DNA of 64,000 bases from Rhodococcus sp. KRD197 (GTDB lineage Bacteria; Actinomycetota; Actinomycetes; Mycobacteriales; Mycobacteriaceae). The DNA is taken from assembly GCF_017168235.1 (NCBI RefSeq), contig NZ_JABFAO010000002.1, positions 124,001 to 188,000 on the forward strand, given 5' to 3'. The first letter of the stretch is position 1. Each line of letters opens with the position of its first letter. Below the pieces are notes generated by a model. It did not search any database. It had not been told where the DNA came from and saw nothing but the letters and a program-made list of their open reading frames with translations. Position numbers and translations under genes: made by a program. Below are positions 1 through 64,000 of this stretch, in pieces.

Positions 1-61
1 TCTGGCCGAATCTCACCGTACTGCCGTGGGAGGCATGAGGGAGTCATGTAGGTCGCAGCGC

Positions 62-1273
62 TCATACCTTTACCGATGCGCTACGCCTACTGACAAAGAG
101 AAGAAACACTGCAGCCGTTGCAAGCACAGCTCCGATTGCGGGGAGGACGCCCACGGCGGTGCCGCTGGAAAGAGCGACAGATCCAATCCATGCGCCTGCG
201 GCGTTGGCGAGCTGAAAGCCCGCGATGTTCACTGTCGCGGCGAGTTGCGGTGCGTCGCTGGCGGCGCCGATTAGCTTCGATGCGAGCGGCGGGATGATCG
301 AGAACCCGGTGGCGCCGAGGACGAACATCCAGGCGAACGCGAACCACGGCATATTACCGAAGACGAAGAGCACCACCAACGCGAAGGCCAGTGCGCTCAA
401 TGCGACGTACAACGTGCGATCGAGCGCCTTGTCCGCGAAGTAGCCCCCGAGTTGATTGCCTACCACCGAGCCCATGCCGAAGACGAACAGCGCCACGGTG
501 ACCGTCGACGCTGAGATAGCGGCGTGCTCGGTGAGGTACGGCGCGATGTAGGTGAACACCACGAACAGCGCCGCTTGGCTGAGCGCGGTGAGCCCGATGG
601 CCCACAGGACCGGTCCCCGCGTGAATACGCGTAGTTCCGCTGTCGCACCGCCGGTTTGATGAGATGGAGCCGCGTTGCGGGTGGAGGCGATGAGCCCAGC
701 GGTGACCACCAGCTGGAACACGGCGATGATCGCGAAGGACCAGCGCCAGCCGAGTTGGGTGCCAATCAGGGTGCCAAGCGGGACGCCCAGGACGGTGGCG
801 AGATTGAGGCCCAGCGTCACGCGGGCGATCACCCGTCCCTGGAACTCCGGTGCCACCAGCGAGGTCGCCAACACCAGGCAGAGCGCGAAGAAGGTTGCGT
901 GCGGTAGCGCGGTGATCACCCGGAAGACCACCATGACCGCGAAGTTCGGTGCCAGCGCTGTTCCCACATTCCCGATGACGAACAGCCCCATCAGCGCCAC
1001 GATCAGCGGCGTCCGCGGCACCCGCGTGGTGGCGATCGTCAGCAGCGGGCCACCGATGACCACTGTGAGTGCGTAGATCGTGATGAGGAGCCCAGCGCTG
1101 GAGGTACCGACTCCGAGGTCGGTGGAGATATCCGAAAGTACCCCTACCACCATGTATTCGACGGTTCCCACTCCAAACACTGCGAGCATCATCCAGATGA
1201 TGGCGACCTTCGCATGTGTACTCCGGCGGGTAGGCCGGGCTGGGGCCGTGGTGTCGTGTCGCGTCTCGGTCAC
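62..1273 (-). CDS. MFS drug/metabolite exporter (DHA1-type)
   Basis: This 403-residue protein has about 12 hydrophobic segments and no signal peptide, as expected for a single-subunit proton-driven exporter of the inner membrane. The N-terminal helix region with FGVGTVEYMVVGVL and the later RVITALPHATFF segment resemble the Cmx/AraJ-like branch of the DHA1 family, which contains chloramphenicol and sugar exporters. The start is a GTG preceded by a GAAGGGA ribosome-binding site. It is transcribed divergently from a TetR gene with a 12-bp palindrome between them, so repression by that TetR and induction by a substrate is the likely arrangement. The substrate cannot be told from sequence. Confidence 0.85.
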   Translation of the reverse strand: MTETRHDTTAPARPTRRSTHAKVAIIWMMLAVFGVGTVEYMVVGVLSDISTDLGVGTSSAGLLITIYALTVVIGGPLLTIATTRVPRTPLIVALMGLFVIGNVGTALAPNFAVMVVFRVITALPHATFFALCLVLATSLVAPEFQGRVIARVTLGLNLATVLGVPLGTLIGTQLGWRWSFAIIAVFQLVVTAGLIASTRNAAPSHQTGGATAELRVFTRGPVLWAIGLTALSQAALFVVFTYIAPYLTEHAAISASTVTVALFVFGMGSVVGNQLGGYFADKALDRTLYVALSALAFALVVLFVFGNMPWFAFAWMFVLGATGFSIIPPLASKLIGAASDAPQLAATVNIAGFQLANAAGAWIGSVALSSGTAVGVLPAIGAVLATAAVFLLFVSRRSASVKV

Positions 1274-1334
1274 CGTTTGTACATCCCTTCGATCGGGTCG
1301 GGCCGTGTTGTATTCGAACCGTAAGCCATTCTCT

Positions 1335-1346
1335 TAGCGATCGCTA
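1335..1346. promoter_or_regulatory. Palindromic operator candidate TAGCGATCGCTA
   Basis: This perfect 12-bp palindrome lies in the 129-bp divergent intergenic region between the MFS exporter (start 1273, minus) and the TetR gene (start 1403, plus). Its position fits a TetR operator controlling both promoters. The assignment rests on position and symmetry only. Confidence 0.4.
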
Positions 1347-1402
1347 CAGGAGTAGACTGGATCACAGCAGACATCTCGTGCGAAGCGAAATCAGGAGGGT
1401 GC

Positions 1403-1999
1403 ATGGCGGGCGTACCGGGACAGGGACGAAAGTTCGACGTCGACACAGCGCTCGACCAGGCGATGCTCGCGTTCTGGGAGCACGGATACGAAGGGACGTC
1501 GGTGGCAACGTTGACGTCCGCGATGCGCATCAACCCGCCGTCTCTATACAGCGCATTCGGCGGTAAGGAGGGCGTGTTCTTTGCGGCGATCGATCGCTAC
1601 AAAGCCACTCGCGGCGACTTCATCGATCGCGCCTTCGCCGAGGAGGCCCATGCGAGCGGACTGATTCGCCGCCTGCTCCACGAGGCCGCCACGCACTACA
1701 CGGACAAGTCCTGTCCGGGTGGATGTTTGATCATCAGCTCGGCCGTCGGCGTGACCCCCGCCAACGACCACATCGCAGACCGGTTGCGGGACATGCGAAA
1801 TGCGAACGTAGCGTTGCTGTCCGAACGAATCGCCTCGAACATTGCCGACGGTGCACTACCAGCGGACTGCGATCCCGAGGACATGGCCGAGTTCACCGGC
1901 GTGGTCATCCAGGGGATGTCCCAACGCGCCCGCGACGGCGCCACCGCGCAGCAACTCGAACGCGTCGCCGTCAGGGCCCTGGACATGCTGAACTTGTAG
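1403..1999 (+). CDS. TetR/AcrR family transcriptional regulator
   Basis: The protein has 198 residues, the usual TetR length. Residues about 10-55 form the DNA-binding helix-turn-helix, with the recognisable EHGYEGTSVATL and INPPSLYSAFGGKEGVF segments; the rest is the ligand-binding helical domain. An AGGAGGG ribosome-binding site sits just upstream of the ATG. It is divergent from the MFS exporter and probably represses it together with itself through the palindrome at 1335-1346. The ligand is unknown. Confidence 0.88.
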   Translation: MAGVPGQGRKFDVDTALDQAMLAFWEHGYEGTSVATLTSAMRINPPSLYSAFGGKEGVFFAAIDRYKATRGDFIDRAFAEEAHASGLIRRLLHEAATHYTDKSCPGGCLIISSAVGVTPANDHIADRLRDMRNANVALLSERIASNIADGALPADCDPEDMAEFTGVVIQGMSQRARDGATAQQLERVAVRALDMLNL

Positions 2000-2191
2000 A
2001 AGCTGGGGCGACCACCAGCCCCGGCCTGACCCGTTGTTTGGCGTTCTCCGGGACGGCGCGCGCGTCGGCGCAGGTCAGCACTGCTGGCGAGGCGACCTTC
2101 AGTGGCGCAATGCTCCAGCCATCGGAGGGTTGCACGGCCGACATCCGGACGGTGTTGAGTAGTTCTCACCCCACTGCAAGGAGGATCACGC

Positions 2192-2701
2192 ATGAAAGTC
2201 ACGGTGGTTGCGGGCAACCCCAAGCCGGCCTCTCGAACCCTCGATGCCGCGACGAGCGTGGCAGAGAAGCTGACAGGTGAGACCCCCGACGCGACGGTCG
2301 ACGTGATCATGCTCGGCAGCGGACTGTTGGGTTGGGGAGACGCCGCGGTGGCGGAGGCAGTGGAGACGGTCTCGTCCTCCGATCTCGTGGTGTGCGCAAG
2401 TCCGACCTTCAAAGCCACCTACACCGGAGTTCTCAAGCTGTTTCTCGACCAGTTCGCAGGCGATACCGGCCTGCGCGGTGTGACGGTGCTGCCGCTCATG
2501 CTCGGTGCAGGCCCGGCGCACGCGATGGCTCCCGACCTCTTCCTCAAACATGTTCTGGTAGAGCTCGGGGCCACAGCCCCCGCACCGGGTCTCTATCTGA
2601 TCGACTCCAGCTACACCACCGACTCCAAGATCGGCGACTACGTTTCCCGATGGGGATCGACTCTGCTCGCCGCCGCGTCCACCCGATCGGATCTGTCATG
2701 A
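2192..2701 (+). CDS. NAD(P)H-dependent FMN reductase (SsuE/MsuE-like)
   Basis: This 169-residue flavodoxin-fold protein belongs to the NADPH-dependent FMN reductase family. It starts with the typical beta-strand and phosphate-binding loop VVAGNPKPASRT (residues about 5-16) and carries CASPTFKATYTGVLK (about 70-84), the equivalent of the family SPxY flavin-site loop. A strong AAGGAGG site precedes the ATG. Its stop codon overlaps the start of a second, unrelated flavin reductase (ATGA), and that gene overlaps a ribBA gene, so the three form one translationally coupled operon. Enzymes of this type supply reduced FMN to two-component monooxygenases; no such monooxygenase is visible nearby. Confidence 0.85.
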   Translation: MKVTVVAGNPKPASRTLDAATSVAEKLTGETPDATVDVIMLGSGLLGWGDAAVAEAVETVSSSDLVVCASPTFKATYTGVLKLFLDQFAGDTGLRGVTVLPLMLGAGPAHAMAPDLFLKHVLVELGATAPAPGLYLIDSSYTTDSKIGDYVSRWGSTLLAAASTRSDLS

Positions 2702-3195
2702 CCTTGGCCACCACCCAGCTCGACCATTCCGTCCTTCGGTCGGCGTTCGCGCAGTTCCCCTCAGGTGTCGTCGCGTTGTGCGCGGAGATCGACGGCAAAC
2801 CGATGGGGATGGCCGCGTCGAGTTTCGTTGCGGTGTCGATGGATCCACCACTGGTCGCGTTCTGCGTCCAACACACCTCCACGACATGGCCCAAGCTCAC
2901 CACCTCGGCTCGAATCGGCATTTCGGTCCTGGGCGAGTTGCACGACGGCGCGGCCCGCACGCTGGCCGCCAAGACCGGCAACCGATTCGAAGGTCTCGAC
3001 ACAACCACCACCGAGGACGGTGCCGTCTTCATCGAGGGGGCGAGCATGTGGCTCGACGCCACCGTCACCGAGCAGGTCCCGGCTGGAGATCACGCCATAG
3101 TGCTCATGGCGATCAACGAGCTCGAGGTCAAAGCGGATGTGCCTCCGATCGTGTTTCACGGCAGCAAGTTCCGACGCCTTGCCGTGGATCTTTGA
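2698..3195 (+). CDS. Flavin reductase (HpaC/NtaB-like domain)
   Basis: This 165-residue protein matches the flavin reductase-like split-barrel family. Residues about 13-25 (FAQFPSGVVALCA) and MGMAASSFVAVSMDPPLV (about 36-53) are the flavin-binding region, and the C-terminus FHGSKFRRLAVDL is the usual family ending. I start it at the ATG that overlaps the upstream stop codon, because the open frame further upstream is only a frame extension. It would reduce FMN or FAD with NAD(P)H for a partner oxygenase. The pairing with RibBA resembles Rv1939-ribA1 (Rv1940) of M. tuberculosis as I recall it. Confidence 0.85.
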   Translation: MTLATTQLDHSVLRSAFAQFPSGVVALCAEIDGKPMGMAASSFVAVSMDPPLVAFCVQHTSTTWPKLTTSARIGISVLGELHDGAARTLAAKTGNRFEGLDTTTTEDGAVFIEGASMWLDATVTEQVPAGDHAIVLMAINELEVKADVPPIVFHGSKFRRLAVDL

Positions 3196-4421
3196 TGCGG
3201 GCGGTCGAGGCGGCGCTCGATTCACTACGTGCTGGCAAACCTGTGTTCGTGACCGATTCCGCGGATCGAGAGAACGAGGGCGACGTTATCCTCGCGGCAG
3301 ATCGGGTCAATTCGGACTGGGTGGCGTGGACCGTCCGAAACACTTCCGGCTTGCTATGTGCACCGATGACCGGTGCGCGCGCGGACGCGCTGGAACTTCC
3401 CCAGATGGTGTCGAACAATCAAGATCCCAAGCAGACCGCCTACACGGTGACCGTCGATGCGGCATTGGGGGTCACGACGGGAATCTCCGCTTCGGATCGT
3501 GCACGCACACTACGGGTGCTGGCCGGCGCGGACACGGTTGCGGCGGACTTGATCCGGCCTGGCCACGTTCTGCCGCTGCGGGCTCGGCCCGGAGGCGTTA
3601 TCGAGCGACCCGGACATACCGAAGCGGCCGTGGATCTCTGTGCATCGGCGGGGTTGCCTGCCGTCGGTGTCATCGCTGAGTTGGTGGCCGACGACGGTTC
3701 GATGATGCGCTATCCCGCCGTCGAGGCGCTGGGGCGGCAGATGAGTTTGCCGGTTCTGACCATCGACGAACTCGTCGCCTATCGACGAATGACGAAATCT
3801 GCGCCAGCACCGGAGCGGCCCCGAGTGGAACGTATCGTCGAGACGGTTCTACCCACCCAGCACGGTGAATTCCGGATCATCGGCTACCTCGATCACGAGA
3901 CAGGTGCGGAACATGTCGCGCTCGTGCGCGGCACGCTCGGGTTACGTTCTCTCGCGCGAGTGCACTCGGAATGCTTGACAGGCGAGTCCCTTGCCTCCCA
4001 GCGCTGCGAATGCGGCCCCCAGCTAAGCGCTGCGATGGAGCGAATCGGTCGCGAGGGTGGTGTGGTCGTGTATCTACGCGGGCACGAAGGGCGTGGCATC
4101 GGTTTGGTCAAGAAACTCGCTGCATATCGTCTGCAGGATCAAGGATTCGACACTGTCGCGGCGAACTTGGAGCTCGGCGAATCAGCGGATGGCCGCGAAT
4201 ACGGCGGCGGCGCTGCGATTCTGCGGGACCTCGGACTCTCGTCCGTACAATTGCTGACGAACAATCCCGCCAAGGTATCGGGCCTGGAGGCTCACGGAAT
4301 CGAGGTGTCCGCGCGGCTACCCTTGTTGGCGGGTGTTGCACCGGGCAACATTCGATACCTCCAGACGAAGCGAAATCGCATGGGGCACCTGCTTCCTGCG
4401 CAATCCGAACGTAGCTCGTAG
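3195..4421 (+). CDS. ribBA: Bifunctional DHBP synthase / GTP cyclohydrolase II
   Basis: The protein has 408 residues in two domains. The N-terminal half (about 1-200) is 3,4-dihydroxy-2-butanone-4-phosphate synthase, with the acidic loop RENEGD and RPGHVLPLRARPGG. The C-terminal half is GTP cyclohydrolase II, with the zinc cysteines in CLTGESLASQRCECG and the catalytic HEGRGIGLVKK stretch. Together these supply both branches of riboflavin synthesis from GTP and ribulose-5-phosphate. The ATG overlaps the preceding stop codon. No ribD, ribE or ribH is beside it, so this is probably an accessory copy that boosts flavin for an FMNH2-dependent reaction. Both active sites look intact. Confidence 0.9.
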   Translation: MRAVEAALDSLRAGKPVFVTDSADRENEGDVILAADRVNSDWVAWTVRNTSGLLCAPMTGARADALELPQMVSNNQDPKQTAYTVTVDAALGVTTGISASDRARTLRVLAGADTVAADLIRPGHVLPLRARPGGVIERPGHTEAAVDLCASAGLPAVGVIAELVADDGSMMRYPAVEALGRQMSLPVLTIDELVAYRRMTKSAPAPERPRVERIVETVLPTQHGEFRIIGYLDHETGAEHVALVRGTLGLRSLARVHSECLTGESLASQRCECGPQLSAAMERIGREGGVVVYLRGHEGRGIGLVKKLAAYRLQDQGFDTVAANLELGESADGREYGGGAAILRDLGLSSVQLLTNNPAKVSGLEAHGIEVSARLPLLAGVAPGNIRYLQTKRNRMGHLLPAQSERSS

Positions 4422-4440
4422 CGGCGGGGTCCGCCAGCAG

Positions 4441-7086
4441 CTACCCCCGTGCCATGTCCACGAAGCGCGACAGGTGCAGCTGGTGCGCGACGGTGATGGT
4501 CGCGGTCGGACCGTTGCGGTGCTTGCCGAGAATGAGGTCGGCTTCGCCGCCGCGCGGGTCGTCGCGCTCGATGGCGTCGGGGCGGTGCAGCAGGATGACC
4601 ATGTCGGCGTCCTGCTCCAGCGAACCCGACTCACGGAGGTCGGAGACCATCGGCTTCTTGTCGGTTCGCTGCTCGGGACCACGGTTGAGCTGGCAAACCG
4701 CGACGACCGGGCATTCGAGTTCCTTCGCGAGAAGCTTGAGCTGACGCGAGAAGTCGGAGACTTCCTGCTGCCTCGATTCGACCTTCTTGCCCGAGGACAT
4801 CAGCTGAAGGTAGTCCACCACAATCAGTTTCAGGCCGTTGCGCTGTTTAAGACGACGCGCCTTCGCGCGGATCTCCATCATCGTCAGGTTGGGGGAGTCG
4901 TCGACGAACAACGGCGCTTCGCTGATCTCACTCATCCGACGCGCCAGGCGGGTCCAGTCGTCGTCGGTCATCTTTCCCGAACGCATATCGCCGAGTTTGA
5001 TTTTCGCTTCGGCGGACAGCAGACGCATGACGATCTCGGTGCGGCTCATTTCCAGAGAGAAGATGACACTGGGCATGCCGTGCTTGATCGAGCACGACCG
5101 CATGAAGTCCATCGACAAGGTGGAGTTGTGCGTCGGAATCATCGACTCACTGGCGAGGTAGAGGTGCTCGGCGTTGTCCACTTCCACACAACGCACCGGA
5201 ACGGACTCGACCTTACGGACGTCGACGATGAAGCGGGAACCGGACCGGACTGTTGAGTTTGCCGCCCGACGCTCCTTGTGCAACATCTGCTTTCGATGCA
5301 GGCCAAAAACTACTTCGTCGGTGGCGAAGGTCAAAGTGTATGCGGTCGACGACGCCTCGGTGCGTCCCTGGACTCGCTTGGTCGACAAGTGCACGCGATA
5401 GCCGAGACTGACTACGAGTTCGCGAACGTCGGTGACCAAACGCTCGCTAGTGACACTGAATTGCGCAGATCCGCCCGCCGTGACCGTTCCGTCGGTGTCG
5501 AGCAAACCCGCGAGAAGCGCTCGGCGCTGTGCCACTGAGCTGCGCAGGTACTGATTGGGAATATGTTTGTCGCCGAGGACGCCGATCGTACGAAGCCGAG
5601 CCTGAACCGTACCGACCGTATTTCGGCATTCCTGGCATCGGTGCAGCCCTGTTGTACGGGCGCCGCAATCGATACAGGTAGGAGGCTCAACGGGCTCGGA
5701 AATGAAGCGCGCTTTACCCCCACAGGATTGACCGCAGGTACGGACAGTCAACGGGAAAGGTACGAATTCCTTGCCGCACACGATGCACGCCTTCGCATCT
5801 ACGACTTCGGACTGCAATTGAAGTCTGTACCGCAGGGCGGCAGACGGCGACGCCGTCACCCGGAGTCCTTCCCCCTCGATGCGCGTGATGATCTCGGGAT
5901 CAGCGGTCGTGAGCTGTGCGCAAGCAGACGAACCGTCGCCCAGCCATGCCCCCAGGGTGTACGGAGGGACCAACAAGTCGCGCTCGGGCAGTTGCACTGC
6001 CTGCGAGTTGCCGACCGAATGATTGAGTCGCTCATCCTTGGTGTTGCATCGGACCGTCTTCGCGATCTCCTCGGTGGTGCGCACCTCAGCGAACGTCTTC
6101 TGATTGCGCATGCGGTGGTAACTGGCTGCCGCGGTCTGCGCCGACTTCCTCGATGCCCTGGTATCTGTCAGCCACTGATGCTCCGCATCGGCGACGATGA
6201 CTGTGCCATCGGAGAATTCGACCTCGTAGCACGGACGGTCGAGCATCACGTCGGTGGCTGCGACCACGCGTGTGGGAATTCCGTGAGCGTCGATGAGGTG
6301 ATCGCCCACCGCGACCTCACCCATGGTGGTCCATCCATCGGGTGTGGGTAGCGGTGTGTCCAGCGCGAGCGCCTTGCCCACACCAGGCCTGGCCGCCACG
6401 ATGATCATCTGACCGGGGTGCAGGCCGTTGGTGATCTCGTCGAGTTCGGCGAAGCCGGTCGGTACGCCGAGCGAGATGCCGCCGCGGCTGGCGATGGAGT
6501 CGATCTCGTCCATCGTCGGCTGCAACAGCTCTTCGAGGGGCAGGAAGTCCTCCGAGGTGCGCCGCTCGGTGACGTCGTACACCTCGGCCTGTGCTCGGTC
6601 GACCACCTCGGCAACGTCCTGGCCGTCGGAGCCGGCATACCCGAACTGCACGATGCGCGTGCCCGCCTGAACCAGGCGACGCAGAATCGACTTCTCAGCG
6701 ACGATCTCGGCGTAGTAGCCGGCGTTGGCAGCCGTCGGGACGGTCTGCGTGAGCGTGATCAGGTAGGGCGGACCGCCGATGCGCTTGAGCTCACCGCGAC
6801 GATCCAGCTCGGCGGATACCGTCACCGGGTCGGCGGGCTCACCGCGGCTGTAGAGGTCCAGGATCGCGTCGTAGACGTTCTGATGCGCCGGACGGTAGAA
6901 GTCGCCGGGGCGGAGCACCTCGAGGACGTCCGCGATGGCGTCCTTGCTCAGCAGCATGCCCCCGAGAACCGATTGCTCCGCGGCCATGTCCTGTGGAGGT
7001 TGACGGCCGAAGTCTTCACCCGGTGCCTCACTGGGAGGTGATTCGGAGGAATAGCCCGACTGTCCTCGATCGTCCACAACTGCCAC
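4441..7086 (-). CDS. dnaB: Replicative DNA helicase DnaB precursor, intein-containing
   Basis: The precursor has 881 residues. The N-extein (1-238) carries the DnaB N-terminal domain and the first part of the RecA-like domain up to the Walker A lysine in ARPGVGK. Residues 239-654 are an intein. The C-extein (655-881) resumes with Ser-Thr and contains VIFSLEMS, the Walker B region LIVVDYLQLM and the terminal HQLHLSRF. The spliced product of 465 residues has the normal actinobacterial DnaB length and closely resembles the mycobacterial protein. I start at the GTG at 7084-7086, which encodes VAVVDD as in M. tuberculosis and has an AAAGGA site upstream; the longer open frame is an extension. Until the intein leaves, the ATP-binding loop is split, so splicing should control helicase activity. 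Confidence 0.95.
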   Translation of the reverse strand: MAVVDDRGQSGYSSESPPSEAPGEDFGRQPPQDMAAEQSVLGGMLLSKDAIADVLEVLRPGDFYRPAHQNVYDAILDLYSRGEPADPVTVSAELDRRGELKRIGGPPYLITLTQTVPTAANAGYYAEIVAEKSILRRLVQAGTRIVQFGYAGSDGQDVAEVVDRAQAEVYDVTERRTSEDFLPLEELLQPTMDEIDSIASRGGISLGVPTGFAELDEITNGLHPGQMIIVAARPGVGKALALDTPLPTPDGWTTMGEVAVGDHLIDAHGIPTRVVAATDVMLDRPCYEVEFSDGTVIVADAEHQWLTDTRASRKSAQTAAASYHRMRNQKTFAEVRTTEEIAKTVRCNTKDERLNHSVGNSQAVQLPERDLLVPPYTLGAWLGDGSSACAQLTTADPEIITRIEGEGLRVTASPSAALRYRLQLQSEVVDAKACIVCGKEFVPFPLTVRTCGQSCGGKARFISEPVEPPTCIDCGARTTGLHRCQECRNTVGTVQARLRTIGVLGDKHIPNQYLRSSVAQRRALLAGLLDTDGTVTAGGSAQFSVTSERLVTDVRELVVSLGYRVHLSTKRVQGRTEASSTAYTLTFATDEVVFGLHRKQMLHKERRAANSTVRSGSRFIVDVRKVESVPVRCVEVDNAEHLYLASESMIPTHNSTLSMDFMRSCSIKHGMPSVIFSLEMSRTEIVMRLLSAEAKIKLGDMRSGKMTDDDWTRLARRMSEISEAPLFVDDSPNLTMMEIRAKARRLKQRNGLKLIVVDYLQLMSSGKKVESRQQEVSDFSRQLKLLAKELECPVVAVCQLNRGPEQRTDKKPMVSDLRESGSLEQDADMVILLHRPDAIERDDPRGGEADLILGKHRNGPTATITVAHQLHLSRFVDMARG
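5125..6372 (-). other. DnaB intein, class 3 (WCT triad), with LAGLIDADG endonuclease
   Basis: The 416-residue intein sits exactly between Walker A Lys238 and the following Ser. It starts with Ala, not Cys or Ser, and ends PTHN followed by Ser+1. Block B reads AEHQWL (His65, Trp67), block F has VRCVEV (Cys395) and block G has Thr414-His415-Asn416. Trp B:12, Cys F:4 and Thr G:5 are the signature of class 3 inteins, known from the phage Bethlehem DnaB intein. Two LAGLIDADG motifs keep their acidic residues: LGAWLGDGS at about 140-148 and LLAGLLDTDGTV at about 286-297. Between them lie two paired-cysteine zinc modules (Cys196/199/213/217 and Cys233/236/246/249). The element therefore looks active in splicing and probably in homing. 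Confidence 0.9.
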
Positions 7087-7624
7087 GAGAACCGACCGTC
7101 CTTTCCCCTCGAAACCCTCACCGCCTGACACGGCCACGCCCTGACACCAGTTGTACAGCCAGCCTCCGACAGTCCTCGGATGTGCTGGATGCAGCTGGCG
7201 CCGTGGGCGCCGTCGCCGCGTCACGAAGAGACGCTGCACGGACGTTAGGTGGTCTCGTCTCCAGTCACAACACGGCCTGTGGATGAACCTGTGTAGCAAT
7301 TGTGGACAGTGCTGAACAACTGTGTTGACCACCTGGGGATAACCTGGGTATAACTTTCCGAGGTTCGGCCATATCTGCCGCTCAGAGCATGTACATAAAG
7401 TTTTTTGCCTGTGCATCAACTTGGGAGCGGCGTGTCGAGCCAAGTTGACAGCTCGGGCGTGTTGAGTAAATGCCAGGTGAACAAAGGAGTGAACTGGGTC
7501 ACAACGTATGGGATTTCACACAATTTCGGGGTGCACGAATGTTTAAACCGAAAAACCCGCATTCGATTCCGAAAATTCGCCCCGACTTCCATGGGCTTGA
7601 CTCGACACCGGCCCTACTGTTCGG
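7087..7624. promoter_or_regulatory. dnaB upstream region with DnaA-box-like cluster
   Basis: This 538-bp gap carries no convincing gene and has AT-rich stretches around 7390-7600. Within 7278-7353 there are four 9-mers close to the DnaA box complement TGTGGATAA: TGTGGATGA (7278-7286), TGTGGACAG (7301-7309), TGGGGATAA (7334-7342) and TGGGTATAA (7345-7353). A further TTGTGGACG on the minus strand overlaps the dnaB start. The region must hold the dnaB promoter and the end of the transporter transcript. DnaA binding is inferred from the 9-mers. Confidence 0.45.
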
Positions 7625-9865
7625 CTAGCGATCCTCGTCGAGGACCGTGATTTCCTTGGTGCCGATCTGCAGGACACGCGCCGAGGGGATGTCGAAGAAG
7701 AGTCCAGTGATGCGGACCCTGCCCTCCGCCGCGGCGCGACCCACCACGTGGTGCCGGGCGAGCGTCTGCAACTGCACAGCGACGTTGACCATGCCCAGTT
7801 GATCGCCCTCGCCGAAACCGAGTTCGGCGGCCGCTCGGCCGACAGGATGCCCGCTGCGATACGCGTCGAGGCTCGCCAGCCCGTGCTGCAGCCACTCCAC
7901 CACCCGCTCGTTGGCGGCGTTCTCGGGTCCAGCCATCACGGCCTTCATGGCGCCGCATCCCGAGTGACCGCAGACGACGACCGAACTCGTCCCTACGACG
8001 TCAACGCCGTAGGCGAGTGCCGCCTCGACCGAGGTGTCCTGCCCCTGCGCGGGCACAAAGTTGCCCATGTTGCGGACAGTGAAGAGATCGCCCGGCCCAC
8101 TGCTGGTGATCGTGTTGGGCATGACACGGGAGTCGACACAGCACAGGAAGAACGTGTCGGGTTCCTGGAACTCTCGGAGCCCCTCCAGATGCGGTCTGAT
8201 GGCGGCCGCGTGAGTGCGGTGGTACTCGGCGACACCAGCGATGACGGGACGCAGCGCCGGCGGCTGATCCTCCATCTCTACGTCACTTCGGAGCTGCCAT
8301 GCGGACCACGGTGCCAGCGATCGACGTGACTCGGTCAGTCCGCGCTTGGGTGGGCCTTCTGCCGCCGCGGCGAGCGATGCGGATCCGTTCTCTTCGATCT
8401 TTACTGTGCCGCCGCCCAGTTCGTGCTGACGTACCCACTCGTGAAGGTGCTCGTGCACAGCATGATCGAGGAAGTCCACTGCCAGTTCCATGCGAACAGT
8501 CGCGCCGGCGGGCACCGATGCCAGCACACGCGTCAGTCGCGGCAACGACAGGAAGCTCAGCGAGCCCTGCATGCGCACGCGCCAGCCACCATCGACCGTT
8601 TCGTCGGCATGGACATGCGCCCACACCACTCGGCGCAACACGAGGAATATCGCGAGGGCGAGCCCGATGAGCACACCCTCGAGTAGGTTGAGAGCGACGA
8701 CACCGACGACTGTCACGCCGTAAACGGCGATGTCTCCGGTCTTGCGCGCAATCTTGATGTCCGCCAGCTTGATCAGCTGTACACCTATCATGACCAACAA
8801 GCCGGCCAGCGCAGCGAACGGCACCAACTCGACCACCGAGATGAAGAGAACCGAGAAGACCAGGATCCACACGCCGTGCAGAATCGCCGATGCGCGAGAC
8901 TTCGCCCCGGCCTTGACATTGCTGGCGCTGCGCACGATCACACCGGTCACCGGAAGTCCGCCGGCCGCACCGGAAACCATGTTGGCGGCGCCTTGCCCGA
9001 GTAGTTCGCGATCGAAGTTGGTACGCGGACCGGTGTGCATCTTGTCGATGGCTACGGCCGATAGCAGACTCTCCACGCTGGCGATCAACGCGATCGTCAG
9101 CACACCCGTGGCAATTCCCGCCCATTGCCCATCCGGAAGCGCGGGGAGACTGAGCGCCTCGATCAGGTTGCCGGGCAGTTCGATTCGTTCCACGTCGAGG
9201 TCCATCAGAACCGAGATTGCTGTTGCAACCACCACGGCGACGAGAGCGGCCGGGACCTTCGTTGCCATTCCCGGCATACGCGGCCATGCGAGCATCAGAG
9301 CGATCACGATGCCGCCGATGAGAATCGACGGCCACTGGCCGTCGGCGATCGACGTCGGGATGGCAAGGAGGTTCTCCACCGCCGAGCTCTCGGATTCACC
9401 CCCGAGGAGGACGTGAATCTGTTGCAGCGCAATGGTGACACCGATTCCGGCCAGCATCGCATGCACCACCACCGGGGAGATGGCCAGTGCGTGGCGCGCA
9501 ATCTTGCTGAGCCCCAACAGTATCTGCACTGCTCCCGCACCCACGGTAATGAGGCATGTCAGAGCCCAACCGAACTGGTTGACCAACTCCGCGACCACGA
9601 CGGTGAGGCCGGCCGCTGGGCCACTCACCTGCAGCGCCGACCCACCCAGGGCGCCCGCGAGAATGCCTCCGATAACGGCGGCGATGAGGCCCGCCATGAT
9701 CGGCGCGCCCGAGGCGACGGCAATACCGATCGACAGCGGGACGGCGACGAGAAAGACGACCAGCGAGGCCGGAACGTCGTATCTGAGAATGCTTGTCACA
9801 CGGGACCGAGGTCCAGTGCGCTCGGGTGATGTTTCGGAAGAATCCTGTTCGGCTGTCGTTGTCAC
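7625..9865 (-). CDS. SulP anion transporter fused to beta-carbonic anhydrase
   Basis: The protein has 746 residues. Residues about 25-420 form a SulP/SLC26-type membrane domain with 10 or more hydrophobic segments. A short STAS-like region with an MELAVDFLDHAVHEHL stretch follows. The C-terminal part (about 540-746) is a beta-carbonic anhydrase with zinc ligands Cys576 (in CVDSR), His634 and Cys637 (in HSGCGAM), and the Asp578/Arg580 dyad. SulP-carbonic anhydrase fusions such as Rv3273 of M. tuberculosis are thought to couple bicarbonate transport to CO2 hydration. The GTG start has a GGAGGA site seven bases upstream. It lies between rplI and dnaB on the same strand but is separated from rplI by a strong terminator. 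Confidence 0.9.
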   Translation of the reverse strand: MTTTAEQDSSETSPERTGPRSRVTSILRYDVPASLVVFLVAVPLSIGIAVASGAPIMAGLIAAVIGGILAGALGGSALQVSGPAAGLTVVVAELVNQFGWALTCLITVGAGAVQILLGLSKIARHALAISPVVVHAMLAGIGVTIALQQIHVLLGGESESSAVENLLAIPTSIADGQWPSILIGGIVIALMLAWPRMPGMATKVPAALVAVVVATAISVLMDLDVERIELPGNLIEALSLPALPDGQWAGIATGVLTIALIASVESLLSAVAIDKMHTGPRTNFDRELLGQGAANMVSGAAGGLPVTGVIVRSASNVKAGAKSRASAILHGVWILVFSVLFISVVELVPFAALAGLLVMIGVQLIKLADIKIARKTGDIAVYGVTVVGVVALNLLEGVLIGLALAIFLVLRRVVWAHVHADETVDGGWRVRMQGSLSFLSLPRLTRVLASVPAGATVRMELAVDFLDHAVHEHLHEWVRQHELGGGTVKIEENGSASLAAAAEGPPKRGLTESRRSLAPWSAWQLRSDVEMEDQPPALRPVIAGVAEYHRTHAAAIRPHLEGLREFQEPDTFFLCCVDSRVMPNTITSSGPGDLFTVRNMGNFVPAQGQDTSVEAALAYGVDVVGTSSVVVCGHSGCGAMKAVMAGPENAANERVVEWLQHGLASLDAYRSGHPVGRAAAELGFGEGDQLGMVNVAVQLQTLARHHVVGRAAAEGRVRITGLFFDIPSARVLQIGTKEITVLDEDR

Positions 9866-10040
9866 GTCGAAGTCCTCCGGGCGTCTCGGCGTCAGGTCGG
9901 TCGATCGCTTGTCGTACTACTTGTTTCCCCGTGTCGCCCCTTCGACCCAAGCTACGCACATGAACTTGAAATCGCTTATCAAGAGACGATCTTCACATTC
10001 GAAAACCGTTGTGAGAAGCAACCTTTGTGAGTAGACACGA

Positions 10041-10075
10041 AAAAGCCCCACGAACGTTGTGTTCGTGGGGCTTTT
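10041..10075. terminator. Terminator after the rpsF-ssb-rpsR-rplI operon
   Basis: A perfect 15-bp inverted repeat (AAAAGCCCCACGAAC, loop GTTGT, then its complement) lies 28 bases downstream of the rplI stop codon. The A and T runs at both edges make it a classical rho-independent terminator able to work in both directions. It ends the ribosomal operon and insulates the SulP gene. Confidence 0.92.
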
Positions 10076-10102
10076 GCGGCTGTATCGGCCGGAAGCGTGG
10101 AA

Positions 10103-10558
10103 TCAGCTTCCGACGACCTCCAGCTTGAACTTGGCAGCCACATCGGGGTGCAGGTTCACGACGACGTCGTGCTTGCCCGTTGCCTTGATGTGTGCCTTCG
10201 GCAGTTCGACGCTGCGCTTGTCGACGACCGGTCCACCGGCTGCCTTGATCGCCGAAGCGACGTCGGACGCGGTGACCGAACCGAACAGCTTGCCCGAGTC
10301 GCCGGCGGTCTTGACCGACAGCGTCACGGACTCGAGTCCTTCGATGGCCTGCTTGAGCTCGTTGGCGTGCTCGAGGCCGCGGACGGCACGAGCTTCCTGA
10401 GCGCGGCGGATGCCTTCGACCTGCTTCTGTGCGCCGCGGGTGGCCGCGATGGCCAGTCCACGAGGCAGCAGGAAGTTACGGCCGTAGCCGTCTTTGACCT
10501 CTACGGTGTCGCCAGGCGCACCGAGGTTGTCCACATCAGCGGTGAGGATCAGCTTCAT
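10103..10558 (-). CDS. rplI: 50S ribosomal protein L9
   Basis: The 151-residue protein begins [17 protein letters not shown] and continues [16 protein letters not shown], the conserved N-terminal rRNA-binding domain of L9. A central helix joins it to the C-terminal domain, and the length is normal. It is the last gene of the rpsF-ssb-rpsR-rplI operon, 16 bases after rpsR, and is followed by the terminator at 10041-10075. Confidence 0.97.
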
Positions 10559-10574
10559 AGTTGATCGCCCCTTT

Positions 10575-10817
10575 CTATCGTGCCGTCGCGGCGTAAGGGA
10601 GCAGAGCTACCTCACGCGAGTTCTTCACGGCAACGGCCACGTCACGCTGATGCTGGACGCAGTTGCCGGTGACTCGACGCGCGCGGATCTTCCCGCGGTC
10701 GCTGACGTACTTACGCAGCAGCGTCGTGTCCTTGTAATCGATTTGCGCGTTCTTTTCCTTGCAGAAGGAACACGCTTTCTTCTTGAGCACCTTGTCGCGC
10801 AATGGCGGTTTGGGCAT
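10575..10817 (-). CDS. rpsR: 30S ribosomal protein S18, zinc-ribbon (C+) type
   Basis: The 80-residue S18 carries [19 protein letters not shown] and [15 protein letters not shown], the core of the family. Cysteines in ACSFC near residues 16-19 and Cys54 make it the zinc-binding C+ form. In mycobacteria the C+ form sits in this operon, while a cysteine-free paralogue is made under zinc starvation. It binds S6 on the 30S platform, in keeping with its linkage to rpsF. Confidence 0.96.
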
Positions 10818-10860
10818 GGTCTTTCTCCGTTACATCTGGTTGTTCTCGATCGCGAAGGAT

Positions 10861-11400
10861 CTAGAACGGAGGCTCGTCGTCCCCGCCGCGAGATCCGCCG
10901 AAGGAGCCGGACGCCGCGGGAGCACTGCCCCACGGATCGTCTCCACCGGAATTGGATCCCGCGTTCGAGGCCGGGCGCGCTCCGCCCGATCCACCCGAGG
11001 AACCACTGAAGCCGCCTCCGCCGCCACCCCCACCGCGACTGGCCTTGTTGACCTTCGCAGTGGCGTAGCGCAGAGATGGACCGATCTCGTCGACTTCGAG
11101 CTCGACGACAGTTCGCTTTTCGCCTTCACGCGTTTCATAGGAACGCTGCCTGAGCCGGCCGGTCACGACTACTCGTGCCCCACGGGTCAAGCTCTCGGCC
11201 ACGTTCTCCGCAGCTTCACGCCAGATGTTGCAGCGCATGAAGAGGGCGTCTCCGTCTTTCCATTCATTGGTCTGACGGTCGAACGTGCGCGGAGTGGACG
11301 CAACAGTGAAGTTGGCCACGGCCGCACCGGCCGGGGTGAAGCGAAGTTCTGGATCTGCCGTCAAGTTTCCGACGACGGTGATGACGGTCTCGCCTGCCAT
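10861..11400 (-). CDS. ssb: Single-stranded DNA-binding protein
   Basis: The 179-residue protein has an N-terminal OB fold (residues about 1-110, starting [20 protein letters not shown]). A glycine- and serine-rich linker of about 55 residues follows. The acidic tail DDEPPF is the actinobacterial form of the SSB tip that recruits repair and replication proteins. Its place between rpsF and rpsR is the conserved bacterial arrangement. Confidence 0.97.
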
Positions 11401-11459
11401 GGTTCCTCTTTCAGTAGAGAAGTCTTTGTTGATGCCAGCCTAGAGGCGAGCAACGACAA

Positions 11460-11747
11460 TTACTTGCCCTGTCGCAGGACCTTTGTGCGCAGAACGGACT
11501 CGTTGAGACCGAGCTGGCGGTCGAGCTCGCTCACGGTGGCAGGCTCGGCGTTGATGTTCACAACGGCGTAGATGCCCTCGGCGTGCTTGGCGATCTCGTA
11601 GGCCAGACGACGCTTGCCCCAGACATCGACCTTGTCGACGCTGCCGCCGTCCTTGCGAACGACGTTGAGGAACGTGTCGAGTGACGGAGCGACAGTGCGC
11701 TCGTCCAGATTGGGGTCGAGAATGACCATCAATTCGTAATGACGCAT
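11460..11747 (-). CDS. rpsF: 30S ribosomal protein S6
   Basis: The 95-residue protein begins [19 protein letters not shown] and contains [21 protein letters not shown], the conserved core of S6. It is the first gene of the rpsF-ssb-rpsR-rplI operon, with an AGGAGG site upstream of the ATG. S6 forms a heterodimer with S18, encoded two genes downstream. Confidence 0.97.
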
Positions 11748-11783
11748 AAGACCTCATCACCTCCTGTGGACTAGTGAAAACGG

Positions 11784-11824
11784 CCACGGACGATCCGTGG
11801 CAGGAGGGTCGTTGCGTCAGCAAC
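11784..11824 (-). promoter_or_regulatory. Hairpins in the rpsF leader
   Basis: Two short perfect hairpins lie 37-77 bases upstream of rpsF: CCACGGA/TCCGTGG with a 3-nt loop (11784-11800) and GTTGC/GCAAC with a 4-nt loop (11811-11824). rpsF leaders in many bacteria carry an S6:S18-binding RNA that represses the operon. Whether these hairpins form that element is an inference; I could not fit the consensus. Confidence 0.35.
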
Positions 11825-11909
11825 CCTTGGAGGGTACACGGCCATGGCCTGACCTGGGAAATCACTCGACGGTTCCGAACTCGTTACCCAGGCGCCCTAG
11901 GCTGGCGGC

Positions 11910-13289
11910 ATGAAGAGGGAAGGGTGGTTGCCGCGAACGCGTCACTCCGCAACCGCCACAGCGATCATCGTGTCCCTGTGTGCGGTGACCCTGTTTCTCG
12001 GTTACCTGAACAAGGCGCGTTGCGCGATCGCGCCGTTCTACGACAACGGTCGCAGCACCGCGTTCGACCTGATCAAGGACACTCGCGTCTGCTATTCCGA
12101 CATCCAGTTCCTGTGGCTGGGTCGCGACATCGACAATCACGTTTTCCCGTATCTGGATGGTGCCATCAACTCCGATGGAATCCTGACGGGGGGAACCGTC
12201 GAATACCCGGTGCTGAGCGGGCTGCTGATGTGGCTGGGCGCGATCCCCGCGCACACCGATGCCGAGTTCCTGCTCTACTCGGCGCTGCTGCTCGCGCCCT
12301 TCGGTCTCCTGACCGCCTGGATGCTCGGACGGCTGGCGGGCAATGCCGCTCTTCTGTGGTCCGTCGGGCCGCCACTGGTGATGTACGCATTCCACAACTG
12401 GGAGCTGCCGGTGGTCGCCTCCGCGGTCGGCGCCGTGTTCGTCATGAACACACGGTGGTCGCTGCGCACCCGCTCCATCATCGCGGCGGTTCTGCTCGGC
12501 ATCGGGTTCTGCCTCAAGTTGTATCCCGGGGCGTTCGTGCTTCCGCTCGCCGCCTACGTCGCCTACGAGGGAGCTCGCGGCCGAGGCCGCTTCGACATCC
12601 GCGGCGGACTGTCGGTCATCGCGGCGGCCACGGCAACCGTGATAGCGATCAATCTTCCGTTCGCCGTGCTCGGTTACGAGGGCTGGCGGGCGTCGTTCGC
12701 GTTCCAGACGCTGCGGCAGGCCGACATCACGACCAATTCCATCTGGTACTGGGGCATGCGGCCGCTCTACTTCGTCGACGGCGTGCCCGAGGATGGATCC
12801 GAGCAGGCCGAAGCAGCGTTCCAGAACGCCGTCGACGTGCTGTCGCCACTCTTGGTGTTCGCGGCATTCGGGCTCGCGCTGTGGCTCGGCGCCCGGCGCG
12901 CCAGGGTCGATAACCTCTACCCGTGGGTCGCGGTGAGCGGATCGATGCTCTGCGGCTTCCTTCTCCTGCACAAAGTGCACTCACCGCAGTACACCCTGTG
13001 GCTCGTGCCGTTCTTCGTGTTGCTCCGCGTGCCATGGCCCCTCGTCGCCGCATACCTGGTGGCTGATTTGTCGATGGGCATCGGCATCTTCAAGTACTTC
13101 GCCGCGCTCTCCCAGGAAACAGACGAAACCACCGAGGAGTTCTTCGTCGAGGTCGGCGTCTGGGGCCGAGCAGTACTACTGGTCGTGTTCTTCTTTCTGT
13201 TCCTCCGAGCGCAGACCAGGTTCGAGCAGGAACCGTCCGCGAGGCTGCCCGTCACCGCCGACGTCCCCGTAGGGTCGGTTCGCCAGTAA
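11910..13289 (+). CDS. GT87 polyprenol-phosphate-mannose-dependent mannosyltransferase-like membrane protein
   Basis: This 459-residue polytopic membrane protein belongs to the GT87 (DUF2029) family. It has a TM helix at about 15-32, an extracytoplasmic first loop, the YPVLSGLLMWLGA segment and the late HSPQYTLWLVPFFVLLR helix. Family members use lipid-linked mannose to add mannose to glycolipids such as lipomannan on the outer face of the membrane. It is divergent from rpsF. A paralogue at 26544-28112 shares YPVLSGL and the SPQYxLWLVP motif and points the opposite way, so the two flank the ter island. The exact acceptor is unknown. Confidence 0.8.
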   Translation: MKREGWLPRTRHSATATAIIVSLCAVTLFLGYLNKARCAIAPFYDNGRSTAFDLIKDTRVCYSDIQFLWLGRDIDNHVFPYLDGAINSDGILTGGTVEYPVLSGLLMWLGAIPAHTDAEFLLYSALLLAPFGLLTAWMLGRLAGNAALLWSVGPPLVMYAFHNWELPVVASAVGAVFVMNTRWSLRTRSIIAAVLLGIGFCLKLYPGAFVLPLAAYVAYEGARGRGRFDIRGGLSVIAAATATVIAINLPFAVLGYEGWRASFAFQTLRQADITTNSIWYWGMRPLYFVDGVPEDGSEQAEAAFQNAVDVLSPLLVFAAFGLALWLGARRARVDNLYPWVAVSGSMLCGFLLLHKVHSPQYTLWLVPFFVLLRVPWPLVAAYLVADLSMGIGIFKYFAALSQETDETTEEFFVEVGVWGRAVLLVVFFFLFLRAQTRFEQEPSARLPVTADVPVGSVRQ

Positions 13290-13361
13290 CGAACCGACCC
13301 CGCTGTTCGACAATTGCTCAGAGGGCAGGCAAGCTGAGTACACGAGCCGGGGGGCGACGGC

Positions 13362-14069
13362 ATGGCACACAGCGCGGGGGAGCCGATGACGGTCGATGAA
13401 CCGATTTCAAGACACGGTCGGTTGCGCCGTATAGGACTCGTGGAGGACCACGAATCGGTCGCGGTGGGGCTGGGAGCGATTCTCGCCGACGAGGCCGACC
13501 TGGAGCTCGTTGCCGTTGCCGCAACCGTCGACGAACTGGTCGAACTCGGCGAGAAGCTCGATCTCGTCGTACTCGATCTTCGCCTCGGTGACGGCTCGTC
13601 ACCCCGCTCGAACGTCGAGAAGCTGCACGCCCTCGGCGTCCAGGTGTTGGTCTACACCGGTGCCGAGAACCCATTCCTCGTCCGCTCGGCGGCGCGTGCC
13701 GGAGTGCTCGGTGTCGTCCGAAAATCCGAACCGGCCGCGGCCATCGTCGCCGCCATCCGTAGTGCCGCCGCCGGCGACCAGGTGGTGACGACGGATTGGG
13801 CGGCGGCGATCGATGGGGACCCACAACTACCCGACGTCGGCCTGAGCCCGCGTCAGCGAGAGGTGCTCGCGTTGTACGCATCTGGCGAGAAGGCCGGGCG
13901 CGTTGCGCGTCTGGCCGGCCTGTCGGAGCAGACGGTCAACGATTACCTGGTGCGGATCAGGAACAAGTACGCCGAAGCAGGGCGGCCTGCGCCGACCAAG
14001 ACCGATCTCTACAAGCGAGCGGTCGAGGACGGGTGGCTACCGATGCCGGAAGTGCCGCCACAGACCTGA
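13362..14069 (+). CDS. NarL/FixJ-type response regulator
   Basis: The protein has 235 residues. An N-terminal receiver domain (about 20-135) shows the acidic pair in LVEDHES, a phospho-acceptor Asp in VVLDLRL, the Thr of VYTGA and the Lys of VRKSE, so it should be phosphorylatable. A LuxR-type helix-turn-helix follows at about 160-220 (LSPRQREVLALYASGEK, then LSEQTVNDYLVRIRNKYAEA). No histidine kinase gene is nearby, so it is an orphan regulator. An internal ATG at 13386, behind GGGGGAG, is an alternative start. It is followed by a stand-alone HTH paralogue. Confidence 0.87.
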   Translation: MAHSAGEPMTVDEPISRHGRLRRIGLVEDHESVAVGLGAILADEADLELVAVAATVDELVELGEKLDLVVLDLRLGDGSSPRSNVEKLHALGVQVLVYTGAENPFLVRSAARAGVLGVVRKSEPAAAIVAAIRSAAAGDQVVTTDWAAAIDGDPQLPDVGLSPRQREVLALYASGEKAGRVARLAGLSEQTVNDYLVRIRNKYAEAGRPAPTKTDLYKRAVEDGWLPMPEVPPQT

Positions 14070-14221
14070 TCGAAATCGTCATCACGCGGCTACACATGCG
14101 GAGGTTGTGGTTTCAATGCCCCTAGTTTTCAGGGCAGACAACCTGGCAGTCAGCTGAGAAAATTCTGCAAGGAACGGTAGCGCCGCGGCGCAACCGTCAT
14201 CGGGTTCGGGGGAGGAACATC

Positions 14222-14596
14222 ATGTCTGTCGAGTTCAGCACGGGGGAGGAATCAACGGTCGGCCGGATCACGGAGATCCCTCCCGGCCGACCGATGTCCC
14301 TCGTTCCGGCAATGCAGTCTCCGCCGATTCGGATTCCACGGGCCGCGGCTTCGGCAGGACCGTTCAAGCCACGGCCGATGCTGACCAAACGTGAGATTCA
14401 AGTCCTCACCGGATGGATCAGGTGCGATTCCAAGCTTGCCGTCGCGAATTCTCTCTTCATCTCGCTGGGCACCGTGAACACGCACCTGACCCGCATCCGT
14501 GCCAAGTACGCCGCTGTCGGCCGGCCGGCATCGACCAAGGCTTCCCTCGTCGCCCGCGCCCTGCAGGACGGGCTGATCGACATCGCGGACCTGTAA
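14222..14596 (+). CDS. Stand-alone LuxR-type HTH protein
   Basis: The 124-residue protein has an unstructured N-terminal half and a C-terminal LuxR helix-turn-helix (about 50-115: LTKREIQVLTGWIRCDSK, then GTVNTHLTRIRAKYA). It lacks a receiver domain. The HTH is clearly related to that of the upstream response regulator: both share RIRxKYAxxGRPAxTK and then a run ending in a DG pair. A GGGAGG site precedes the ATG. It may compete for or share DNA sites with the response regulator, which is inference. Confidence 0.78.
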   Translation: MSVEFSTGEESTVGRITEIPPGRPMSLVPAMQSPPIRIPRAAASAGPFKPRPMLTKREIQVLTGWIRCDSKLAVANSLFISLGTVNTHLTRIRAKYAAVGRPASTKASLVARALQDGLIDIADL

Positions 14597-14607
14597 GGCG
14601 CATCGAC

Positions 14608-15705
14608 TCACACGTGCGTGGGGGTGGCGCTGTCTTGTGCTTCGACCTTCCGGTTGCGCATCACCGAGCCGATGAACGCTGCGCCGATGAAGAAGACGCC
14701 GACGAGTCCGGTGATGATTTCGTTGATGTGTACCCCGATGGACACCATCAAGATGAGCGCGAGCGCGCCGATGGCCCAGTGCGCGCCGTGCTCGAGATAC
14801 ACGTAATCCGACAGCGTGCCCTTGCGGACGAGGAAGACGGTGATGGACCGCACGAACATCGCGCCGATGAAGCCAAGGCCGAGGGCGATGATGATGGGGT
14901 CTGCGGTGATCGCGAACGCGCCGATGACGCCGTCGAACGAGAATGAGGCGTCGAGCACTTCGAGATAGAGGAACAGAAAGAAGCCGGCCTTGCCGGTCGC
15001 CTTGGCCAGGGCTGTCGGTCCGCCGGCGGCGTCTTCTGAGTCGTTCTCGACGTGGAACAGTTCTCCCAGCCCGTTGACTGCGATGTAGGTAACCATCCCC
15101 AGGACACCTGCGACCATGACTGTCGAGATCTTGTCGTCCTCGGCGAGGAACTCGGCGGTGAGGACCAGGATGATGCTGGCGACCACGACGGCGAGCTGGT
15201 TGAGACGCCCGATCCGCGCGAGAGGCCTTTCCAGCCAGCTGAGCCAGGTGATCTCGCGGTGCTCGAAGATGAACCCGAGGAACAACATCAACAGGAACAT
15301 TCCGCCGAAGGCCGCGATCTGCGGGTGCGCGTCGGTCAACAGGGTCTCGTAACTGGGACTGCCATCCGGGAAGGTTGCGGCTCCGTCGGCGGGCGGGTTC
15401 AGCGCCAGATCGATGGCTGCCACCGGACCGAGACCCGAGGCTGCCCAGACGATGATGAGGGGGAACAGCAATCGCATGCCGAACACGGCGATGATGATGC
15501 CGATCGTCAGGAAGATCCTCTGCCAGAACTCACTCATCCGCCGCAGAACGGTGGCGTTGATGACGGCGTTGTCGAAGGAAAGTGACACCTCGAGGACGCC
15601 GAGGATCGTCACCAGAAACAATGCCTGCCAGCCGCCGTAGAGAAAGGCGACGATCATCGACACGATCGTGACGCCGATGGACCATCCGAAGATGCGCACA
15701 ACCAC
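14608..15705 (-). CDS. TerC/DUF475-family integral membrane protein
   Basis: This 365-residue protein with about 8-9 membrane helices belongs to the TerC-like DUF475 family. The signature is VLEVSLSFDNAVINATVLRRM near residues 37-57 and a second LEVLDASFSFDGVIGAF repeat in the second half. These acidic SFDNA/SFDG helices are thought to bind metal ions in the membrane. TerC proteins work with TerD-type proteins in tellurite and metal-stress resistance and in metalation of exported enzymes. The gene is downstream of terD on the same strand, with a terminator between them, so it may have its own promoter. Confidence 0.87.
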   Translation of the reverse strand: MVVRIFGWSIGVTIVSMIVAFLYGGWQALFLVTILGVLEVSLSFDNAVINATVLRRMSEFWQRIFLTIGIIIAVFGMRLLFPLIIVWAASGLGPVAAIDLALNPPADGAATFPDGSPSYETLLTDAHPQIAAFGGMFLLMLFLGFIFEHREITWLSWLERPLARIGRLNQLAVVVASIILVLTAEFLAEDDKISTVMVAGVLGMVTYIAVNGLGELFHVENDSEDAAGGPTALAKATGKAGFFLFLYLEVLDASFSFDGVIGAFAITADPIIIALGLGFIGAMFVRSITVFLVRKGTLSDYVYLEHGAHWAIGALALILMVSIGVHINEIITGLVGVFFIGAAFIGSVMRNRKVEAQDSATPTHV

Positions 15706-15752
15706 GGTGAGTGGCCTTTCTGTAGCAGGCAGAGGGAGGGAAGACGAGAAAA

Positions 15753-15782
15753 CCCCGCCTCATCATGAACGATGAAGCGGGG
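15753..15782 (-). terminator. Rho-independent terminator between terD and terC
   Basis: A GC-rich inverted repeat (CCCCGC-c-TCATC, loop, GATGA-a-GCGGGG) lies just downstream of the terD stop. On the minus strand it is followed by a T-rich run (TTTTCTCG), as expected for an intrinsic terminator. Confidence 0.75.
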
Positions 15783-15809
15783 CAAACCCCAATCATTGAC
15801 CAGCCTTTA

Positions 15810-16385
15810 CTACACGTTTACCCCGAAATCGCGGGCAATTCCGGCGAGGCCCGACGCGTAGCCCTGGCCGACCGCACGGAACTTCCACTCGGCGCCATTG
15901 CGGTAGAGCTCACCGAACACCATTGCCGTCTCCGTGGACGCGTCCTCGGTGAGGTCGTAGCGCGCGAGCTCGTTGTTGTCCGCCTGGTTCACGACACGGA
16001 TGAACGCATTGCGAACCTGACCGAACGACTGCGAACGAGCGTCGGCATCGTAGATCGAAACGGGGAAGGTGATGGTGTCGACATTCGGCGGAACAGCCGA
16101 GAGGTCGACCTTGATCGCCTCGTCGTCACCCTCACCTTCGCCGGTGAGGTTGTCACCGGTGTGCTCGATGGCGCCGTCCGGGCTCTTCAGATTGTTGAAG
16201 AAGACGAAGTGCTGATCGCTCAGCGCTTTCTTGTCGGCGCCCAGAGCGATTGCGCTGGCGTCGAGATCGAAGTCCGTGCCGGTCGTCGAACGCACATCCC
16301 AACCGAGACCGACCGTAACGGCGGTCATGTTCGGAGCTGCCTTGGTGAGTGAAACGTTGCCGCCCTTGCTGAGGCTGACGCCCAT
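15810..16385 (-). CDS. terD: TerD-family stress protein
   Basis: This 191-residue soluble protein has the full TerD fold. It starts [15 protein letters not shown] and has the calcium-binding motifs FDLDAS (39-44) and [13 protein letters not shown] (77-89). It ends in the [13 protein letters not shown] segment typical of the family. TerD proteins bind calcium and act with TerC at the membrane in tellurite, oxidative and phage stress responses. I place the start at the ATG at 16383-16385 with GAAAGGA upstream; the open frame continues further upstream without a better site. It is divergent from the coiled-coil/CitE/PRTase operon. Confidence 0.93.
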
Positions 16386-16521
16386 GAGAAGTCCTTTCGC
16401 AATGAGTTCCTGTCCGGAATTCACCGTAGTGGTCTCGTGTCCGCTAGGTCACTGTTCGTCCTGCTTCTCTACGCCAACGCGCATCCGACCCGGAGAAGTT
16501 CCCGTCAGTAGTATCGACAAG

Positions 16522-17754
16522 GTGACAAGCCGCCGACCTGGACTCTTTCGCCGACTCGGTGGGTCCGCTCCCGGAGCACCCGGAGCCGGAGACAGTTCCG
16601 CGCAGGGCACGGCGGTCGCAGCGTTTCTGGACATGGACAAACGGCAGTCCATCGCATCGTCCGGTGTCGACGCCGTACGCAGCCTCGAAACCGAGCACGA
16701 GCTTTCGTCGCGGCGCGAGATGCTGGATCGCTGGGCGGCCACCGAGAAGACCTGTTTCGACGCCGGTGCCGCATACCTGGCCGCAGTGGATCAATTCGAC
16801 GGCATGACCAACACCGCGGCCAAGACCGCGTTCGAGAATGCCGCCCACGGTCTGGGTGTCGCAGCACAAGCCGTCGACCGTTTCTATGCGGCGCACCGCA
16901 GCTCTCTCGAAGAGGCCCGGGCGGCGCTCGCCGCAACGCCCCGCATTGCCCGGGATGCGAAGGCCCAGGCGGAACAGGCGCAGCTCGAGCTCGCGTCGGC
17001 GGATCCGTCGTTCGTCGACTATCCCTCGATTCGTTCGGCATTCCTCTCCGTCGACACCGCCGTTGCCGCCGTCGATGCGTCTCTGGCGTCCAACGATGCT
17101 CGGGGTGCGCGCGCCGCCGCCGCGGACGTTCGAGAAGCCGCCGTGGCGTTGAAGGCAGCGCTCGCCGCGGCACCCGCGCGGGCACGGGAGGCGCAGTCCG
17201 CTCTGGCGTCGGTGCGGACCCGAGTCGAAGCGGTTCGCACCCGGTTCGACCGACTTGCACCGGCGTTTTCCACCCTTCTCCGCGAGTTCAACGTCGCAAG
17301 CTCCGCCGACCTCTCCGACAACGAACGTGCCAGCGCACGCCACATCGAGCAGGCCGAGGAGGACTTGGCGGCGGCGCGGGCTGCTGCCGGCGCAGGCAAC
17401 CCCGAGCAGGCTCTGGAATACGTTGCGCAGGCACGTGCACATCTGAGCGATGCCGAAGAACTCGTCGACGCCGTCACCGACCGTGTCGATTTGCTGCGCA
17501 AGGTGAAGGCTGATCCGGTTGCAAGAGAACAGTCGGTGCGTTTCCGGTTACGAGATGCCCAACAACTCGCCGTCAATCGCGGCCTGGTTGCCGAATGGGG
17601 ATCTGTGTTGGATGCTCAGCTGGCTCGTATCGACCGCGCCAGCGCCGCCCTGACGGGCACGCACCCCGACTATTGGTCGTACCTGCAAGACCTGGACAGC
17701 ATCTCGGCCTTCATCACCGGGGTGGTCGACCGGATGCGCGCTTCGGCTCGCTGA
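16522..17754 (+). CDS. Alanine-rich coiled-coil protein of the ter operon
   Basis: This roughly 410-residue protein has no recognised enzymatic motif. After a short basic N-terminus (SRRPGLFRRLGG) it is almost wholly helical and rich in Ala, Glu and Arg, with long stretches suited to coiled coils (about 60-370). It is the first gene of a plus-strand operon followed at 29 bases by the CitE-like aldolase. Similar helical proteins accompany actinobacterial ter clusters, so a scaffold role is plausible. The start is uncertain: I chose the GTG at 16522-16524, which lacks a strong ribosome-binding site. Confidence 0.7.
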   Translation: MTSRRPGLFRRLGGSAPGAPGAGDSSAQGTAVAAFLDMDKRQSIASSGVDAVRSLETEHELSSRREMLDRWAATEKTCFDAGAAYLAAVDQFDGMTNTAAKTAFENAAHGLGVAAQAVDRFYAAHRSSLEEARAALAATPRIARDAKAQAEQAQLELASADPSFVDYPSIRSAFLSVDTAVAAVDASLASNDARGARAAAADVREAAVALKAALAAAPARAREAQSALASVRTRVEAVRTRFDRLAPAFSTLLREFNVASSADLSDNERASARHIEQAEEDLAAARAAAGAGNPEQALEYVAQARAHLSDAEELVDAVTDRVDLLRKVKADPVAREQSVRFRLRDAQQLAVNRGLVAEWGSVLDAQLARIDRASAALTGTHPDYWSYLQDLDSISAFITGVVDRMRASAR

Positions 17755-17783
17755 TCTCTTTCCCACGGACACAAAGGATTTCG

Positions 17784-18956
17784 TTGCAACACTTTCGACA
17801 TCTCGACGCCGCGGTGCTGGACCGGTTGTTCCTCCACCCGCCGCGGCGGATCGACACCTCCGGCGACATCACGACGCTCGCGACTGCGCTCGGCGCCACC
17901 CTCTACATGCCGGCCACTCGAAGTGACCTCCTCGAAGCACTCGTGCGACGCAGCGGCGAGGGTGTCTGCTCCCTCGTCATCGATCTCGAGGATGCCGTCG
18001 CCGATCACAACCTGGAAAGCGCGATCACCAACACCGTCGAGACGCTCGAGAAACTGAACCCCTCGGACGTGTTCGGATCATTGGTCTTCGTGCGTACACG
18101 CACCCCGGAGCAGATCCGACGGATCAGCGATGCGCTCATCCCCCGCGATGGTTCGACCACCCCCTCGGCACTGACCGGTTTCGTCATCCCGAAGTTCACG
18201 GCCGCGACCGGGCGAGCATTCCTCGACGAGATCTCCGGAGCGTCCGTGGCCCACGGCCGGAGATTGCTGGCGATGCCTGTCCTCGAATCCGCAGAAGTCG
18301 TCTTCCGCGAAACCCGCGACGCCGAGCTCGTGGCCATCCGCCAGCTCCTGCACGAGCACCGCGACCGAGTGCTCGCGGTCCGGATCGGCGCGACCGACAT
18401 GTGCGGAATGTTCGGCATTCGCCGTGACCGTGACTTGACCATCTACGACGTGCGCGTCGTCGCGGATGTCATCAGCGCCATCGTCAACCATCTCGGACGC
18501 AGCAACGACGCAGGATTCATCATCACCGGGCCGGTCTGGGAATACTTCGCCGACCACGAACGCATGTTCCGCCCCCTGCTGCGCCAGACACCGTTCGCCG
18601 AGCAAGAGGCCGTTCGCTTCCGGCAACAACTGGTGAGCCACGATCTCGACGCTCTGCTGCGGGAGGTCACTCTCGACCGCGCCAACGGCATTGCGGGCAA
18701 GACCGTCATCCACCCATCGCACGTGGCCCCGGTGCACGCACTCTCGGCCGTGACGCACGAGGAGTATCTCGATGCCCTGGACATACTCGACTCCGACGCC
18801 GGAGGCGTGCGAGCTTCGGGATTCGGCAACAAGATGAACGAACTGGGCCCACACCGGAACTGGGCGAAACAGACAATTGTGCGAGCAGAGGCATTCGGCG
18901 TGACGAACGAGGGCATCACCTTCGTAGACCTGCTCACCGAACTGGCCGGCCGATGA
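17784..18956 (+). CDS. HpcH/HpaI (CitE-like) aldolase/lyase family protein
   Basis: The protein has about 390 residues with a CitE-like TIM-barrel core: LVIDLEDAVADH near residue 60, LLAMPVLESAEVVF and VLAVRIGATDMCGMFG in the middle, and a late AGKTVIHPSHVAPVHA. These correspond to the magnesium- and CoA-ester-binding loops of CitE relatives. I use the TTG at 17784-17786 because AAAGGA lies five bases upstream and the similarity begins there. Its end overlaps the next gene by four bases. Proteins of this type are part of the predicted ter-linked biosynthetic module, where they would make or cleave a C-C bond in an unknown metabolite. Confidence 0.85.
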   Translation: MQHFRHLDAAVLDRLFLHPPRRIDTSGDITTLATALGATLYMPATRSDLLEALVRRSGEGVCSLVIDLEDAVADHNLESAITNTVETLEKLNPSDVFGSLVFVRTRTPEQIRRISDALIPRDGSTTPSALTGFVIPKFTAATGRAFLDEISGASVAHGRRLLAMPVLESAEVVFRETRDAELVAIRQLLHEHRDRVLAVRIGATDMCGMFGIRRDRDLTIYDVRVVADVISAIVNHLGRSNDAGFIITGPVWEYFADHERMFRPLLRQTPFAEQEAVRFRQQLVSHDLDALLREVTLDRANGIAGKTVIHPSHVAPVHALSAVTHEEYLDALDILDSDAGGVRASGFGNKMNELGPHRNWAKQTIVRAEAFGVTNEGITFVDLLTELAGR

Positions 18957-21280
18957 TCGATATCGGTTCATCGATCACGCTCACACCGACGGGTTCGTCG
19001 TCGAACTTCTCGCTCGATCAGCTGGTGCGGCCCGGTCTACGCCGAAATCCGCGACGCGCCCACCTGTTGGTGTCGGAAGTACTCGGCAAGCACATTCCCG
19101 TCGATCCCGTCCTCGTGGCCGACGCAGCAGGCCGGCTCGCCGACCTGGTACTGACGGCTGTGGGCGGTTCCGACGTCGACGTACTCGGGTTCGCCGAGAC
19201 AGCGACGGGATTGGGCCACGGTGTCGCCGCTCACCTCGGTGCTCACTGCTACCTGCACTCGACACGGCGTGAGGTCCCCGGCACGGTTGTGTACGCCGAG
19301 TTCCAGGAGGGGCACTCGCACGCCACCGATCACCGACTCCTGCCCACATCCACCGATGTCATGACGGCAGCACTCCCACTCGTACTGGTCGACGACGAAA
19401 TATCGACCGGCCGAACTGCTTTGGAGGCCCTGAGGTCACTGCACGCGCGTACCCCACGGGCTCGCTACGTGATCGCGTCACTGGTCGACATGCGCACCTC
19501 GGAGCATCAGGCGCAGACGCAGTCGGTGGCGCAGGAACTCGGCGTCGTCATCGACAGCGTGAGCCTCGCGCAGGGCAGCGTCGAGCTTGCATCTGACCTC
19601 GTCGAGACGGTCATCGCGCTGCCCGAGCCCAGGTACAACCCGATCGGGGCGGAGCCCGGCTCGATATCACGGGTCGATGTACCCTGGCCCGCAACCGTTC
19701 CCGACGGTGGCCGGCACGGCTTCCTCGCCTCCGACACCGTGGCCTTCGAGGCAGCAGTCGCCGACGCGGCAGCCGTCGTCGGCGCCTCGATCGATCCCGC
19801 ACGTGCGGTCGTCGTCCTCGGGCACGAAGAGTTGATGTATCTGCCCCAGCGTCTGGCCGCTGCGCTGCAAGAGAACGGGCATCCGGCCCTCTACCAAACC
19901 ACCACGCGTTCACCGGCGTATGTTCTGGACGAGCCCGGGTATCCGCTGCGGCGCGGCTTCCGCTTCCGCGCACCGGAGGCCGACGACACTGAGTTTCGGT
20001 ACCTCTACAACGCAGCCGGTCCCGAGAACGCACTGATCGTCCTCGTCGTGGACGAACCCGCCGCGACCGATCGACTCGTCGCCGACGGTGGTGCGGCACA
20101 CACGATTGCGGCATCCGCGTCGGATGTTCTCATCGTGGTCGTGAGCGGGGCCGACCCCCGAGCATTGGCGACGTCGCGGCGGGCACAACCACTCACCGGC
20201 CCTGAGTTCGGTTCGTATGCTCCGCACGAGGTGACGTGGCTTCTGAAGGATCTGTCCGCAGTCGCGCTCGAAGCTGAGGTGGAAGAACGCGAGAAGAACA
20301 TTCAGGCCGGTACCGCCCACTACGCCGAGTCCCTTCCCGTCGAGTACCAACCGGACGCGGCCTACCGCGAGTTGTTCGAGAAAGTTCTGCAAGAGAGCGC
20401 ATCTCGACTGGCCCTCGCGGTCGGGACCGTCACCGAGATCGTGCTCGCCGAGCGAGGGCACGACATCGTCCTGGCATCGCTGGCCCGCGCGGGAACACCC
20501 GTGGGAATTCTCATGCGGCGCTGGGCTCACCGCATGCACGGCCTCGAACTGCCGCACTACGCCGTCTCCATCGTCCGCGATCGCGGCATCGACACCGTCG
20601 CCCTCAGATACATTGCTGAACATCATGATTCGCGTTCGGTGGTCTTCGTCGACGGATGGACCGGCAAGGGCGCGATCGCCCGAGAACTGTCCGAGGCGCT
20701 GGCCGCGTTCGACGATGCCCAGTTCAACGACGATATTGCTGTGCTCGCCGATCCTGGGCACTGCGCGCGCACGTACGGCACCCGCGACGACTTCCTGATC
20801 GCGTCGGCCTGCCTCAACTCCACCGTGTCCGGTTTGGTGTCTCGGACTGTACTCAACCGCAACCTGATCCACGACGGTGAGTTCCACGGCGCAAAGTTCT
20901 ACGCCGAGCTGGCGCCTGTCGACGTGTCCAATCACCTCCTCGACACCGTGTCCGCACGCTTCGACGACGTACGCACTGCGGCCTCGGACTCCGCAGCCGA
21001 GATACTCCGATCCGATCGGACGCCGAGCTGGAGCGGCTGGGCATCGGTGGAGAAGGTGCGGCAGGAGTTCGGGATCTCCGGGGTGAACTTTGTCAAACCC
21101 GGTGTCGGGGAAACGACCCGAGTGCTGCTGCGGCGGGTGCCCTGGCGGGTGCTGGTGCGCGACGCCGATGCGCCCGAGCACCAACACATTCGGATGTTGG
21201 CGGCCGCTCGGGGCGTGCCGATCGTCGAGGTTCCGGACCTCGCGTATTCCTGCATGGGCTTGATCAGGAACGTGACATGA
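18953..21280 (+). CDS. Fused phosphoribosyltransferase (PRTase_2 - TRSP - StiP)
   Basis: The protein has 775 residues and three parts. Residues about 30-225 form a phosphoribosyltransferase domain with the PRPP loop VLVDDEISTGRT (144-155). Residues about 255-410 match the TRSP domain, including its name-giving TTTRSPAY (316-323). Residues about 420-775 match the StiP/PRTase_1 domain, with a second PRPP-loop-like VVFVDGWTGKGAI (563-575). These domains are normally separate or paired proteins of ter operons, where they are proposed to build a nucleoside-like compound. The gene overlaps both neighbours by four bases (ATGA), so the CitE-like protein, this enzyme and the HAD phosphatase should be made in equal amounts. 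Confidence 0.88.
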   Translation: MIDIGSSITLTPTGSSSNFSLDQLVRPGLRRNPRRAHLLVSEVLGKHIPVDPVLVADAAGRLADLVLTAVGGSDVDVLGFAETATGLGHGVAAHLGAHCYLHSTRREVPGTVVYAEFQEGHSHATDHRLLPTSTDVMTAALPLVLVDDEISTGRTALEALRSLHARTPRARYVIASLVDMRTSEHQAQTQSVAQELGVVIDSVSLAQGSVELASDLVETVIALPEPRYNPIGAEPGSISRVDVPWPATVPDGGRHGFLASDTVAFEAAVADAAAVVGASIDPARAVVVLGHEELMYLPQRLAAALQENGHPALYQTTTRSPAYVLDEPGYPLRRGFRFRAPEADDTEFRYLYNAAGPENALIVLVVDEPAATDRLVADGGAAHTIAASASDVLIVVVSGADPRALATSRRAQPLTGPEFGSYAPHEVTWLLKDLSAVALEAEVEEREKNIQAGTAHYAESLPVEYQPDAAYRELFEKVLQESASRLALAVGTVTEIVLAERGHDIVLASLARAGTPVGILMRRWAHRMHGLELPHYAVSIVRDRGIDTVALRYIAEHHDSRSVVFVDGWTGKGAIARELSEALAAFDDAQFNDDIAVLADPGHCARTYGTRDDFLIASACLNSTVSGLVSRTVLNRNLIHDGEFHGAKFYAELAPVDVSNHLLDTVSARFDDVRTAASDSAAEILRSDRTPSWSGWASVEKVRQEFGISGVNFVKPGVGETTRVLLRRVPWRVLVRDADAPEHQHIRMLAAARGVPIVEVPDLAYSCMGLIRNVT

Positions 21281-22089
21281 CCGGTGCCCTCGTGTCGGTC
21301 GATCTCGACCGCACGATGATCTACTCGCGCAACGCCCTCGGTGCCGCGTTCGAGGATGCGGTCACCTGTGTCGAGATCTATCAGGATGCGCCGCTGTCGT
21401 TCATGAGCATCGACGCGGCCGAATCGCTGCGGTCGTTGGCCGCGGCGGCCCTGGTGGTGCCGACCACCACCCGCACCATCGAACAGTTTCAGAGAATCGC
21501 TCTGCCGGGAGCCCCGTGGCGGTACGCGATCACCAGCAACGGCGGGAACATCCTGGTCGACGGCGTGCCCGACGGTAGCTGGCGGGCCGGCTTCACCGGT
21601 ATCGAACTGCATCGGATACAACGCGAGCTGAGCACCCGCGCGGACGGTGACTGGGTGCTCAAGCGTCGCACCGCCGACGATCTGTTCTGCTACCTCGTGG
21701 TCGAGCCCACCGAGGTCCCCGCCGGCTTCCTCACCGAGTGGAGCTGTTGGTGCGCAGCGCGGGGATGGAACGTCTCGCAGCAGGGCCGCAAGATCTACAC
21801 GATGCCCGATGTCGTCAGCAAGAGCCGGGCCGTGGCCGAGGTACGGGCTCGCGCCATCGAGGACGGCATGCTCGATGCCGGTGTGCGCACGTTCGCCGCC
21901 GGTGACGGAGCTCTCGACGCCGATATGCTCATCGCCGCGGACCGGGCCATTCGGCCGCGGCACGGCGAGCTCGAGAGCAAGAATTTTCGATTCCCGGGTC
22001 TCGAGGTCACTGCCGCATCCGGCGGACAGGCGGCAGAGGAGATTCTGCGGTGGTTGCAGGCGCAGGTCGGAAATCGAGTGGAACCGTAG
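21277..22089 (+). CDS. HAD-superfamily phosphatase of the ter operon
   Basis: The 270-residue protein is a Cof-type HAD hydrolase. Motif I is DLDRT (Asp9 and Asp11), motif II is PTTTRT near 67-72, and the C-terminal FAAGDGALDADML carries the motif IV acidic residues. Such enzymes remove phosphate from small metabolites. Its ATGA overlap with the phosphoribosyltransferase gene and its constant presence in ter clusters suggest that it dephosphorylates the product of that enzyme. It ends the four-gene operon that begins at 16522. Confidence 0.85.
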   Translation: MTGALVSVDLDRTMIYSRNALGAAFEDAVTCVEIYQDAPLSFMSIDAAESLRSLAAAALVVPTTTRTIEQFQRIALPGAPWRYAITSNGGNILVDGVPDGSWRAGFTGIELHRIQRELSTRADGDWVLKRRTADDLFCYLVVEPTEVPAGFLTEWSCWCAARGWNVSQQGRKIYTMPDVVSKSRAVAEVRARAIEDGMLDAGVRTFAAGDGALDADMLIAADRAIRPRHGELESKNFRFPGLEVTAASGGQAAEEILRWLQAQVGNRVEP

Positions 22090-22184
22090 CCACTGCCGGT
22101 GCGTCAAACAAGAGAAAGGGTCGACTCGCACACAGGGGGTAGTGGAATGGGCAGCAGGCTGCATGCAGATGTTGCGGATGCTGG

Positions 22185-23594
22185 GTGTCCATCGTGAGTC
22201 CGGAGCCCCTCGAGGCAATCGACGTGCCCGGTGAGATCGAGCGCACATTTCACTCGCTGGAGATGACACGAGGCATCCCGACTGCTCCCATGTACTTGAT
22301 GTCGCAGATGGCCGTAAATGGTCTCGCCGAACGAATCGGCTATGAAGCGCAATACAGTTCGAAGTCGATTACCGACGACCCCTTCGATGCCATGTCACAC
22401 GAGGAAATCTGGGACAAGGCATCGAGCTTGAAAGCGGACACAATCGACGTGACGGCCCACAACTGGCGCAACCTCGGTTACAACGCCGCTACTGATGCAG
22501 CGGAATTCGCGAGTGCGCTATCGGGCACGATAGGCGTCGACTGGCAGGGGATCGCGGCGGACGCAGCGGGGCAGGGCGTACTGCGATACTCGCATTCCGC
22601 GGTCGAGCTGGTTCTCGCGTCGGAAAACCTTGCCGCCAAGGTCATGCAATCTCACGACGCCGTTGTCAACACAGCACGGCTACTGGGTCCGCCGGTGCCG
22701 TACGGCATCGGCGAGAAGCTGCTCGACGCAAACTCCTGGGTCACACGCACCTTGAGCTTTGGGCTGATCAAGAGCAATCAGCACATGCACGAGGAGGCGG
22801 AGGAGGCCGCGCGGATGGTGATGAAGACGCACTACGCGCCGGTGATCCGTCAGGCCGCGATAGAGGTGCCGGTACTCCCTCCGGCAGTGAGCCCCTTCAG
22901 CGGCGCGGAGGCCTTCTCCTCGCCGAGTGGATACAGCGGCGGCGCCTCGCAGGGCGCTTCCGCCGGACCCTACGGCGCACCGACATCCGCGGGCGGGGCG
23001 TACTCCCAAGCGCAATCGTCAGACGCACGGGGGGCCGAGGGGCTGTCGGCGATGGCGCAGAACCCCACGGCCTCCCCGGAGAACACCTCGACGCAGGCAG
23101 CCGGATGGGCGCCCGAAACGGCCTCGCCCGGTCAGACCGGTACCTCACCGGCGTCGGCCGGCGGCCCGAACGGTGCCGGCGGTTCGGCTGCCGGCAATCC
23201 CGGCGCCGGTTCGGTTGTGGGGGGCGCCGGTTCGCCCGCGCGATCCGCCACTGGCAGAAGCGGATCCGGATTCGGTGGAGGCGGGGGTGGCTTGGGGAGC
23301 GGCAGTGGTAGCGGCGGGCTGGGTGGCAGATCCGGGTCGATGCCCGGCACGCCCGGCTACGCAGGCGGTGGTTCGGGCGCCGGAAGCGGTGCCGGGAGCC
23401 CCGGCGCAGGTGGAATCGGCCGCTCCGGTAGCCCCGGCATGGCAGGGATGGGCATGGCCCCGGCAGCTGGACGCGGTGGTCCCGGAGGCGATGACGATGT
23501 ACACGCGACGCCGGGGTACCTGATCGACGCAGTCAACGGCGACAAACTCATCGGAACACTTCCGCTGGTTGCCCCACCGGTGCTCGGCGAGTGA
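22185..23594 (+). CDS. WXG/PPE-like type VII secretion substrate with Gly-rich tail
   Basis: The protein has 469 residues. The N-terminal 230 residues are helical, with WRNLGYNAATDAAEFASAL and a WxG turn in VDWQGIAADAAG near residues 110-135, as in WXG100/PPE-like ESX substrates. Residues about 235-430 are a low-complexity Gly/Ser/Pro region. The end, with PGYLIDAVNGDKLIGTLPLVAPPVLGE-like spacing, matches ESX-associated proteins of mycolata that I recall. The start is a GTG; a second GTG at 22194 is possible. The stop overlaps an EspG gene by four bases, which supports a chaperone-substrate pair. No ESX secretion machinery is in the window. Confidence 0.65.
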   Translation: MSIVSPEPLEAIDVPGEIERTFHSLEMTRGIPTAPMYLMSQMAVNGLAERIGYEAQYSSKSITDDPFDAMSHEEIWDKASSLKADTIDVTAHNWRNLGYNAATDAAEFASALSGTIGVDWQGIAADAAGQGVLRYSHSAVELVLASENLAAKVMQSHDAVVNTARLLGPPVPYGIGEKLLDANSWVTRTLSFGLIKSNQHMHEEAEEAARMVMKTHYAPVIRQAAIEVPVLPPAVSPFSGAEAFSSPSGYSGGASQGASAGPYGAPTSAGGAYSQAQSSDARGAEGLSAMAQNPTASPENTSTQAAGWAPETASPGQTGTSPASAGGPNGAGGSAAGNPGAGSVVGGAGSPARSATGRSGSGFGGGGGGLGSGSGSGGLGGRSGSMPGTPGYAGGGSGAGSGAGSPGAGGIGRSGSPGMAGMGMAPAAGRGGPGGDDDVHATPGYLIDAVNGDKLIGTLPLVAPPVLGE

Positions 23595-24349
23595 ACGGGC
23601 GCTCGTGGACGCTCGGCGGCCTCGAATTTCGCATGCTGATGGAACATGCAGGCCGCGACCGACTCCCGTTCCCCATTCAGTTTCAGCCCACCGCAGACTC
23701 GGCCGCGGACTACCATCGCCAGCGCCACGAGGCGGCCGAATCGGTCGCTCGGATGATGGACGACGACCTGCGCCTCGCCATACACACCCTCGTCACCCCG
23801 AATGTTCGAGTGGAAGTCGTCGGTCATCGATCATCGTCACCCATCTCCACCGAGAAGATTCGCGGCCATGCAGCCCGCGGACACGAGATCGCCGTCGTGG
23901 CAACCCAGCAACCCGCGGACACCGACCGATCCGGGGGCGCGGTGACACTGACACTGCTGGAGCCGTTTCGAGCCGTTGCGGCGGTGCTGAAGGTGCTCCC
24001 ACCCGCCGACGGGGGAACTGCTCCGCGCATGGACGTCGACTATGCCGGCGCGTCCGTAGAAACACAGTCTCCGTTGGTTCGGCGGGCGGGCCGCAGAACC
24101 GACGAGGACCGCTACGAGGCACTCTTCAGCCGTGCGCCGACTTGCGCGGGTGAGATCCTGGTCTGCACCGGATCGGCCACCGACAACAGACTCGAGGAGT
24201 CCACCACCGGCGTCAACTGGGTGGACTTCGCCGACGACGGTCGATACCTGATCCGACACGGCGCAAAGCTGTGCGTGCTGCCGGCGTCGACACCCCAGCT
24301 GGTGACCGAGATCGCCGGGTTGGTCGGGGAGGCCCTTGCTGCGGTGTGA
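23591..24349 (+). CDS. EspG-family ESX secretion chaperone
   Basis: This 252-residue protein resembles the ESX-1 EspG family: an N-terminal FRMLMEHAGRDRLPFP segment, a central beta-sheet region with HEIAVVATQQ, and a C-terminal VDFADDGRYL strand and closing helix. EspG proteins bind PPE-type substrates in the cytosol and deliver them to the type VII secretion ATPase. The GTG start overlaps the stop of the upstream WXG/PPE-like gene (GTGA), so the pair is co-translated. Sequence similarity is modest, as is normal for this family. Confidence 0.72.
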   Translation: MNGRSWTLGGLEFRMLMEHAGRDRLPFPIQFQPTADSAADYHRQRHEAAESVARMMDDDLRLAIHTLVTPNVRVEVVGHRSSSPISTEKIRGHAARGHEIAVVATQQPADTDRSGGAVTLTLLEPFRAVAAVLKVLPPADGGTAPRMDVDYAGASVETQSPLVRRAGRRTDEDRYEALFSRAPTCAGEILVCTGSATDNRLEESTTGVNWVDFADDGRYLIRHGAKLCVLPASTPQLVTEIAGLVGEALAAV

Positions 24350-24365
24350 CCCACCGTTGACACCG

Positions 24366-24415
24366 TATCGAATTTCGATAACATATCGATGATCGTTAAT
24401 AACGACAATCGATAT
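24366..24415. promoter_or_regulatory. Nested palindromes upstream of DUF2975/XRE genes
   Basis: This AT-rich segment carries TATCGA-ATT-TCGATA at 24366-24380. A second, 33-bp dyad is centred at 24399: outer arms ATATCGAT/ATCGATAT (24383-24390 and 24408-24415) and inner arms TCGTT/AACGA (24393-24405). It lies just upstream of the ribosome-binding site of the DUF2975 gene. It is a good operator candidate for the XRE repressor encoded two genes on. Confidence 0.6.
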
Positions 24416-24424
24416 GGAGTGGCC

Positions 24425-25021
24425 ATGAACCTCGGGCTCGGATCGGTGCGCGGAAACGCCTGGGCGTCCGCTCTACTGGCAGCGATGATCGCCGGCTGGG
24501 GCGTCGTGCAGGCGGTGACGTTTCATCGCTCGAACACCGTGGATGTCGTGCTCGAGGCGAGAGATACGCTGCCACCGATTCCACTGTTCGGTGGCCGCTT
24601 CTCCGACGGCAACATCGTCGAACTGACCGTCGACAGACAGGATCTCGGGCACCTACAAGGGTTCGTCACCTTCTGCGGGTACGCCGTCTCCGTCACCACG
24701 ACGCTTGTGCTTCTGTTCGGCCTGTTCTTCCTGTACCGGTTCTGTGTCGACGTCATCGAGGAAAGGCCGTTCTCCCAGCGCGCGAACGTGAATCTCGTCA
24801 TGGTCAGCGTCGCCGTCATCGCCTTCGCTGTCCTGCCCATGGTCTTCGATCGGCTCGGTACCAATTCGGTCATCGGAGCTCTCGACCTGGACGCCTTCGA
24901 CGCGCACGGTTCGACGGCAGGCGTATGGGTCGCCCTCGGCATCGCGGTCTTCCTTCAGCTCGTGTTCGCCACACTCAAGCAGGGCGCACGGCTCGAGCAA
25001 GACAGTGACGGACTCGTGTGA
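24425..25021 (+). CDS. DUF2975 membrane protein
   Basis: The 198-residue protein has four predicted membrane segments (about 10-28, 77-105, 120-140, 165-185) and the layout of DUF2975, which in Gram-positive bacteria is nearly always paired with a small YozG-like XRE regulator. I use the ATG at 24425 because GGAGT is placed correctly before it; an in-frame ATG at 24389 lies inside the palindromic operator. The next gene overlaps its stop codon. Its biochemical role is unknown. Confidence 0.72.
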   Translation: MNLGLGSVRGNAWASALLAAMIAGWGVVQAVTFHRSNTVDVVLEARDTLPPIPLFGGRFSDGNIVELTVDRQDLGHLQGFVTFCGYAVSVTTTLVLLFGLFFLYRFCVDVIEERPFSQRANVNLVMVSVAVIAFAVLPMVFDRLGTNSVIGALDLDAFDAHGSTAGVWVALGIAVFLQLVFATLKQGARLEQDSDGLV

Positions 25022-25257
25022 TGGCCGATGCCGTCGAGCACCTCGTGACGTGCAATCTCGGTGAACTTCTCGAAGACCGCGGCATGACCCTTGCCGAACT
25101 CTCGCGTCTGGCCGGAGTCAGCGTGGTCAACCTGTCCGTCCTCAAGAACGATCGCGCGAAGGCCATCCGGTTCAGCACCCTCACCGCGGTGTGCAGCGCC
25201 CTCGAGTGCACACCCGGCGAGCTTCTCACCATGCGAACGCCCCGCCGCACAAGCTGA
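25021..25257 (+). CDS. Small XRE-family HTH regulator (YozG-like)
   Basis: The 78-residue protein is essentially one Cro/cI helix-turn-helix: NLGELLEDRGMTLAELSRLAGVS, then IRFSTLTAVCSALECTPGELL. The ATG overlaps the stop codon of the DUF2975 gene, and a GTG three bases earlier is an alternative start. Regulators of this type control their own DUF2975 operon. The palindromes at 24366-24415 are the likely binding site. Confidence 0.82.
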   Translation: MADAVEHLVTCNLGELLEDRGMTLAELSRLAGVSVVNLSVLKNDRAKAIRFSTLTAVCSALECTPGELLTMRTPRRTS

Positions 25258-25330
25258 CGGTCGAGCTGACGAACCCAGTACATTGGTGGGCGGCACGAAG
25301 TCGGTTCCGCCCACGATACGAAGGACGTAC

Positions 25331-26542
25331 ATGTCTGCCCAGCAATTGGTGAAGGGTCAGAACGGTCCGATCACCGCAACCGACGTGGTCGTCTCGGTGC
25401 AGCTCACCGCCCCGGCCGACCTGTCCGCCCTCCTGGTCGGGGCCGACGGCAAGGTTCGCTCCGACGCCGATTTCGTCTTTTTCAACCAGCCCACCGGCCC
25501 TGGCGTTCGACTCGTTCCCGGTCGAACCGGCCAACCCGCACAGCTGGCGATCTCGCTGACGCAGATTCCGGCCGACATCGAGCAGATTCGCGCCGTCATC
25601 ACCCTGGAGGACGCGTCGAGCAGCTTCGGACGCTCCGCGCCACCGACCGCGTATGTCTCCGATGCGCAGGGCAACTCGCTCTTCCAGTACTCCGTCGACG
25701 GCCTGACCGCCGAATCGATCGTCATCGCTGTCGAAATCTACCGGCGCTCCGGCGCCTGGAAAGTACGAGCCGTCGGGCAGGGTTACGCGGGTGGTTTCGC
25801 GGCACTCGTCACCGATCACGGAGTGTCCGTCGACGACGCCCCCGCCGCACAGCCCGTCTCCGCACCCGTACCACCCGCACCCGCGCCACCCGCTCCTGCA
25901 CCGTCCGCACCTGCCGGCCCGCCGGAAGTGAGCCTGACGAAGGCTCGTCCAGTCAGCCTCACGAAGGGGCAGAAGGTCACCCTCCGCAAGGACGGTGGCG
26001 TCGCGCTGACCGTCATCCGCATGGGACTCGGTTGGGATCCGGTACCTGCACCGAAGAAGACGGGCTTCTTCGGTGGCGGCGGCAGCAAGAGCGGAAACAT
26101 CGACCTCGACGCATCGGCCATCATGCTGGCCGGCAAGAACGTCGTCGACGTCGTCTACTACGGGCAGCTCAAAGCCAAAGACGGTTCCATCCTGCACGAG
26201 GGTGACAACCTCACAGGTGAAGGCGAAGGTGACGACGAGGTCGTGGGCGTCGACCTGACGCGGGTGTCGCCGCAGGTTACCTCGATCGTGTTCACGGTGA
26301 CCTCCTATCGGGGACAGACTTTCGAGCAGATCGACAATGCGTTCTGCCGACTCGTCGACGACACCAACAACACCGAGCTCGCACGATTCACCCTGCAGGG
26401 CGGGATGCCGTTCACCGGCCTCGTCATGGCCAAGGTGTACCGCGAGGGTGCGAACTGGAAACTTCAAGCCATCGGCGAGGGCATCAACGCCAAGCACGCG
26501 GGCGAAGCGGTTCCGCAGCTCGGACGCTTCGTTCAGGCCTGA
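25331..26542 (+). CDS. Tandem TerD-domain protein
   Basis: The 403-residue protein holds two TerD-type domains joined by a Pro/Ala linker (about 170-199). The C-terminal domain (about 200-390) has both calcium motifs, IDLDAS (257-262) and [13 protein letters not shown] (291-303). The N-terminal domain (1-165) keeps the fold landmarks FVFFNQP and [13 protein letters not shown] but lacks the acidic GEGEGDDE loop, so it probably does not bind calcium in the same way. I place the start at the ATG at 25331 with AAGGAC ten bases upstream. It runs convergently into the GT87 gene with one base between them. Confidence 0.88.
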   Translation: MSAQQLVKGQNGPITATDVVVSVQLTAPADLSALLVGADGKVRSDADFVFFNQPTGPGVRLVPGRTGQPAQLAISLTQIPADIEQIRAVITLEDASSSFGRSAPPTAYVSDAQGNSLFQYSVDGLTAESIVIAVEIYRRSGAWKVRAVGQGYAGGFAALVTDHGVSVDDAPAAQPVSAPVPPAPAPPAPAPSAPAGPPEVSLTKARPVSLTKGQKVTLRKDGGVALTVIRMGLGWDPVPAPKKTGFFGGGGSKSGNIDLDASAIMLAGKNVVDVVYYGQLKAKDGSILHEGDNLTGEGEGDDEVVGVDLTRVSPQVTSIVFTVTSYRGQTFEQIDNAFCRLVDDTNNTELARFTLQGGMPFTGLVMAKVYREGANWKLQAIGEGINAKHAGEAVPQLGRFVQA

Positions 26543-26543
26543 C

Positions 26544-28112
26544 TCAGGCGCTATCCGAGACCGTCTTGCGCCGCACTGGTTTCGCACCTCTGCGGACGTC
26601 CGGCGCCCGATCGAGAACACCGCCGATCGGATCGTCGACACCTCCGCCGCGAACCAGATCCTCGCTCGGACGGTAGATCTGGCGCACCACCAGCGCGCAC
26701 AGACCAATGACCGCGATGTCACGAACGACGACGGCTGCGGTGAACCACTGTTCGGGGACACCCTTGTTCCCAACACCGAGGTAGTAGTACATACGCGGAA
26801 ACCACACGAGGGCATCGACCGCCATCCACGCCAACAGGATTCTCCGGTGCGGTAGCGCGAGCACAGCGAGCGGAACCAGCCACAGTGAATACTGCGGGCT
26901 CCATACCTTGTTGGTCAGCAGAAAGCCGGCCACGACAAGGAAGGCCAGCTGCGCGAGCCTCGGTCGGGTCGGCGCATTGAGGGCGATGTAGGCGATCGCG
27001 GCACAGACAAGCCCGAACAGCACGAACGTGACCGCATTGAGCACGATCGGAGTGTCACCCGCGTACTGCACACCGTCGAACCCGGCCCACCCCGTGAAGG
27101 AGGCCACCACGTTGTAGATCGAATCGGGATCGGCACCGCGAGTGGAGTTGAGCCGCATGAACTCGTACCACCCGCTCGGAAAGAGGATGGCTATCGGAAG
27201 ATTCACGGCGAGCCAGGCCGCCACCGCGGCACACGCGGTGACACCCCACTCGCGCATCTTCCCGGCACGCCAGCACAGCACCAGTAGCGGCCCCAGCAAC
27301 AGCAGCGGATACAGCTTGGCGGCGCCACCGAGTCCCAGCAGAACGCCGGCGAGAACCGGTTTCTTCCGACCCCACGCGAGCAGACCGCCGGCCGCGAATG
27401 CGGTCGCCAAAGCGTCGAAGTTGGTGAAGGCATGCACCACAACCAAGGGCGAGGCAGCGACGAGTGCGGCGTCGAAGATACGGCGCCCAGCCGAGAGCGC
27501 CGTAGCCCACACCGTCACCAACCATGCGATGGCCAACCCGAGTGTGACGACGTTGAAGTAGACGGCCACGTCGAGCGCCTGCGGCAACCACGACACCGAT
27601 GTCCACGATCTCGCGACCACCATCGATCCGTACTGGTACAGCCCGGACAGCACCGGATACTCCATATACCGGATCTGCGAGGTGCCGTCCGCCGCGGTTT
27701 CCTCCCAGGACTTCTTGTACGGGAACGCGCCCTCGTCGAGTCGCTCCGCGCCGAACAGGGGAACGGTGTCGGAATAGCACATCGCGACGTACTGGCGGCT
27801 TCCGCTCCAGTCCAATCCGAGGGCACCGTCGGGCCCGTTCGGTGCCTGTTGGATACAGCCCGCTTTCGCGAACCACCCGAAGCACAGGAACACCACCGCG
27901 AGCAGCAACAGCACGCGCAGGGGGGTCATGAAGCGCTGCCGCCCGATCAACGCGTGTTTTCCTGCGGGTCCACCGATGACCGAGGCCAGCTCCGCCACCA
28001 TCGGATCGGTGTTCGCGGGCCTGTCGCGCGTGGCGTCGGACGACAGATCCGGGGCCGGAGTGGCCGGGCTCGCGATGCGGCGGCCGACCGGTTGGGCGGA
28101 TCTGTCGTTCAC
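26544..28112 (-). CDS. GT87 mannosyltransferase-like membrane protein (Rv0051-like)
   Basis: The 522-residue protein has a cytoplasmic N-terminus of about 60 residues and then roughly ten membrane helices. RYMEYPVLSGLYQYGSMV and the late WSPQYSLWLVPLAVLAL segment place it in the GT87/DUF2029 family. It starts 9 bases after the ponA stop, as Rv0051 follows ponA1 in M. tuberculosis, so it is the ancestral member of this locus. It probably transfers mannose from polyprenol-phosphate mannose to a cell-envelope glycolipid, with co-expression with peptidoglycan synthesis. The acceptor is not known. Confidence 0.82.
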   Translation of the reverse strand: MNDRSAQPVGRRIASPATPAPDLSSDATRDRPANTDPMVAELASVIGGPAGKHALIGRQRFMTPLRVLLLLAVVFLCFGWFAKAGCIQQAPNGPDGALGLDWSGSRQYVAMCYSDTVPLFGAERLDEGAFPYKKSWEETAADGTSQIRYMEYPVLSGLYQYGSMVVARSWTSVSWLPQALDVAVYFNVVTLGLAIAWLVTVWATALSAGRRIFDAALVAASPLVVVHAFTNFDALATAFAAGGLLAWGRKKPVLAGVLLGLGGAAKLYPLLLLGPLLVLCWRAGKMREWGVTACAAVAAWLAVNLPIAILFPSGWYEFMRLNSTRGADPDSIYNVVASFTGWAGFDGVQYAGDTPIVLNAVTFVLFGLVCAAIAYIALNAPTRPRLAQLAFLVVAGFLLTNKVWSPQYSLWLVPLAVLALPHRRILLAWMAVDALVWFPRMYYYLGVGNKGVPEQWFTAAVVVRDIAVIGLCALVVRQIYRPSEDLVRGGGVDDPIGGVLDRAPDVRRGAKPVRRKTVSDSA

Positions 28113-28121
28113 CCGGTCAGG

Positions 28122-30761
28122 CTACCCGGCCGGATCCGATCCCTGCGCGGGTTCCCCGGGCACCGCTGGCTCTTCCGGGGTCGCAGGCGCAGGTGCGAGG
28201 CCCGGCAGCGGAATCGTCACCCCGGGCAGAATCTCCACCTGTCGAGGAGTGATGACCACGGGCGGGGAGATCTCGGTGGGTATGGGCAGCGTGATCGGCG
28301 GCTGCTCCGTCGGCGTCTCCTGCGGCGTCGTGGCAGGAGGGGCTGGAGCCGAATACTGCGGTACCCCAGCCTGTCCGGCAATGGGCTCCGGCGTCGGGAA
28401 CGACTCGTTGGTGGTGCCTTCCAACGCCCCGTCCATCGTGTCCTTCCAGATGTCGGAAGGAAGTCCGGAACCGTAGATCGGTCCGCCCCAGCTGTTCTCG
28501 AGCGGTAAGCCCTGCTCGGTGCCGACCCATACCGCCGTCGACAGCGAGGGTGTGTACCCGACCATCCAGGCGTCCTTGTTGTCCCCGGTGTCGCCCAGCT
28601 GTGCGGTACCGGTCTTCGCGGCGGATTGCCGTCCACCTGCGAGATTGTGGCCGTTGGAGTATCCGGCGATGGGACGCATGGCGGAGGTGGCATTGTCCGC
28701 GACAGCGGCCGAGACCACCTGCTCGCCCGGTTCGGTGCCTCGATCGAGCAGCACCGTGCCGTCGGCGGTGACGACGCGTTGCACGAAGTGCGGTGCGTGA
28801 TACACACCGGAGGCCGCGAGCGTCGCGTATGCCGAGGCCATGTCGATGACCCGGGACTGGTACTGCCCGAGCACGATTCCGTTGTTCGGTCCGGTCCCGT
28901 TCGGCTCGGTCAGCGTAGGACCGACACCCGGAAGCTCCTCGGCCACACCCAGTCGGTGCGCCATGTCCGCGATGGCCTGCGGGCCGTCGTCCATCGACAG
29001 CTGCATGCGGTAGAAGCTCGTGTTCAGCGAACGCTTGAGCGCCTCGGCGATGGTGCAGGTTCCGCAGGACGCGCCCTCGACGTTGCCGATCTCGATACCG
29101 TCGACGGTCAGCGGCGAGCTGTCGTACATCTTCGACAGTGGAATGCCCTGATCGAGTGCGGCGGCAAGCCCGAACACCTTGAACGACGAGCCGGTCTGTA
29201 GACCCGACTGGGCGAAGTCGAAGCCCGCGCCGTCCGCGCCGCCGTAATACGACCGGACGGCACCGGTACGGGGATCGATCGACACCGAGGCCGTACGGAG
29301 CTCTGGCGACTCGCCCTCCATGTTCGAGTTCACCGCCTCGATCGCAGCCGCCTGGGCCGCCGGATCGATCGTGGTGGTGATCTGCAGGCCTTCGGTGTTG
29401 AGGTCCTGCTCACTGACGCCCTCGGCGGACAGCTCACGCAACACCTGTGTCTTGATCAAACCGTTGGGTCCGCTGTCTGCACTACCGACGGCCGCGGATG
29501 CGCTCGGCACCCACTGCGGGAATGTCATCGCCGCGCGCTGAGCCTGCTCGAGATTGCCCTGCGAGACCATGCCGTCGAGCACGTAGTTCCAGCGCGACTC
29601 TGCGCCTTCGAGGTTGAACTCCGGATCCAGATTCGATGGCATCTGGATGACCGAGGCCAGTACTGCGCCCTCTTCGATGGACAGCGCTTCGACGGGCTTG
29701 CCGAAGTATGCCGTCGACGCTGCCGCGATGCCGTAGGCGCCGCGTCCGAAGTAGATGGTGTTGAGGTATGCGGCAAGGATGTCGTCCTTGGACCACTGAC
29801 GCGCCATCTTCGAGGAGAGGACCAACTCGCGCATCTTTCGCGTCAGCGTCCGCTCGGAGCCGACGAGCGCGTTCTTCACGTACTGCTGCGTGATGGTCGA
29901 TCCGCCACCTGCGCTGTCGCGGCCGAGCACATTGTCCCTCGCCGCGCGCGCGAAACCGGTGATCGAGAAACCCGGGTTCGAGTAGAAGTCGCGGTCCTCC
30001 GCGGAAAGCACCGCATTGCGAACGTGCAGCGGGATCTGGTCGATGTTCACATCGGTTCGGTTGCCCTCGGGTGGGACGACCCTGGCGATCTCACTGGTTC
30101 CGTCGGCGGCATAGATCTTCGCCACCTGATTGGTCTTGATGTCACCGGGACGCGGCACGTCCTCGACGACGTACGCGACCATGAACGCGAGAAGCGGGAC
30201 GACCATGCCCAGCGCGAACAGTGCCAGCACGGTCCTCCGGACTGTGCGCCATCTGGACTTCTTCTTCGTTTTCGCGGCGGTACCTCTCTCGGGCGGTTCG
30301 GGCGGTTCACTGCCCGACGATCGTGGGGAATTCTCGTTCGGCGGACCCACAGGTGGGCGCGTCGGTGGGCCGGTCGGTGGACGGCCGGCTCCGCCCGCGC
30401 CCGCGTGCGGCGGACGACCCGGCAGAGGTGTCGGAGGAGGTCCGAGCGGGCGACCCTGCGCGTCGCGCGGCATCTGCGGAGGGATCGGGCGGCCCTGGGC
30501 ATCTCGTCGAATGGGCGGCGGTGGGCCTGGCCGGGCACCCGGCGGTGGGCCTGACCGGGCACCCGGCGGTGGGCCTGGCCGGGCACCCGGCGGTGGGCCG
30601 AGCGGTCGGCCTTGCGCGTCGCGTCGCATGCCGGGAGGGGGGCCGACGGGTCGACGTCCCGGAGGCGGGCCCGGTGGGCGCCTCGACGGGTCGCGGTCGC
30701 CGGGATTGCCGCCCGGCTCGTGGTTGCCACCAGGGTTGGCGTTGTCGTATGGGGAACTCAC
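28122..30761 (-). CDS. ponA: Class A penicillin-binding protein (PonA1-like)
   Basis: This bifunctional peptidoglycan synthase has 879 residues. A Pro/Gly/Arg-rich cytoplasmic tail (about 1-165) contains PPPGAR repeats and precedes a TM helix (about 178-199). The glycosyltransferase 51 domain has the catalytic Glu255 in SAEDRDFYSN and GGSTITQQYVKN. The transpeptidase domain has SSFK (nucleophile Ser525), SLN (578-580) and KTG (716-718). A Pro-rich C-terminal tail follows. I prefer the GTG at 30759-30761, which has GGAGA seven bases upstream, over a TTG ten codons earlier. It is between DUF5318 and a GT87 gene, as in Rv0049-Rv0050-Rv0051. Confidence 0.93.
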   Translation of the reverse strand: MSSPYDNANPGGNHEPGGNPGDRDPSRRPPGPPPGRRPVGPPPGMRRDAQGRPLGPPPGARPGPPPGARSGPPPGARPGPPPPIRRDAQGRPIPPQMPRDAQGRPLGPPPTPLPGRPPHAGAGGAGRPPTGPPTRPPVGPPNENSPRSSGSEPPEPPERGTAAKTKKKSRWRTVRRTVLALFALGMVVPLLAFMVAYVVEDVPRPGDIKTNQVAKIYAADGTSEIARVVPPEGNRTDVNIDQIPLHVRNAVLSAEDRDFYSNPGFSITGFARAARDNVLGRDSAGGGSTITQQYVKNALVGSERTLTRKMRELVLSSKMARQWSKDDILAAYLNTIYFGRGAYGIAAASTAYFGKPVEALSIEEGAVLASVIQMPSNLDPEFNLEGAESRWNYVLDGMVSQGNLEQAQRAAMTFPQWVPSASAAVGSADSGPNGLIKTQVLRELSAEGVSEQDLNTEGLQITTTIDPAAQAAAIEAVNSNMEGESPELRTASVSIDPRTGAVRSYYGGADGAGFDFAQSGLQTGSSFKVFGLAAALDQGIPLSKMYDSSPLTVDGIEIGNVEGASCGTCTIAEALKRSLNTSFYRMQLSMDDGPQAIADMAHRLGVAEELPGVGPTLTEPNGTGPNNGIVLGQYQSRVIDMASAYATLAASGVYHAPHFVQRVVTADGTVLLDRGTEPGEQVVSAAVADNATSAMRPIAGYSNGHNLAGGRQSAAKTGTAQLGDTGDNKDAWMVGYTPSLSTAVWVGTEQGLPLENSWGGPIYGSGLPSDIWKDTMDGALEGTTNESFPTPEPIAGQAGVPQYSAPAPPATTPQETPTEQPPITLPIPTEISPPVVITPRQVEILPGVTIPLPGLAPAPATPEEPAVPGEPAQGSDPAG
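30517..30606 (-). repeat. 24-bp tandem repeat within ponA
   Basis: Three complete and one partial copies of a 24-bp unit (30517-30540, 30541-30564, 30565-30588, then a partial) encode PPGARPGP-type octapeptides in the cytoplasmic tail of PonA. Copies differ at single bases. Repeat-number variation between strains is likely but cannot be seen here. Confidence 0.85.
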
Positions 30762-30830
30762 GTACAGGTCTCCAGTGTTTGCGGCAGGCAAGTGCTCGTG
30801 CCGACCGGGTCGCTCAGCGAAGCGATTGTG

Positions 30831-31262
30831 TCACTCACTCGCTGTTCGACGGTTCGGTTGGCGTGAACTCGACCGCGACCGGCGCGGTTGCTTCGGGGGC
30901 GGTACGGCACCCAAGACGTAGGACTGAACGAGGTGATTCCAACTGCAGGAACGACACACCTCGACCACGTGTACCGAAAATTCTTCCTGCGTGGCCGCCA
31001 GGCGGACCAGCTCGTCGGCGGTGCGAGCGGAACCGGCGAGCGGGCCGAGCTTCTCGCCGAACACCCACGAGACGAGGGTGAGCTGTTCTTTTCTGCAGAT
31101 CGGACAGACGACATCGCTGCCGCGGCCATGGAACTTGGCAGCCCGAAGTAGGTACGGGTCGGCGTCGCACACGGCAGTGACGCCCGTCCTACCCGAGTAC
31201 ACCTCGGCAAGCAGCGACCGTCGCTGAAGGGCGTAGTCCACCACCTGTCGCTGAAGTCGCAC
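30831..31262 (-). CDS. DUF5318 zinc-ribbon protein (Rv0049-like)
   Basis: The 143-residue protein starts VRLQRQVVDYALQRRSLLAEVYSG-like and carries two CxxC pairs, CPIC and CRSC, that could hold one zinc ion. It closely resembles Rv0049, which also lies directly upstream of ponA1. I place the start at the GTG at 31260-31262, which matches that protein, although the frame is open ten codons further. No function is established; conserved linkage with ponA suggests a role in cell-wall growth. Confidence 0.8.
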   Translation of the reverse strand: MRLQRQVVDYALQRRSLLAEVYSGRTGVTAVCDADPYLLRAAKFHGRGSDVVCPICRKEQLTLVSWVFGEKLGPLAGSARTADELVRLAATQEEFSVHVVEVCRSCSWNHLVQSYVLGAVPPPKQPRRSRSSSRQPNRRTASE

Positions 31263-31350
31263 GTTGACCAGAGTACGTGCGGCCGACGACACACGGGGTG
31301 GGCACCGTCGGACCGGTGCAAGCGGAAGCCTGCGAAACTATGCTCCACCT

Positions 31351-32169
31351 GTGCCGACGCGACTTCCACCCTCTACCCGTGCGAGAGACACCGACCGCAC
31401 AGACACGTGCGCGACGCTCGACGAGGCCCATGCAGACGGGCAGTTGTCCGAGGAAGAGCATGCCGCGCGACTCGACCTGGCGATGGAGGCCGAGACGCTC
31501 GCAGATCTGCATTCCCTGATCGAGGACCTGCAGAACGAGTCCGAACTCGCGCGGATGGCGGATCCGATCGAGCTGGCGCACCCGGTGCGAACGGCTCGGT
31601 CGTCGCGAATCGGTTTCTTCTCCGTCGCTGTGCCGGTCATCGTCGGTCTCATCGCTCTCACTTTCGGCGTCCGCGCCTGCGCGACGCCGGACGAGCCCGT
31701 CCAGCCCTACGGTGACATGGGTTACCAGAACCCGGCCATCGTGGCCGATATCGCAGCGGCCATGCAGGCCAAGACCGGAACCACCGTCGTCGACAGTCTT
31801 GGCTTGTTTCCCGAGTACGCAATCGTCCGGATGCCAGGGCCGGGAACCCCACAGAAACAGGTCACGTACGACTTCCGCGACGGAGTGTTGGAGGACTTCG
31901 ACGACGATTGGTCGAGTCCCCGTACCGCGAATCAGGCGCAGGTCGATCTGACCTCGCTCGATCTGCAGAAGATCTCGGGCATAGTCGCAGGCGCTGCCGA
32001 GAGCTTGAACCTCTCGCGTGTGGACACCATCAACATCCAGATTCGAGGCGAGAAGGACGGGCCGGAAGTGTTGATCAGCGCCGCCAACACCGATCAGGAA
32101 CGAGGGTCCATGTCCGTCGATCCGTCGGGCAATTTCTTGTACGTCACCCCCTTCCGGTTCGGCGAGTAG
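31351..32169 (+). CDS. DUF1707 membrane-anchored protein, copy 1
   Basis: The 272-residue protein has an N-terminal DUF1707 domain (about 8-52: RARDTDRTDTCATLDEAHAD and GQLSEEEHAARL). One membrane helix follows (about 86-105), then an extracytoplasmic beta-rich domain of about 165 residues with no recognised fold. DUF1707 is a short helical module found near the N-terminus of actinobacterial membrane proteins. The start is a GTG with a weak ribosome-binding site. A related gene follows after 7 bases. Confidence 0.75.
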   Translation: MPTRLPPSTRARDTDRTDTCATLDEAHADGQLSEEEHAARLDLAMEAETLADLHSLIEDLQNESELARMADPIELAHPVRTARSSRIGFFSVAVPVIVGLIALTFGVRACATPDEPVQPYGDMGYQNPAIVADIAAAMQAKTGTTVVDSLGLFPEYAIVRMPGPGTPQKQVTYDFRDGVLEDFDDDWSSPRTANQAQVDLTSLDLQKISGIVAGAAESLNLSRVDTINIQIRGEKDGPEVLISAANTDQERGSMSVDPSGNFLYVTPFRFGE

Positions 32170-32176
32170 GACACCC

Positions 32177-33034
32177 ATGGCATCGACATCGAAATACCGC
32201 GCGACCGCCCTGCGTGCCCGCGACATCGATCGCGCACTCACGGCCACTGCACTGGACACTGCATACGCCGACGGGCAGCTCACCTTCGGCGAGCACCGAC
32301 TCAGAACCGAGCGCGCGCGAACGGCAGTGACTCTCGACGAGCTCCGACGGCTCGTCGCCGACCTCCAACTCGATGTCGATCTTCCCGAGCCGGAGGCCGG
32401 ACGATCGGCTTCGAGGCCCCGGGTGCTCCTCGTGCTCGGGTCGGTGGTGATCGTGGCCGCCGGGTTGGTGCTGTTCTTCGCGACGAGGGAGGACAAGGTG
32501 GAGGTGGCAGCGGTGGCAGCCCCCGTGCCGTCTCCGGTGGAGACGGTGCTGATGCCATTGCCGGACGACGTCACGCCGATCGTCGCCCGACCTTTCGTGT
32601 TCGACACCGCCGCGGGTCTCGACGACTTCCGGGACCGTTTCATCGAGCGGTTCGGAAGCTCTCAGGTGGTATCGCTGAGCCTGCAGGTCGACGAGGGCTC
32701 GCGTGCCGACGTCTACCGCCTCGACGCCGAGGGTCGGGTCGAGCGGATCATGGTCAACGGTGGATTCGAACCACAGAAAGACACATCCCTACCGGAGGAA
32801 GGCCAGCTCGGCTTCGACTGGAATCTGCTCGACTCGGCCGTCGTGGCGGGCGTCATCGCCGGCGCGCCCGAGACCGTCGGGGCACCCCAGGGCGTAGTCG
32901 ACTGGGTCAGCATCGACAACGACGAAGGCGAACAACGCATCTCGGTATCGGTGAGCGTTCCAGATCTATCCGGCGGGCGGGTCGAAACCGACTTCGCCGG
33001 CAATCCGACGTACGTGTCGCCTGCTCGGCGCTGA
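32177..33034 (+). CDS. DUF1707 membrane-anchored protein, copy 2
   Basis: The 285-residue protein repeats the architecture of the upstream gene: DUF1707 (about 11-55, LRARDIDRALTATALDTAYA, then GQLTFGEHRLRTERA), one membrane helix (about 82-103) and an exported C-terminal domain. Both C-terminal domains end in a similar strand (FLYVTPFRF and PTYVSPARR), so the pair probably arose by duplication. The spacing of 7 bases indicates co-transcription. Confidence 0.75.
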   Translation: MASTSKYRATALRARDIDRALTATALDTAYADGQLTFGEHRLRTERARTAVTLDELRRLVADLQLDVDLPEPEAGRSASRPRVLLVLGSVVIVAAGLVLFFATREDKVEVAAVAAPVPSPVETVLMPLPDDVTPIVARPFVFDTAAGLDDFRDRFIERFGSSQVVSLSLQVDEGSRADVYRLDAEGRVERIMVNGGFEPQKDTSLPEEGQLGFDWNLLDSAVVAGVIAGAPETVGAPQGVVDWVSIDNDEGEQRISVSVSVPDLSGGRVETDFAGNPTYVSPARR

Positions 33035-33039
33035 TCGAG

Positions 33040-33726
33040 GTGACGAACACTAGCCGTACACAGGCACTCGTGCTCGTTGCACAGTATGTGCACGCGCGTC
33101 GACTCGACCACCCGGTGCGGGTAGCCGTTGACGGCGTAACCGCTTCCGGTAAAACAACTTTGGCCAACGAGCTGAGCGAGATGTTGTCGTAGCTGGGCCG
33201 GTCCGCACACCGACTCAGCATGGACGGCTTCCACCGTCCCAGGGCGCGCCGGTACAAGCAAGGCAGGCACTCAGCGCTAGGGTACTACGAAGACGCCTAC
33301 GACTTCGCCTCGCTCGCACGGCGTGTCCTGATCCCACTCGGACCCGGCGGCGACTACCGCTACACGAGAGCCGTAATCGACTTGGCCTCAGACACTCCCG
33401 TCGACGAGCCTGCCGTCCAACTGCAGCAATCCGCGGTCCTCATCGTCGACGGTACGTTCCTCCAGAAGCCCGAGATCGCCGACCTGTGGGACACAACCAT
33501 TTTCGTTCACACTTCGCTCGATGTCGCCAGACGACGCGGGGTAACTCGCGACGCGGAGGCGCTCGGCGGAACCGAGAAGGCAGACACCGCATTCACGGTT
33601 CGCTACCACGCGGCGTCGCAGATGTATCTCGACGAAGCGAGGCCGGCCAAGCACGCGAGCCTGGTGTTCGACAACGACGACCTCGATCACCCGTCCGTCC
33701 GAATGGCCAATCCCGAATCATCCTGA
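33040..33726 (+). pseudogene. Uridine kinase-like P-loop protein with in-frame amber stop
   Basis: From the GTG at 33040 the frame reads VAVDGVTASGKTTLANELSE, a clear P-loop of the uridine kinase/phosphoribulokinase family. It hits TAG at 33190-33192 (codon 51), then continues in the same frame for 178 more codons with LSMDGFHRPR, GYYEDAYDFASL, VDGTFLQKPE and RYHAASQMYLDEA, all typical of the family. The protein is therefore split by one nonsense codon with no frameshift; a CAG to TAG change is the simplest cause. A shorter product from the ATG at 33220 would lack the P-loop and could not bind ATP. A sequencing error is possible. Confidence 0.8.
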
Positions 33727-33759
33727 GCTGCAGGATGCTTGGTCGAAGCGGTGACGCAC

Positions 33760-35007
33760 TCACTCAGCTTTCCGCTGAAAGCGCGAGACGTCCACAGTGA
33801 TCCGGCCAACCACGTCCGCGTTGGCGGGGTCGGCGAACGCATCTGGCGTCGTACATCGAACGGTGCCCGTTGCAGTTCGCCCCGAGAGGTCGATCGTCGA
33901 CGTCACGCCGTCGAGGCCGATGCGCCGTAGTGTGTGCGTGCCGTCGACGCACCACTGGGTGCCGTCGGCTCCCGTCGCTCGATCTGCGCGCGTTGCAGCG
34001 ACATCTGCCGGGCCGTCCACGGGCACGATGCGTCGGTCCGCGTCGTTCAACATGCGCAATCGCTGCGCATCCGGGTATGTGCGCACGAGCCCATGCCTCC
34101 GGTCATCCATCATGTGCGACTGCGTCGAGCCCAGGAGGTACAGCCGTCCCTCGTGGACTGCGCTGGTTCCGCCGCCCTCGGTGGTGTATCTGTCGACACT
34201 CAGTTCACCGTCCGGAGCGAGAATGCAGCGGTGGATGTCGTGCTCGCAGGTGATCCAGCAACCGTCGTCGACGGCGTGTATGCGTCGTGCCCATCGGTCG
34301 ATCGTGGGCTCGATGGTCAGTGGCAACAGGTATCGGGTGATCGTCGAGCTCGTTGTTTCCACCCGAAGGAGTACCGGGTCAGACGAGTGCATCACCCACA
34401 GGCAGTCTCCGGCGGCCGCAACGGCTCCGGCGACGAAAGGTGTTGGCCGCACAGGTACATCGTCGAGGTCGAGGTCGATCAGTATGCCCGATGCGACCAG
34501 ATCGCCCTCCGTGGTGGTCTCGGACGGCCACCAGTCGTTCTCGATCGGCACAGTATCGATCTCGGTGAGCTGGTCGGTGCCGTCGACGCCCGCCCAACCA
34601 TTCCCTGTCGGTCGGACTTGACTGTGTACGAGAAACATTCGGACGATCCGTCCGAGGACTTGAGGGGGCATATCGATCCCGAAGCCGCCGAGGCTTGCAC
34701 TGAAGATGCCGGTGAGAGTGACCGGACCGTTGGTGGGTTCGTCCGTCCACCACTGGCTGCTCCAGCCGTCGCCGTAGACGAGATGCAACCACCGCAGCCG
34801 TCCGTCGCGGTACCTGCTGGGCGCCTTGCCATAGGCGGGTCTGGCTATCGCCATTCGGGTTTCGTCGCGGGCAGACGGAACGGGCGACGGGTAGTGCTCG
34901 AGTACGACGTCCGCGATGTCGCCTACCGATGCACGCGGAAACGAGCCGTCTTGAATTACCCATCCGGCGACGAAGACGCGGAGGGTGCGGGGCTGGGCAA
35001 TGTTCAT
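33760..35007 (-). CDS. Hypothetical protein, no recognised domain
   Basis: This 415-residue soluble protein has no signal peptide or membrane helix. It is rich in Trp and Asp with repeated beta-type stretches such as CLWVMHSSDPVLLRVET and GCWITCEHDIHRCILAP in the second half, which could form propeller-like blades. I do not recognise the family. It stands alone between the uridine-kinase pseudogene (convergent) and the PadR gene (divergent). Confidence in the coding frame comes from its length and strongly biased third-position G/C. Confidence 0.7.
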   Translation of the reverse strand: MNIAQPRTLRVFVAGWVIQDGSFPRASVGDIADVVLEHYPSPVPSARDETRMAIARPAYGKAPSRYRDGRLRWLHLVYGDGWSSQWWTDEPTNGPVTLTGIFSASLGGFGIDMPPQVLGRIVRMFLVHSQVRPTGNGWAGVDGTDQLTEIDTVPIENDWWPSETTTEGDLVASGILIDLDLDDVPVRPTPFVAGAVAAAGDCLWVMHSSDPVLLRVETTSSTITRYLLPLTIEPTIDRWARRIHAVDDGCWITCEHDIHRCILAPDGELSVDRYTTEGGGTSAVHEGRLYLLGSTQSHMMDDRRHGLVRTYPDAQRLRMLNDADRRIVPVDGPADVAATRADRATGADGTQWCVDGTHTLRRIGLDGVTSTIDLSGRTATGTVRCTTPDAFADPANADVVGRITVDVSRFQRKAE

Positions 35008-35156
35008 TCAATTCCCGACGCAGTAGGAAGAGTCCGCACGACGATGCGTTGCGGGCGTCGGGTCACCGTGCGTCGAAGAATACACGCCGTGGCGGGGGGG
35101 CCTCGCTTCGTCGGACACGGTTCCTATTTGTCCTTACAACCTCAACCGCCGCTATG

Positions 35157-35166
35157 TATGTACATA
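35157..35166. promoter_or_regulatory. PadR operator candidate TATGTACATA
   Basis: This 10-bp palindrome contains ATGTACAT, similar to the ATGT/ACAT half-sites of PadR-family operators. It lies in an unusually AT-rich stretch about 80 bases upstream of the padR ATG in a 238-bp intergenic region. Autoregulation by PadR is the likely use. The rest of the gap shows nothing else I can name. Confidence 0.45.
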
Positions 35167-35245
35167 TATCGGCGCGATACATTGTGGGTATATGCTCGGT
35201 TATCGCATCAGTTGTGCGGGACGTCCACCGGGGAAAGGAGTAGGC

Positions 35246-35827
35246 ATGCTCGAGCTAGCAATCCTCGGTCTGCTTCTCGAATCTCCGATGCACGGGTACG
35301 AGCTCCGAAAGCGCCTGACCGGTCTGCTCGGAGCGTTCAGAGCGTTCTCCTACGGTTCGTTGTATCCAGCCCTGCGTCGCCTACAGGCGGACGGGCTGAT
35401 TGCCGAGGACGCCGGTCCGGACACGCTCGTCAAGCGTCGAGCCAGGCGCGTGTACGAGCTCACTCCGGAAGGCAGGAAGCGCTTCGCCGAACTCGTAGCG
35501 GATACCGGACCGCAGAACTACACAGACGATGGATTCGGCGTCCATCTCGCCTTCTTCAGTCGCACCCCGGCAGAAGCCAGGATGCGCATCCTCGAAGGCA
35601 GGCGGCGTCAGGTCGAGGAGCGCCGGGAAGGGCTCCGCGAGGCAGTGGCCAAGGCCAACGGGACCCTCGACCGCTACACCCGTCAGTTGCACCAGCTCGG
35701 CCTCGAATCGAGCGAACGCGAAGTTCGCTGGCTCAACGAAGTCATCGCGGCAGAGCAGGCGGGCCCGTCCGCCACCCCCAACCCGACACGTATTTCGAAG
35801 ACAGAAGGAGAACCCGACCATGGGTGA
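35246..35827 (+). CDS. PadR-family transcriptional regulator (Rv0047c-like)
   Basis: The 193-residue protein has a winged-helix PadR domain (1-85: [38 protein letters not shown]). A helical dimerisation part with a coiled-coil-like stretch follows (about 115-170). GAAAGGAG precedes the ATG. The end overlaps the start of ino1 by eight bases, and the same gene pair occurs as Rv0047c-Rv0046c in M. tuberculosis. It therefore probably controls inositol synthesis together with its own promoter. Confidence 0.9.
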
Positions 35828-36917
35828 GAACAGCAGAGGCGCCAACAGCAACGCCATCCGGGTGGCCATTGTGGGTGTAGGCAACTGCGCCTCCTCCCTG
35901 GTCCAGGGCGTCGAGTACTACAAGGACGCAGACGAGAACGTCACCGTCCCCGGTCTCATGCACGTCAAGTTCGGCAAGTACCACGTCCGCGACGTCGAGT
36001 TCGTCGCTGCGTTCGACGTGGATGCCAAGAAGGTCGGCTTCGACCTGTCCGACGCGATCTTCGCCAGCGAGAACAACACCATCAAGATCGCTGACGTGCC
36101 GCCGAAGGACGTGCAGGTTCTGCGCGGACCGACCCTCGACGGACTCGGAAAGTACTACCGCGAGACCATCACCGAGGCCGACGGCGAATCGGTCGACGTC
36201 GCACAGGCGCTGCGTGACGCCAAGGTCGACGTCCTGGTGTCCTACCTGCCCGTCGGCTCCGAAGAGGCCGACAAGTTCTACGCGCAGGCCTCCATCGATG
36301 CAGGTGTCGCATTCGTCAACGCGCTGCCCGTGTTCATCGCCAGCGACCCCGTCTGGGCCAAGAAGTTCACCGACGCAGGCGTTCCCATCGTCGGCGACGA
36401 CATCAAGAGCCAGGTCGGCGCGACCATCACGCACCGCGTCATGGCCAAGCTGTTCGAGGACCGCGGCGTACAGCTCGACCGCACCATGCAGCTCAACGTC
36501 GGCGGCAACATGGACTTCCTCAACATGCTCGAGCGCACCCGCCTCGAGTCGAAGAAGATCTCCAAGACCCAGGCCGTGACCTCGAACCTGCAGCGCGAGT
36601 TCAACACCAAGGACGTCCACATCGGACCGTCCGATCACGTCGGCTGGCTCGACGACCGCAAGTGGGCCTACGTTCGCCTCGAAGGCCGCGCCTTCGGTGA
36701 CGTGCCTCTGAGCCTCGAGTACAAGCTCGAGGTTTGGGACTCGCCCAACTCGGCCGGCGTCATCATCGACGCGGTTCGTGCCGCGAAGATCGCCCTCGAT
36801 CGCGGTATCGGTGGACCGGTCATCCCGGCTTCGGCATACCTGATGAAGAGCCCGCCGAAGCAGCTCGCCGACGACGTTGCCCGGACCCAGCTCGAAGCGT
36901 TCATCATCGACGCCTAG
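35820..36917 (+). CDS. ino1: Inositol-3-phosphate synthase
   Basis: The 365-residue enzyme converts glucose-6-phosphate to inositol-3-phosphate with NAD, the first step to phosphatidylinositol, mycothiol and the mannosylated lipids of mycolata. The Rossmann loop is [16 protein letters not shown] (about 14-29), and the core carries [29 protein letters not shown] and [12 protein letters not shown]. It is very close to mycobacterial Ino1. The ATG lies within the end of padR, with AGAAGGAG before it. Two long hairpins follow the stop codon. Confidence 0.97.
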
Positions 36918-37029
36918 GCGACTCCGTCGCATGTGAGCGAAAATACGTGTCCTGTCCTGTACTTCCGCTCACATAGGTTGCTCCCAGTGGCACGGCCGAG
37001 TTTCCTTCGGGACGCTCGACCGTGCCACT
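36915..37029. terminator. Double hairpin after ino1, first arm of a repeat family
   Basis: Hairpin 1 (36931-36974) pairs ATGTGAGCG...TAC with GTA...CGCTCACAT around a 12-nt loop, with two mismatches. Hairpin 2 (36986-37000 with 37015-37029) pairs AGTGGCACGGCCGAG with its complement at one mismatch. Neither has a T-run. Hairpin 1 and its lead-in TAGGCGxCTxCGxCGCATGTG resemble the hairpin at 57250-57324, so it appears to be a repeated intergenic element as well as a likely terminator. Confidence 0.7.
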
Positions 37030-37077
37030 CGCGTGTGTGGACCCCTGCTGTGTGGACCCCTGCGCTATCGTGTGCCA

Positions 37078-37494
37078 GTGGCCGTCGATCCCACCTCGAA
37101 CCATCCGTGCCTGAGTCGTGTTCGAGCGATGGCACTCGCCTATCCGGACGCGACCGAGAAGATCTCCCACGGCAGGCCCACTTTCCGCACCGCCAATGTC
37201 TTCGTCTACTTCGGCGGTAGCGTCAAAGGGGGTGACGACTTCGACCTGTCGATCGTCGTCAAGTGTGAGAGCGCCGAGGAGCAACGTGCCTGCGAGTCCG
37301 AGCCGCGCTACTTCCACCCCGCCTACCTCGGACCCGCCGGGTGGGTCGGGTTCGACCTCTCCGATGCCGAAAACTCGAAAGCCGGAGAAGACATCTGGGC
37401 CGAGGCCGCCGAACTGATCGACTGCAGCTACCGAGTCACCGCTCCCAAGCGTGCCGTCGCCAGGTTGGACGCGGGTGAAGGCCCGACGCTGTGA
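37078..37494 (+). CDS. MmcQ/YjbR-family DNA-binding-like protein
   Basis: The 138-residue protein belongs to the MmcQ/YjbR (DUF419) family, which adopts a CyaY-like fold. Recognisable parts are MALAYPDATEKISHGRPTF near residues 17-35 and AGWVGFDLSD near 87-96, followed by the helix typical of the family. The start is a GTG; another GTG lies two codons upstream. Members are proposed to bind DNA, but no function is established. It stands alone downstream of the ino1 hairpins. Confidence 0.8.
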   Translation: MAVDPTSNHPCLSRVRAMALAYPDATEKISHGRPTFRTANVFVYFGGSVKGGDDFDLSIVVKCESAEEQRACESEPRYFHPAYLGPAGWVGFDLSDAENSKAGEDIWAEAAELIDCSYRVTAPKRAVARLDAGEGPTL

Positions 37495-37610
37495 GCCTTG
37501 ACGCCGTGCGCCAGTGCACACAGGTCGATCGCCTGGAGCACATTCGGCCCTGCGGACCCGACTTGTGTGCACTGACGCACGGGTCCTCGCCAGCTAGATA
37601 CCCCTGCCAG

Positions 37611-38666
37611 CTAGATGTCGAGTACTACCCGCTCGCCCTGCGTGCGTTCGGTGCACACGAGCATCCCGTCGGTGCCACCGACAACAGGCACGCGACATGT
37701 GCCACAAAAGCCCTGCCTGCACGAGTAGGCCACATCGGGCCGGACTGTTCGAATTGCATCGAGTGCCGAACGGTCCGCCGGCACAGTCACCGTCTCGCCC
37801 GTTCGGGCTAGCTCGACTTCGAATTGCACACCGTCGACGATGGGCGGCGCCGAGAACCGTTCGAAGTGAAACTCCGTTCCGCGCGCGACGCCTCGATCGA
37901 GCGTGCCGATCATCGGCATCGGCCCGCACGCGTAGATCGCCGATGTACTCCGAGCTCCCTCCAACAGCACTGCCGCCGAGGGGGTGCCGTCGACGTCGTC
38001 GGTCCGGATCGTCACATTGTCACCGAACTCGCGCAGCTCGCCGAGAAACGGTAGCGAATCTCTGCTGCGCCCGGTGTAGACCATCGTCCACTCGACGCCG
38101 AGACGATGCGCGAGGCGCACCATCGGCAGGATGGGTGTGATGCCGATGCCGCCCGCGACGAAGTGCAGGTGGTCTGCGGTTGATCCGTGCCCCGGAACCG
38201 CGAAGGCAAAGGCGTTGCGCGGACCACGAATGGTCAACCGCGTGCCGAGCACAACCTCGTCATGCATCTCCACTGACCCGATACCGTCCGGAATACGCCG
38301 CACCGCAATGCGATAGCGCCGACTGTCTGCGGGATCCCCGCACAGCGAGTACTGACGCAACAGTCCCGACGGTGTCTCTACATCGATGTGCGCGCCTGCT
38401 CGCCACAGCGGGAGCTCACCACCGTCGGGGGCGGCCAACGCGAAGCCCATGACGTTCTCGTCGTGGGCTTCGACGGCGCGGTCGACGACGACCACCGGAA
38501 AGCTGCGGTCGATGCTTTCGCCGGCGACGTCCTTTCGGTGCCGGTACCGCAGGGGGTGCATGTGGGCGTTCATCAGTCGTTCGAGAACCCGAAGCAGCGG
38601 ATCGCGTTCGCGACGCCCGTACAGATCAGGAGGCACCTCGTCGGGGACGGGGAAAGCGATATTCAT
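37611..38666 (-). CDS. Phthalate-dioxygenase-reductase-type oxidoreductase with 2Fe-2S domain
   Basis: The 351-residue protein has the order flavin domain - NAD domain - C-terminal plant-type ferredoxin. The flavin loop is RQYSLCGDP (about 134-142), the nucleotide site is GGIGITPILPM and the iron-sulfur cysteines are in SCRQGFCGTCR plus a final Cys in LVCTE. It would pass electrons from NAD(P)H to an oxygenase partner. The ATG overlaps the stop of the putative diiron gene by four bases, so that protein is the likely partner. The N-terminal 50 residues are an extension before the flavin domain. Confidence 0.88.
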   Translation of the reverse strand: MNIAFPVPDEVPPDLYGRRERDPLLRVLERLMNAHMHPLRYRHRKDVAGESIDRSFPVVVVDRAVEAHDENVMGFALAAPDGGELPLWRAGAHIDVETPSGLLRQYSLCGDPADSRRYRIAVRRIPDGIGSVEMHDEVVLGTRLTIRGPRNAFAFAVPGHGSTADHLHFVAGGIGITPILPMVRLAHRLGVEWTMVYTGRSRDSLPFLGELREFGDNVTIRTDDVDGTPSAAVLLEGARSTSAIYACGPMPMIGTLDRGVARGTEFHFERFSAPPIVDGVQFEVELARTGETVTVPADRSALDAIRTVRPDVAYSCRQGFCGTCRVPVVGGTDGMLVCTERTQGERVVLDI

Positions 38667-39541
38667 TGCAGCGGCGTCCTTGCCGCGGGCGAACCGGCGA
38701 GGTAGGCAACTGCTTGCGCGGTACTCCCTTCGCCGTCGGGTGTGTAGTTCGGTTTCAGATACCGTGCAACGCCTCTGGTCATCTGCGCCAACGACGGGAG
38801 CGAGCCTCTTCGCATGGCACGAAGCCACTGGAACCACAGCACGATGTAACCGCGGTCCTTCAAGCTCGGGTCGTGCCGCACGATGTACCGGGTCCCGCGC
38901 AGCATCAACACGAGGAAGCTGACGAACGCGAAGAGCATGGACAGATTACGACGGACATAGCCGACGCCGAAGTACATCGCGACATCGTGTGCGACGTTGC
39001 GGTGCTCGACTTCCTCGGCGCCGTGCCAGCGGTAGAGGTCGATCATGTTCGCATCGCCGTCGAACTCGTCCCAGCGTGAGTTGAGCGCGTAGTCGCCGAG
39101 GAATGCCGTCATGTGCTCGATGGCGCCGATCAGGGCGATGCGGTCGACGAGTTGATGCTTCTGCGCCCGGACCGACAGGCCCGGACGAGGTCCGAGAACC
39201 TTCCGCATCAGGTACTCGGCGTGCGCCGTGAAGGGCCGGGGATCGATGCCGTGTGCATCGAGGTACTCGTACAGGACGTCATTGTGGGTCTCGGCATGCA
39301 TCGATTCCTGGCCGATGAAACCGAGCACATCCTCGCGGAGTTTCGCGTCGGCGATCAGCGGGAGCGCCTCGGTGTACGTCGCACAGAACCACCGCTCGCC
39401 CTCCGGGAGCAGGAGATTCAGCGCGCTCACGGTGTGCGAGGCGATTGGTTCGCTCGGCATCCAGTGCAGCGGCGTCCGTGTCCAATCGAAGCGCACGTTG
39501 CGGGGCTGCAGGGAAACCTCGCCGGGATCATGCTCGTACAT
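38663..39541 (-). CDS. PF10118-type protein with a ferritin-like diiron ligand pattern
   Basis: The 292-residue protein belongs to the family labelled metal-dependent hydrolase (PF10118). Reading the helices shows Glu49, Glu79-x-x-His82, Glu142 and Glu177-x-x-His180, exactly the E, ExxH, E, ExxH pattern of ferritin-like diiron enzymes. A hydrophobic helix at about 200-216 suggests membrane contact. The start is the ATG at 39541 with GAAAGGA upstream. The gene overlaps the hydrolase gene before it by 14 bases and the reductase gene after it by four. An O2-dependent diiron oxygenase fed by that reductase is a better fit than a hydrolase, but this is inference. Confidence 0.75.
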   Translation of the reverse strand: MYEHDPGEVSLQPRNVRFDWTRTPLHWMPSEPIASHTVSALNLLLPEGERWFCATYTEALPLIADAKLREDVLGFIGQESMHAETHNDVLYEYLDAHGIDPRPFTAHAEYLMRKVLGPRPGLSVRAQKHQLVDRIALIGAIEHMTAFLGDYALNSRWDEFDGDANMIDLYRWHGAEEVEHRNVAHDVAMYFGVGYVRRNLSMLFAFVSFLVLMLRGTRYIVRHDPSLKDRGYIVLWFQWLRAMRRGSLPSLAQMTRGVARYLKPNYTPDGEGSTAQAVAYLAGSPAARTPLQ

Positions 39542-40457
39542 GGTCGATCCTTTCGATGAACTGCGTGGTCGCAGCGGCGACGAGCGCAGGCTTTCGCATC
39601 GGCAGCCAGTGTCCGGATCGCACGTCGGTGCGACTGACGGATGACGCCCACCTGTCGATATCGGCAAACGAGGCCGGTCTGATGGCCGGGTCGCGCGTGG
39701 TGACGAGAAGCTGTATCGGGACGCGGGTGTAGCGCTCGGCGGGCCGAAACACCCGCTGCAGCACGTTGGCTCGATAGATGCGCAGACCGCGGGTCATGTC
39801 CCGTCGTAAGGTGTCGGCCAGGTGGGCTTCCGACCGCGGAATCCGCTCGACAATCCGCAGCGAAAGCAGCCAGATCCAGCGACGACCGAAGATGCGAAAG
39901 AACACCCGCGGCAGGATCCCCGCCATGAAGAACAGCGTGTAGGCACCCGAGGCGAGCTGGGTAGCAAGCGGCCACAGGCGTTTCGGCGTGAGCGCGGCGT
40001 TGCGCATCCACATGCCCATGTGATCGAGACTGGGTCCGGAGATCGAGGTGAACGATGCGATCCGCTCATGGGCACCGGGTTCGCAGACCGCCTCCCACAC
40101 CTGAACCGAGCCCCAGTCGTGCCCGAGCACGTGCACCGGATTCGGTCCCGCCACGGCGTCGGCAACCGCCATGAAGTCGTCGGCAAGTTGCTCGAGCCGC
40201 ATCTCGGCGACCGTTCCCTGGTCGGTGGAGGCACCGTGACCGCGCGTGTCGTACGCGACCACCCGAAAGCTGTCGGCAAGGAGCGGAACCACCGAATCCC
40301 AGAGACGGTGGGTGTCGGGCCATCCATGCACGAGCACGAGCGTGGGCGCGTCCGGGCCGGTGGGGTCCGGCTGGCCGTGGTCGTAGACCGCCAGTTCGGC
40401 GCCGTCGACGCGCACGGTGAACCGCGTGGCCGTGGCGGCTGTTCCTTCGATGGTCAT
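39528..40457 (-). CDS. Alpha/beta hydrolase, epoxide hydrolase/dehalogenase-like
   Basis: The 309-residue protein shows the oxyanion-hole motif HGWPDTH (about 43-49) and the nucleophile elbow LGHDWGS, where Asp takes the place of Ser. It also has a late SGHWLP that supplies the catalytic His. Asp nucleophiles are typical of epoxide hydrolases and haloalkane dehalogenases. I start at the second of two adjacent ATGs, with GGAG at proper spacing. It is the first gene of a three-gene operon and lies 19 bases from a double operator shared with a divergent TetR gene. An epoxide formed by the downstream putative diiron enzyme would be a sensible substrate. Confidence 0.83.
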   Translation of the reverse strand: MTIEGTAATATRFTVRVDGAELAVYDHGQPDPTGPDAPTLVLVHGWPDTHRLWDSVVPLLADSFRVVAYDTRGHGASTDQGTVAEMRLEQLADDFMAVADAVAGPNPVHVLGHDWGSVQVWEAVCEPGAHERIASFTSISGPSLDHMGMWMRNAALTPKRLWPLATQLASGAYTLFFMAGILPRVFFRIFGRRWIWLLSLRIVERIPRSEAHLADTLRRDMTRGLRIYRANVLQRVFRPAERYTRVPIQLLVTTRDPAIRPASFADIDRWASSVSRTDVRSGHWLPMRKPALVAAATTQFIERIDHVRA

Positions 40458-40475
40458 CATCACTCCAGTCGTTGT

Positions 40476-40507
40476 TACCGACGGTACGCATAGCGTTACC
40501 GTCGGTA
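40476..40507. promoter_or_regulatory. Paired TetR operator candidates TACCGNCGGTA
   Basis: Two 11-bp palindromes, TACCGACGGTA (40476-40486) and TACCGTCGGTA (40497-40507), lie 21 bp apart centre to centre, two helical turns. They sit between the hydrolase operon (ATG at 40457, minus) and the tetR gene (plus), an ideal place for cooperative TetR binding. Confidence 0.75.
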
Positions 40508-40608
40508 CGTACTGGTTCAAGACTCATCGATTCGCGGCCCTCTGTCAACACACGCGGCCCGAAACCTTCGGTAGCGTGCGGACCCGCGAGGACCTCTACA
40601 CTGCAGGG

Positions 40609-41280
40609 ATGCCCACCGGCCGAGATCCTGCAGCGCGCAGAACCCACGCTCGCGAGGAATTCGTCGACGCGGCCTTCCGCGTCATCGACAGCAGTGGCCC
40701 GAACCCGAGCATGAACGACATCGCGCGCGAAGCAGGGGCCACGAAGCCGCGGCTGTACCGACAGTTCGCGGACAAGGCGGACCTGTACGGCGCAGTCGCG
40801 CAGCGCATGGCCGACGAGGTGTACCAACTCGCCGTATCGGACTTCAATTTTCTTCTCGACGCACCCGTGCCGGCGCTGCGCCACGCGATCACGGGTTACG
40901 CCGAGGTGGTCGCCCGCCATCCGAACGTCTTCAGATTTCTCGCACAGTCACGCTCGGCTCCCGAGGATCCGACGATCGCCCCGCCACTCGATATCGGCCG
41001 CGACATCGCCACGCGCTTCTCGGCCGTCGCGCGGTCGATCCTCGAGTCCGTCGACGCCGACACCACGGGTATCGAGTACGCCTGTAGAGCAGCGGTGGGG
41101 GCCGTTCTCGCCGCGACCGATCTGTGGCTCGACGACGACGAACTCGGCGCCGAGGATTTTGTCGACCAGCTCACCGACCTGGTCTGGGGATTGTTGGCGG
41201 CTTACCTACGCCGCAAGCAGCTCGAGCTCGACGGCGAGGAGCCGATCTTCGTTACCCTGGCTCGGCTCAAAGGCGCGTAG
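40609..41280 (+). CDS. TetR-family regulator of the hydrolase/diiron operon
   Basis: The 223-residue protein has a helix-turn-helix at about 12-58 (AREEFVDAAFRVIDSSGPN, then MNDIAREAGATKPRLYRQF), followed by the effector domain. It is divergent from the three-gene operon, with two matching palindromes in between. It most likely represses that operon until the substrate appears. The ATG is chosen because the family begins there; the leader of about 100 bases contains the operators. Confidence 0.87.
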   Translation: MPTGRDPAARRTHAREEFVDAAFRVIDSSGPNPSMNDIAREAGATKPRLYRQFADKADLYGAVAQRMADEVYQLAVSDFNFLLDAPVPALRHAITGYAEVVARHPNVFRFLAQSRSAPEDPTIAPPLDIGRDIATRFSAVARSILESVDADTTGIEYACRAAVGAVLAATDLWLDDDELGAEDFVDQLTDLVWGLLAAYLRRKQLELDGEEPIFVTLARLKGA

Positions 41281-41653
41281 GGGCTGCGGCGCGTGACGAC
41301 TCATCGGCGCACGTGCAACGATCCGAGGGAGCTACCGTGCGCATGACTGCGTCAGCGTGCTGGCCGCATCCATCCCACGTGGTCTTTCGGCAGCGAGGAC
41401 ATGGGGCTGGATAACACATTTCGGTCACCTTTCGATTGCGGACGTATGGATGGGCGATCAGACGTCGGCATGCAACGTTCCCATTCGGTATTCGACGCCT
41501 TCAGCATACCCCCGGGGGTATCAGATTCCAAGTGATTTCGAGCACCACAGGGTTCAGCACGAGAATCTCCCAGCCAACCCAGGGCCGTTGGGCTGAGTAT
41601 CAGAGGACCTTGTACCCCAGCGCATATGAACTGGCGAGCCTACGGTCGAGGCC
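41281..41653. promoter_or_regulatory. Intergenic region with CsoR-like palindrome
   Basis: This 373-bp gap has no convincing gene. At 41506-41521 it carries the perfect 16-bp palindrome ATACCCCCGGGGGTAT. G/C tracts flanked by ATA/TAT are the pattern of operators bound by CsoR/RcnR/CstR (DUF156) repressors, which sense copper, nickel, formaldehyde or persulfide. It is about 130 bases upstream of the DUF5313 and peroxiredoxin genes. No DUF156 gene is in the window. Confidence 0.5.
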
Positions 41654-42022
41654 ATGAACAAGCCCACGTTTCGTCAGCGCCTGCGCTACGACGCCGGCGG
41701 TGTGCTGCCGGAGGAATTTCAGGAATGGGTTCGTCGCGACCTCACCGGTCGCGGTTCGACCGCCCGCTATCTAGCGCGTTTCCTCGTACCTCTCGTCGCT
41801 CTGCTCTTTCTCTTTCTGTTGTTTCCCGGACCCAACTGGATTCCAGCTCTGATGATGCTGATGATCCTTGTCCCGACGGTGTACTTCGCGCTTGCTCTGC
41901 ACTTCGTGTACCGAGTCTTTCGCCTCCAACAACACGGTATCGATCCGGCTTCGGTCACGCGGAAAATTCCCAGCGTCCAACACGACCGCTCGACCTACAA
42001 ATACAACTACAGGCACCCATGA
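41654..42022 (+). CDS. DUF5313 small membrane protein
   Basis: The 122-residue protein has two adjacent membrane helices (about 40-58 and 62-85) and a basic N-terminus (RQRLRYDAGGVLPEEFQEWVRRD-like). The layout matches DUF5313, an actinobacterial family of unknown role. It is followed after 26 bases by the peroxiredoxin gene and may share a promoter that includes the palindrome at 41506-41521. Confidence 0.72.
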   Translation: MNKPTFRQRLRYDAGGVLPEEFQEWVRRDLTGRGSTARYLARFLVPLVALLFLFLLFPGPNWIPALMMLMILVPTVYFALALHFVYRVFRLQQHGIDPASVTRKIPSVQHDRSTYKYNYRHP

Positions 42023-42048
42023 GATCGATACAGCAAGGCGAGGTTGAC

Positions 42049-42774
42049 ATGACGACCCCAGATTCGACAGCCCAGAGCGCGTTCGGAATGCCGCGAATCG
42101 GTGATCCTGCACCGGAATTCACCGCCGTGACCACTCAGGGTCCGATCGACTTTCCCGCCGACTATCGCGGCAAATGGGTCATCTTCTTCTCTCATCCAGC
42201 AGATTTCACCCCCGTATGCACCAGCGAGTTCATCACGTTCGCTTCGATGTCGGATCAGTTCAAGCAGTACAACACCGAACTGGTCGGGCTCTCGATCGAT
42301 GGTCTCTACAGCCACATCGCATGGCTGCGCACCATCAAGGACAAGATCAGCTTCAACGGAATGTCCGAGGTCGAGGTCACATTCCCGCTGGTCGAGGACA
42401 TCACCATGGAGATTGCCAGGCTGTACGGAATGATCATGCCGGGTGAAAGCTCCTCGAAGGCCGTCCGCGCGGTCTTCGTCATCGACCCCAGCGGTGTCGT
42501 TCGGGCGGTCATCTACTACCCGCTGAGCACAGGTCGCAATTTCGACGAACTCCTGCGTCTGGTGAAGGCCCTGCAAACCGCGGACGCCTTCGACGTGGCA
42601 ACACCCGCAGATTGGCGGCCGGGAGATCCCGTGATCGTTCCCCCCGCGGGCTCGTGCGGCACCGCAGCCGACCGGATGCAAAACACAGACACCGACGTCG
42701 AATGCCAGGACTGGTTCTTCTGCACCCGATCCATCAGCGAGTCCGAGATCGAGGGCGCGATCCGAGCCGAGTGA
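42049..42774 (+). CDS. Peroxiredoxin, archaeal Prx6-like type
   Basis: The 241-residue enzyme has the peroxidatic motif FSHPADFTPVCTSEF, with its reactive Cys at residue 57. The C-terminal arm carries CQDWFFC, two cysteines six apart as in the archaeal thiol-peroxidase branch, which could resolve the sulfenic acid. It would reduce hydrogen peroxide and organic peroxides in the cytosol. The ATG has GGCGAGG upstream; another ATG ten codons earlier is possible. It follows a DUF5313 gene and may respond to the CsoR-like operator upstream. Confidence 0.9.
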   Translation: MTTPDSTAQSAFGMPRIGDPAPEFTAVTTQGPIDFPADYRGKWVIFFSHPADFTPVCTSEFITFASMSDQFKQYNTELVGLSIDGLYSHIAWLRTIKDKISFNGMSEVEVTFPLVEDITMEIARLYGMIMPGESSSKAVRAVFVIDPSGVVRAVIYYPLSTGRNFDELLRLVKALQTADAFDVATPADWRPGDPVIVPPAGSCGTAADRMQNTDTDVECQDWFFCTRSISESEIEGAIRAE

Positions 42775-42831
42775 CGGCTTGCCCGATAAGCGGTGAGTCT
42801 GTTGTCGGTGCCGCGTTGTAGCGTCGTGGGC

Positions 42832-43665
42832 GTGACCTCGGACAAAATGCTCACCCGGATCGGCGGGCTGCTGCGCCAGGCCGAGTCCACCGATAACCCG
42901 CACGAGGCCGAAGCGTTCATGGAGGCGGCGCAGCGCCTGGCGACGGCCACCTCGATCGACCTGGCAGTGGCGCGCTCGCACAGTGCCTCCCGTGAGAAGC
43001 GGGCAACTCCGGTACAACGGGTCATCCGGATCGGTGAAGCGGGCAAGAGGGGCCTGAAGACCTTCGTGCAGTTGTTCGTCGCCATCGCCCACGCCAACGA
43101 TGTTCAATGCGACGTCGCCAGGTCGTCGACGCAGGTATTCGCCTACGGCTTCGACTCCGACATCGACACCACCGAGGCGCTCTACTCGTCGTTGCTGATC
43201 CAAATGGTTCGGGCCTCGGACAGGTACATCAAGTCCGGGACGTACCGATCCGAGACAGCCGTGCGCACAGTGACCAAAGTGGTCGGGCGTCGCCGCTACC
43301 GATTCCGAGAAGAAGTGCCCGTGGCTGCCGTCACCGCGCGGCTCAATTTCCACAGCGCGTTCGCCTTCCGAATCGGCACCCGCTTGGGGGAGGTCAAGAA
43401 GGAGACCGAGACCAAAGCGATCTCCGAGAACCGGGAGAAGGGCACGGCATTGGTGCTGCCCGAAAAAGAGATCGAGCTGCGCGAGTTCTACCGCACAGAG
43501 TCGACGGCCCGCGGAACATGGCGCGGGCAGAGCGCGAACGCGGGTTACTCCGAGGGTGCGCGCAAGGCAGGTGATCGGGCGGGACGAGCGGCTCGCCTCG
43601 GGGTGGGCACGGCAAGCGACAGTCGAGGGCAGATCGGCTCGGCGAACAAGCAACTCGATTCGTGA
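42832..43665 (+). CDS. DUF2786 domain protein
   Basis: The 277-residue protein begins with a DUF2786 domain (about 1-42, MLTRIGGLLRQAESTDNPHE). A long region with SDRYIKSGTYRSET and a C-terminal basic tail rich in Arg, Ala and Gly follow. The GTG start gives the arrangement normal for actinobacterial members. DUF2786 occurs in phage and bacterial proteins of unknown function, some near toxin or DNA-processing genes. It is convergent with the sugar-transport operon. Confidence 0.75.
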   Translation: MTSDKMLTRIGGLLRQAESTDNPHEAEAFMEAAQRLATATSIDLAVARSHSASREKRATPVQRVIRIGEAGKRGLKTFVQLFVAIAHANDVQCDVARSSTQVFAYGFDSDIDTTEALYSSLLIQMVRASDRYIKSGTYRSETAVRTVTKVVGRRRYRFREEVPVAAVTARLNFHSAFAFRIGTRLGEVKKETETKAISENREKGTALVLPEKEIELREFYRTESTARGTWRGQSANAGYSEGARKAGDRAGRAARLGVGTASDSRGQIGSANKQLDS

Positions 43666-43675
43666 AGCGTCCCTC

Positions 43676-43849
43676 TCACCGGAGCTTTCGCATCACGAAC
43701 CCGAGCGCCGCCAGCAACCCGAGTAGCACGAGGGACGGCCACACCGGCGGATCTCCGCCGATGATTCCAGCTACGGCAGCGATGAACGCCATCACCGCGA
43801 AAACACCGAGTATCCCGGCCAGCATCTGAAGATGATCCTGCGCGGTCAC
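43676..43849 (-). CDS. 57-residue two-helix membrane protein
   Basis: A short frame begins at the GTG at 43847-43849, which overlaps the stop codon of the SugB-like gene (GTGA). It encodes 57 residues: MLAGILGVFAVMAFIAAVAG and, after GDPPVWPS, LVLLGLLAALGFV form two membrane helices, with a basic end (MRKLR). Translational coupling and clean hydrophobic helices argue for a real gene. It may be a small accessory subunit of the sugar importer; no homologue is recognised. Confidence 0.65.
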   Translation of the reverse strand: MTAQDHLQMLAGILGVFAVMAFIAAVAGIIGGDPPVWPSLVLLGLLAALGFVMRKLR

Positions 43850-44667
43850 GATTTGACACCGCCCGCGGTCAACCCGGAAATGATGCGACGCTGGAACAGC
43901 AGCACCATGATCACCAGCGGAATCGCGACGATCGTGCCTGCCGCCATGATCGCTGCGTACGGAACGACATGTGGATCGTTGCCCGAGAATCGCGCGATGG
44001 CCACCGTCACCGGTTCGGTTCTGTCACTGGAGAGCTGGCTCGCCAGGAGGTACTCGTTCACAGCCGCGATGAACGCCAGAATAGCGGTGGTGAACAACGC
44101 CGGTGCCGCAAGCGGCAGCATCACGAGCCGGAATGCCTGGAATCTTCCGGCGCCGTCGATACGCGCTGCCTCCTCGAGCTCCCACGGCAGTTCGGCGAAG
44201 AATGCCGTCAGTGTGTAGATGGTCAAGGGGAGCACGAACGAAATGTTCGGGATGATCATCGCCTGATAGCTACCGATCCAGCCGATGTTCGTGAAGAACT
44301 GGAACAGTGGCGTCACGAGCGCGACCACCGGAAACATCGACGCCCCGAGAACGATACCGACGACAACGTACTTGAACCGGAAGTCGATGCGGGACAATGC
44401 ATAGGCACAGAAGATGCCGATGACCAATCCGATGAACGTGGTGACGCCACCGATGATCAAGCTGTTGAACACTGCTCGGACGAAGTTGTTGCCGTTGGAC
44501 GTGGACAGCGCGTTCGCGAAGTTCTCCCACGTCACGTGCGTCGGCCACGGTGTCGTGTCGAAGGTGTATCGGGGATCGCGAAAAGCCGTCACCGTCATCC
44601 AGTAGAACGGCGCGAGACCCCAGATCAGGATGATCAGGACTCCGAGGTAGATCCGCGCAGTTTTCAT
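43846..44667 (-). CDS. Carbohydrate ABC transporter permease (SugB-like)
   Basis: The 273-residue permease of the MalG type has six membrane helices and the cytoplasmic EAA loop ELEEAARIDGAGRFQAFRLV (about 178-197), where the ATPase docks. It overlaps the stop of the SugA-like gene by four bases. With that subunit it would form the membrane channel for a disaccharide, probably trehalose or a maltose-type sugar. No ATPase gene follows, which differs from the lpqY-sugA-sugB-sugC order of M. tuberculosis. Confidence 0.9.
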   Translation of the reverse strand: MKTARIYLGVLIILIWGLAPFYWMTVTAFRDPRYTFDTTPWPTHVTWENFANALSTSNGNNFVRAVFNSLIIGGVTTFIGLVIGIFCAYALSRIDFRFKYVVVGIVLGASMFPVVALVTPLFQFFTNIGWIGSYQAMIIPNISFVLPLTIYTLTAFFAELPWELEEAARIDGAGRFQAFRLVMLPLAAPALFTTAILAFIAAVNEYLLASQLSSDRTEPVTVAIARFSGNDPHVVPYAAIMAAGTIVAIPLVIMVLLFQRRIISGLTAGGVKS

Positions 44668-45713
44668 CGGAGGGTTCCTTTGCGCTGATCCTCTTGCGTC
44701 GCCACCGCATTGGCACCGAGGAACTTCACCAGAATGAACGCGACGATGAAGATCATGATGAAGGAGATGGTGGACAGCGATGCTGCGCTGTTGAATCCTT
44801 GCCGAATCTGTTCGACCACCAGGATGGAGATGGTCCGCGTAGCCGGATTGCCCTCGGTGAGAATGGCCGGCAGATCGTACATCCGGAGCGCATCCATGGT
44901 GCGGAAGAGAATCGCTACCATCAGCGCGGGTTTGACCAGCGGCAGTGTGATTTTGGTGAAACGCTGCCAGGCCGATGCGCCGTCGACGCGCGCGGCCTCG
45001 TAGACGTCGGCGGGAATCATCTGCAGCCCAGCCAGTATCAACAAGGCCATGAACGGTGTCGTCTTCCAGACGTCGGCGATGATGACTGCGAAACGTGCGG
45101 GCCAGGCATCGCCCGTCCACAGGATGTTCGTTCCGAGCATCTTGTTGGCGATGCCGTCATAGGCGAAGATGAAATACCACAACTTGGCGGTGACCGCCGT
45201 CGGGATGGCCCAGGGAATGAGAATCGCGGCCCGCAACAACGCTCGGCCGGCGAAAGTCTTTCCCATGATGACGGCCATGGCGAAGCCGATGACCACCTCG
45301 ATGGACACTGTGACGACCGTGAAGAACGCAGTATTGCCGACGGCTTCCCAGAACTGCGATCCGAGAGTGCCGGGAGGACAGGGAACCAACGTCCCCGACG
45401 CCGACGTGCACTGCTGCAGTATCCAGTGGGTGTAGTTGGAGAATCCCGCGCTGCCGCCTTGGACGAACATCCCCGTCGCCGGGTCGAGACCCGCGTCCTT
45501 CTGGAAGGACATGATGACGGCGCGGATGACCGGGTAAGCGATGACGACCGCCAGAATCACCAGCGTCGGCGCGATCAGCAACCACGCCCTGCCCGACGAG
45601 AGTCCGAAGCGTGGCTTCGATGCGGTGCGTGCATGCCGACCGCGGCCGGGGGAAGATCCCCCGGCCGCGGTCGTTGCTACAGCCCCACCGGTTTCACCAG
45701 TAGGTAGAGCCAT
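44664..45713 (-). CDS. Carbohydrate ABC transporter permease (SugA-like)
   Basis: The 349-residue MalF-type permease has a long cytoplasmic N-terminus (about 45 residues, Gly/Arg-rich) and six or more membrane helices. An extracytoplasmic loop holds two Cys residues (ILQQCTSASGTLVPCPPG). The EAA motif DVYEAARVDGASAWQRFTKI sits near residues 255-274. AGGAG lies five bases before the ATG. It is co-transcribed with the binding protein upstream and the SugB-like gene downstream. Confidence 0.9.
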   Translation of the reverse strand: MALPTGETGGAVATTAAGGSSPGRGRHARTASKPRFGLSSGRAWLLIAPTLVILAVVIAYPVIRAVIMSFQKDAGLDPATGMFVQGGSAGFSNYTHWILQQCTSASGTLVPCPPGTLGSQFWEAVGNTAFFTVVTVSIEVVIGFAMAVIMGKTFAGRALLRAAILIPWAIPTAVTAKLWYFIFAYDGIANKMLGTNILWTGDAWPARFAVIIADVWKTTPFMALLILAGLQMIPADVYEAARVDGASAWQRFTKITLPLVKPALMVAILFRTMDALRMYDLPAILTEGNPATRTISILVVEQIRQGFNSAASLSTISFIMIFIVAFILVKFLGANAVATQEDQRKGTLR

Positions 45714-45744
45714 GAATTCTCCTGATTGGCCCGAAAGCGAATCG

Positions 45745-47016
45745 CTAGTTGGCGCCGGCCGACTCGATACCGGCCTGGATGTCCACGATGGCCTGGTCCA
45801 CGGGCTTCTCACCCTTGATTGCAGCGAAGGTGTTGTCCTGGATCGCCTTCGACACAGCCGGGTAGAACGGTGTGACGGGACGCGGGACCGCGTTCGCGAT
45901 GGACTCCTTCAGGGCCGGCAGATAAGGCATCTCGGCGATGAGAGCGGGATCGTCGTAGAGCGACTCGAGCACGGGAGGCAGAGCGCCCTCGGCGATGATG
46001 CGCTGCGCCTGCTCGCCCTGCATGAAGCGCAGGAAGTCGGCGGCAGTCGCCTTGTTCTCCGAGAACGTACTGATGGCGGCGTTGTAACCACCGAGTGTCG
46101 AGGTGCCGACGCCGTCGACGCCGGGCAGTGGTGCGACGCCGTAGTTACCGGCGACAGCCGATCCCTCCTGCGAGGCGGTGCCGTAGACGTAGGGCCAGTT
46201 GCGCAGGTACAGGACGTTGCCGTCCTCGAACGCCTGCTGGCTCTCGGGCTCTTTGAAGGTGGTGTCCTGTTCCGGGATGACACCGGTCTCGAAGGCCGTC
46301 ACCAGTGCCTGCAGACCGGCCCTGGCCTCGGGGCTGTCGACGGTCGGTGTGGTGCCGTCCTCGGCGACGAACGATCCGCCGTGCGCGTTGATGATCTCGG
46401 ATACGTTCGCGGTCAGGCCCTCGTAGGCCGCGAACTGGCCTGCGTAGCAATCGATGTTGTTAGCTGTCGCGATCTCGCAACTGGCGGTGAGCTCGTCCCA
46501 CGTGGTGGGTGCCTCGGGCACCAGATCGGTCCGGTAGAACAGCAGGCCGCCGTTGGTGTTCTTCGGCGCCGCATACTGGGTTCCGTTGTAGGTGGCGCTC
46601 TCGACCGTCGAGGGCAGGATGCCCGCGTTGTCCATCGCGAACTCACCCTCGAGCGGGACGAGCCAGCCCTTGGCTGCGAACTCGGCCGTCCAGATCACGT
46701 CGAGCGCCATGACGTCGTAGTCGGATTGCTCCGCCTGCAGGTGCTGAACCAGGTCGTCGTGCGCCTGATCGGCGTCGTTCGACTGCTCCTTGAAGGTGAC
46801 TTCCTCGTCGGGGTTGGCAGCGTTCCACTCGTCGATGATCTGCCGAACCACCCCGGTCTCGGTGGTGTCCTTACCTTCCACGTACGTGATGGGCCCGCGG
46901 CCATCGGTGTTGGCCGAGGCCGAGTCGCTGGAACCGCTGTCGCTGGAACACGCGGTGAGCGTCAGCAACGATGCCGCTGTCGCGAGCACCGCCACCTTAG
47001 AGATCAAAGACGCCAT
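45745..47016 (-). CDS. Sugar-binding lipoprotein (LpqY/ThuE-like)
   Basis: The 423-residue family 1 solute-binding protein has a lipoprotein signal (LLTLTAC, lipidated Cys about 23). The DVMALDVIWTAEFAAKGWL stretch is shared with LpqY, the trehalose receptor of mycobacteria. Its maturity on the outer membrane face and linkage to SugA/SugB-like permeases define a disaccharide importer. I place the start at the ATG at 47014-47016, where the signal peptide begins and GGAGA precedes. Trehalose recycling is the likely role, by analogy only. Confidence 0.87.
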   Translation of the reverse strand: MASLISKVAVLATAASLLTLTACSSDSGSSDSASANTDGRGPITYVEGKDTTETGVVRQIIDEWNAANPDEEVTFKEQSNDADQAHDDLVQHLQAEQSDYDVMALDVIWTAEFAAKGWLVPLEGEFAMDNAGILPSTVESATYNGTQYAAPKNTNGGLLFYRTDLVPEAPTTWDELTASCEIATANNIDCYAGQFAAYEGLTANVSEIINAHGGSFVAEDGTTPTVDSPEARAGLQALVTAFETGVIPEQDTTFKEPESQQAFEDGNVLYLRNWPYVYGTASQEGSAVAGNYGVAPLPGVDGVGTSTLGGYNAAISTFSENKATAADFLRFMQGEQAQRIIAEGALPPVLESLYDDPALIAEMPYLPALKESIANAVPRPVTPFYPAVSKAIQDNTFAAIKGEKPVDQAIVDIQAGIESAGAN

Positions 47017-47184
47017 TGTTTGTCTCTCCACTTGCTTGCTGCACGGGTGCGTGAGGAGATCACAGCACACGAAAACGAACGCGCTCCCCCGACGCACAAT
47101 GTCGATAGGGACTGTGACACACATTCGGCGAATTGGGAGCGAATCGGCACGAGCTGAATCGGTCAACCTGCTGCCAGCCGAGGT

Positions 47185-48444
47185 TCAGTCCAATTTTCCG
47201 AGCACGATGCGCAGACCGAGAACGCTGGCGATGGGGAACGTCGCGGCCACGAGCCAGGGGATCGCCGAGCCAGGACCGTCGTCGGGTGCAGCATCGATCA
47301 CTGCACCGAGCGCCACCGATCCGATCAGCACCCCGATGCCGCCGACGGAGGCCATGAAACCGTAGTAGGAGCCGAGCCTGCGTTCGCCGGCCAAGCGCGG
47401 CACCAACTCACGCGCCTGCGGCATGGCGAGCATCTGACCGAGAGCCAGCAGGAGAACGAACATCGCAGCCGGGACGAGGCCGACGAAACCCTCCAGCTGC
47501 AGTGGTGATGTCGCAGCGACAACGACGAATGACACCGCCATGACTGCGAATCCGACGGGGATAACGACACGTGGTGACCGGCGCGCCGTGACCCGGGTGA
47601 TTGGCAGCTGTGCCGTCACCACGAATACCGCGGAGATGGCGAAGAACCAGCCCAGAACGGTTTGCGAACCCCAGGCCCGTTCCACCTCGAGTGGCAGCAG
47701 CAGATACAACTGGTTGTATGCCACCAGTTGCGCGCTCATCGCGACCGCGAAGAGCACGAACAGCTTGTTGCGCACAACGTCCGTCCAGCCCGAGAGCCAC
47801 GGATCGTCGCGGTGCTCGCCCGGTTCGTTCGGCAACCACTTCACATGGGCAGCAACAATGACGAGAAAAATCGCCGCCGCGACGAGGCAGGCGAGGCGAA
47901 AGTCGACCAGCAGCAACAGCGAACCGACGAGCGGTCCGGTGAACGATCCGATCTGACTGCACACCGACAGCAACGCGAAGGTCTCGACCCGGCGGGGGCC
48001 ACCGTCGGACTCGCTCTTACCTGCCTCGATGGCTACGGCCGATTCCACTGCAGGAGAGAACAATGCCGCCGCAAAGCCGACGAGGACCGTCGCCACCAGT
48101 ACCCCGGTGAGCGAGTCGAAGAATGCCAGACCCACGAATCCAAGCACGCGCAACACACAGCCGACGAGGACGACGGGTTTGATGCCCCACCTGTCGGCCA
48201 GTGTGCCACCGATGAAGAACAGTCCCTGCTGCGAGAAGGTTCGCACTCCCAGCACGACTCCGACGAGAGCTGCCCCGAGTCCCAGGTCGGAGGTCAGGTG
48301 CACCGACAGGTACGGCAGCACCATGAAGAAGCCGACGTTGAACGTCAGCTGCGTCAGAACCAACAGCCTGATCGTCGCAGTCGCCCGCTGTAGCTCGTCG
48401 ATGAACGACCACCGCCACCGCGCTTGCTTCACACCCGTACTCAT
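47185..48444 (-). CDS. MFS transporter at the end of the peptide ABC operon
   Basis: The 419-residue protein has 12 membrane helices and the MFS loop motif GGTLADRWGIKPVV (about 78-91) after helix 2, typical of DHA1-type exporters (MdtH-like). The ATG overlaps the stop of the fused permease gene by four bases, so it is translated with the importer. A coupled importer and exporter recalls metallophore systems such as staphylopine, in which an MFS protein exports the chelator and a nickel/peptide-type ABC importer takes the complex back. No chelator synthesis genes are visible. Confidence 0.85.
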   Translation of the reverse strand: MSTGVKQARWRWSFIDELQRATATIRLLVLTQLTFNVGFFMVLPYLSVHLTSDLGLGAALVGVVLGVRTFSQQGLFFIGGTLADRWGIKPVVLVGCVLRVLGFVGLAFFDSLTGVLVATVLVGFAAALFSPAVESAVAIEAGKSESDGGPRRVETFALLSVCSQIGSFTGPLVGSLLLLVDFRLACLVAAAIFLVIVAAHVKWLPNEPGEHRDDPWLSGWTDVVRNKLFVLFAVAMSAQLVAYNQLYLLLPLEVERAWGSQTVLGWFFAISAVFVVTAQLPITRVTARRSPRVVIPVGFAVMAVSFVVVAATSPLQLEGFVGLVPAAMFVLLLALGQMLAMPQARELVPRLAGERRLGSYYGFMASVGGIGVLIGSVALGAVIDAAPDDGPGSAIPWLVAATFPIASVLGLRIVLGKLD

Positions 48445-50210
48445 GCCGCAGGGGAGCCTACCGCTGCCTCGCTGGCCGGATTGCTGTCGGTGCGACGGCT
48501 GCGCCCCGAGGTGGCACTGGACAGGGACACCGCCAGCACGGCCAGTGCGATCAGTGAGGCCAACGGTGCCAACACCACCCACGGCGCTCGTTCGACGTTG
48601 GCGACGCCGTCGGCCAGGATCAACCCCCAGTCCGGTGACGGCGGCTGGGGTCCGAGTCCGAGAAAGCCGAGTGCAGCCAGCGCGAGCGCGACACCGGGCA
48701 GGCGAAGCAGCGCATGGCGCAGGACCACCGGGACGACGCTGGGAACGATGGACCCGAACAGGATTCGCGGTTCACTGGCGCCGAGGGTCGGCAGAATCGC
48801 GATGTACGGACGCGCTCTGGTTTCCTCTACCAACGCGGCGGTGTGTGCGGCCAGCGGAGCCCACGTCACGATCAGAACGGCAACGGCGGCACCCCCGGCG
48901 CTGGGCCCCCAGATCGCGGCGATGATGATGCCCGCGACGATGGGGGGAGCGGCATTGGTGACCTCGATCAACCCGCGCGATGCGCGTGGAATCAACCCGA
49001 ACAACACGCCGATGACGAACGCGGCCAACGTTACCGCCAGCGACAACCCGATCGTCGAGACGGCGCCGTCGGACACTCGCGCCAGCAGGTCCCGTCCGGA
49101 CGCGTCGGTGCCGAACGGAAACTCGAGAGACGGCGCCGCGAACTTGTCCCGGCTGGTGACGAACGGGTCGCGAGTCACGCCTGCAAGAACGATGACGAGA
49201 AGTACCGTCGCCGAGACTATCGGTGCGATCCATCGACGCGGGGACGGCGCGAAGACCCCGGACGGGATCGGCATCGCCCGGTCACGTAACGCACCGCCGA
49301 GCATCAGACGCCGGAGCATCTCGGCGGTGATGCCGAGCAGCGCGCTGATCACGAGCAGCAAGAGCACGTCGATCTGCAACGCAGGAAGGTCCTGAGACTG
49401 CGCGTCGCCCAGCGTCTTTCGGCCCAAGCCTGGAATGGCGAACACCTTTTCCACAGCCACCGCGCCGCCGGTCAACGCGACCATGATGAGCCCGATCTGG
49501 GTGGCGAGACCGGGCAGTGCTCGACGCACGACGGCGACGGCGATGCGCCGTTTGGAGAAGCCGGCCACCGTCCACGTCGTCACCCAGCCCTCGGTGAACG
49601 TGACGGCGATGGCGTCGGCGAGGAGGCGACCCAGCAGGCCTCCGGCAGGCAGGCCCAGCGCGAGCGCCGGGAGCACCGCATACTCGAGCCCGTTCCACCC
49701 GTACGCCGGGAACGACAGCCACACGGCCCCGAAAACGACGAGTGCCGAGGCCAGCAGGAAGTCCGGGAGCGAGGTCAGCGCAGCCGCCGCGGCGCCGCTC
49801 GTTCGACGCGGCGTACCGCGCAGTCCCGCGCGCAGGGACGGCAGGACCACCAGGGTCGCGACGATGAGGGCGACGATCAGAACGAACCCCATCAGGGTCA
49901 GCGATACCCCCAGGGCGTCGAGCGCACCCGGCAGCACCGGCGTGCCCGAGTTCCACGACACCCCCGGATCGCCCTGCACGAGACCTGTGAACCAGTCCCA
50001 GAACATGCGGACCGGCCCGGCGTCGAGTCCCAACTCCCGACGGATCGAGGCGAGAGCTTCGTCGGTGGGCTCCTGCTCGGCCGACCGCGCTCGCAGAATG
50101 CTCAGTGCGGGATCACGATCGGAGAGCCACGGGAGCATCCCGAGCAGCGCCACCACACCTGCGACAGTGACGACGCGCGACGCCGTGACGATCGATGGTC
50201 CTCCTCGCAC
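48441..50210 (-). CDS. Fused dipeptide/nickel-type ABC permease (DppB-DppC fusion)
   Basis: The 589-residue protein joins two permeases that are usually separate. The first half (about 1-300) is DppB-like, with the long extracytoplasmic loop after helix 1 (RRELGLDAGPVRMFWDWFTG) and AIPGLGRKTLGDAQ near its end. The second half (about 310-589) is DppC-like, with FGTDASGRDLLARVSDGA and the late ALGFLGLGPQPPSPDWGLIL. The GTG start follows the binding-protein stop by four bases. One polypeptide would form the whole membrane channel. Confidence 0.9.
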   Translation of the reverse strand: MRGGPSIVTASRVVTVAGVVALLGMLPWLSDRDPALSILRARSAEQEPTDEALASIRRELGLDAGPVRMFWDWFTGLVQGDPGVSWNSGTPVLPGALDALGVSLTLMGFVLIVALIVATLVVLPSLRAGLRGTPRRTSGAAAAALTSLPDFLLASALVVFGAVWLSFPAYGWNGLEYAVLPALALGLPAGGLLGRLLADAIAVTFTEGWVTTWTVAGFSKRRIAVAVVRRALPGLATQIGLIMVALTGGAVAVEKVFAIPGLGRKTLGDAQSQDLPALQIDVLLLLVISALLGITAEMLRRLMLGGALRDRAMPIPSGVFAPSPRRWIAPIVSATVLLVIVLAGVTRDPFVTSRDKFAAPSLEFPFGTDASGRDLLARVSDGAVSTIGLSLAVTLAAFVIGVLFGLIPRASRGLIEVTNAAPPIVAGIIIAAIWGPSAGGAAVAVLIVTWAPLAAHTAALVEETRARPYIAILPTLGASEPRILFGSIVPSVVPVVLRHALLRLPGVALALAALGFLGLGPQPPSPDWGLILADGVANVERAPWVVLAPLASLIALAVLAVSLSSATSGRSRRTDSNPASEAAVGSPAA

Positions 50211-50213
50211 GGT

Positions 50214-51704
50214 CTACTCGAACGTGGTCTGGTTGGTGATGAGAATGCGCTCGCGAGGGTCGCGGGCCACATCGGTGATACCGGCGGACTCGCCTTGGAT
50301 GACGCGCTCGTGCAGCATCGGGACCGCGGCGTCCTTCTCCAGAATCAGCCTCTCGGCCTCGAGGATTGCTGCGCGACGGGCGTCGCCGGGCTCGGTTGCC
50401 GATGCCGCCGCCAAAGCCGCGTCCACCTCGGCGTCGCAGAACTGGGAGATGTTGAACGATCCCTCGCAGGCGAAGTCGGAGTACATGTACGCCACCGGGT
50501 CACCGGAATCGAGGACCGTGGCGCGCGAGAGGATGAAGGCATCGAAACGTCCCTCCAGCGCGTCGGATTCGATGAACTGGTACTCGCGGACGACCTGCTC
50601 GACGATGAAGCCCTGGGCCTCGAGCTCCTGCTGCAGCAGCACCGCCACCTCGGGCAGTTCGGCGCGATCGGTGAAGGTGGCGAGGGTGATTCGTTTGCCG
50701 GTCGCGTCGCCGGCCGGGGTTTCGGTGCGCTCGGGGCGATCGGCGGCCCAGGGAAGTGCAGGTCCGAGGAGACCGTTCGCGGCGTCGGCGCGGCCCTCGT
50801 ACACCTGCTCGACGAGTCGATCCTTGTCGACGGACTCGCGGGCCGCGGCGCGCATGGATGGGTCGCTGAAGACGCCGTTCGCGGTATTGAGATACAGGGT
50901 GTTGGTCCGCGGCATCGGTACCTCGTGCACCAACTCGGGGTCGACGAGCGATGCCTGCGAGACCGGAATGGCCTCTACGACATCGGCGGTGTCGTTGCGT
51001 AGCGACGCCCCGCGTGCGGTGCCGTCGGGCACGAAGTCGGCGTCGATGCCGGCGATCTTGGCGCTCTCGCCCCAGTAGTCGTCATTGCGGTCGAGCGAGG
51101 CGCTCGAGGTGCCGTCGACGCTGGTGAGCACGAACGGCCCGGTACCGGTGCCGATCGCATCGACCGGACCCTCACCCTCGTAGGCGACCGGGGCGAGGAT
51201 GGCCAACTGTGGACTCGACAGTCGCTGGGGCACCAGTGGGTCGACCAATTCGGTTGTGACCGTGACGGTCTCCTCGTCCACTGCAGCGACGGTCATCTCG
51301 ACGCCGTCGAGGATGCGCGGCTTGGGTGCGGCCTCGGTCGCCGCCGTCAGTGCCGTCACGACAGCATCGGCGTCGAGCGATGCCCCGTTGTGGAAGCGCA
51401 CATCGGGACGGATGTCGAAGCTCCACGTGAACTCGTCGACGCGGTCCCACCCGGTCGCGAGCCCCGGTAGTGCGTCACCGAGGTCATCGAGGGTGACCAA
51501 CGTTTCCGCCGTCGACCAGCGTGAGAGCTTGAAGGCGTCGTCGCTGAACTGGTCGAGGCCCGAGCGCGGCGGCTGGAGATGAGCGATCCGCACTCGATCC
51601 TCGCTGTCCTCGGACGCCGGTGTGGAGAAGCAACTGGTGAGCGCGAGAACACCCACTGCACCGACCGCTCCCAGTCGTGCTGCGCGAAACTTGCTGCTGG
51701 ACAT
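50214..51704 (-). CDS. Peptide/nickel-type ABC solute-binding lipoprotein
   Basis: The 496-residue family 5 binding protein has a lipoprotein signal (VGVLALTSC, lipidated Cys about 25). The typical FTWSFDIRPDVRFHNGASLDADAV region of this family occurs near residues 92-115, read here as WSFDIRPDVRFHNG. Proteins of this family bind peptides, nickel or metal-chelator complexes. It is unusually placed after the two ATPase genes and before the fused permease. The ligand cannot be predicted. Confidence 0.9.
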   Translation of the reverse strand: MSSSKFRAARLGAVGAVGVLALTSCFSTPASEDSEDRVRIAHLQPPRSGLDQFSDDAFKLSRWSTAETLVTLDDLGDALPGLATGWDRVDEFTWSFDIRPDVRFHNGASLDADAVVTALTAATEAAPKPRILDGVEMTVAAVDEETVTVTTELVDPLVPQRLSSPQLAILAPVAYEGEGPVDAIGTGTGPFVLTSVDGTSSASLDRNDDYWGESAKIAGIDADFVPDGTARGASLRNDTADVVEAIPVSQASLVDPELVHEVPMPRTNTLYLNTANGVFSDPSMRAAARESVDKDRLVEQVYEGRADAANGLLGPALPWAADRPERTETPAGDATGKRITLATFTDRAELPEVAVLLQQELEAQGFIVEQVVREYQFIESDALEGRFDAFILSRATVLDSGDPVAYMYSDFACEGSFNISQFCDAEVDAALAAASATEPGDARRAAILEAERLILEKDAAVPMLHERVIQGESAGITDVARDPRERILITNQTTFE

Positions 51705-51734
51705 GCATTTTCTCCTGTGCTGGTTCGTGACCGG

Positions 51735-52496
51735 TCAAGCGGAATGAAGCCTGGGCACCGCGTCGAGCAATGCTCGGGTGTGCTGATGGACGGGAGCGGT
51801 GAGGACGGACGCGGTGGTCCCGGTCTCGACGATCCGGCCGTCGCACATCACCGAGATGTCGCTGCACAACCGAGCCACCACCGACAGATCGTGGGAGACC
51901 ACCAGCAACGCGGTCGAGGTTCGTGTGGACAGGTTGTCGAGCACGGTGAGTACCTGGTCGCGCAGGTCGAGGTCCAGTCCGCTCACCGGCTCGTCGGCCA
52001 GCAGATAGTCCGGTTCACAAGCAACGGCGCGTGCGATGGCGACCCGCTGATTCTGGCCGCCGGACAGTTCCGAAGCCCTCCGCTGCAGATATCTCTCGTC
52101 CAATCCAACTGCAGCCAGAGCCCGCCGAGCGAGTGCCGCGTGGTCGCCCTCGGCGCCGAGAAGGCGCAACGGCGTCGCGACGAGATCGACGACGCTTCGC
52201 CGAGGGTCGAGTGAGGTGGCCGGGTCCTGCGGGATGTACTGCACCCGTCGGCGAAACCAACGCAACGAGCGTGCCGAGGCAGGCCCGACGAGTGTGCCGT
52301 CCAGCGTCACGGTTCCGGAGTCCGGATAGTTCAGCGCGAGAAGCATTTTCAGTAGCGTTGTCTTGCCTGATCCCGATTCGCCCACCAGCGCGACCCGCGC
52401 GCCGGGCGGGACCTCGAGGTCGACTCCGTCGAGCGCGGTGGTGGTCTTGCTGCCCTGGCGGAATCGACGCGTGAGTCCGGATGCGAGAAGGCTCAT
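51735..52496 (-). CDS. ABC transporter ATPase (DppF-like)
   Basis: The 253-residue ATPase has Walker A GESGSGKTT (about 38-46), the Q-loop VQYIPQDPATSLDP, the signature LSGGQNQRVAIARA and Walker B YLLADEP, followed by the H-loop VVSHD. It overlaps the preceding ATPase gene by four bases, so the two should form a heterodimer that drives the fused permease. Confidence 0.92.
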   Translation of the reverse strand: MSLLASGLTRRFRQGSKTTTALDGVDLEVPPGARVALVGESGSGKTTLLKMLLALNYPDSGTVTLDGTLVGPASARSLRWFRRRVQYIPQDPATSLDPRRSVVDLVATPLRLLGAEGDHAALARRALAAVGLDERYLQRRASELSGGQNQRVAIARAVACEPDYLLADEPVSGLDLDLRDQVLTVLDNLSTRTSTALLVVSHDLSVVARLCSDISVMCDGRIVETGTTASVLTAPVHQHTRALLDAVPRLHSA

Positions 52497-53248
52497 CGGG
52501 CGCGGCCTGCGGTCAGCGCGGATAGCGGGTCCATCGCCCGCGCCCGTGCGATGAGACTCTGTGTCAGGGGGCTCCGGGGATTGGCGATGATGTCGGTCGT
52601 CGCACCCTCTTCGACGATATGTCCGCGTTCCATGACGATCAGCCGGTCGCACAGCTGGGCCGCGACGGCCACGTCGTGCGTGATGAACATCTGCGCGGAG
52701 TCGACGGCCTTCAAGGCGTCGAGCACCCGTACCTGCGTGACCACGTCGAGGGCGGTGGTCGGCTCGTCGGCGACGAGCAGCGGGCTGCGGCAGGCGAGGG
52801 CCAACGCGATGCATACTCGCTGTCGTTGACCACCTGAGAGTTCCAGGGGGTAGGCGGCGAGGATCCGCTCGGGTTCACGGAAGCCGACCTGCTCGAGCAG
52901 TGCGGTGGCGTCGGATTTCGTTCTTCGGGCGGGCGCGCTGAGTTGCGCGCCGACGGTGACCATCGGGTTCAGCGCGGTTGCCGAGTTCTGGAAGACCATC
53001 GCCGGGCGTGCGCTGAGGGGACGCCGCGGCGTCGGCAGGCCCGCGACGTCGTGGCCATCGACCGTGATGCGACCACTCGAGGTGATGCCCGGGGGAAGGT
53101 GTCCGATGATCGCCGAGGCGGTGAGCGACTTGCCCGACCCGGACGCGCCGAGGAGGCCGACTCGCTGGCCGGCGGCGATTCGGAAGGAGATGTTCTCGAC
53201 GATGCGGGTGCGGCCGGCGTCGATATTCAAGCCATCGACGACGAGCAA
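52493..53248 (-). CDS. ABC transporter ATPase (DppD-like)
   Basis: The 251-residue ATPase shows Walker A GASGSGKS (about 32-39), Q-loop FQNSATALNP, signature LSGGQRQRVCIA, Walker B LLVADEP and H-loop FITHD. The start is a TTG with GGAG six bases upstream. It is the first gene of the five-gene importer/exporter operon and lies divergent from the metallohydrolase gene, with a 116-bp intergenic region as the shared promoter zone. Confidence 0.9.
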   Translation of the reverse strand: MLVVDGLNIDAGRTRIVENISFRIAAGQRVGLLGASGSGKSLTASAIIGHLPPGITSSGRITVDGHDVAGLPTPRRPLSARPAMVFQNSATALNPMVTVGAQLSAPARRTKSDATALLEQVGFREPERILAAYPLELSGGQRQRVCIALALACRSPLLVADEPTTALDVVTQVRVLDALKAVDSAQMFITHDVAVAAQLCDRLIVMERGHIVEEGATTDIIANPRSPLTQSLIARARAMDPLSALTAGRAR

Positions 53249-53364
53249 GGGGGTCTCCTACGCGAGAATACGGGCGCCTGTTGGCAGTGACTTCGACAAT
53301 CGTTGTCGCTTTAACTGTAGAGGCGCCTCGGAGCAGACACAAATTCGGCATTAGTGTCGAGACG

Positions 53365-53874
53365 GTGAAGAACAGGGATTCGCAACGGTCGAAGGTGTAC
53401 GCGGCCGAGACCTTGGTGCGGACCATCTTCGATCGAGCAGACGAGCGTGACCTGCGAACCGTCGACATCTACGGCTCCACACTGACGCTTCCGATCGAGC
53501 GGAAGTTCGCCTCACTCGATTCGGTTCAGCACTATGTCGACTCGATTCTCGCGCTCGACTGGGTCCGCGCGCGGTGGCCTGGCGCCGGGTCGGTGCGGGT
53601 GCGCGAGCGGTCCGGATCCGGGGCCTCGCACTACGAGAGAGACACCCGCACCATCGCCGTCCCGCTGCACCGCCGAAACAAGGCATGGGCACTACGGGAG
53701 CTCGTCGTACTCCACGAACTCGCCCACCACTTCGAACCGGAGGACTCCGAGGCTCCCGCACACGGCGGTGCATTCGTCGACCGCTTCGTAACCCTGGTCA
53801 CCGAGATCGTCGGCAACGAGGCAGGGTTCCTACTGCGGGCCACATTGTTGGAGACGGGCGTCGAGATCGGATGA
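53365..53874 (+). CDS. Zinc metallohydrolase-like protein (TIGR04338 type)
   Basis: The 169-residue protein carries HELAHH (about 120-125), a HExxH zinc-protease motif, with Glu/Asp residues downstream (FEPEDSEAPAHGGAFVDRF) that could supply the third ligand. Length and context match the actinobacterial putative metallohydrolase family TIGR04338. The GTG start is chosen because the family begins MKNRDSQRxKVY-like. The substrate is unknown. The next gene follows after 16 bases. Confidence 0.78.
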   Translation: MKNRDSQRSKVYAAETLVRTIFDRADERDLRTVDIYGSTLTLPIERKFASLDSVQHYVDSILALDWVRARWPGAGSVRVRERSGSGASHYERDTRTIAVPLHRRNKAWALRELVVLHELAHHFEPEDSEAPAHGGAFVDRFVTLVTEIVGNEAGFLLRATLLETGVEIG

Positions 53875-53890
53875 TGCGCACAATAGAGGT

Positions 53891-54655
53891 ATGACTGTGA
53901 AAATCGGCGTACAACTGCAGCCCCAGCATGCCCCCGACTACGGCCTCATCCGAGATGCGGTGTTGCGCTCGGAGGATGCGGGTGTCGACATCGTCTTCAA
54001 CTGGGACCACTTCTATCCGCTCTACGGCGACCTCGACGGGGCGCACTTCGAGTGCTGGACGATGCTCGGCGCCTGGGCCGAACAGACGTCCGCCGTCGAG
54101 ATCGGGGCCCTCGTCACCGGTGGTGGCTATCGTAATCCCGACCTGCTCGCGGATATGGCACGCACGGTCGACCACATGAGCGGTGGCCGACTGATCCTGG
54201 GCATCGGTGGTGGGTGGAACCAAAAGGACTACGACAACTTCGGTTACGAGTTCGGCACCGCGGGCTCGCGCCTGAAGCTGCTCGACGACAACCTCGCTCG
54301 GATCAGGCACCGCCTCGACGTCGCCAATCCCGCGCCGACACGCGAGATTCCGATCCTGATCGGCGGCGGTGGGGAGAAGAAGACACTGAAGATGGTCGCG
54401 AAGTACGCGCATATCTGGCACAGCTTCGCCGACCTGGAGACTTTCGAGCGCAAATCGGGCATCCTCGCCGAACACGGCGAAACCGTCGGACGTGACGTTT
54501 CGGGCATCACCCGTTCGGTGCCATGGCCGGGCGCGGACAAGGCCCAGGCCTTCTTCGACGCCGGAGTGAGACTGTTCACCGTGGGGACAGGCGGCCCCGA
54601 CTACGACCTCACTGAACTCGAAGCTGCGCTGACGTGGCGCAACGACCACAGGTGA
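53891..54655 (+). CDS. F420-dependent luciferase-like oxidoreductase
   Basis: The 254-residue protein belongs to the luciferase-like (LLM) TIM-barrel family of the F420-dependent type. It contains VFNWDHFYPLYGD (about 36-48), the LGIGGGWNQKDYDNFGYEFG stretch that surrounds the cofactor phosphate, and IPILIGGGGEKKTL. Such enzymes reduce or oxidise small molecules with coenzyme F420 in actinobacteria. The N-terminus lacks a signal peptide, so it is cytosolic. Confidence 0.87.
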   Translation: MTVKIGVQLQPQHAPDYGLIRDAVLRSEDAGVDIVFNWDHFYPLYGDLDGAHFECWTMLGAWAEQTSAVEIGALVTGGGYRNPDLLADMARTVDHMSGGRLILGIGGGWNQKDYDNFGYEFGTAGSRLKLLDDNLARIRHRLDVANPAPTREIPILIGGGGEKKTLKMVAKYAHIWHSFADLETFERKSGILAEHGETVGRDVSGITRSVPWPGADKAQAFFDAGVRLFTVGTGGPDYDLTELEAALTWRNDHR

Positions 54656-54815
54656 GGACTTTCGGGATCGAAGCGCCTCGGTGCGGGAATGTTTGAACAC
54701 ATTCGGTGGTTGACCGCTCGGGCGGCGTAGCGCTCGTGCTGCCTCCAGCGGCGCGATAGTTTCGTTCGTTCGTGACAACACCGAATCACCGATGCCAGCA
54801 CCGAGGAGTCCAGAG

Positions 54816-55757
54816 TTGAACACACGTCGTTTACGAGGCCGCGCCACCGCAGCAATTGCAGCGACGCTCGCACTCACGCTCGGCGCAGTAGCGTGCTCGA
54901 GCGACGGCAGCTCGGGCGGTACCGGCGAGAACGCACTCGCCGGCTCGGATCAGGTATCCCTGGACAGGTACACCACCGATGACGTCACCCCGCTCGACGA
55001 GATCGACACCGCGAACATCGGATTGACCCAACCCGGCACCCTGTACGTGGGCACACTGTCCGACGCCCCGCCGAACATCTTCATCGACGAAGCCGGTAAC
55101 TTCACCGGCTTCGACAACGAACTGCTCAGGGCGATCGGGGACAAACTCGGCCTCGAGGTCGAGTTCGCCGCGACCGAGTTCTCGGGCCTGCTCGCTTCGG
55201 TGAACAACACGGTCTACGACGTCGGATCCTCGTCCATCTCCACCACCGATGCGCGCCGCCAGACCGTCGGATTCACCAACGGCTACGACTTCGGGGAGAT
55301 GGCGCTCGTGGCGAAGAACGACTACGCCATCCGGACCATCGCCGAGCTGGACGACCAGCAGCGCATCGGCGTCGTCCAGGGCACTGTGCAGGACGATTAC
55401 GTCACCAACACCATCGGCATCGAGCCGGTCCGATTCCCGGACTACAACACCGCCTACGCCAACGTCAGGTCCGGCCAGATCGACGCGTGGGTCGCGCCGT
55501 CGCAGCAGGCCTCCGGCCAGGTCAAGGCAGAGGACGGCGGCGTCGCCATCCTGGAAACGACCGTCAACACCACCAACTTCACTGCCTACGCGGTGAACAA
55601 GGACAACCAGCCGTTGATCGACGCCTTGAACTCCGGACTCGACGCGGTCGTCAACGACGGCACATGGAACACCCTCGAGCAGGAGTGGTACCCGGAGCGC
55701 GAGGTGCCCTCGGACTGGAAGCCGGGTAGCAAGGCCTCCGTTCTCCCGGCGTCCTAG
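54816..55757 (+). CDS. Polar amino acid ABC solute-binding lipoprotein
   Basis: The 313-residue family 3 binding protein has a lipoprotein signal (LTLGAVAC, lipidated Cys about 28). The ligand domain carries PPNIFIDEAGNFTGFDNELLRAI-type sequence near residues 86-108 and VVQGTVQDDY in the second lobe. I prefer the TTG at 54816, with GAGGAG seven bases upstream, over an ATG eight codons earlier. Permease and ATPase genes follow directly. Glutamine, glutamate or another polar amino acid is the likely ligand. Confidence 0.88.
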   Translation: MNTRRLRGRATAAIAATLALTLGAVACSSDGSSGGTGENALAGSDQVSLDRYTTDDVTPLDEIDTANIGLTQPGTLYVGTLSDAPPNIFIDEAGNFTGFDNELLRAIGDKLGLEVEFAATEFSGLLASVNNTVYDVGSSSISTTDARRQTVGFTNGYDFGEMALVAKNDYAIRTIAELDDQQRIGVVQGTVQDDYVTNTIGIEPVRFPDYNTAYANVRSGQIDAWVAPSQQASGQVKAEDGGVAILETTVNTTNFTAYAVNKDNQPLIDALNSGLDAVVNDGTWNTLEQEWYPEREVPSDWKPGSKASVLPAS

Positions 55758-55760
55758 TCG

Positions 55761-56522
55761 ATGGATACGCTCTCCAACCTGTACGACACGTTCTTCGACT
55801 GGCAGCTCATCTGGGACACCGTCCCCGCGCTGATCACCGTCGGACTGCCGAACACTCTGATCCTCGCCCTCTCGTCCGGGGTGATCGGCACGATCATCGG
55901 ACTCGGGCTGGCGGTGGCGGGAATGTCCCGTTCCCGCTGGCTCCGGTGGCCGGCCCGGATGTACACCGACGTCTTTCGCGGGCTTCCCGCAGCCGTCGTC
56001 ATTCTCCTCATCGGGCTCGGTTTCGGGCCGACGCTGACCCAATTGACCGGCAGCCGAAGCCCATTCCCCCTCGGTATCGCTGCGCTGTCGCTGATGGCGG
56101 CGGCATACTTCGGCGAGATCTTCCGCTCCGGCATCCAGAGCGTCGACTCCGGCCAGCTCGAGGCGTCCCGCGCGCTGGGGTTCAGCTATCGGCGGTCGAT
56201 GGCGCTGGTGGTTGTGCCGCAGGGGATTCGACGCGTCCTGCCGGCCATCGTCAATCAGTTCATCTCGCTGATCAAGGACAGTTCGCTGATCTACTTCCTC
56301 GGGCTGCTGGCCTCGCAACGCGAGCTGTTCCGGGTGGGACAGGACACCGCCGCGCAGACCGGCAATCTCTCACCCCTGCTGGCCGCCGGGGTGTTCTACC
56401 TGTTCCTGACGATCCCCCTGACGCACCTGGTGAACTTCATCGACTCCCGTCTGCGATCGGGCAAAGCCGACACATCCGGCACGCTCGACCCGGTCGAGAA
56501 GATCATCGTGGTGGAGAGGTGA
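55761..56522 (+). CDS. Polar amino acid ABC permease
   Basis: The 253-residue protein is a GlnP/HisM-type permease with about five membrane helices. The ATPase-docking loop is SGQLEASRALGFSYRRSMAL (about 129-148), and DVFRGLPAAVVILLIGLG is the conserved family segment. It begins three bases after the binding-protein stop and is followed after four bases by the ATPase gene. It would form a homodimeric channel. Confidence 0.92.
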   Translation: MDTLSNLYDTFFDWQLIWDTVPALITVGLPNTLILALSSGVIGTIIGLGLAVAGMSRSRWLRWPARMYTDVFRGLPAAVVILLIGLGFGPTLTQLTGSRSPFPLGIAALSLMAAAYFGEIFRSGIQSVDSGQLEASRALGFSYRRSMALVVVPQGIRRVLPAIVNQFISLIKDSSLIYFLGLLASQRELFRVGQDTAAQTGNLSPLLAAGVFYLFLTIPLTHLVNFIDSRLRSGKADTSGTLDPVEKIIVVER

Positions 56523-56526
56523 GCAC

Positions 56527-57252
56527 ATGGCTGTCTCATTGACCGGCACCGACATTCATCTCGCCTTCGGCAACAACAAGGTGCTGCGCGGGGTGAACAT
56601 TCACGTCGACGCGGGTAGAACCACCACCGTCATCGGGCCGTCGGGTTCCGGCAAGTCGACGCTGCTGCGCGCACTGAACAGACTGCACGAACCCGACGAG
56701 GGCGACATCCTTCTCGGCGGAAAATCGGTGTTGCGCGACAACCCGGACGAACTTCGGCAGCGTATCGGCATGGTGTTCCAGCACTTCAATCTGTTCCCGC
56801 ACAAGACAGTGGCCGACAACGTCGCGCTGGCCCCGCAGAAACTCAAGGGTTTGTCGAAGGAGGCAGCGCGAGCCGCGGCAATGGAACAGCTGGAATTGGT
56901 GGGCCTTTCCGCCAAGGCGGATTCACGTCCGGGCAATCTGTCCGGTGGACAGCAGCAGCGTGTCGCCATCGCTCGTGCACTCGCCATGAAGCCCGAGATC
57001 ATGTTCTTCGACGAGGCGACATCCGCGCTGGATCCGGAGCTGGTCAAGGGTGTGCTGGCCCTGATGGCGGATCTGGCATCGGGCGGTATGACGATGGTGG
57101 TGGTCACTCACGAGATGGGCTTCGCTCGTTCGGTGTCCAACAAGGTGCTGTTCATGGACCACGGCAGCGCCGTCGAAACCGGCACTCCGGACCAACTTTT
57201 CGACGACCCGCACACCGACCGGCTCCAGCAGTTCCTGTCCCAGGTGTTGTAG
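56527..57252 (+). CDS. Polar amino acid ABC ATPase (GlnQ-like)
   Basis: The 241-residue ATPase has Walker A GPSGSGKST (about 37-45), Q-loop VFQHFNLFPHKTV, signature LSGGQQQRVAIARAL and Walker B IMFFDEATSALDPE, typical of the GlnQ/HisP branch. It ends the three-gene importer operon and is followed directly by a very strong hairpin. Confidence 0.94.
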   Translation: MAVSLTGTDIHLAFGNNKVLRGVNIHVDAGRTTTVIGPSGSGKSTLLRALNRLHEPDEGDILLGGKSVLRDNPDELRQRIGMVFQHFNLFPHKTVADNVALAPQKLKGLSKEAARAAAMEQLELVGLSAKADSRPGNLSGGQQQRVAIARALAMKPEIMFFDEATSALDPELVKGVLALMADLASGGMTMVVVTHEMGFARSVSNKVLFMDHGSAVETGTPDQLFDDPHTDRLQQFLSQVL

Positions 57253-57324
57253 GCGCCTTCGGCGCATGTGCGTGGAAATACATAGCCTGCTATGTATTTC
57301 CACGCACCTGTGGCGGAGCCGCCT
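57250..57324. terminator. Perfect 18-bp hairpin after the amino acid importer (repeat copy)
   Basis: GTGCGTGGAAATACATAG at 57268-57285 pairs perfectly with 57290-57307 around a CCTG loop. A weaker outer pair (57251-57265 with 57310-57324) extends it into a cruciform. It starts at the stop codon of the ATPase gene and should end transcription from both sides. Its sequence and position resemble the hairpin after ino1 at 36915. Confidence 0.85.
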
Positions 57325-57399
57325 TAGGGCACCCTCGTTATTCCCGACTTCACCTGAGCGACTCCTTCGTTTCGCTTTCCACTGGAACGCTGCCGTCTC

Positions 57400-59457
57400 A
57401 TGAAGCTTCTCCCGATTCTGACGACCCACGACGGTAGCTCGGCGCGGTCGAACCTGACATGCAAGTACAAGTGCGGCGACGCGTGTTTCCACGACGCCCC
57501 CAATACATCCAAGGGCGAGTACTTCGGCGACATCGTCAAGACGGCGATGAGTCGGCGCGGGGTACTGCGCGGCGGCGCGATGGCTGTCGTCGCGGTCGGC
57601 GCCGGCGGCCTGCTCGCAGCATGCGGCACCGAGGACGACGCCGCCGCCACCGACGGGACGTCGTCGAACGGCTCGACACCATCCACCCCACCCGTCGACG
57701 GTGTCGATTTCACCGCTGTGGCGCCCAACACCGAGGATGCAGTCGTGATCCCGGAGGGCTACGAGCAGGGCGTCGTCATCCGCTGGGGCGACCCGGTGCT
57801 CGAGGGTGCACCCGAGTTCGACTTCGACAACCAGACCGCTGCCGCACAGGCCATGCAGTTCGGCTACAACAACGACTTCGCCGGCCTGCTCCCGATCGAG
57901 GGCACCCCGAACGCGTACCTGCTCGTCGTCAGCCACGAATACACCACCGAGCCGGCCCTGTTCAAGGGTTACGACGAGGAGAACCCGACGCGTGAGCAGT
58001 TCGACATCGCGCTCGCCGCACACGGCCTGTCCATTCTGCAGGTCAACGGCGAGAACGGCTCCGGCGCACTGACACCGGCGTTCAGCCAGTACAACCGTCG
58101 CCTCACCGCGACCTCGGAGTTCCTCGTCACCGGTCCCGCCGCGGGCAGTGATTTCCTCAAGACCGGTGCCGACCCCACCGGTACCAAGGTCCTCGGCACG
58201 CTCAACAACTGCGCGGGCGGACTGACACCCTGGGGCACAGTGCTCTCGGGTGAGGAGAACTTCAACCAGTACTTCGGCAACGCCGAGTCGGTCACCGAAC
58301 CCGCTGCCGCCGAGCGGCTCGCGCGCTACGGCCTCGAAGGCGCAGCAAGCGACCGCAAGTGGGAGCAGTTCGACCCTCGATTCGATCTCGCTCAGGAACC
58401 CAACGAGGCCAACCGCTTCGGATACATCGTCGAGATCGATCCGTGGGATCCCAACTCCACCCCGGTCAAGCACTCGGCCATGGGTCGCTTCAAGCACGAG
58501 GCCGCGACCATCTATGTCACCGACGACGGCACGGTCGTCGCCTACAGCGGTGACGACGAGCGCTTCGACTACATGTACAAGTTCGTCTCCAGCCGAAAGA
58601 TCATGCCCGGCAACGGCCAGGCTGCTATGCGTGAGAACATGACCATTCTCGACGCGGGCACCCTCTACGTCGCAGTCCTCACAGGCGACTCGCCCGATGC
58701 CATCGACGGCACCGGAACCCTGCCGCCGTCCGGCAAGTTCTCGGGCAAGGGTGAGTGGATTCCGTTGCTCCGCACCAACAATGACGGCAATGCAGAATCC
58801 CTCGTCGACGGCATGTCCGCCGAAGAGGTCGCTGTCTTCACCCGGCAGGCAGGCGACAAGGTCGGCGCCACGAAGATGGACCGGCCCGAGGACTTCGAGC
58901 CGAACCCGGTGACCGGCAAGGTGTACGTGGCACTGACCAACAACAAGAACCGCGGAGTCGACGACTACGCGTCCGTCGACGAGGCGAACCCGCGCGTGCA
59001 GAACAAGAACGGCCAGGTCCTCGAGCTCGAAGACGATCACGCCGGTACCGAGTTCGTGTGGAACCTGCTCATCGTCGCCGGTGACCCGGAAGCCGCTGAC
59101 ACCTACTTCGGCGGCTTCGACAAGACCCAGGTCAGCCCGATCTCGTGCCCGGACAACCTGGCTTTCGACTCCAAGGGCAACCTGTGGATTTCCACGGACG
59201 GCAACGCCCTCGACTCCAACGACGGCTTGTTCGCTGTCGTCCTGGACGGTGAGCGCCGCGGAGAGACGCGTCAGTTCCTGACCGTTCCGGCAGGCGCCGA
59301 GACGTGTGGCCCGATCATCCAGGATGAGCGCGTGATCGTTGCAGTTCAGCACCCGGGTGAGTCGGACGATGCGTCTGCTGACAATCCGGCTTCACACTGG
59401 CCCGACGGAGGCGACTCCCAGCCGCGCCCGTCGATGGTTGCGGTCTGGAAGGTCTGA
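57400..59457 (+). CDS. phoX: PhoX-family alkaline phosphatase (DUF839)
   Basis: The 685-residue secreted enzyme begins with an N-terminal CKYKCGDAC segment (Cys21/25/29). It then has a Tat motif SRRGVLRGG (about 51-59) followed by a hydrophobic stretch and a lipobox-like LLAAC (Cys75). The body matches PhoX, a calcium- and iron-dependent phosphatase: GTLNNCAGGLTPWGTVLSGEE near residues 266-286, KHEAATIYVTDDG, and a final GAETCGP. It would release phosphate from organic phosphoesters outside the membrane. The long pre-Tat leader is common in actinobacterial members as I recall. Confidence 0.87.
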   Translation: MKLLPILTTHDGSSARSNLTCKYKCGDACFHDAPNTSKGEYFGDIVKTAMSRRGVLRGGAMAVVAVGAGGLLAACGTEDDAAATDGTSSNGSTPSTPPVDGVDFTAVAPNTEDAVVIPEGYEQGVVIRWGDPVLEGAPEFDFDNQTAAAQAMQFGYNNDFAGLLPIEGTPNAYLLVVSHEYTTEPALFKGYDEENPTREQFDIALAAHGLSILQVNGENGSGALTPAFSQYNRRLTATSEFLVTGPAAGSDFLKTGADPTGTKVLGTLNNCAGGLTPWGTVLSGEENFNQYFGNAESVTEPAAAERLARYGLEGAASDRKWEQFDPRFDLAQEPNEANRFGYIVEIDPWDPNSTPVKHSAMGRFKHEAATIYVTDDGTVVAYSGDDERFDYMYKFVSSRKIMPGNGQAAMRENMTILDAGTLYVAVLTGDSPDAIDGTGTLPPSGKFSGKGEWIPLLRTNNDGNAESLVDGMSAEEVAVFTRQAGDKVGATKMDRPEDFEPNPVTGKVYVALTNNKNRGVDDYASVDEANPRVQNKNGQVLELEDDHAGTEFVWNLLIVAGDPEAADTYFGGFDKTQVSPISCPDNLAFDSKGNLWISTDGNALDSNDGLFAVVLDGERRGETRQFLTVPAGAETCGPIIQDERVIVAVQHPGESDDASADNPASHWPDGGDSQPRPSMVAVWKV

Positions 59458-59758
59458 CGCCGACCGCGCGATAGCGCCGTTCCACCAGAGGGCGCACGTA
59501 ACCGTAGTTCTGCGGTTGCGTGCGCCTTCGCCGTTGTTAGGTGTCATCGAAACTTGGCGATCACCTCTGTGACCTGTCTACACGCGCCCCGCTCGTGCGC
59601 TCGATCCGCTCGACCAGAGATAACGACTGTGTAACCTCGCCTGATACAGGCCTGGTGGCGGGGGCTTCCATCACAGGGCGGACGAGATCTCGGGGCAGCG
59701 TCCGCATCTCCCCGGTACGGGCTTCGGCTCGTCACCACAGCACTTCGGAGGCACAGAC
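59458..59758. terminator. Intergenic region with phoX hairpin
   Basis: This 301-bp gap starts with a hairpin: GGCGCACGTAACCG (59491-59504) pairs with CGGTTGCGTGCGCC (59513-59526) at one mismatch, the probable phoX terminator. The rest should hold the promoter of the thioesterase gene. I see no further gene or repeat. Confidence 0.65.
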
Positions 59759-60532
59759 ATGACCGACATCGGCATCACGGACAGCTACTTCGAGCCTGAT
59801 GGTTCTGTGCTCACCGCACCGCGCAGTACGGACCCGCAGGTCGATTCTGGCTTCGGCTCCAGATCAGCGTTCGACATCGTCTTCCCCATCCGAACCGAAG
59901 GCGCCGACGCCCCGGTGTTCTGCATCCACCCGATTATCGGATTGTCCTGGTGCTACCTCGGTTTCGAGGAATTCACCGCCAACCCCCTGTACGGCATTCA
60001 AACTCCCTCACCGAACGAATTGCCCGACACTCTCGACGAATTGGCGCAGAGCTACATCGACGAGATCGAGGCACTCGTCCCCGACGGGCCGTATCACCTT
60101 CTCGGGTGGTCGCTCGGCGGTACCATCGCGCACGCCATGGCAGTGCGGCTACGCGCGCAGGGCAAACAGCTCGCGTCTCTCGTGATGTTGGACAGTCACG
60201 CCATCCAGCCCCAGATCGGTGACCAGCTAGCCACACTCATCACTGAGTCAGGCGTCGTCGACCCCCGGGAAGCCGAGCGACTGGTCTCGGCCGCCCGGCA
60301 CACCCACGAACTCGCCAACCGTCACCACCCGGGTGTCTACGACGGCGATGTGCTCTTCGTGACGGCCGACCACGAGGAACGGCTCGGACTGTCGACGTGG
60401 CACCCGTATCTGTGCGGCGAGCTCTCGCACTACTCGGTCCCGTATGCCCACTGGGAGATGACGTCGGCGGCGGCGCTGCGGGCTGTCGGCCCGCTCACTG
60501 CCCGATACATCGGAGCGCACCGCAGCGAGTAG
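59759..60532 (+). CDS. Stand-alone thioesterase (NRPS TE-domain-like)
   Basis: The 257-residue protein is an alpha/beta hydrolase of the thioesterase type found at the end of nonribosomal peptide and polyketide synthases. It starts with a flexible 40-residue segment, then FCIHPIIGLSWCYLGF, the nucleophile elbow GWSLGG (Ser about 117) and a late HWEM that supplies His. The segment DIVFPIRTEG before the fold is the usual lead-in of such domains. No synthase or carrier protein gene is near, so its acyl or peptidyl substrate is unknown. It is convergent with ggh, three bases apart. Confidence 0.83.
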   Translation: MTDIGITDSYFEPDGSVLTAPRSTDPQVDSGFGSRSAFDIVFPIRTEGADAPVFCIHPIIGLSWCYLGFEEFTANPLYGIQTPSPNELPDTLDELAQSYIDEIEALVPDGPYHLLGWSLGGTIAHAMAVRLRAQGKQLASLVMLDSHAIQPQIGDQLATLITESGVVDPREAERLVSAARHTHELANRHHPGVYDGDVLFVTADHEERLGLSTWHPYLCGELSHYSVPYAHWEMTSAAALRAVGPLTARYIGAHRSE

Positions 60533-60535
60533 GCG

Positions 60536-61873
60536 TCAGCCCAACCAGTCGAGAACCGCAGCCGCCGTCCACGATTGCTGCATGCTGCCCAGCGGTTGAC
60601 CGGTGAACGGTTCATAGTATTCCGCGAAACTCCCGTCGCTCGCTTGACGCAGTCCTTCCTCGCGCAGATTCAGGGACCGCTCGGCCCAGCCCCGTCGCGA
60701 GAACGCCCACGAGAACAGCCACGTTATGACGGGCCACACCGGGCCGCGCCAGTATTCGCGAGGCCGGAAGTCCCGTGAGACGGGCGACGTCGACGGCGGC
60801 ACCGCGAAGCGCAGGTCGGGGTGGCCGCAGAACCTGGTGCCCTCGAAGGTGCGAATGAGGTTGCGTTCCTGCTCACGAGGGAGACCGCCGCACAACAGTG
60901 GCGCGAACATCGCGATGGTGTCGGTGGTGATCCATCGCTGAGCGCGCAGGTCGAAGTCGCGGGCACCGCCGGAGCGCTCGTCCGTCGTCGCGATGACACC
61001 CTGGCGAAACTTGTCTGCCCAGCCACGTAGTTCGCGGACGTCCGAGTTGGGCTTCGAATGCTCCTCGCCGATCGTCGCGAGCACGTCGCACGCCATTGCG
61101 AAAATCGCGCTGACGAACACGTCTTCGACGGCGAAACTCATCCTCTCCGCGAGGAGCACGTCGTCGTACCCGGACTGCTTCATCTCTTCGACGAGCCAGA
61201 TGTAGCGGTCGTACTCGCTGTTGCTCGGGCGCTGGGACGGGTCGGTGATAACGGCGTCGTCCTTACGAACGTACGACGGCATCACCCCGGCCACGACAGC
61301 CTTGTATGCCGCGTCCCATCGTGGGGAGTTGTCCATGCCCGACTCCCAGCCGTGGAAGAGGGTGATGCGGCCGTTATCGCCGACGTCACGCGCCTCGGCA
61401 AGCCAGCGATGCCACCGGACGAGGTTCTCCCATCGGCGATCGAGAAACTCCTCGGCGACGGCTCTCGTCGTGCGGCCGTGTCGACGCGAATGGTCGAGGA
61501 TCCGCTGGACCGCGATCGCATGTACCGGAGGCTGGGTGATGCCCGATGTCTGCGGACCGAGTGGCGCATGCGCCGCGAGTTCGCTCGTCTCCCATCGGGC
61601 CGGGCCGGGAAAGTACCCGTCCACTCCGTTGGCGAAAACGATGTGCGGAATCATCCCGTTCTTCCACTGTGCGGACAGCAGTGTGTCGAGCTCCACCACC
61701 GCGCGTTCGACGCTCAGCGGAGCGAGCCCGACGGAGACGAACGCTGCATCCCAGCTCCACATGTGCGGGTACAGACGCGGTGCGGCGCTGGTCATCGTCC
61801 CCAGATCGTTGCCGCGCAGGAGATAGGCAGCTCGCGCGGCCAGCTGTGTCGAAGTGAATCCCCGGTCTCCCAT
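60536..61873 (-). CDS. ggh: Glucosylglycerate hydrolase
   Basis: The 445-residue GH63-type enzyme is close to the mycobacterial glucosylglycerate hydrolase over its whole length. It has the shared QLAARAAYLLRGNDLG start, PHMWSWDAAFVSVGLAP, GWESGMDNSPRWD (with the proposed catalytic Asp) and the C-terminal GSFAEYYEPFTG (with the proposed catalytic Glu). It hydrolyses glucosylglycerate, a solute stored under nitrogen limitation, to glucose and glycerate. The start is the ATG at 61871-61873, which fits that alignment; the upstream extension is spurious. Confidence 0.9.
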   Translation of the reverse strand: MGDRGFTSTQLAARAAYLLRGNDLGTMTSAAPRLYPHMWSWDAAFVSVGLAPLSVERAVVELDTLLSAQWKNGMIPHIVFANGVDGYFPGPARWETSELAAHAPLGPQTSGITQPPVHAIAVQRILDHSRRHGRTTRAVAEEFLDRRWENLVRWHRWLAEARDVGDNGRITLFHGWESGMDNSPRWDAAYKAVVAGVMPSYVRKDDAVITDPSQRPSNSEYDRYIWLVEEMKQSGYDDVLLAERMSFAVEDVFVSAIFAMACDVLATIGEEHSKPNSDVRELRGWADKFRQGVIATTDERSGGARDFDLRAQRWITTDTIAMFAPLLCGGLPREQERNLIRTFEGTRFCGHPDLRFAVPPSTSPVSRDFRPREYWRGPVWPVITWLFSWAFSRRGWAERSLNLREEGLRQASDGSFAEYYEPFTGQPLGSMQQSWTAAAVLDWLG

Positions 61874-61991
61874 CTTCCTAGTTTGCGACCCCGGCGCCGA
61901 TCTCGCCCGATGAGTGAGCATTCCTATCGAGGACCGAAGCTGTCCGCAAAGCCTTCTATCGTCATTTTCACCAACAACGAAGGAGTTTTCC

Positions 61992-62516
61992 ATGACACTC
62001 ACCGGTGAGAAGGCCGACATCGCGCGTATGTTCGCCGACCAACGGACCAACTACCTCTATACGGTCGACGGCATCACCGACGAGCAGGCGAGGCTGCGAA
62101 CCACTGTCAGCGAACTCACCCTCGGCGGGCTGCTCAACCATGTGATCAACAATGAGCGTTCGTGGATGAAGGTCATCGCCGAAATGGACGAGACCGCCGA
62201 GTTCGACGTATCTCGGATGGGCACCGAGTACGTGATGGCCGCCGGCGATACCGTCGCGGGACTACGTGAGGAGTACTCCCGCGTCGCGCAGGCCACCGAG
62301 GCCGCTCTCGCCGACTTGGACCTCGACGCCCAGGTCCCACTCCCGACGGCACCGTGGGCACCTGTTCGCACGTACCAGTCGGTGCGGTTCACGCTGCTGC
62401 ACATTCTCCGCGAGATGGCCCAGCATGCAGGTCACGCCGACATCATCCGGGAGTCCCTCGACGGCGGCAACACGACGATGCGCATGGCGGGAGCGGGAGT
62501 GGAGCCTGCGGAATGA
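61992..62516 (+). CDS. DinB-fold protein (DUF664-like)
   Basis: The 174-residue helical protein fits the DinB/YfiT superfamily, with LGGLLNHVINNERSWM (His about 50) and a late HILREMAQHAGHADIIRE (two His) that would form the three-His metal site. Members in actinobacteria include mycothiol-dependent transferases. AAGGAG precedes the ATG. It is divergent from ggh and followed by an SDR gene after 20 bases. Confidence 0.85.
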   Translation: MTLTGEKADIARMFADQRTNYLYTVDGITDEQARLRTTVSELTLGGLLNHVINNERSWMKVIAEMDETAEFDVSRMGTEYVMAAGDTVAGLREEYSRVAQATEAALADLDLDAQVPLPTAPWAPVRTYQSVRFTLLHILREMAQHAGHADIIRESLDGGNTTMRMAGAGVEPAE

Positions 62517-62536
62517 CCATTCGCTAAGTTGGCAGT

Positions 62537-63214
62537 ATGACTTCAACGGCTCTGGTGACGGGTGCCAGCCGAGGTCTCGGCGCGGCGATCGCACGGAAAC
62601 TCGCGTCCGATCACCACGTCTATCTCGGTGGACGCTCGGCGGAATCGCTCGGTTCCATTGCCGCCGAACTCCCGGAAGCGACGGCATGGCCGGTGGATCT
62701 GACGGACCATGCCGCCGTTGTGGGCGCGGCAGCGTCGTTCGACTCTTTGAACGTGCTCGTCCACAACGCGGGCGTCGCAGCCTTGGGCACCGTTCAAGAG
62801 TCCTCGATCGAGGACTGGCGGTCGCAGTTCGAGAGCAATGTTCTTGCTGTCGTTGCGTTGACGCAGGCTCTGCTTCCTGCGTTGCGGAAGGTCAATGGTC
62901 ATGTCGTCCTGATCAATTCGGGTGCGGGGTTGCGTGTCAATCCGGGCTGGGGCGCGTATGCGGCGTCGAAATTCGCGCTGCGGGCGTTCGGTGACGCGCT
63001 GCGACAGGAGGAGCCGTCCTTGCGGGTGACCTCGGTGCACCCGGGTCGGATCGACACCGACATGCAGAGGGCGATCGTCGAGCACGAGGGTAAGGAGTAC
63101 GACGGCGGACAGTTCCTTCGAGCCGACACCGTCGCGCTTGCGGTCCGCAATGCCATCGACACTCCGGCTGATGCGCACCCGACGGAGCTGGTGCTCAAGC
63201 CTGTTCGCCGGTAG
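62537..63214 (+). CDS. Short-chain dehydrogenase/reductase
   Basis: The 225-residue SDR has the nucleotide loop TGASRGLGAAIA (about 8-19), the NAG of HNAGVAALG and the catalytic YAASK with a preceding Ser (INSGAG). It is slightly shorter than classical SDRs. It probably uses NADP(H), given the Arg after the glycine loop. The substrate is unknown. An inverted-repeat element lies just after its stop. Confidence 0.88.
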   Translation: MTSTALVTGASRGLGAAIARKLASDHHVYLGGRSAESLGSIAAELPEATAWPVDLTDHAAVVGAAASFDSLNVLVHNAGVAALGTVQESSIEDWRSQFESNVLAVVALTQALLPALRKVNGHVVLINSGAGLRVNPGWGAYAASKFALRAFGDALRQEEPSLRVTSVHPGRIDTDMQRAIVEHEGKEYDGGQFLRADTVALAVRNAIDTPADAHPTELVLKPVRR

Positions 63215-63220
63215 CCCTCC

Positions 63221-63282
63221 CGCTGAAATCGAAGTTACGTCGCAGTTTGTGCCGGTTTTCGTACACAACCTCGATCTCGGCG
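63221..63282. repeat. 62-bp inverted-repeat element, copy 1
   Basis: Arms CGCTGAAATCGAAGTT (63221-63236) and AACCTCGATCTCGGCG (63267-63282) pair imperfectly around a 30-nt loop. The element has the same geometry as copy 2 at 63837-63898 but the opposite orientation, and is identical to its reverse complement at 46 of 62 positions by hand count. It lies in the gap between the SDR gene and the PPOX gene. Confidence 0.7.
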
Positions 63283-63377
63283 CTGCGGCGCTGCAGCTCG
63301 CCGACGGTCCGGTGAACGGCAGCTTTCGATATGCGAAACCCTTCGACGAGCTGTAAAAGCGGACATATCCTCGGTAC

Positions 63378-63803
63378 ATGCCACTGTCGAAATCCGAGCG
63401 TGAAGAGTTTCTCTCCGAGCCGCACATCGCGGCACTGTCGGTGTTCGCTGGAGCCGAGCGCGGCCCGCTGACCGTCCCTATCTGGTACCAGTACACGCCC
63501 GGCGGCGAGGCGTGGGTGCTGACCGGAAAGACGTCCAAGAAGGCCGAGTTGATCCGCGCTGCAGGCACTTTCAGCCTCATGGTCGAACGCGTGGAGCCGA
63601 CTGTTCGATACGTCTCTGTCGACGGGCCCGTCCTGCGCGAAGTACCCGGCACGGCGGATCAGTTGCGTGAGATGGCTGCCCGCTACCTCGAGCCCGAGAA
63701 GGTGGACGGCTACCTCGAGTTCGCGAACAGTCAGCTCGAAGAGAACGTCGTGTTCTACCTCGAACCGAAGTACTGGTTGTCCGCGGATTTGGGCGCAATC
63801 TAG
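63378..63803 (+). CDS. PPOX-fold flavin/F420-binding protein
   Basis: The 141-residue protein belongs to the pyridoxamine 5'-phosphate oxidase-like split-barrel family. It starts with LSEPHIAALSVFAGAERGPL (about 10-29), followed by PIWYQYTPGGEAWVLTGKTSKKAE, read here as its cofactor-phosphate region, and the final YLEPKYWLSADLG. Actinobacterial members often use F420 or bind haem or flavin. It stands alone, bracketed by two inverted copies of a 62-bp repeat. Confidence 0.83.
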   Translation: MPLSKSEREEFLSEPHIAALSVFAGAERGPLTVPIWYQYTPGGEAWVLTGKTSKKAELIRAAGTFSLMVERVEPTVRYVSVDGPVLREVPGTADQLREMAARYLEPEKVDGYLEFANSQLEENVVFYLEPKYWLSADLGAI

Positions 63804-63836
63804 CCGTCAGTTGTCTCCGAACATGTACAGCACCTT

Positions 63837-63898
63837 CGCCGAGATCGAAGTTGTGTACCGAAATCGAACCGAATCGATGCATAACTTCGATCTCGGCG
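63837..63898. repeat. 62-bp inverted-repeat element, copy 2
   Basis: Perfect 16-bp arms CGCCGAGATCGAAGTT (63837-63852) and AACTTCGATCTCGGCG (63883-63898) enclose a 30-nt loop. It lies 33 bases after the PPOX stop and could end that transcript, although no T-run is present. Copy 1 lies on the other side of the PPOX gene. Confidence 0.8.
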
Positions 63899-63913
63899 CC
63901 GACGGGGTCCGTG

Positions 63914-64000
63914 TCAGGGGACAGGCGTCGGCGCCAGCGAGTTCCCGACGCCGATCACCCCGCAGTTGCTGCGCGTCGGCAGTCCCGCGAAGCGCTCGGT
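63914..64000 (-). CDS. Possible 3' end of a minus-strand gene, cut by the window edge
   Basis: The minus-strand frame entering at 64000 reads 28 codons (FAGLPTRSNCGVIGVGNS in the middle) before a TGA at 63914-63916. The composition and a lack of other features here suggest the C-terminus of a protein that lies mostly outside the window. No family can be named. Confidence 0.35.
   Translation of the reverse strand, partial: TERFAGLPTRSNCGVIGVGNSLAPTPVP

Follow-up and report, generated by a model that had tools for sequence, protein, structure and literature searches.

A class 3 DnaB-b intein with a putative zinc-module homing endonuclease and a synonymous footprint at its insertion site in dnaB of Rhodococcus and related genera

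Judged by its sequence, the insert in the P-loop of dnaB of Rhodococcus sp. KRD197 is a real and well-formed class 3 DnaB-b intein. We analysed it within a stretch of 64,000 nucleotides (the window) and compared it with the strongest matches in a sample of 401 genomes. Our overall explanation, to which we give a probability of roughly 0.7, is that of a mobile intein whose endonuclease carries a zinc module and whose homing has left a footprint in host genes. The anatomy of the intein, its conservation, the joint distribution of the zinc module and the endonuclease motifs, and the footprint were established directly. The codon footprint in empty dnaB alleles was the most interesting and unexpected result: it is a sharp synonymous signal, some 27 bases long, around the insertion site, as homing would be expected to leave. 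A fuller proposal, which we put forward tentatively and at a little below even odds, is that dnaB alleles of at least five genera escaped the homing drive because their cut site was recoded synonymously, using codons that are mostly specific to the genus, and that the zinc module takes part in reading the site and is lost first once homing stops. Because we used the strongest matches and sampled each genus incompletely, all proportions below refer to the set compared.

The dnaB gene was read as a single open frame that runs from a GTG start at 7086 across the intein to its end at 4441. The product matched the DnaB N and C domains (TIGR00665, E 1e-154 in a profile search), and the intein took up protein residues 239-654. 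It begins with ALALDTPLPTP, ends with PTHN followed by S at +1, and interrupts Walker A after Lys238 (GVGK before it, STLSMDF after it), with Ser655 as the first C-extein residue. A sequence-only reading of the window had placed the intein at this point of the P-loop and assigned it to class 3, and both assignments were borne out. Position 1 is Ala1 and not Cys, Ser or Thr, as in at least 90% of 47 aligned rows, and H65, W67, C395, T414, H415 and N416 were invariant in all 49 full-length inteins compared, the window's included. C48 was present in 49/49 and Tyr405 in 47/49 of the same set. Left out of this alignment were the duplicates L026-L030 and L097, the fragment L025, and L058, L065 and L090, whose ends were not found. 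Cys395, which the sequence-only reading had assigned to block F, lies in 'SVPVRCVEVDN' and aligned with the class 3 nucleophile, so that this check did not refute the assignment; W67, C395 and T414 aligned with 6bs8/6rix. The best PDB matches by phmmer were two class 3 DnaB inteins in three sequences, all at E <= 6e-43 (M. chimaera DnaB1, 1.2e-43, and a variant, 5.8e-43; M. smegmatis DnaBi1, 4.7e-43), and gp41-1 reached only 0.014. The predicted fold (pLDDT 88, pTM 0.85) matched PI-SceI along 304-335 residues, and its splicing domain matched 6bs8/6rix. There was a single intein match in the genome itself (5.56 Mb, 100 contigs), and 227 of the 401 family genomes matched the intein at E <= 1e-10, some possibly at other sites, which greatly exceeds what chance would give. 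Coordinates are collected in the table.

Table. Features of the intein-containing dnaB gene in window coordinates
Feature	Position	Strand	Basis
Intein-containing dnaB (replicative helicase), intein between Lys238 and Ser655	4441..7086	-	open frame, DnaB N/C domains
Class 3 DnaB-b (DnaBi1-type) intein, 416 aa	5125..6372	-	phmmer, alignment
N-terminal splicing half, residues 1-75: Ala1, C48, H65, W67	6148..6372	-	
C-terminal splicing half, residues 380-416: C395 at nucleophile position, T414, H415, N416	5125..5235	-	alignment
LAGLIDADG homing endonuclease region, residues 76-378	5239..6147	-	
LAGLIDADG motif 1, GAWLGDG, residues 141-147	5932..5952	-	alignment
LAGLIDADG motif 2, AGLLDTDG, residues 288-295	5488..5511	-	alignment
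Putative zinc module 1, C-x2-C-x13-C-x3-C, C196-C217	5722..5787	-	conserved cysteines
Putative zinc module 2, C-x2-C-x9-C-x2-C, C233-C249	5626..5676	-	conserved cysteines; DZR_2 E <= 0.1 in 35/35 members
Codon -1 (Lys238): AAG in this gene and most of the occupied alleles compared; many empty alleles have AAA	6373..6375	-	
C-extein codons +1 to +8: synonymous empty/occupied difference	5101..5124	-	allele comparison

With the intein in the P-loop, a complete Walker A is impossible in the precursor helicase. By homology to relatives that have been solved and tested, C395 would first attack the Lys238-Ala1 bond; the reaction would then proceed to Ser655, and cyclisation of Asn416 would complete splicing and restore GVGKST. 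Splicing is something that we infer for this intein system, as are the cleavage, zinc binding and resistance considered below.

Hom_end and LAGLIDADG_3 matched the endonuclease region above their Pfam cut-offs. The LAGLIDADG acidic residues recognised in the sequence-only reading, D146 and D292/D294, were found in 49/49 full-length inteins, and the predicted model has LAGLIDADG helices at 137-145 and 280-294. The LAGLIDADG endonuclease is thus intact in sequence, with a PI-SceI-like predicted fold. The eight cysteines seen in this region by the same reading are C196/199/213/217 and C233/236/246/249, all of which sit between motif 1 and motif 2. Among the 47 full-length inteins located in dnaB, 46 have all eight, including that of the window; the exception, L052, is without C196. 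The two full-length inteins outside dnaB, L087 and L089, have gaps at the zinc-module region and reside in an FtsK/SpoIIIE-type gene (tested for L089). The best DZR_2 match to zinc module 2 had an E-value of 1.9e-05, and the window's own match scored 19.1 bits, below the cut-off of 27. Folded alone, the zinc module gave a weak model (pLDDT 70.5) with a best Foldseek E of 0.8 and none below, and a zinc-module profile gave only weak matches in the PDB, mostly L32 ribbons, at E 0.088 or worse. We also took the best 80 of 292 named genome loci. Of these 80, 13 were unparsed, and each of the 67 parsed loci had three CxxC and no fewer than eight cysteines between the motifs, a count that is not a frequency because the best matches were taken and the query itself held the module. 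The parsed loci include Rhodococcus, Nocardia, Mycobacterium, Mycolicibacterium, Prescottella and Aldersonia. Most likely, the two putative C4 modules extend the DNA contacts of the endonuclease.

To relate the modules to the state of the endonuclease, we scored 95 dnaB inteins (L087 and L089, from another host gene, were left out). A complete module together with both motifs was present in 46, and 17 had both motifs with the module incomplete or absent. The remaining 32 had at least one degenerate motif and no complete module; none combined a complete module with a degenerate motif. The association was strong (Fisher p 3e-13, with kinship ignored). Since all 46 inteins with a complete module keep both motifs, and 32 of the other 49 have lost one or both, the module probably serves the endonuclease rather than the splicing domain. 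The 17 inteins with both motifs and without a complete module suggest that cutting may not require it.

The sequence-only reading had supposed that redox or metal state could control maturation of the helicase, given that the nucleophile is a cysteine. Control of this kind is a known property of the intein type, as judged from M. smegmatis DnaBi1: the available text of two reports describes class 3 splicing that is inhibited by peroxide (PMC6195587), a C118-C48 disulfide, and inhibition by zinc acting on C118/V119/Y128 (PMC7360933). The residues matching C118, C48, V119 and Y128 here are C395, C48, V396 and Y405. This general part of the idea is thus a known property, exerted through the residues that match C395 and C48, and the sensitivity of DnaBi1 to zinc and redox lends the zinc modules some plausibility as a sensor that governs splicing. 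However, control in DnaBi1 runs via C118 and C48 of a mini-intein that has neither an endonuclease nor such modules, whereas the modules here lie between the LAGLIDADG motifs, and the complete set occurs in 0/32 motif-degenerate inteins. Among the 95 dnaB inteins we found nothing that ties the module to control of splicing. Because no intein of this set with decayed LAGLIDADG motifs keeps the modules, the sensor function was dropped as first choice, and we now regard it as very unlikely.

An intein match was present in 25 of 37 genomes of the window's genus, at lengths of 416-417, 379, 333-338, 324 and 258-260 residues. The ends of deletions differ next to intact close relatives (L004 near L015-L018; L012 and L013 near L020), which indicates repeated loss. 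For the six zinc-module inteins of the genus, pooled w was 0.070 in the endonuclease core and 0.076 in the zinc module, with dS near saturation; four close ones gave 0.071 and 0.044 at dS 0.26-0.41, and four of the sub-clade L009-L013 gave 0.17 and 0.29. In four inteins that lack the module and have intact motifs, w of the endonuclease region was 0.18. Low w by itself is no proof of an active enzyme, since the endonuclease regions of decayed inteins still show 0.13-0.14. This, together with the many relatives whose endonucleases are decayed or gone, is what would be expected if the endonuclease were a relic and the intein now inherited vertically. Yet the motifs are intact here, w is low in both the endonuclease and the zinc module of close relatives, and presence of the intein is patchy on the tree of the rest of dnaB, with at least six changes of intein state in the genus on starred branches and nine on the best tree. 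We consider a relic very unlikely.

If active, the endonuclease would cut intein-free dnaB at the P-loop codons, and the intein would then be copied in. Empty sites of this kind, which the sequence-only reading had proposed to seek in related strains, were found: of the 13 genus genomes without a strong intein match, 12 gave a dnaB match, and 12/12 read GVGKST. In the thirteenth, G018, the start of an intein is present at a contig end.

We compared codons around the insertion site in occupied and empty alleles of several genera, coded g1 (the window's genus, Rhodococcus), g22 (Nocardia), g23 (Rhodococcus), g29 (Mycobacterium), g9, g3 and g30. L066 and L321 were left out because the site was not found, and seven rows of a divergent g1 sub-clade were left out of the differentiation windows and included in the counts of codon -1 and AT-ending codons. 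In g1 (18 occupied, 11 empty alleles), synonymous divergence between the two sets peaked at codons +1 to +10, where it reached 0.68 per codon, versus 0.32 and 0.20 within the sets; in the other windows, divergence between sets was about that within them. Codon +4 was TCN in 18/18 occupied and AGT in 11/11 empty alleles, and this difference followed intein state in 5/5 independent pairs on starred branches. The 10-codon window that best differentiated occupied from empty alleles was the insertion site in four of four genera: g1, g22 (13 occupied, 27 empty), g23 (10 and 11) and g9 (6 and 6), in g9 only narrowly (0.071 versus 0.056). With the four genera combined, the best window was -1 to +8 with a score of 9.4, and the next non-overlapping window scored 1.04. 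Empty alleles of a fifth genus, g29, were added later as a test; the site window was again best, narrowly (0.098 versus 0.086).

The empty alleles use unusual codons at the site. AAA at codon -1 was found in 25/27 empty versus 2/13 occupied alleles of g22 and in 15/19 versus 1/18 of g29; it was less common in the empty alleles of g1 (3/12) and g9 (2/6). In g23, codon +7 was TTT in 10/11 empty alleles, whereas Phe elsewhere in the compared stretch was TTC in 66/66 cases. A tree of 215 alleles provided 30 independent occupied/empty pairs on starred branches. On average, at least three AT-ending codons at the site went with the empty state in 19.5 of the 30 pairs and against it in 0.4 (median p ~6e-6); this threshold was our own choice, and a median-based threshold per window gave the same value for the site. 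The corresponding figures for AAA at -1 were 16.6 for and 0.3 against (median p 3e-5). The same pair test at 31 control windows gave no p below 0.09. Ranked by excess of AT-ending codons among 260 windows, the site came 1, 2, 1, 1 and 1 in empty alleles of g1, g22, g23, g29 and g9; in occupied alleles it came 2 in g1, 1 in g9, 20 in g22, 74 in g23 and 104 in g29.

This signal was absent where the intein is absent or rare. In 25 empty genomes of g3, a genus not seen among the intein matches of the family sample, the site ranked 213/260 with a ratio of 0.85. In g30, where the intein is rare, it ranked 73 and recoding was absent (10 of the 11 g30 loci were recognised with a wider P-loop pattern but not with a narrower one). 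The AT-ending ratio was 1.55 in 49 empty alleles of other families, after 13 of 62 loci had been left out because a P-loop followed by Ser/Thr was not recognised. Across seven genera, intein prevalence, counted by hand, did not correlate significantly with recoding (rho 0.64, p 0.12). At base resolution, nine occupied/empty pairs of g1 differed recurrently at bases +3, +6 and +10 to +12, and at +9 in seven of them. From +13 to +36 there were 0 to 3 differences, and the 30 bases upstream of the junction held 1 to 6 that were not specific to intein state.

For the general pattern we favour, at slightly better than an even chance, recoding that confers resistance to cleavage. Most likely, cleavable spellings would be invaded, and the remaining recoded alleles, being resistant to cutting, would stay empty. 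This would account for the rarely used codons of empty alleles in genera rich in the intein; resistance would also explain codons that differ from genus to genus and a signal that is lacking where the intein is absent or rare. The available text of a study of archaeal mcm reports that some alleles resist intein invasion and that cutting was tested on a homologous site whose changes were largely synonymous (PMC10643990). Alternatively, the intein may home together with about 12 bases of donor 3' flank, so that empty alleles retain an older spelling. The block at +3, +6 and +10 to +12 in the nine g1 pairs, with few differences beyond it, fits such co-conversion well, as does the way in which TCN and AGT at +4 track the intein. 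But co-conversion leaves unexplained why AT-rich empty alleles occur mainly in genera exposed to the intein and why the codons prevailing in empty alleles vary from genus to genus, and occupied g1 alleles are no more uniform at the site than elsewhere. We consider co-conversion a possible though less likely source of the pattern; resistance and co-conversion may both act. Several observations count against our explanation: occupied alleles of g1 and g9 are also AT-enriched at the site, recoding is absent in g30, AAA at -1 is not general, recoding does not correlate significantly with prevalence, and the +4 difference in g1 arises more easily by co-conversion than by repeated mutation.

Codons -1 to +8 could instead form a DNA or RNA element of intact dnaB, released from constraint by the intein. 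Unusual codons in empty alleles, weaker in occupied ones, would agree with this; the intein-free g3 genomes, however, have no such bias, the ratio in other families is only 1.55, and the common codons vary by genus. We find such an element unlikely, and a common regulatory element at the P-loop is disfavoured by g3 in particular. Drawn from natural genomes, the footprint maps the part of dnaB that the endonuclease may recognise, and the empty alleles are candidates for natural resistance to a homing drive whose target gene is essential.

Class 3 splicing at the DnaB-b site and its redox and zinc control are already known; the new variant is the form that also bears an endonuclease with two putative zinc modules. 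M. smegmatis DnaBi1 (6BS8, 6OWN) shares the insertion site, according to the available text of PMC6195587. Both it and M. chimaera DnaB1 (6RIX, 6RIY) share Ala1, the WCT residues and C48 with the window intein; in the model of the latter, 125 residues of the splicing domain fit 6bs8 to within 1.2 A. Their PDB chains have 139-146 residues, and DnaBi1 has no endonuclease, whereas here an endonuclease region of about 300 residues carries putative zinc modules. Class 3 DnaB-b inteins have been studied as redox and zinc sensors, and the mobile form was missing from that picture because the mycobacterial DnaB-b inteins examined in a 2016 survey are said, in its available text, to be without endonucleases (PMC5050341). 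A probably mobile form is described here, and the inteins compared show a graded series of decay in which length falls from 417 to about 135 residues.

PI-SceI, the yeast VMA1 intein, is 18-20% identical over the aligned part and resides in another host gene; it is a class 1 intein and is not known to carry these zinc modules. Zinc fingers serve as accessory DNA-binding parts in the homing endonucleases HO and I-TevI, at positions and of types unlike those here. Among the literature matches listed, there was no report of zinc modules in intein endonucleases or of synonymous resistance.

Phage inteins, mostly annotated in the terminase large subunit, also resemble this one: the best 40 of 520 matched records align over 75-100% of the intein at 31-46% identity, and mycobacteriophage TerL inteins are class 3 according to the available text of PMC5050341. 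In 80 viral loci from another collection, 63 had no CxxC between the motifs, eight had one and eight were unparsed; only L188 had both modules (three CxxC). Finally, a search for the zinc module in 41 genomes gave 14 matches. Thirteen were in the window's genus at known places of dnaB inteins, and the fourteenth was in G546, a genome of another family.

The region between the two LAGLIDADG motifs differs among the inteins compared. In the viral intein L188 this region holds at least eight cysteines and three CxxC motifs, at the same place as in the dnaB intein of the window, and this viral intein is a possible route of exchange with dnaB. Eight other viral inteins (loci L189, L190, L194, L197, L204, L209, L210 and L211) carry there one finger of the C-x-R-G-H...C-x2-C type. 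The presence of this other finger type suggests that the spot is open to different putative zinc modules.

A related intein of 554–558 aa lies in the P-loop of a host gene other than dnaB at loci L087 and L089 (genomes G226 and G242). Alignment of full-length inteins showed that both have the block F cysteine and the THN ending followed by Ser+1. Their endonuclease region is longer than that of the window's dnaB intein, and the zinc module is absent. At L089 each of the two flanks gave a match to FtsK/SpoIIIE; one of these matches fell short of the cut-off.

In one Rhodococcus genome, G025, two dnaB copies without the intein appear ≈ 59 kb apart. Their flanks, over the stretch compared, are identical, and the pair reflects either a duplication or an assembly artefact. 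Inspected by eye, the translation of the frame adjoining dnaB in the window resembles a fusion of a SulP-type transporter with a carbonic anhydrase.

Positions of the loci and the neighbouring frame
Feature	Sequence	Position	Strand
L276, intein-free dnaB	G025:C1	518959	
L280, intein-free dnaB	G025:C1	577994	
L188, class 3-like intein in a P-loop protein other than DnaB	viral contig IMGVR_UViG_3300038406_000196	1408-4536	
746-aa frame adjoining dnaB	window	7625-9865	minus
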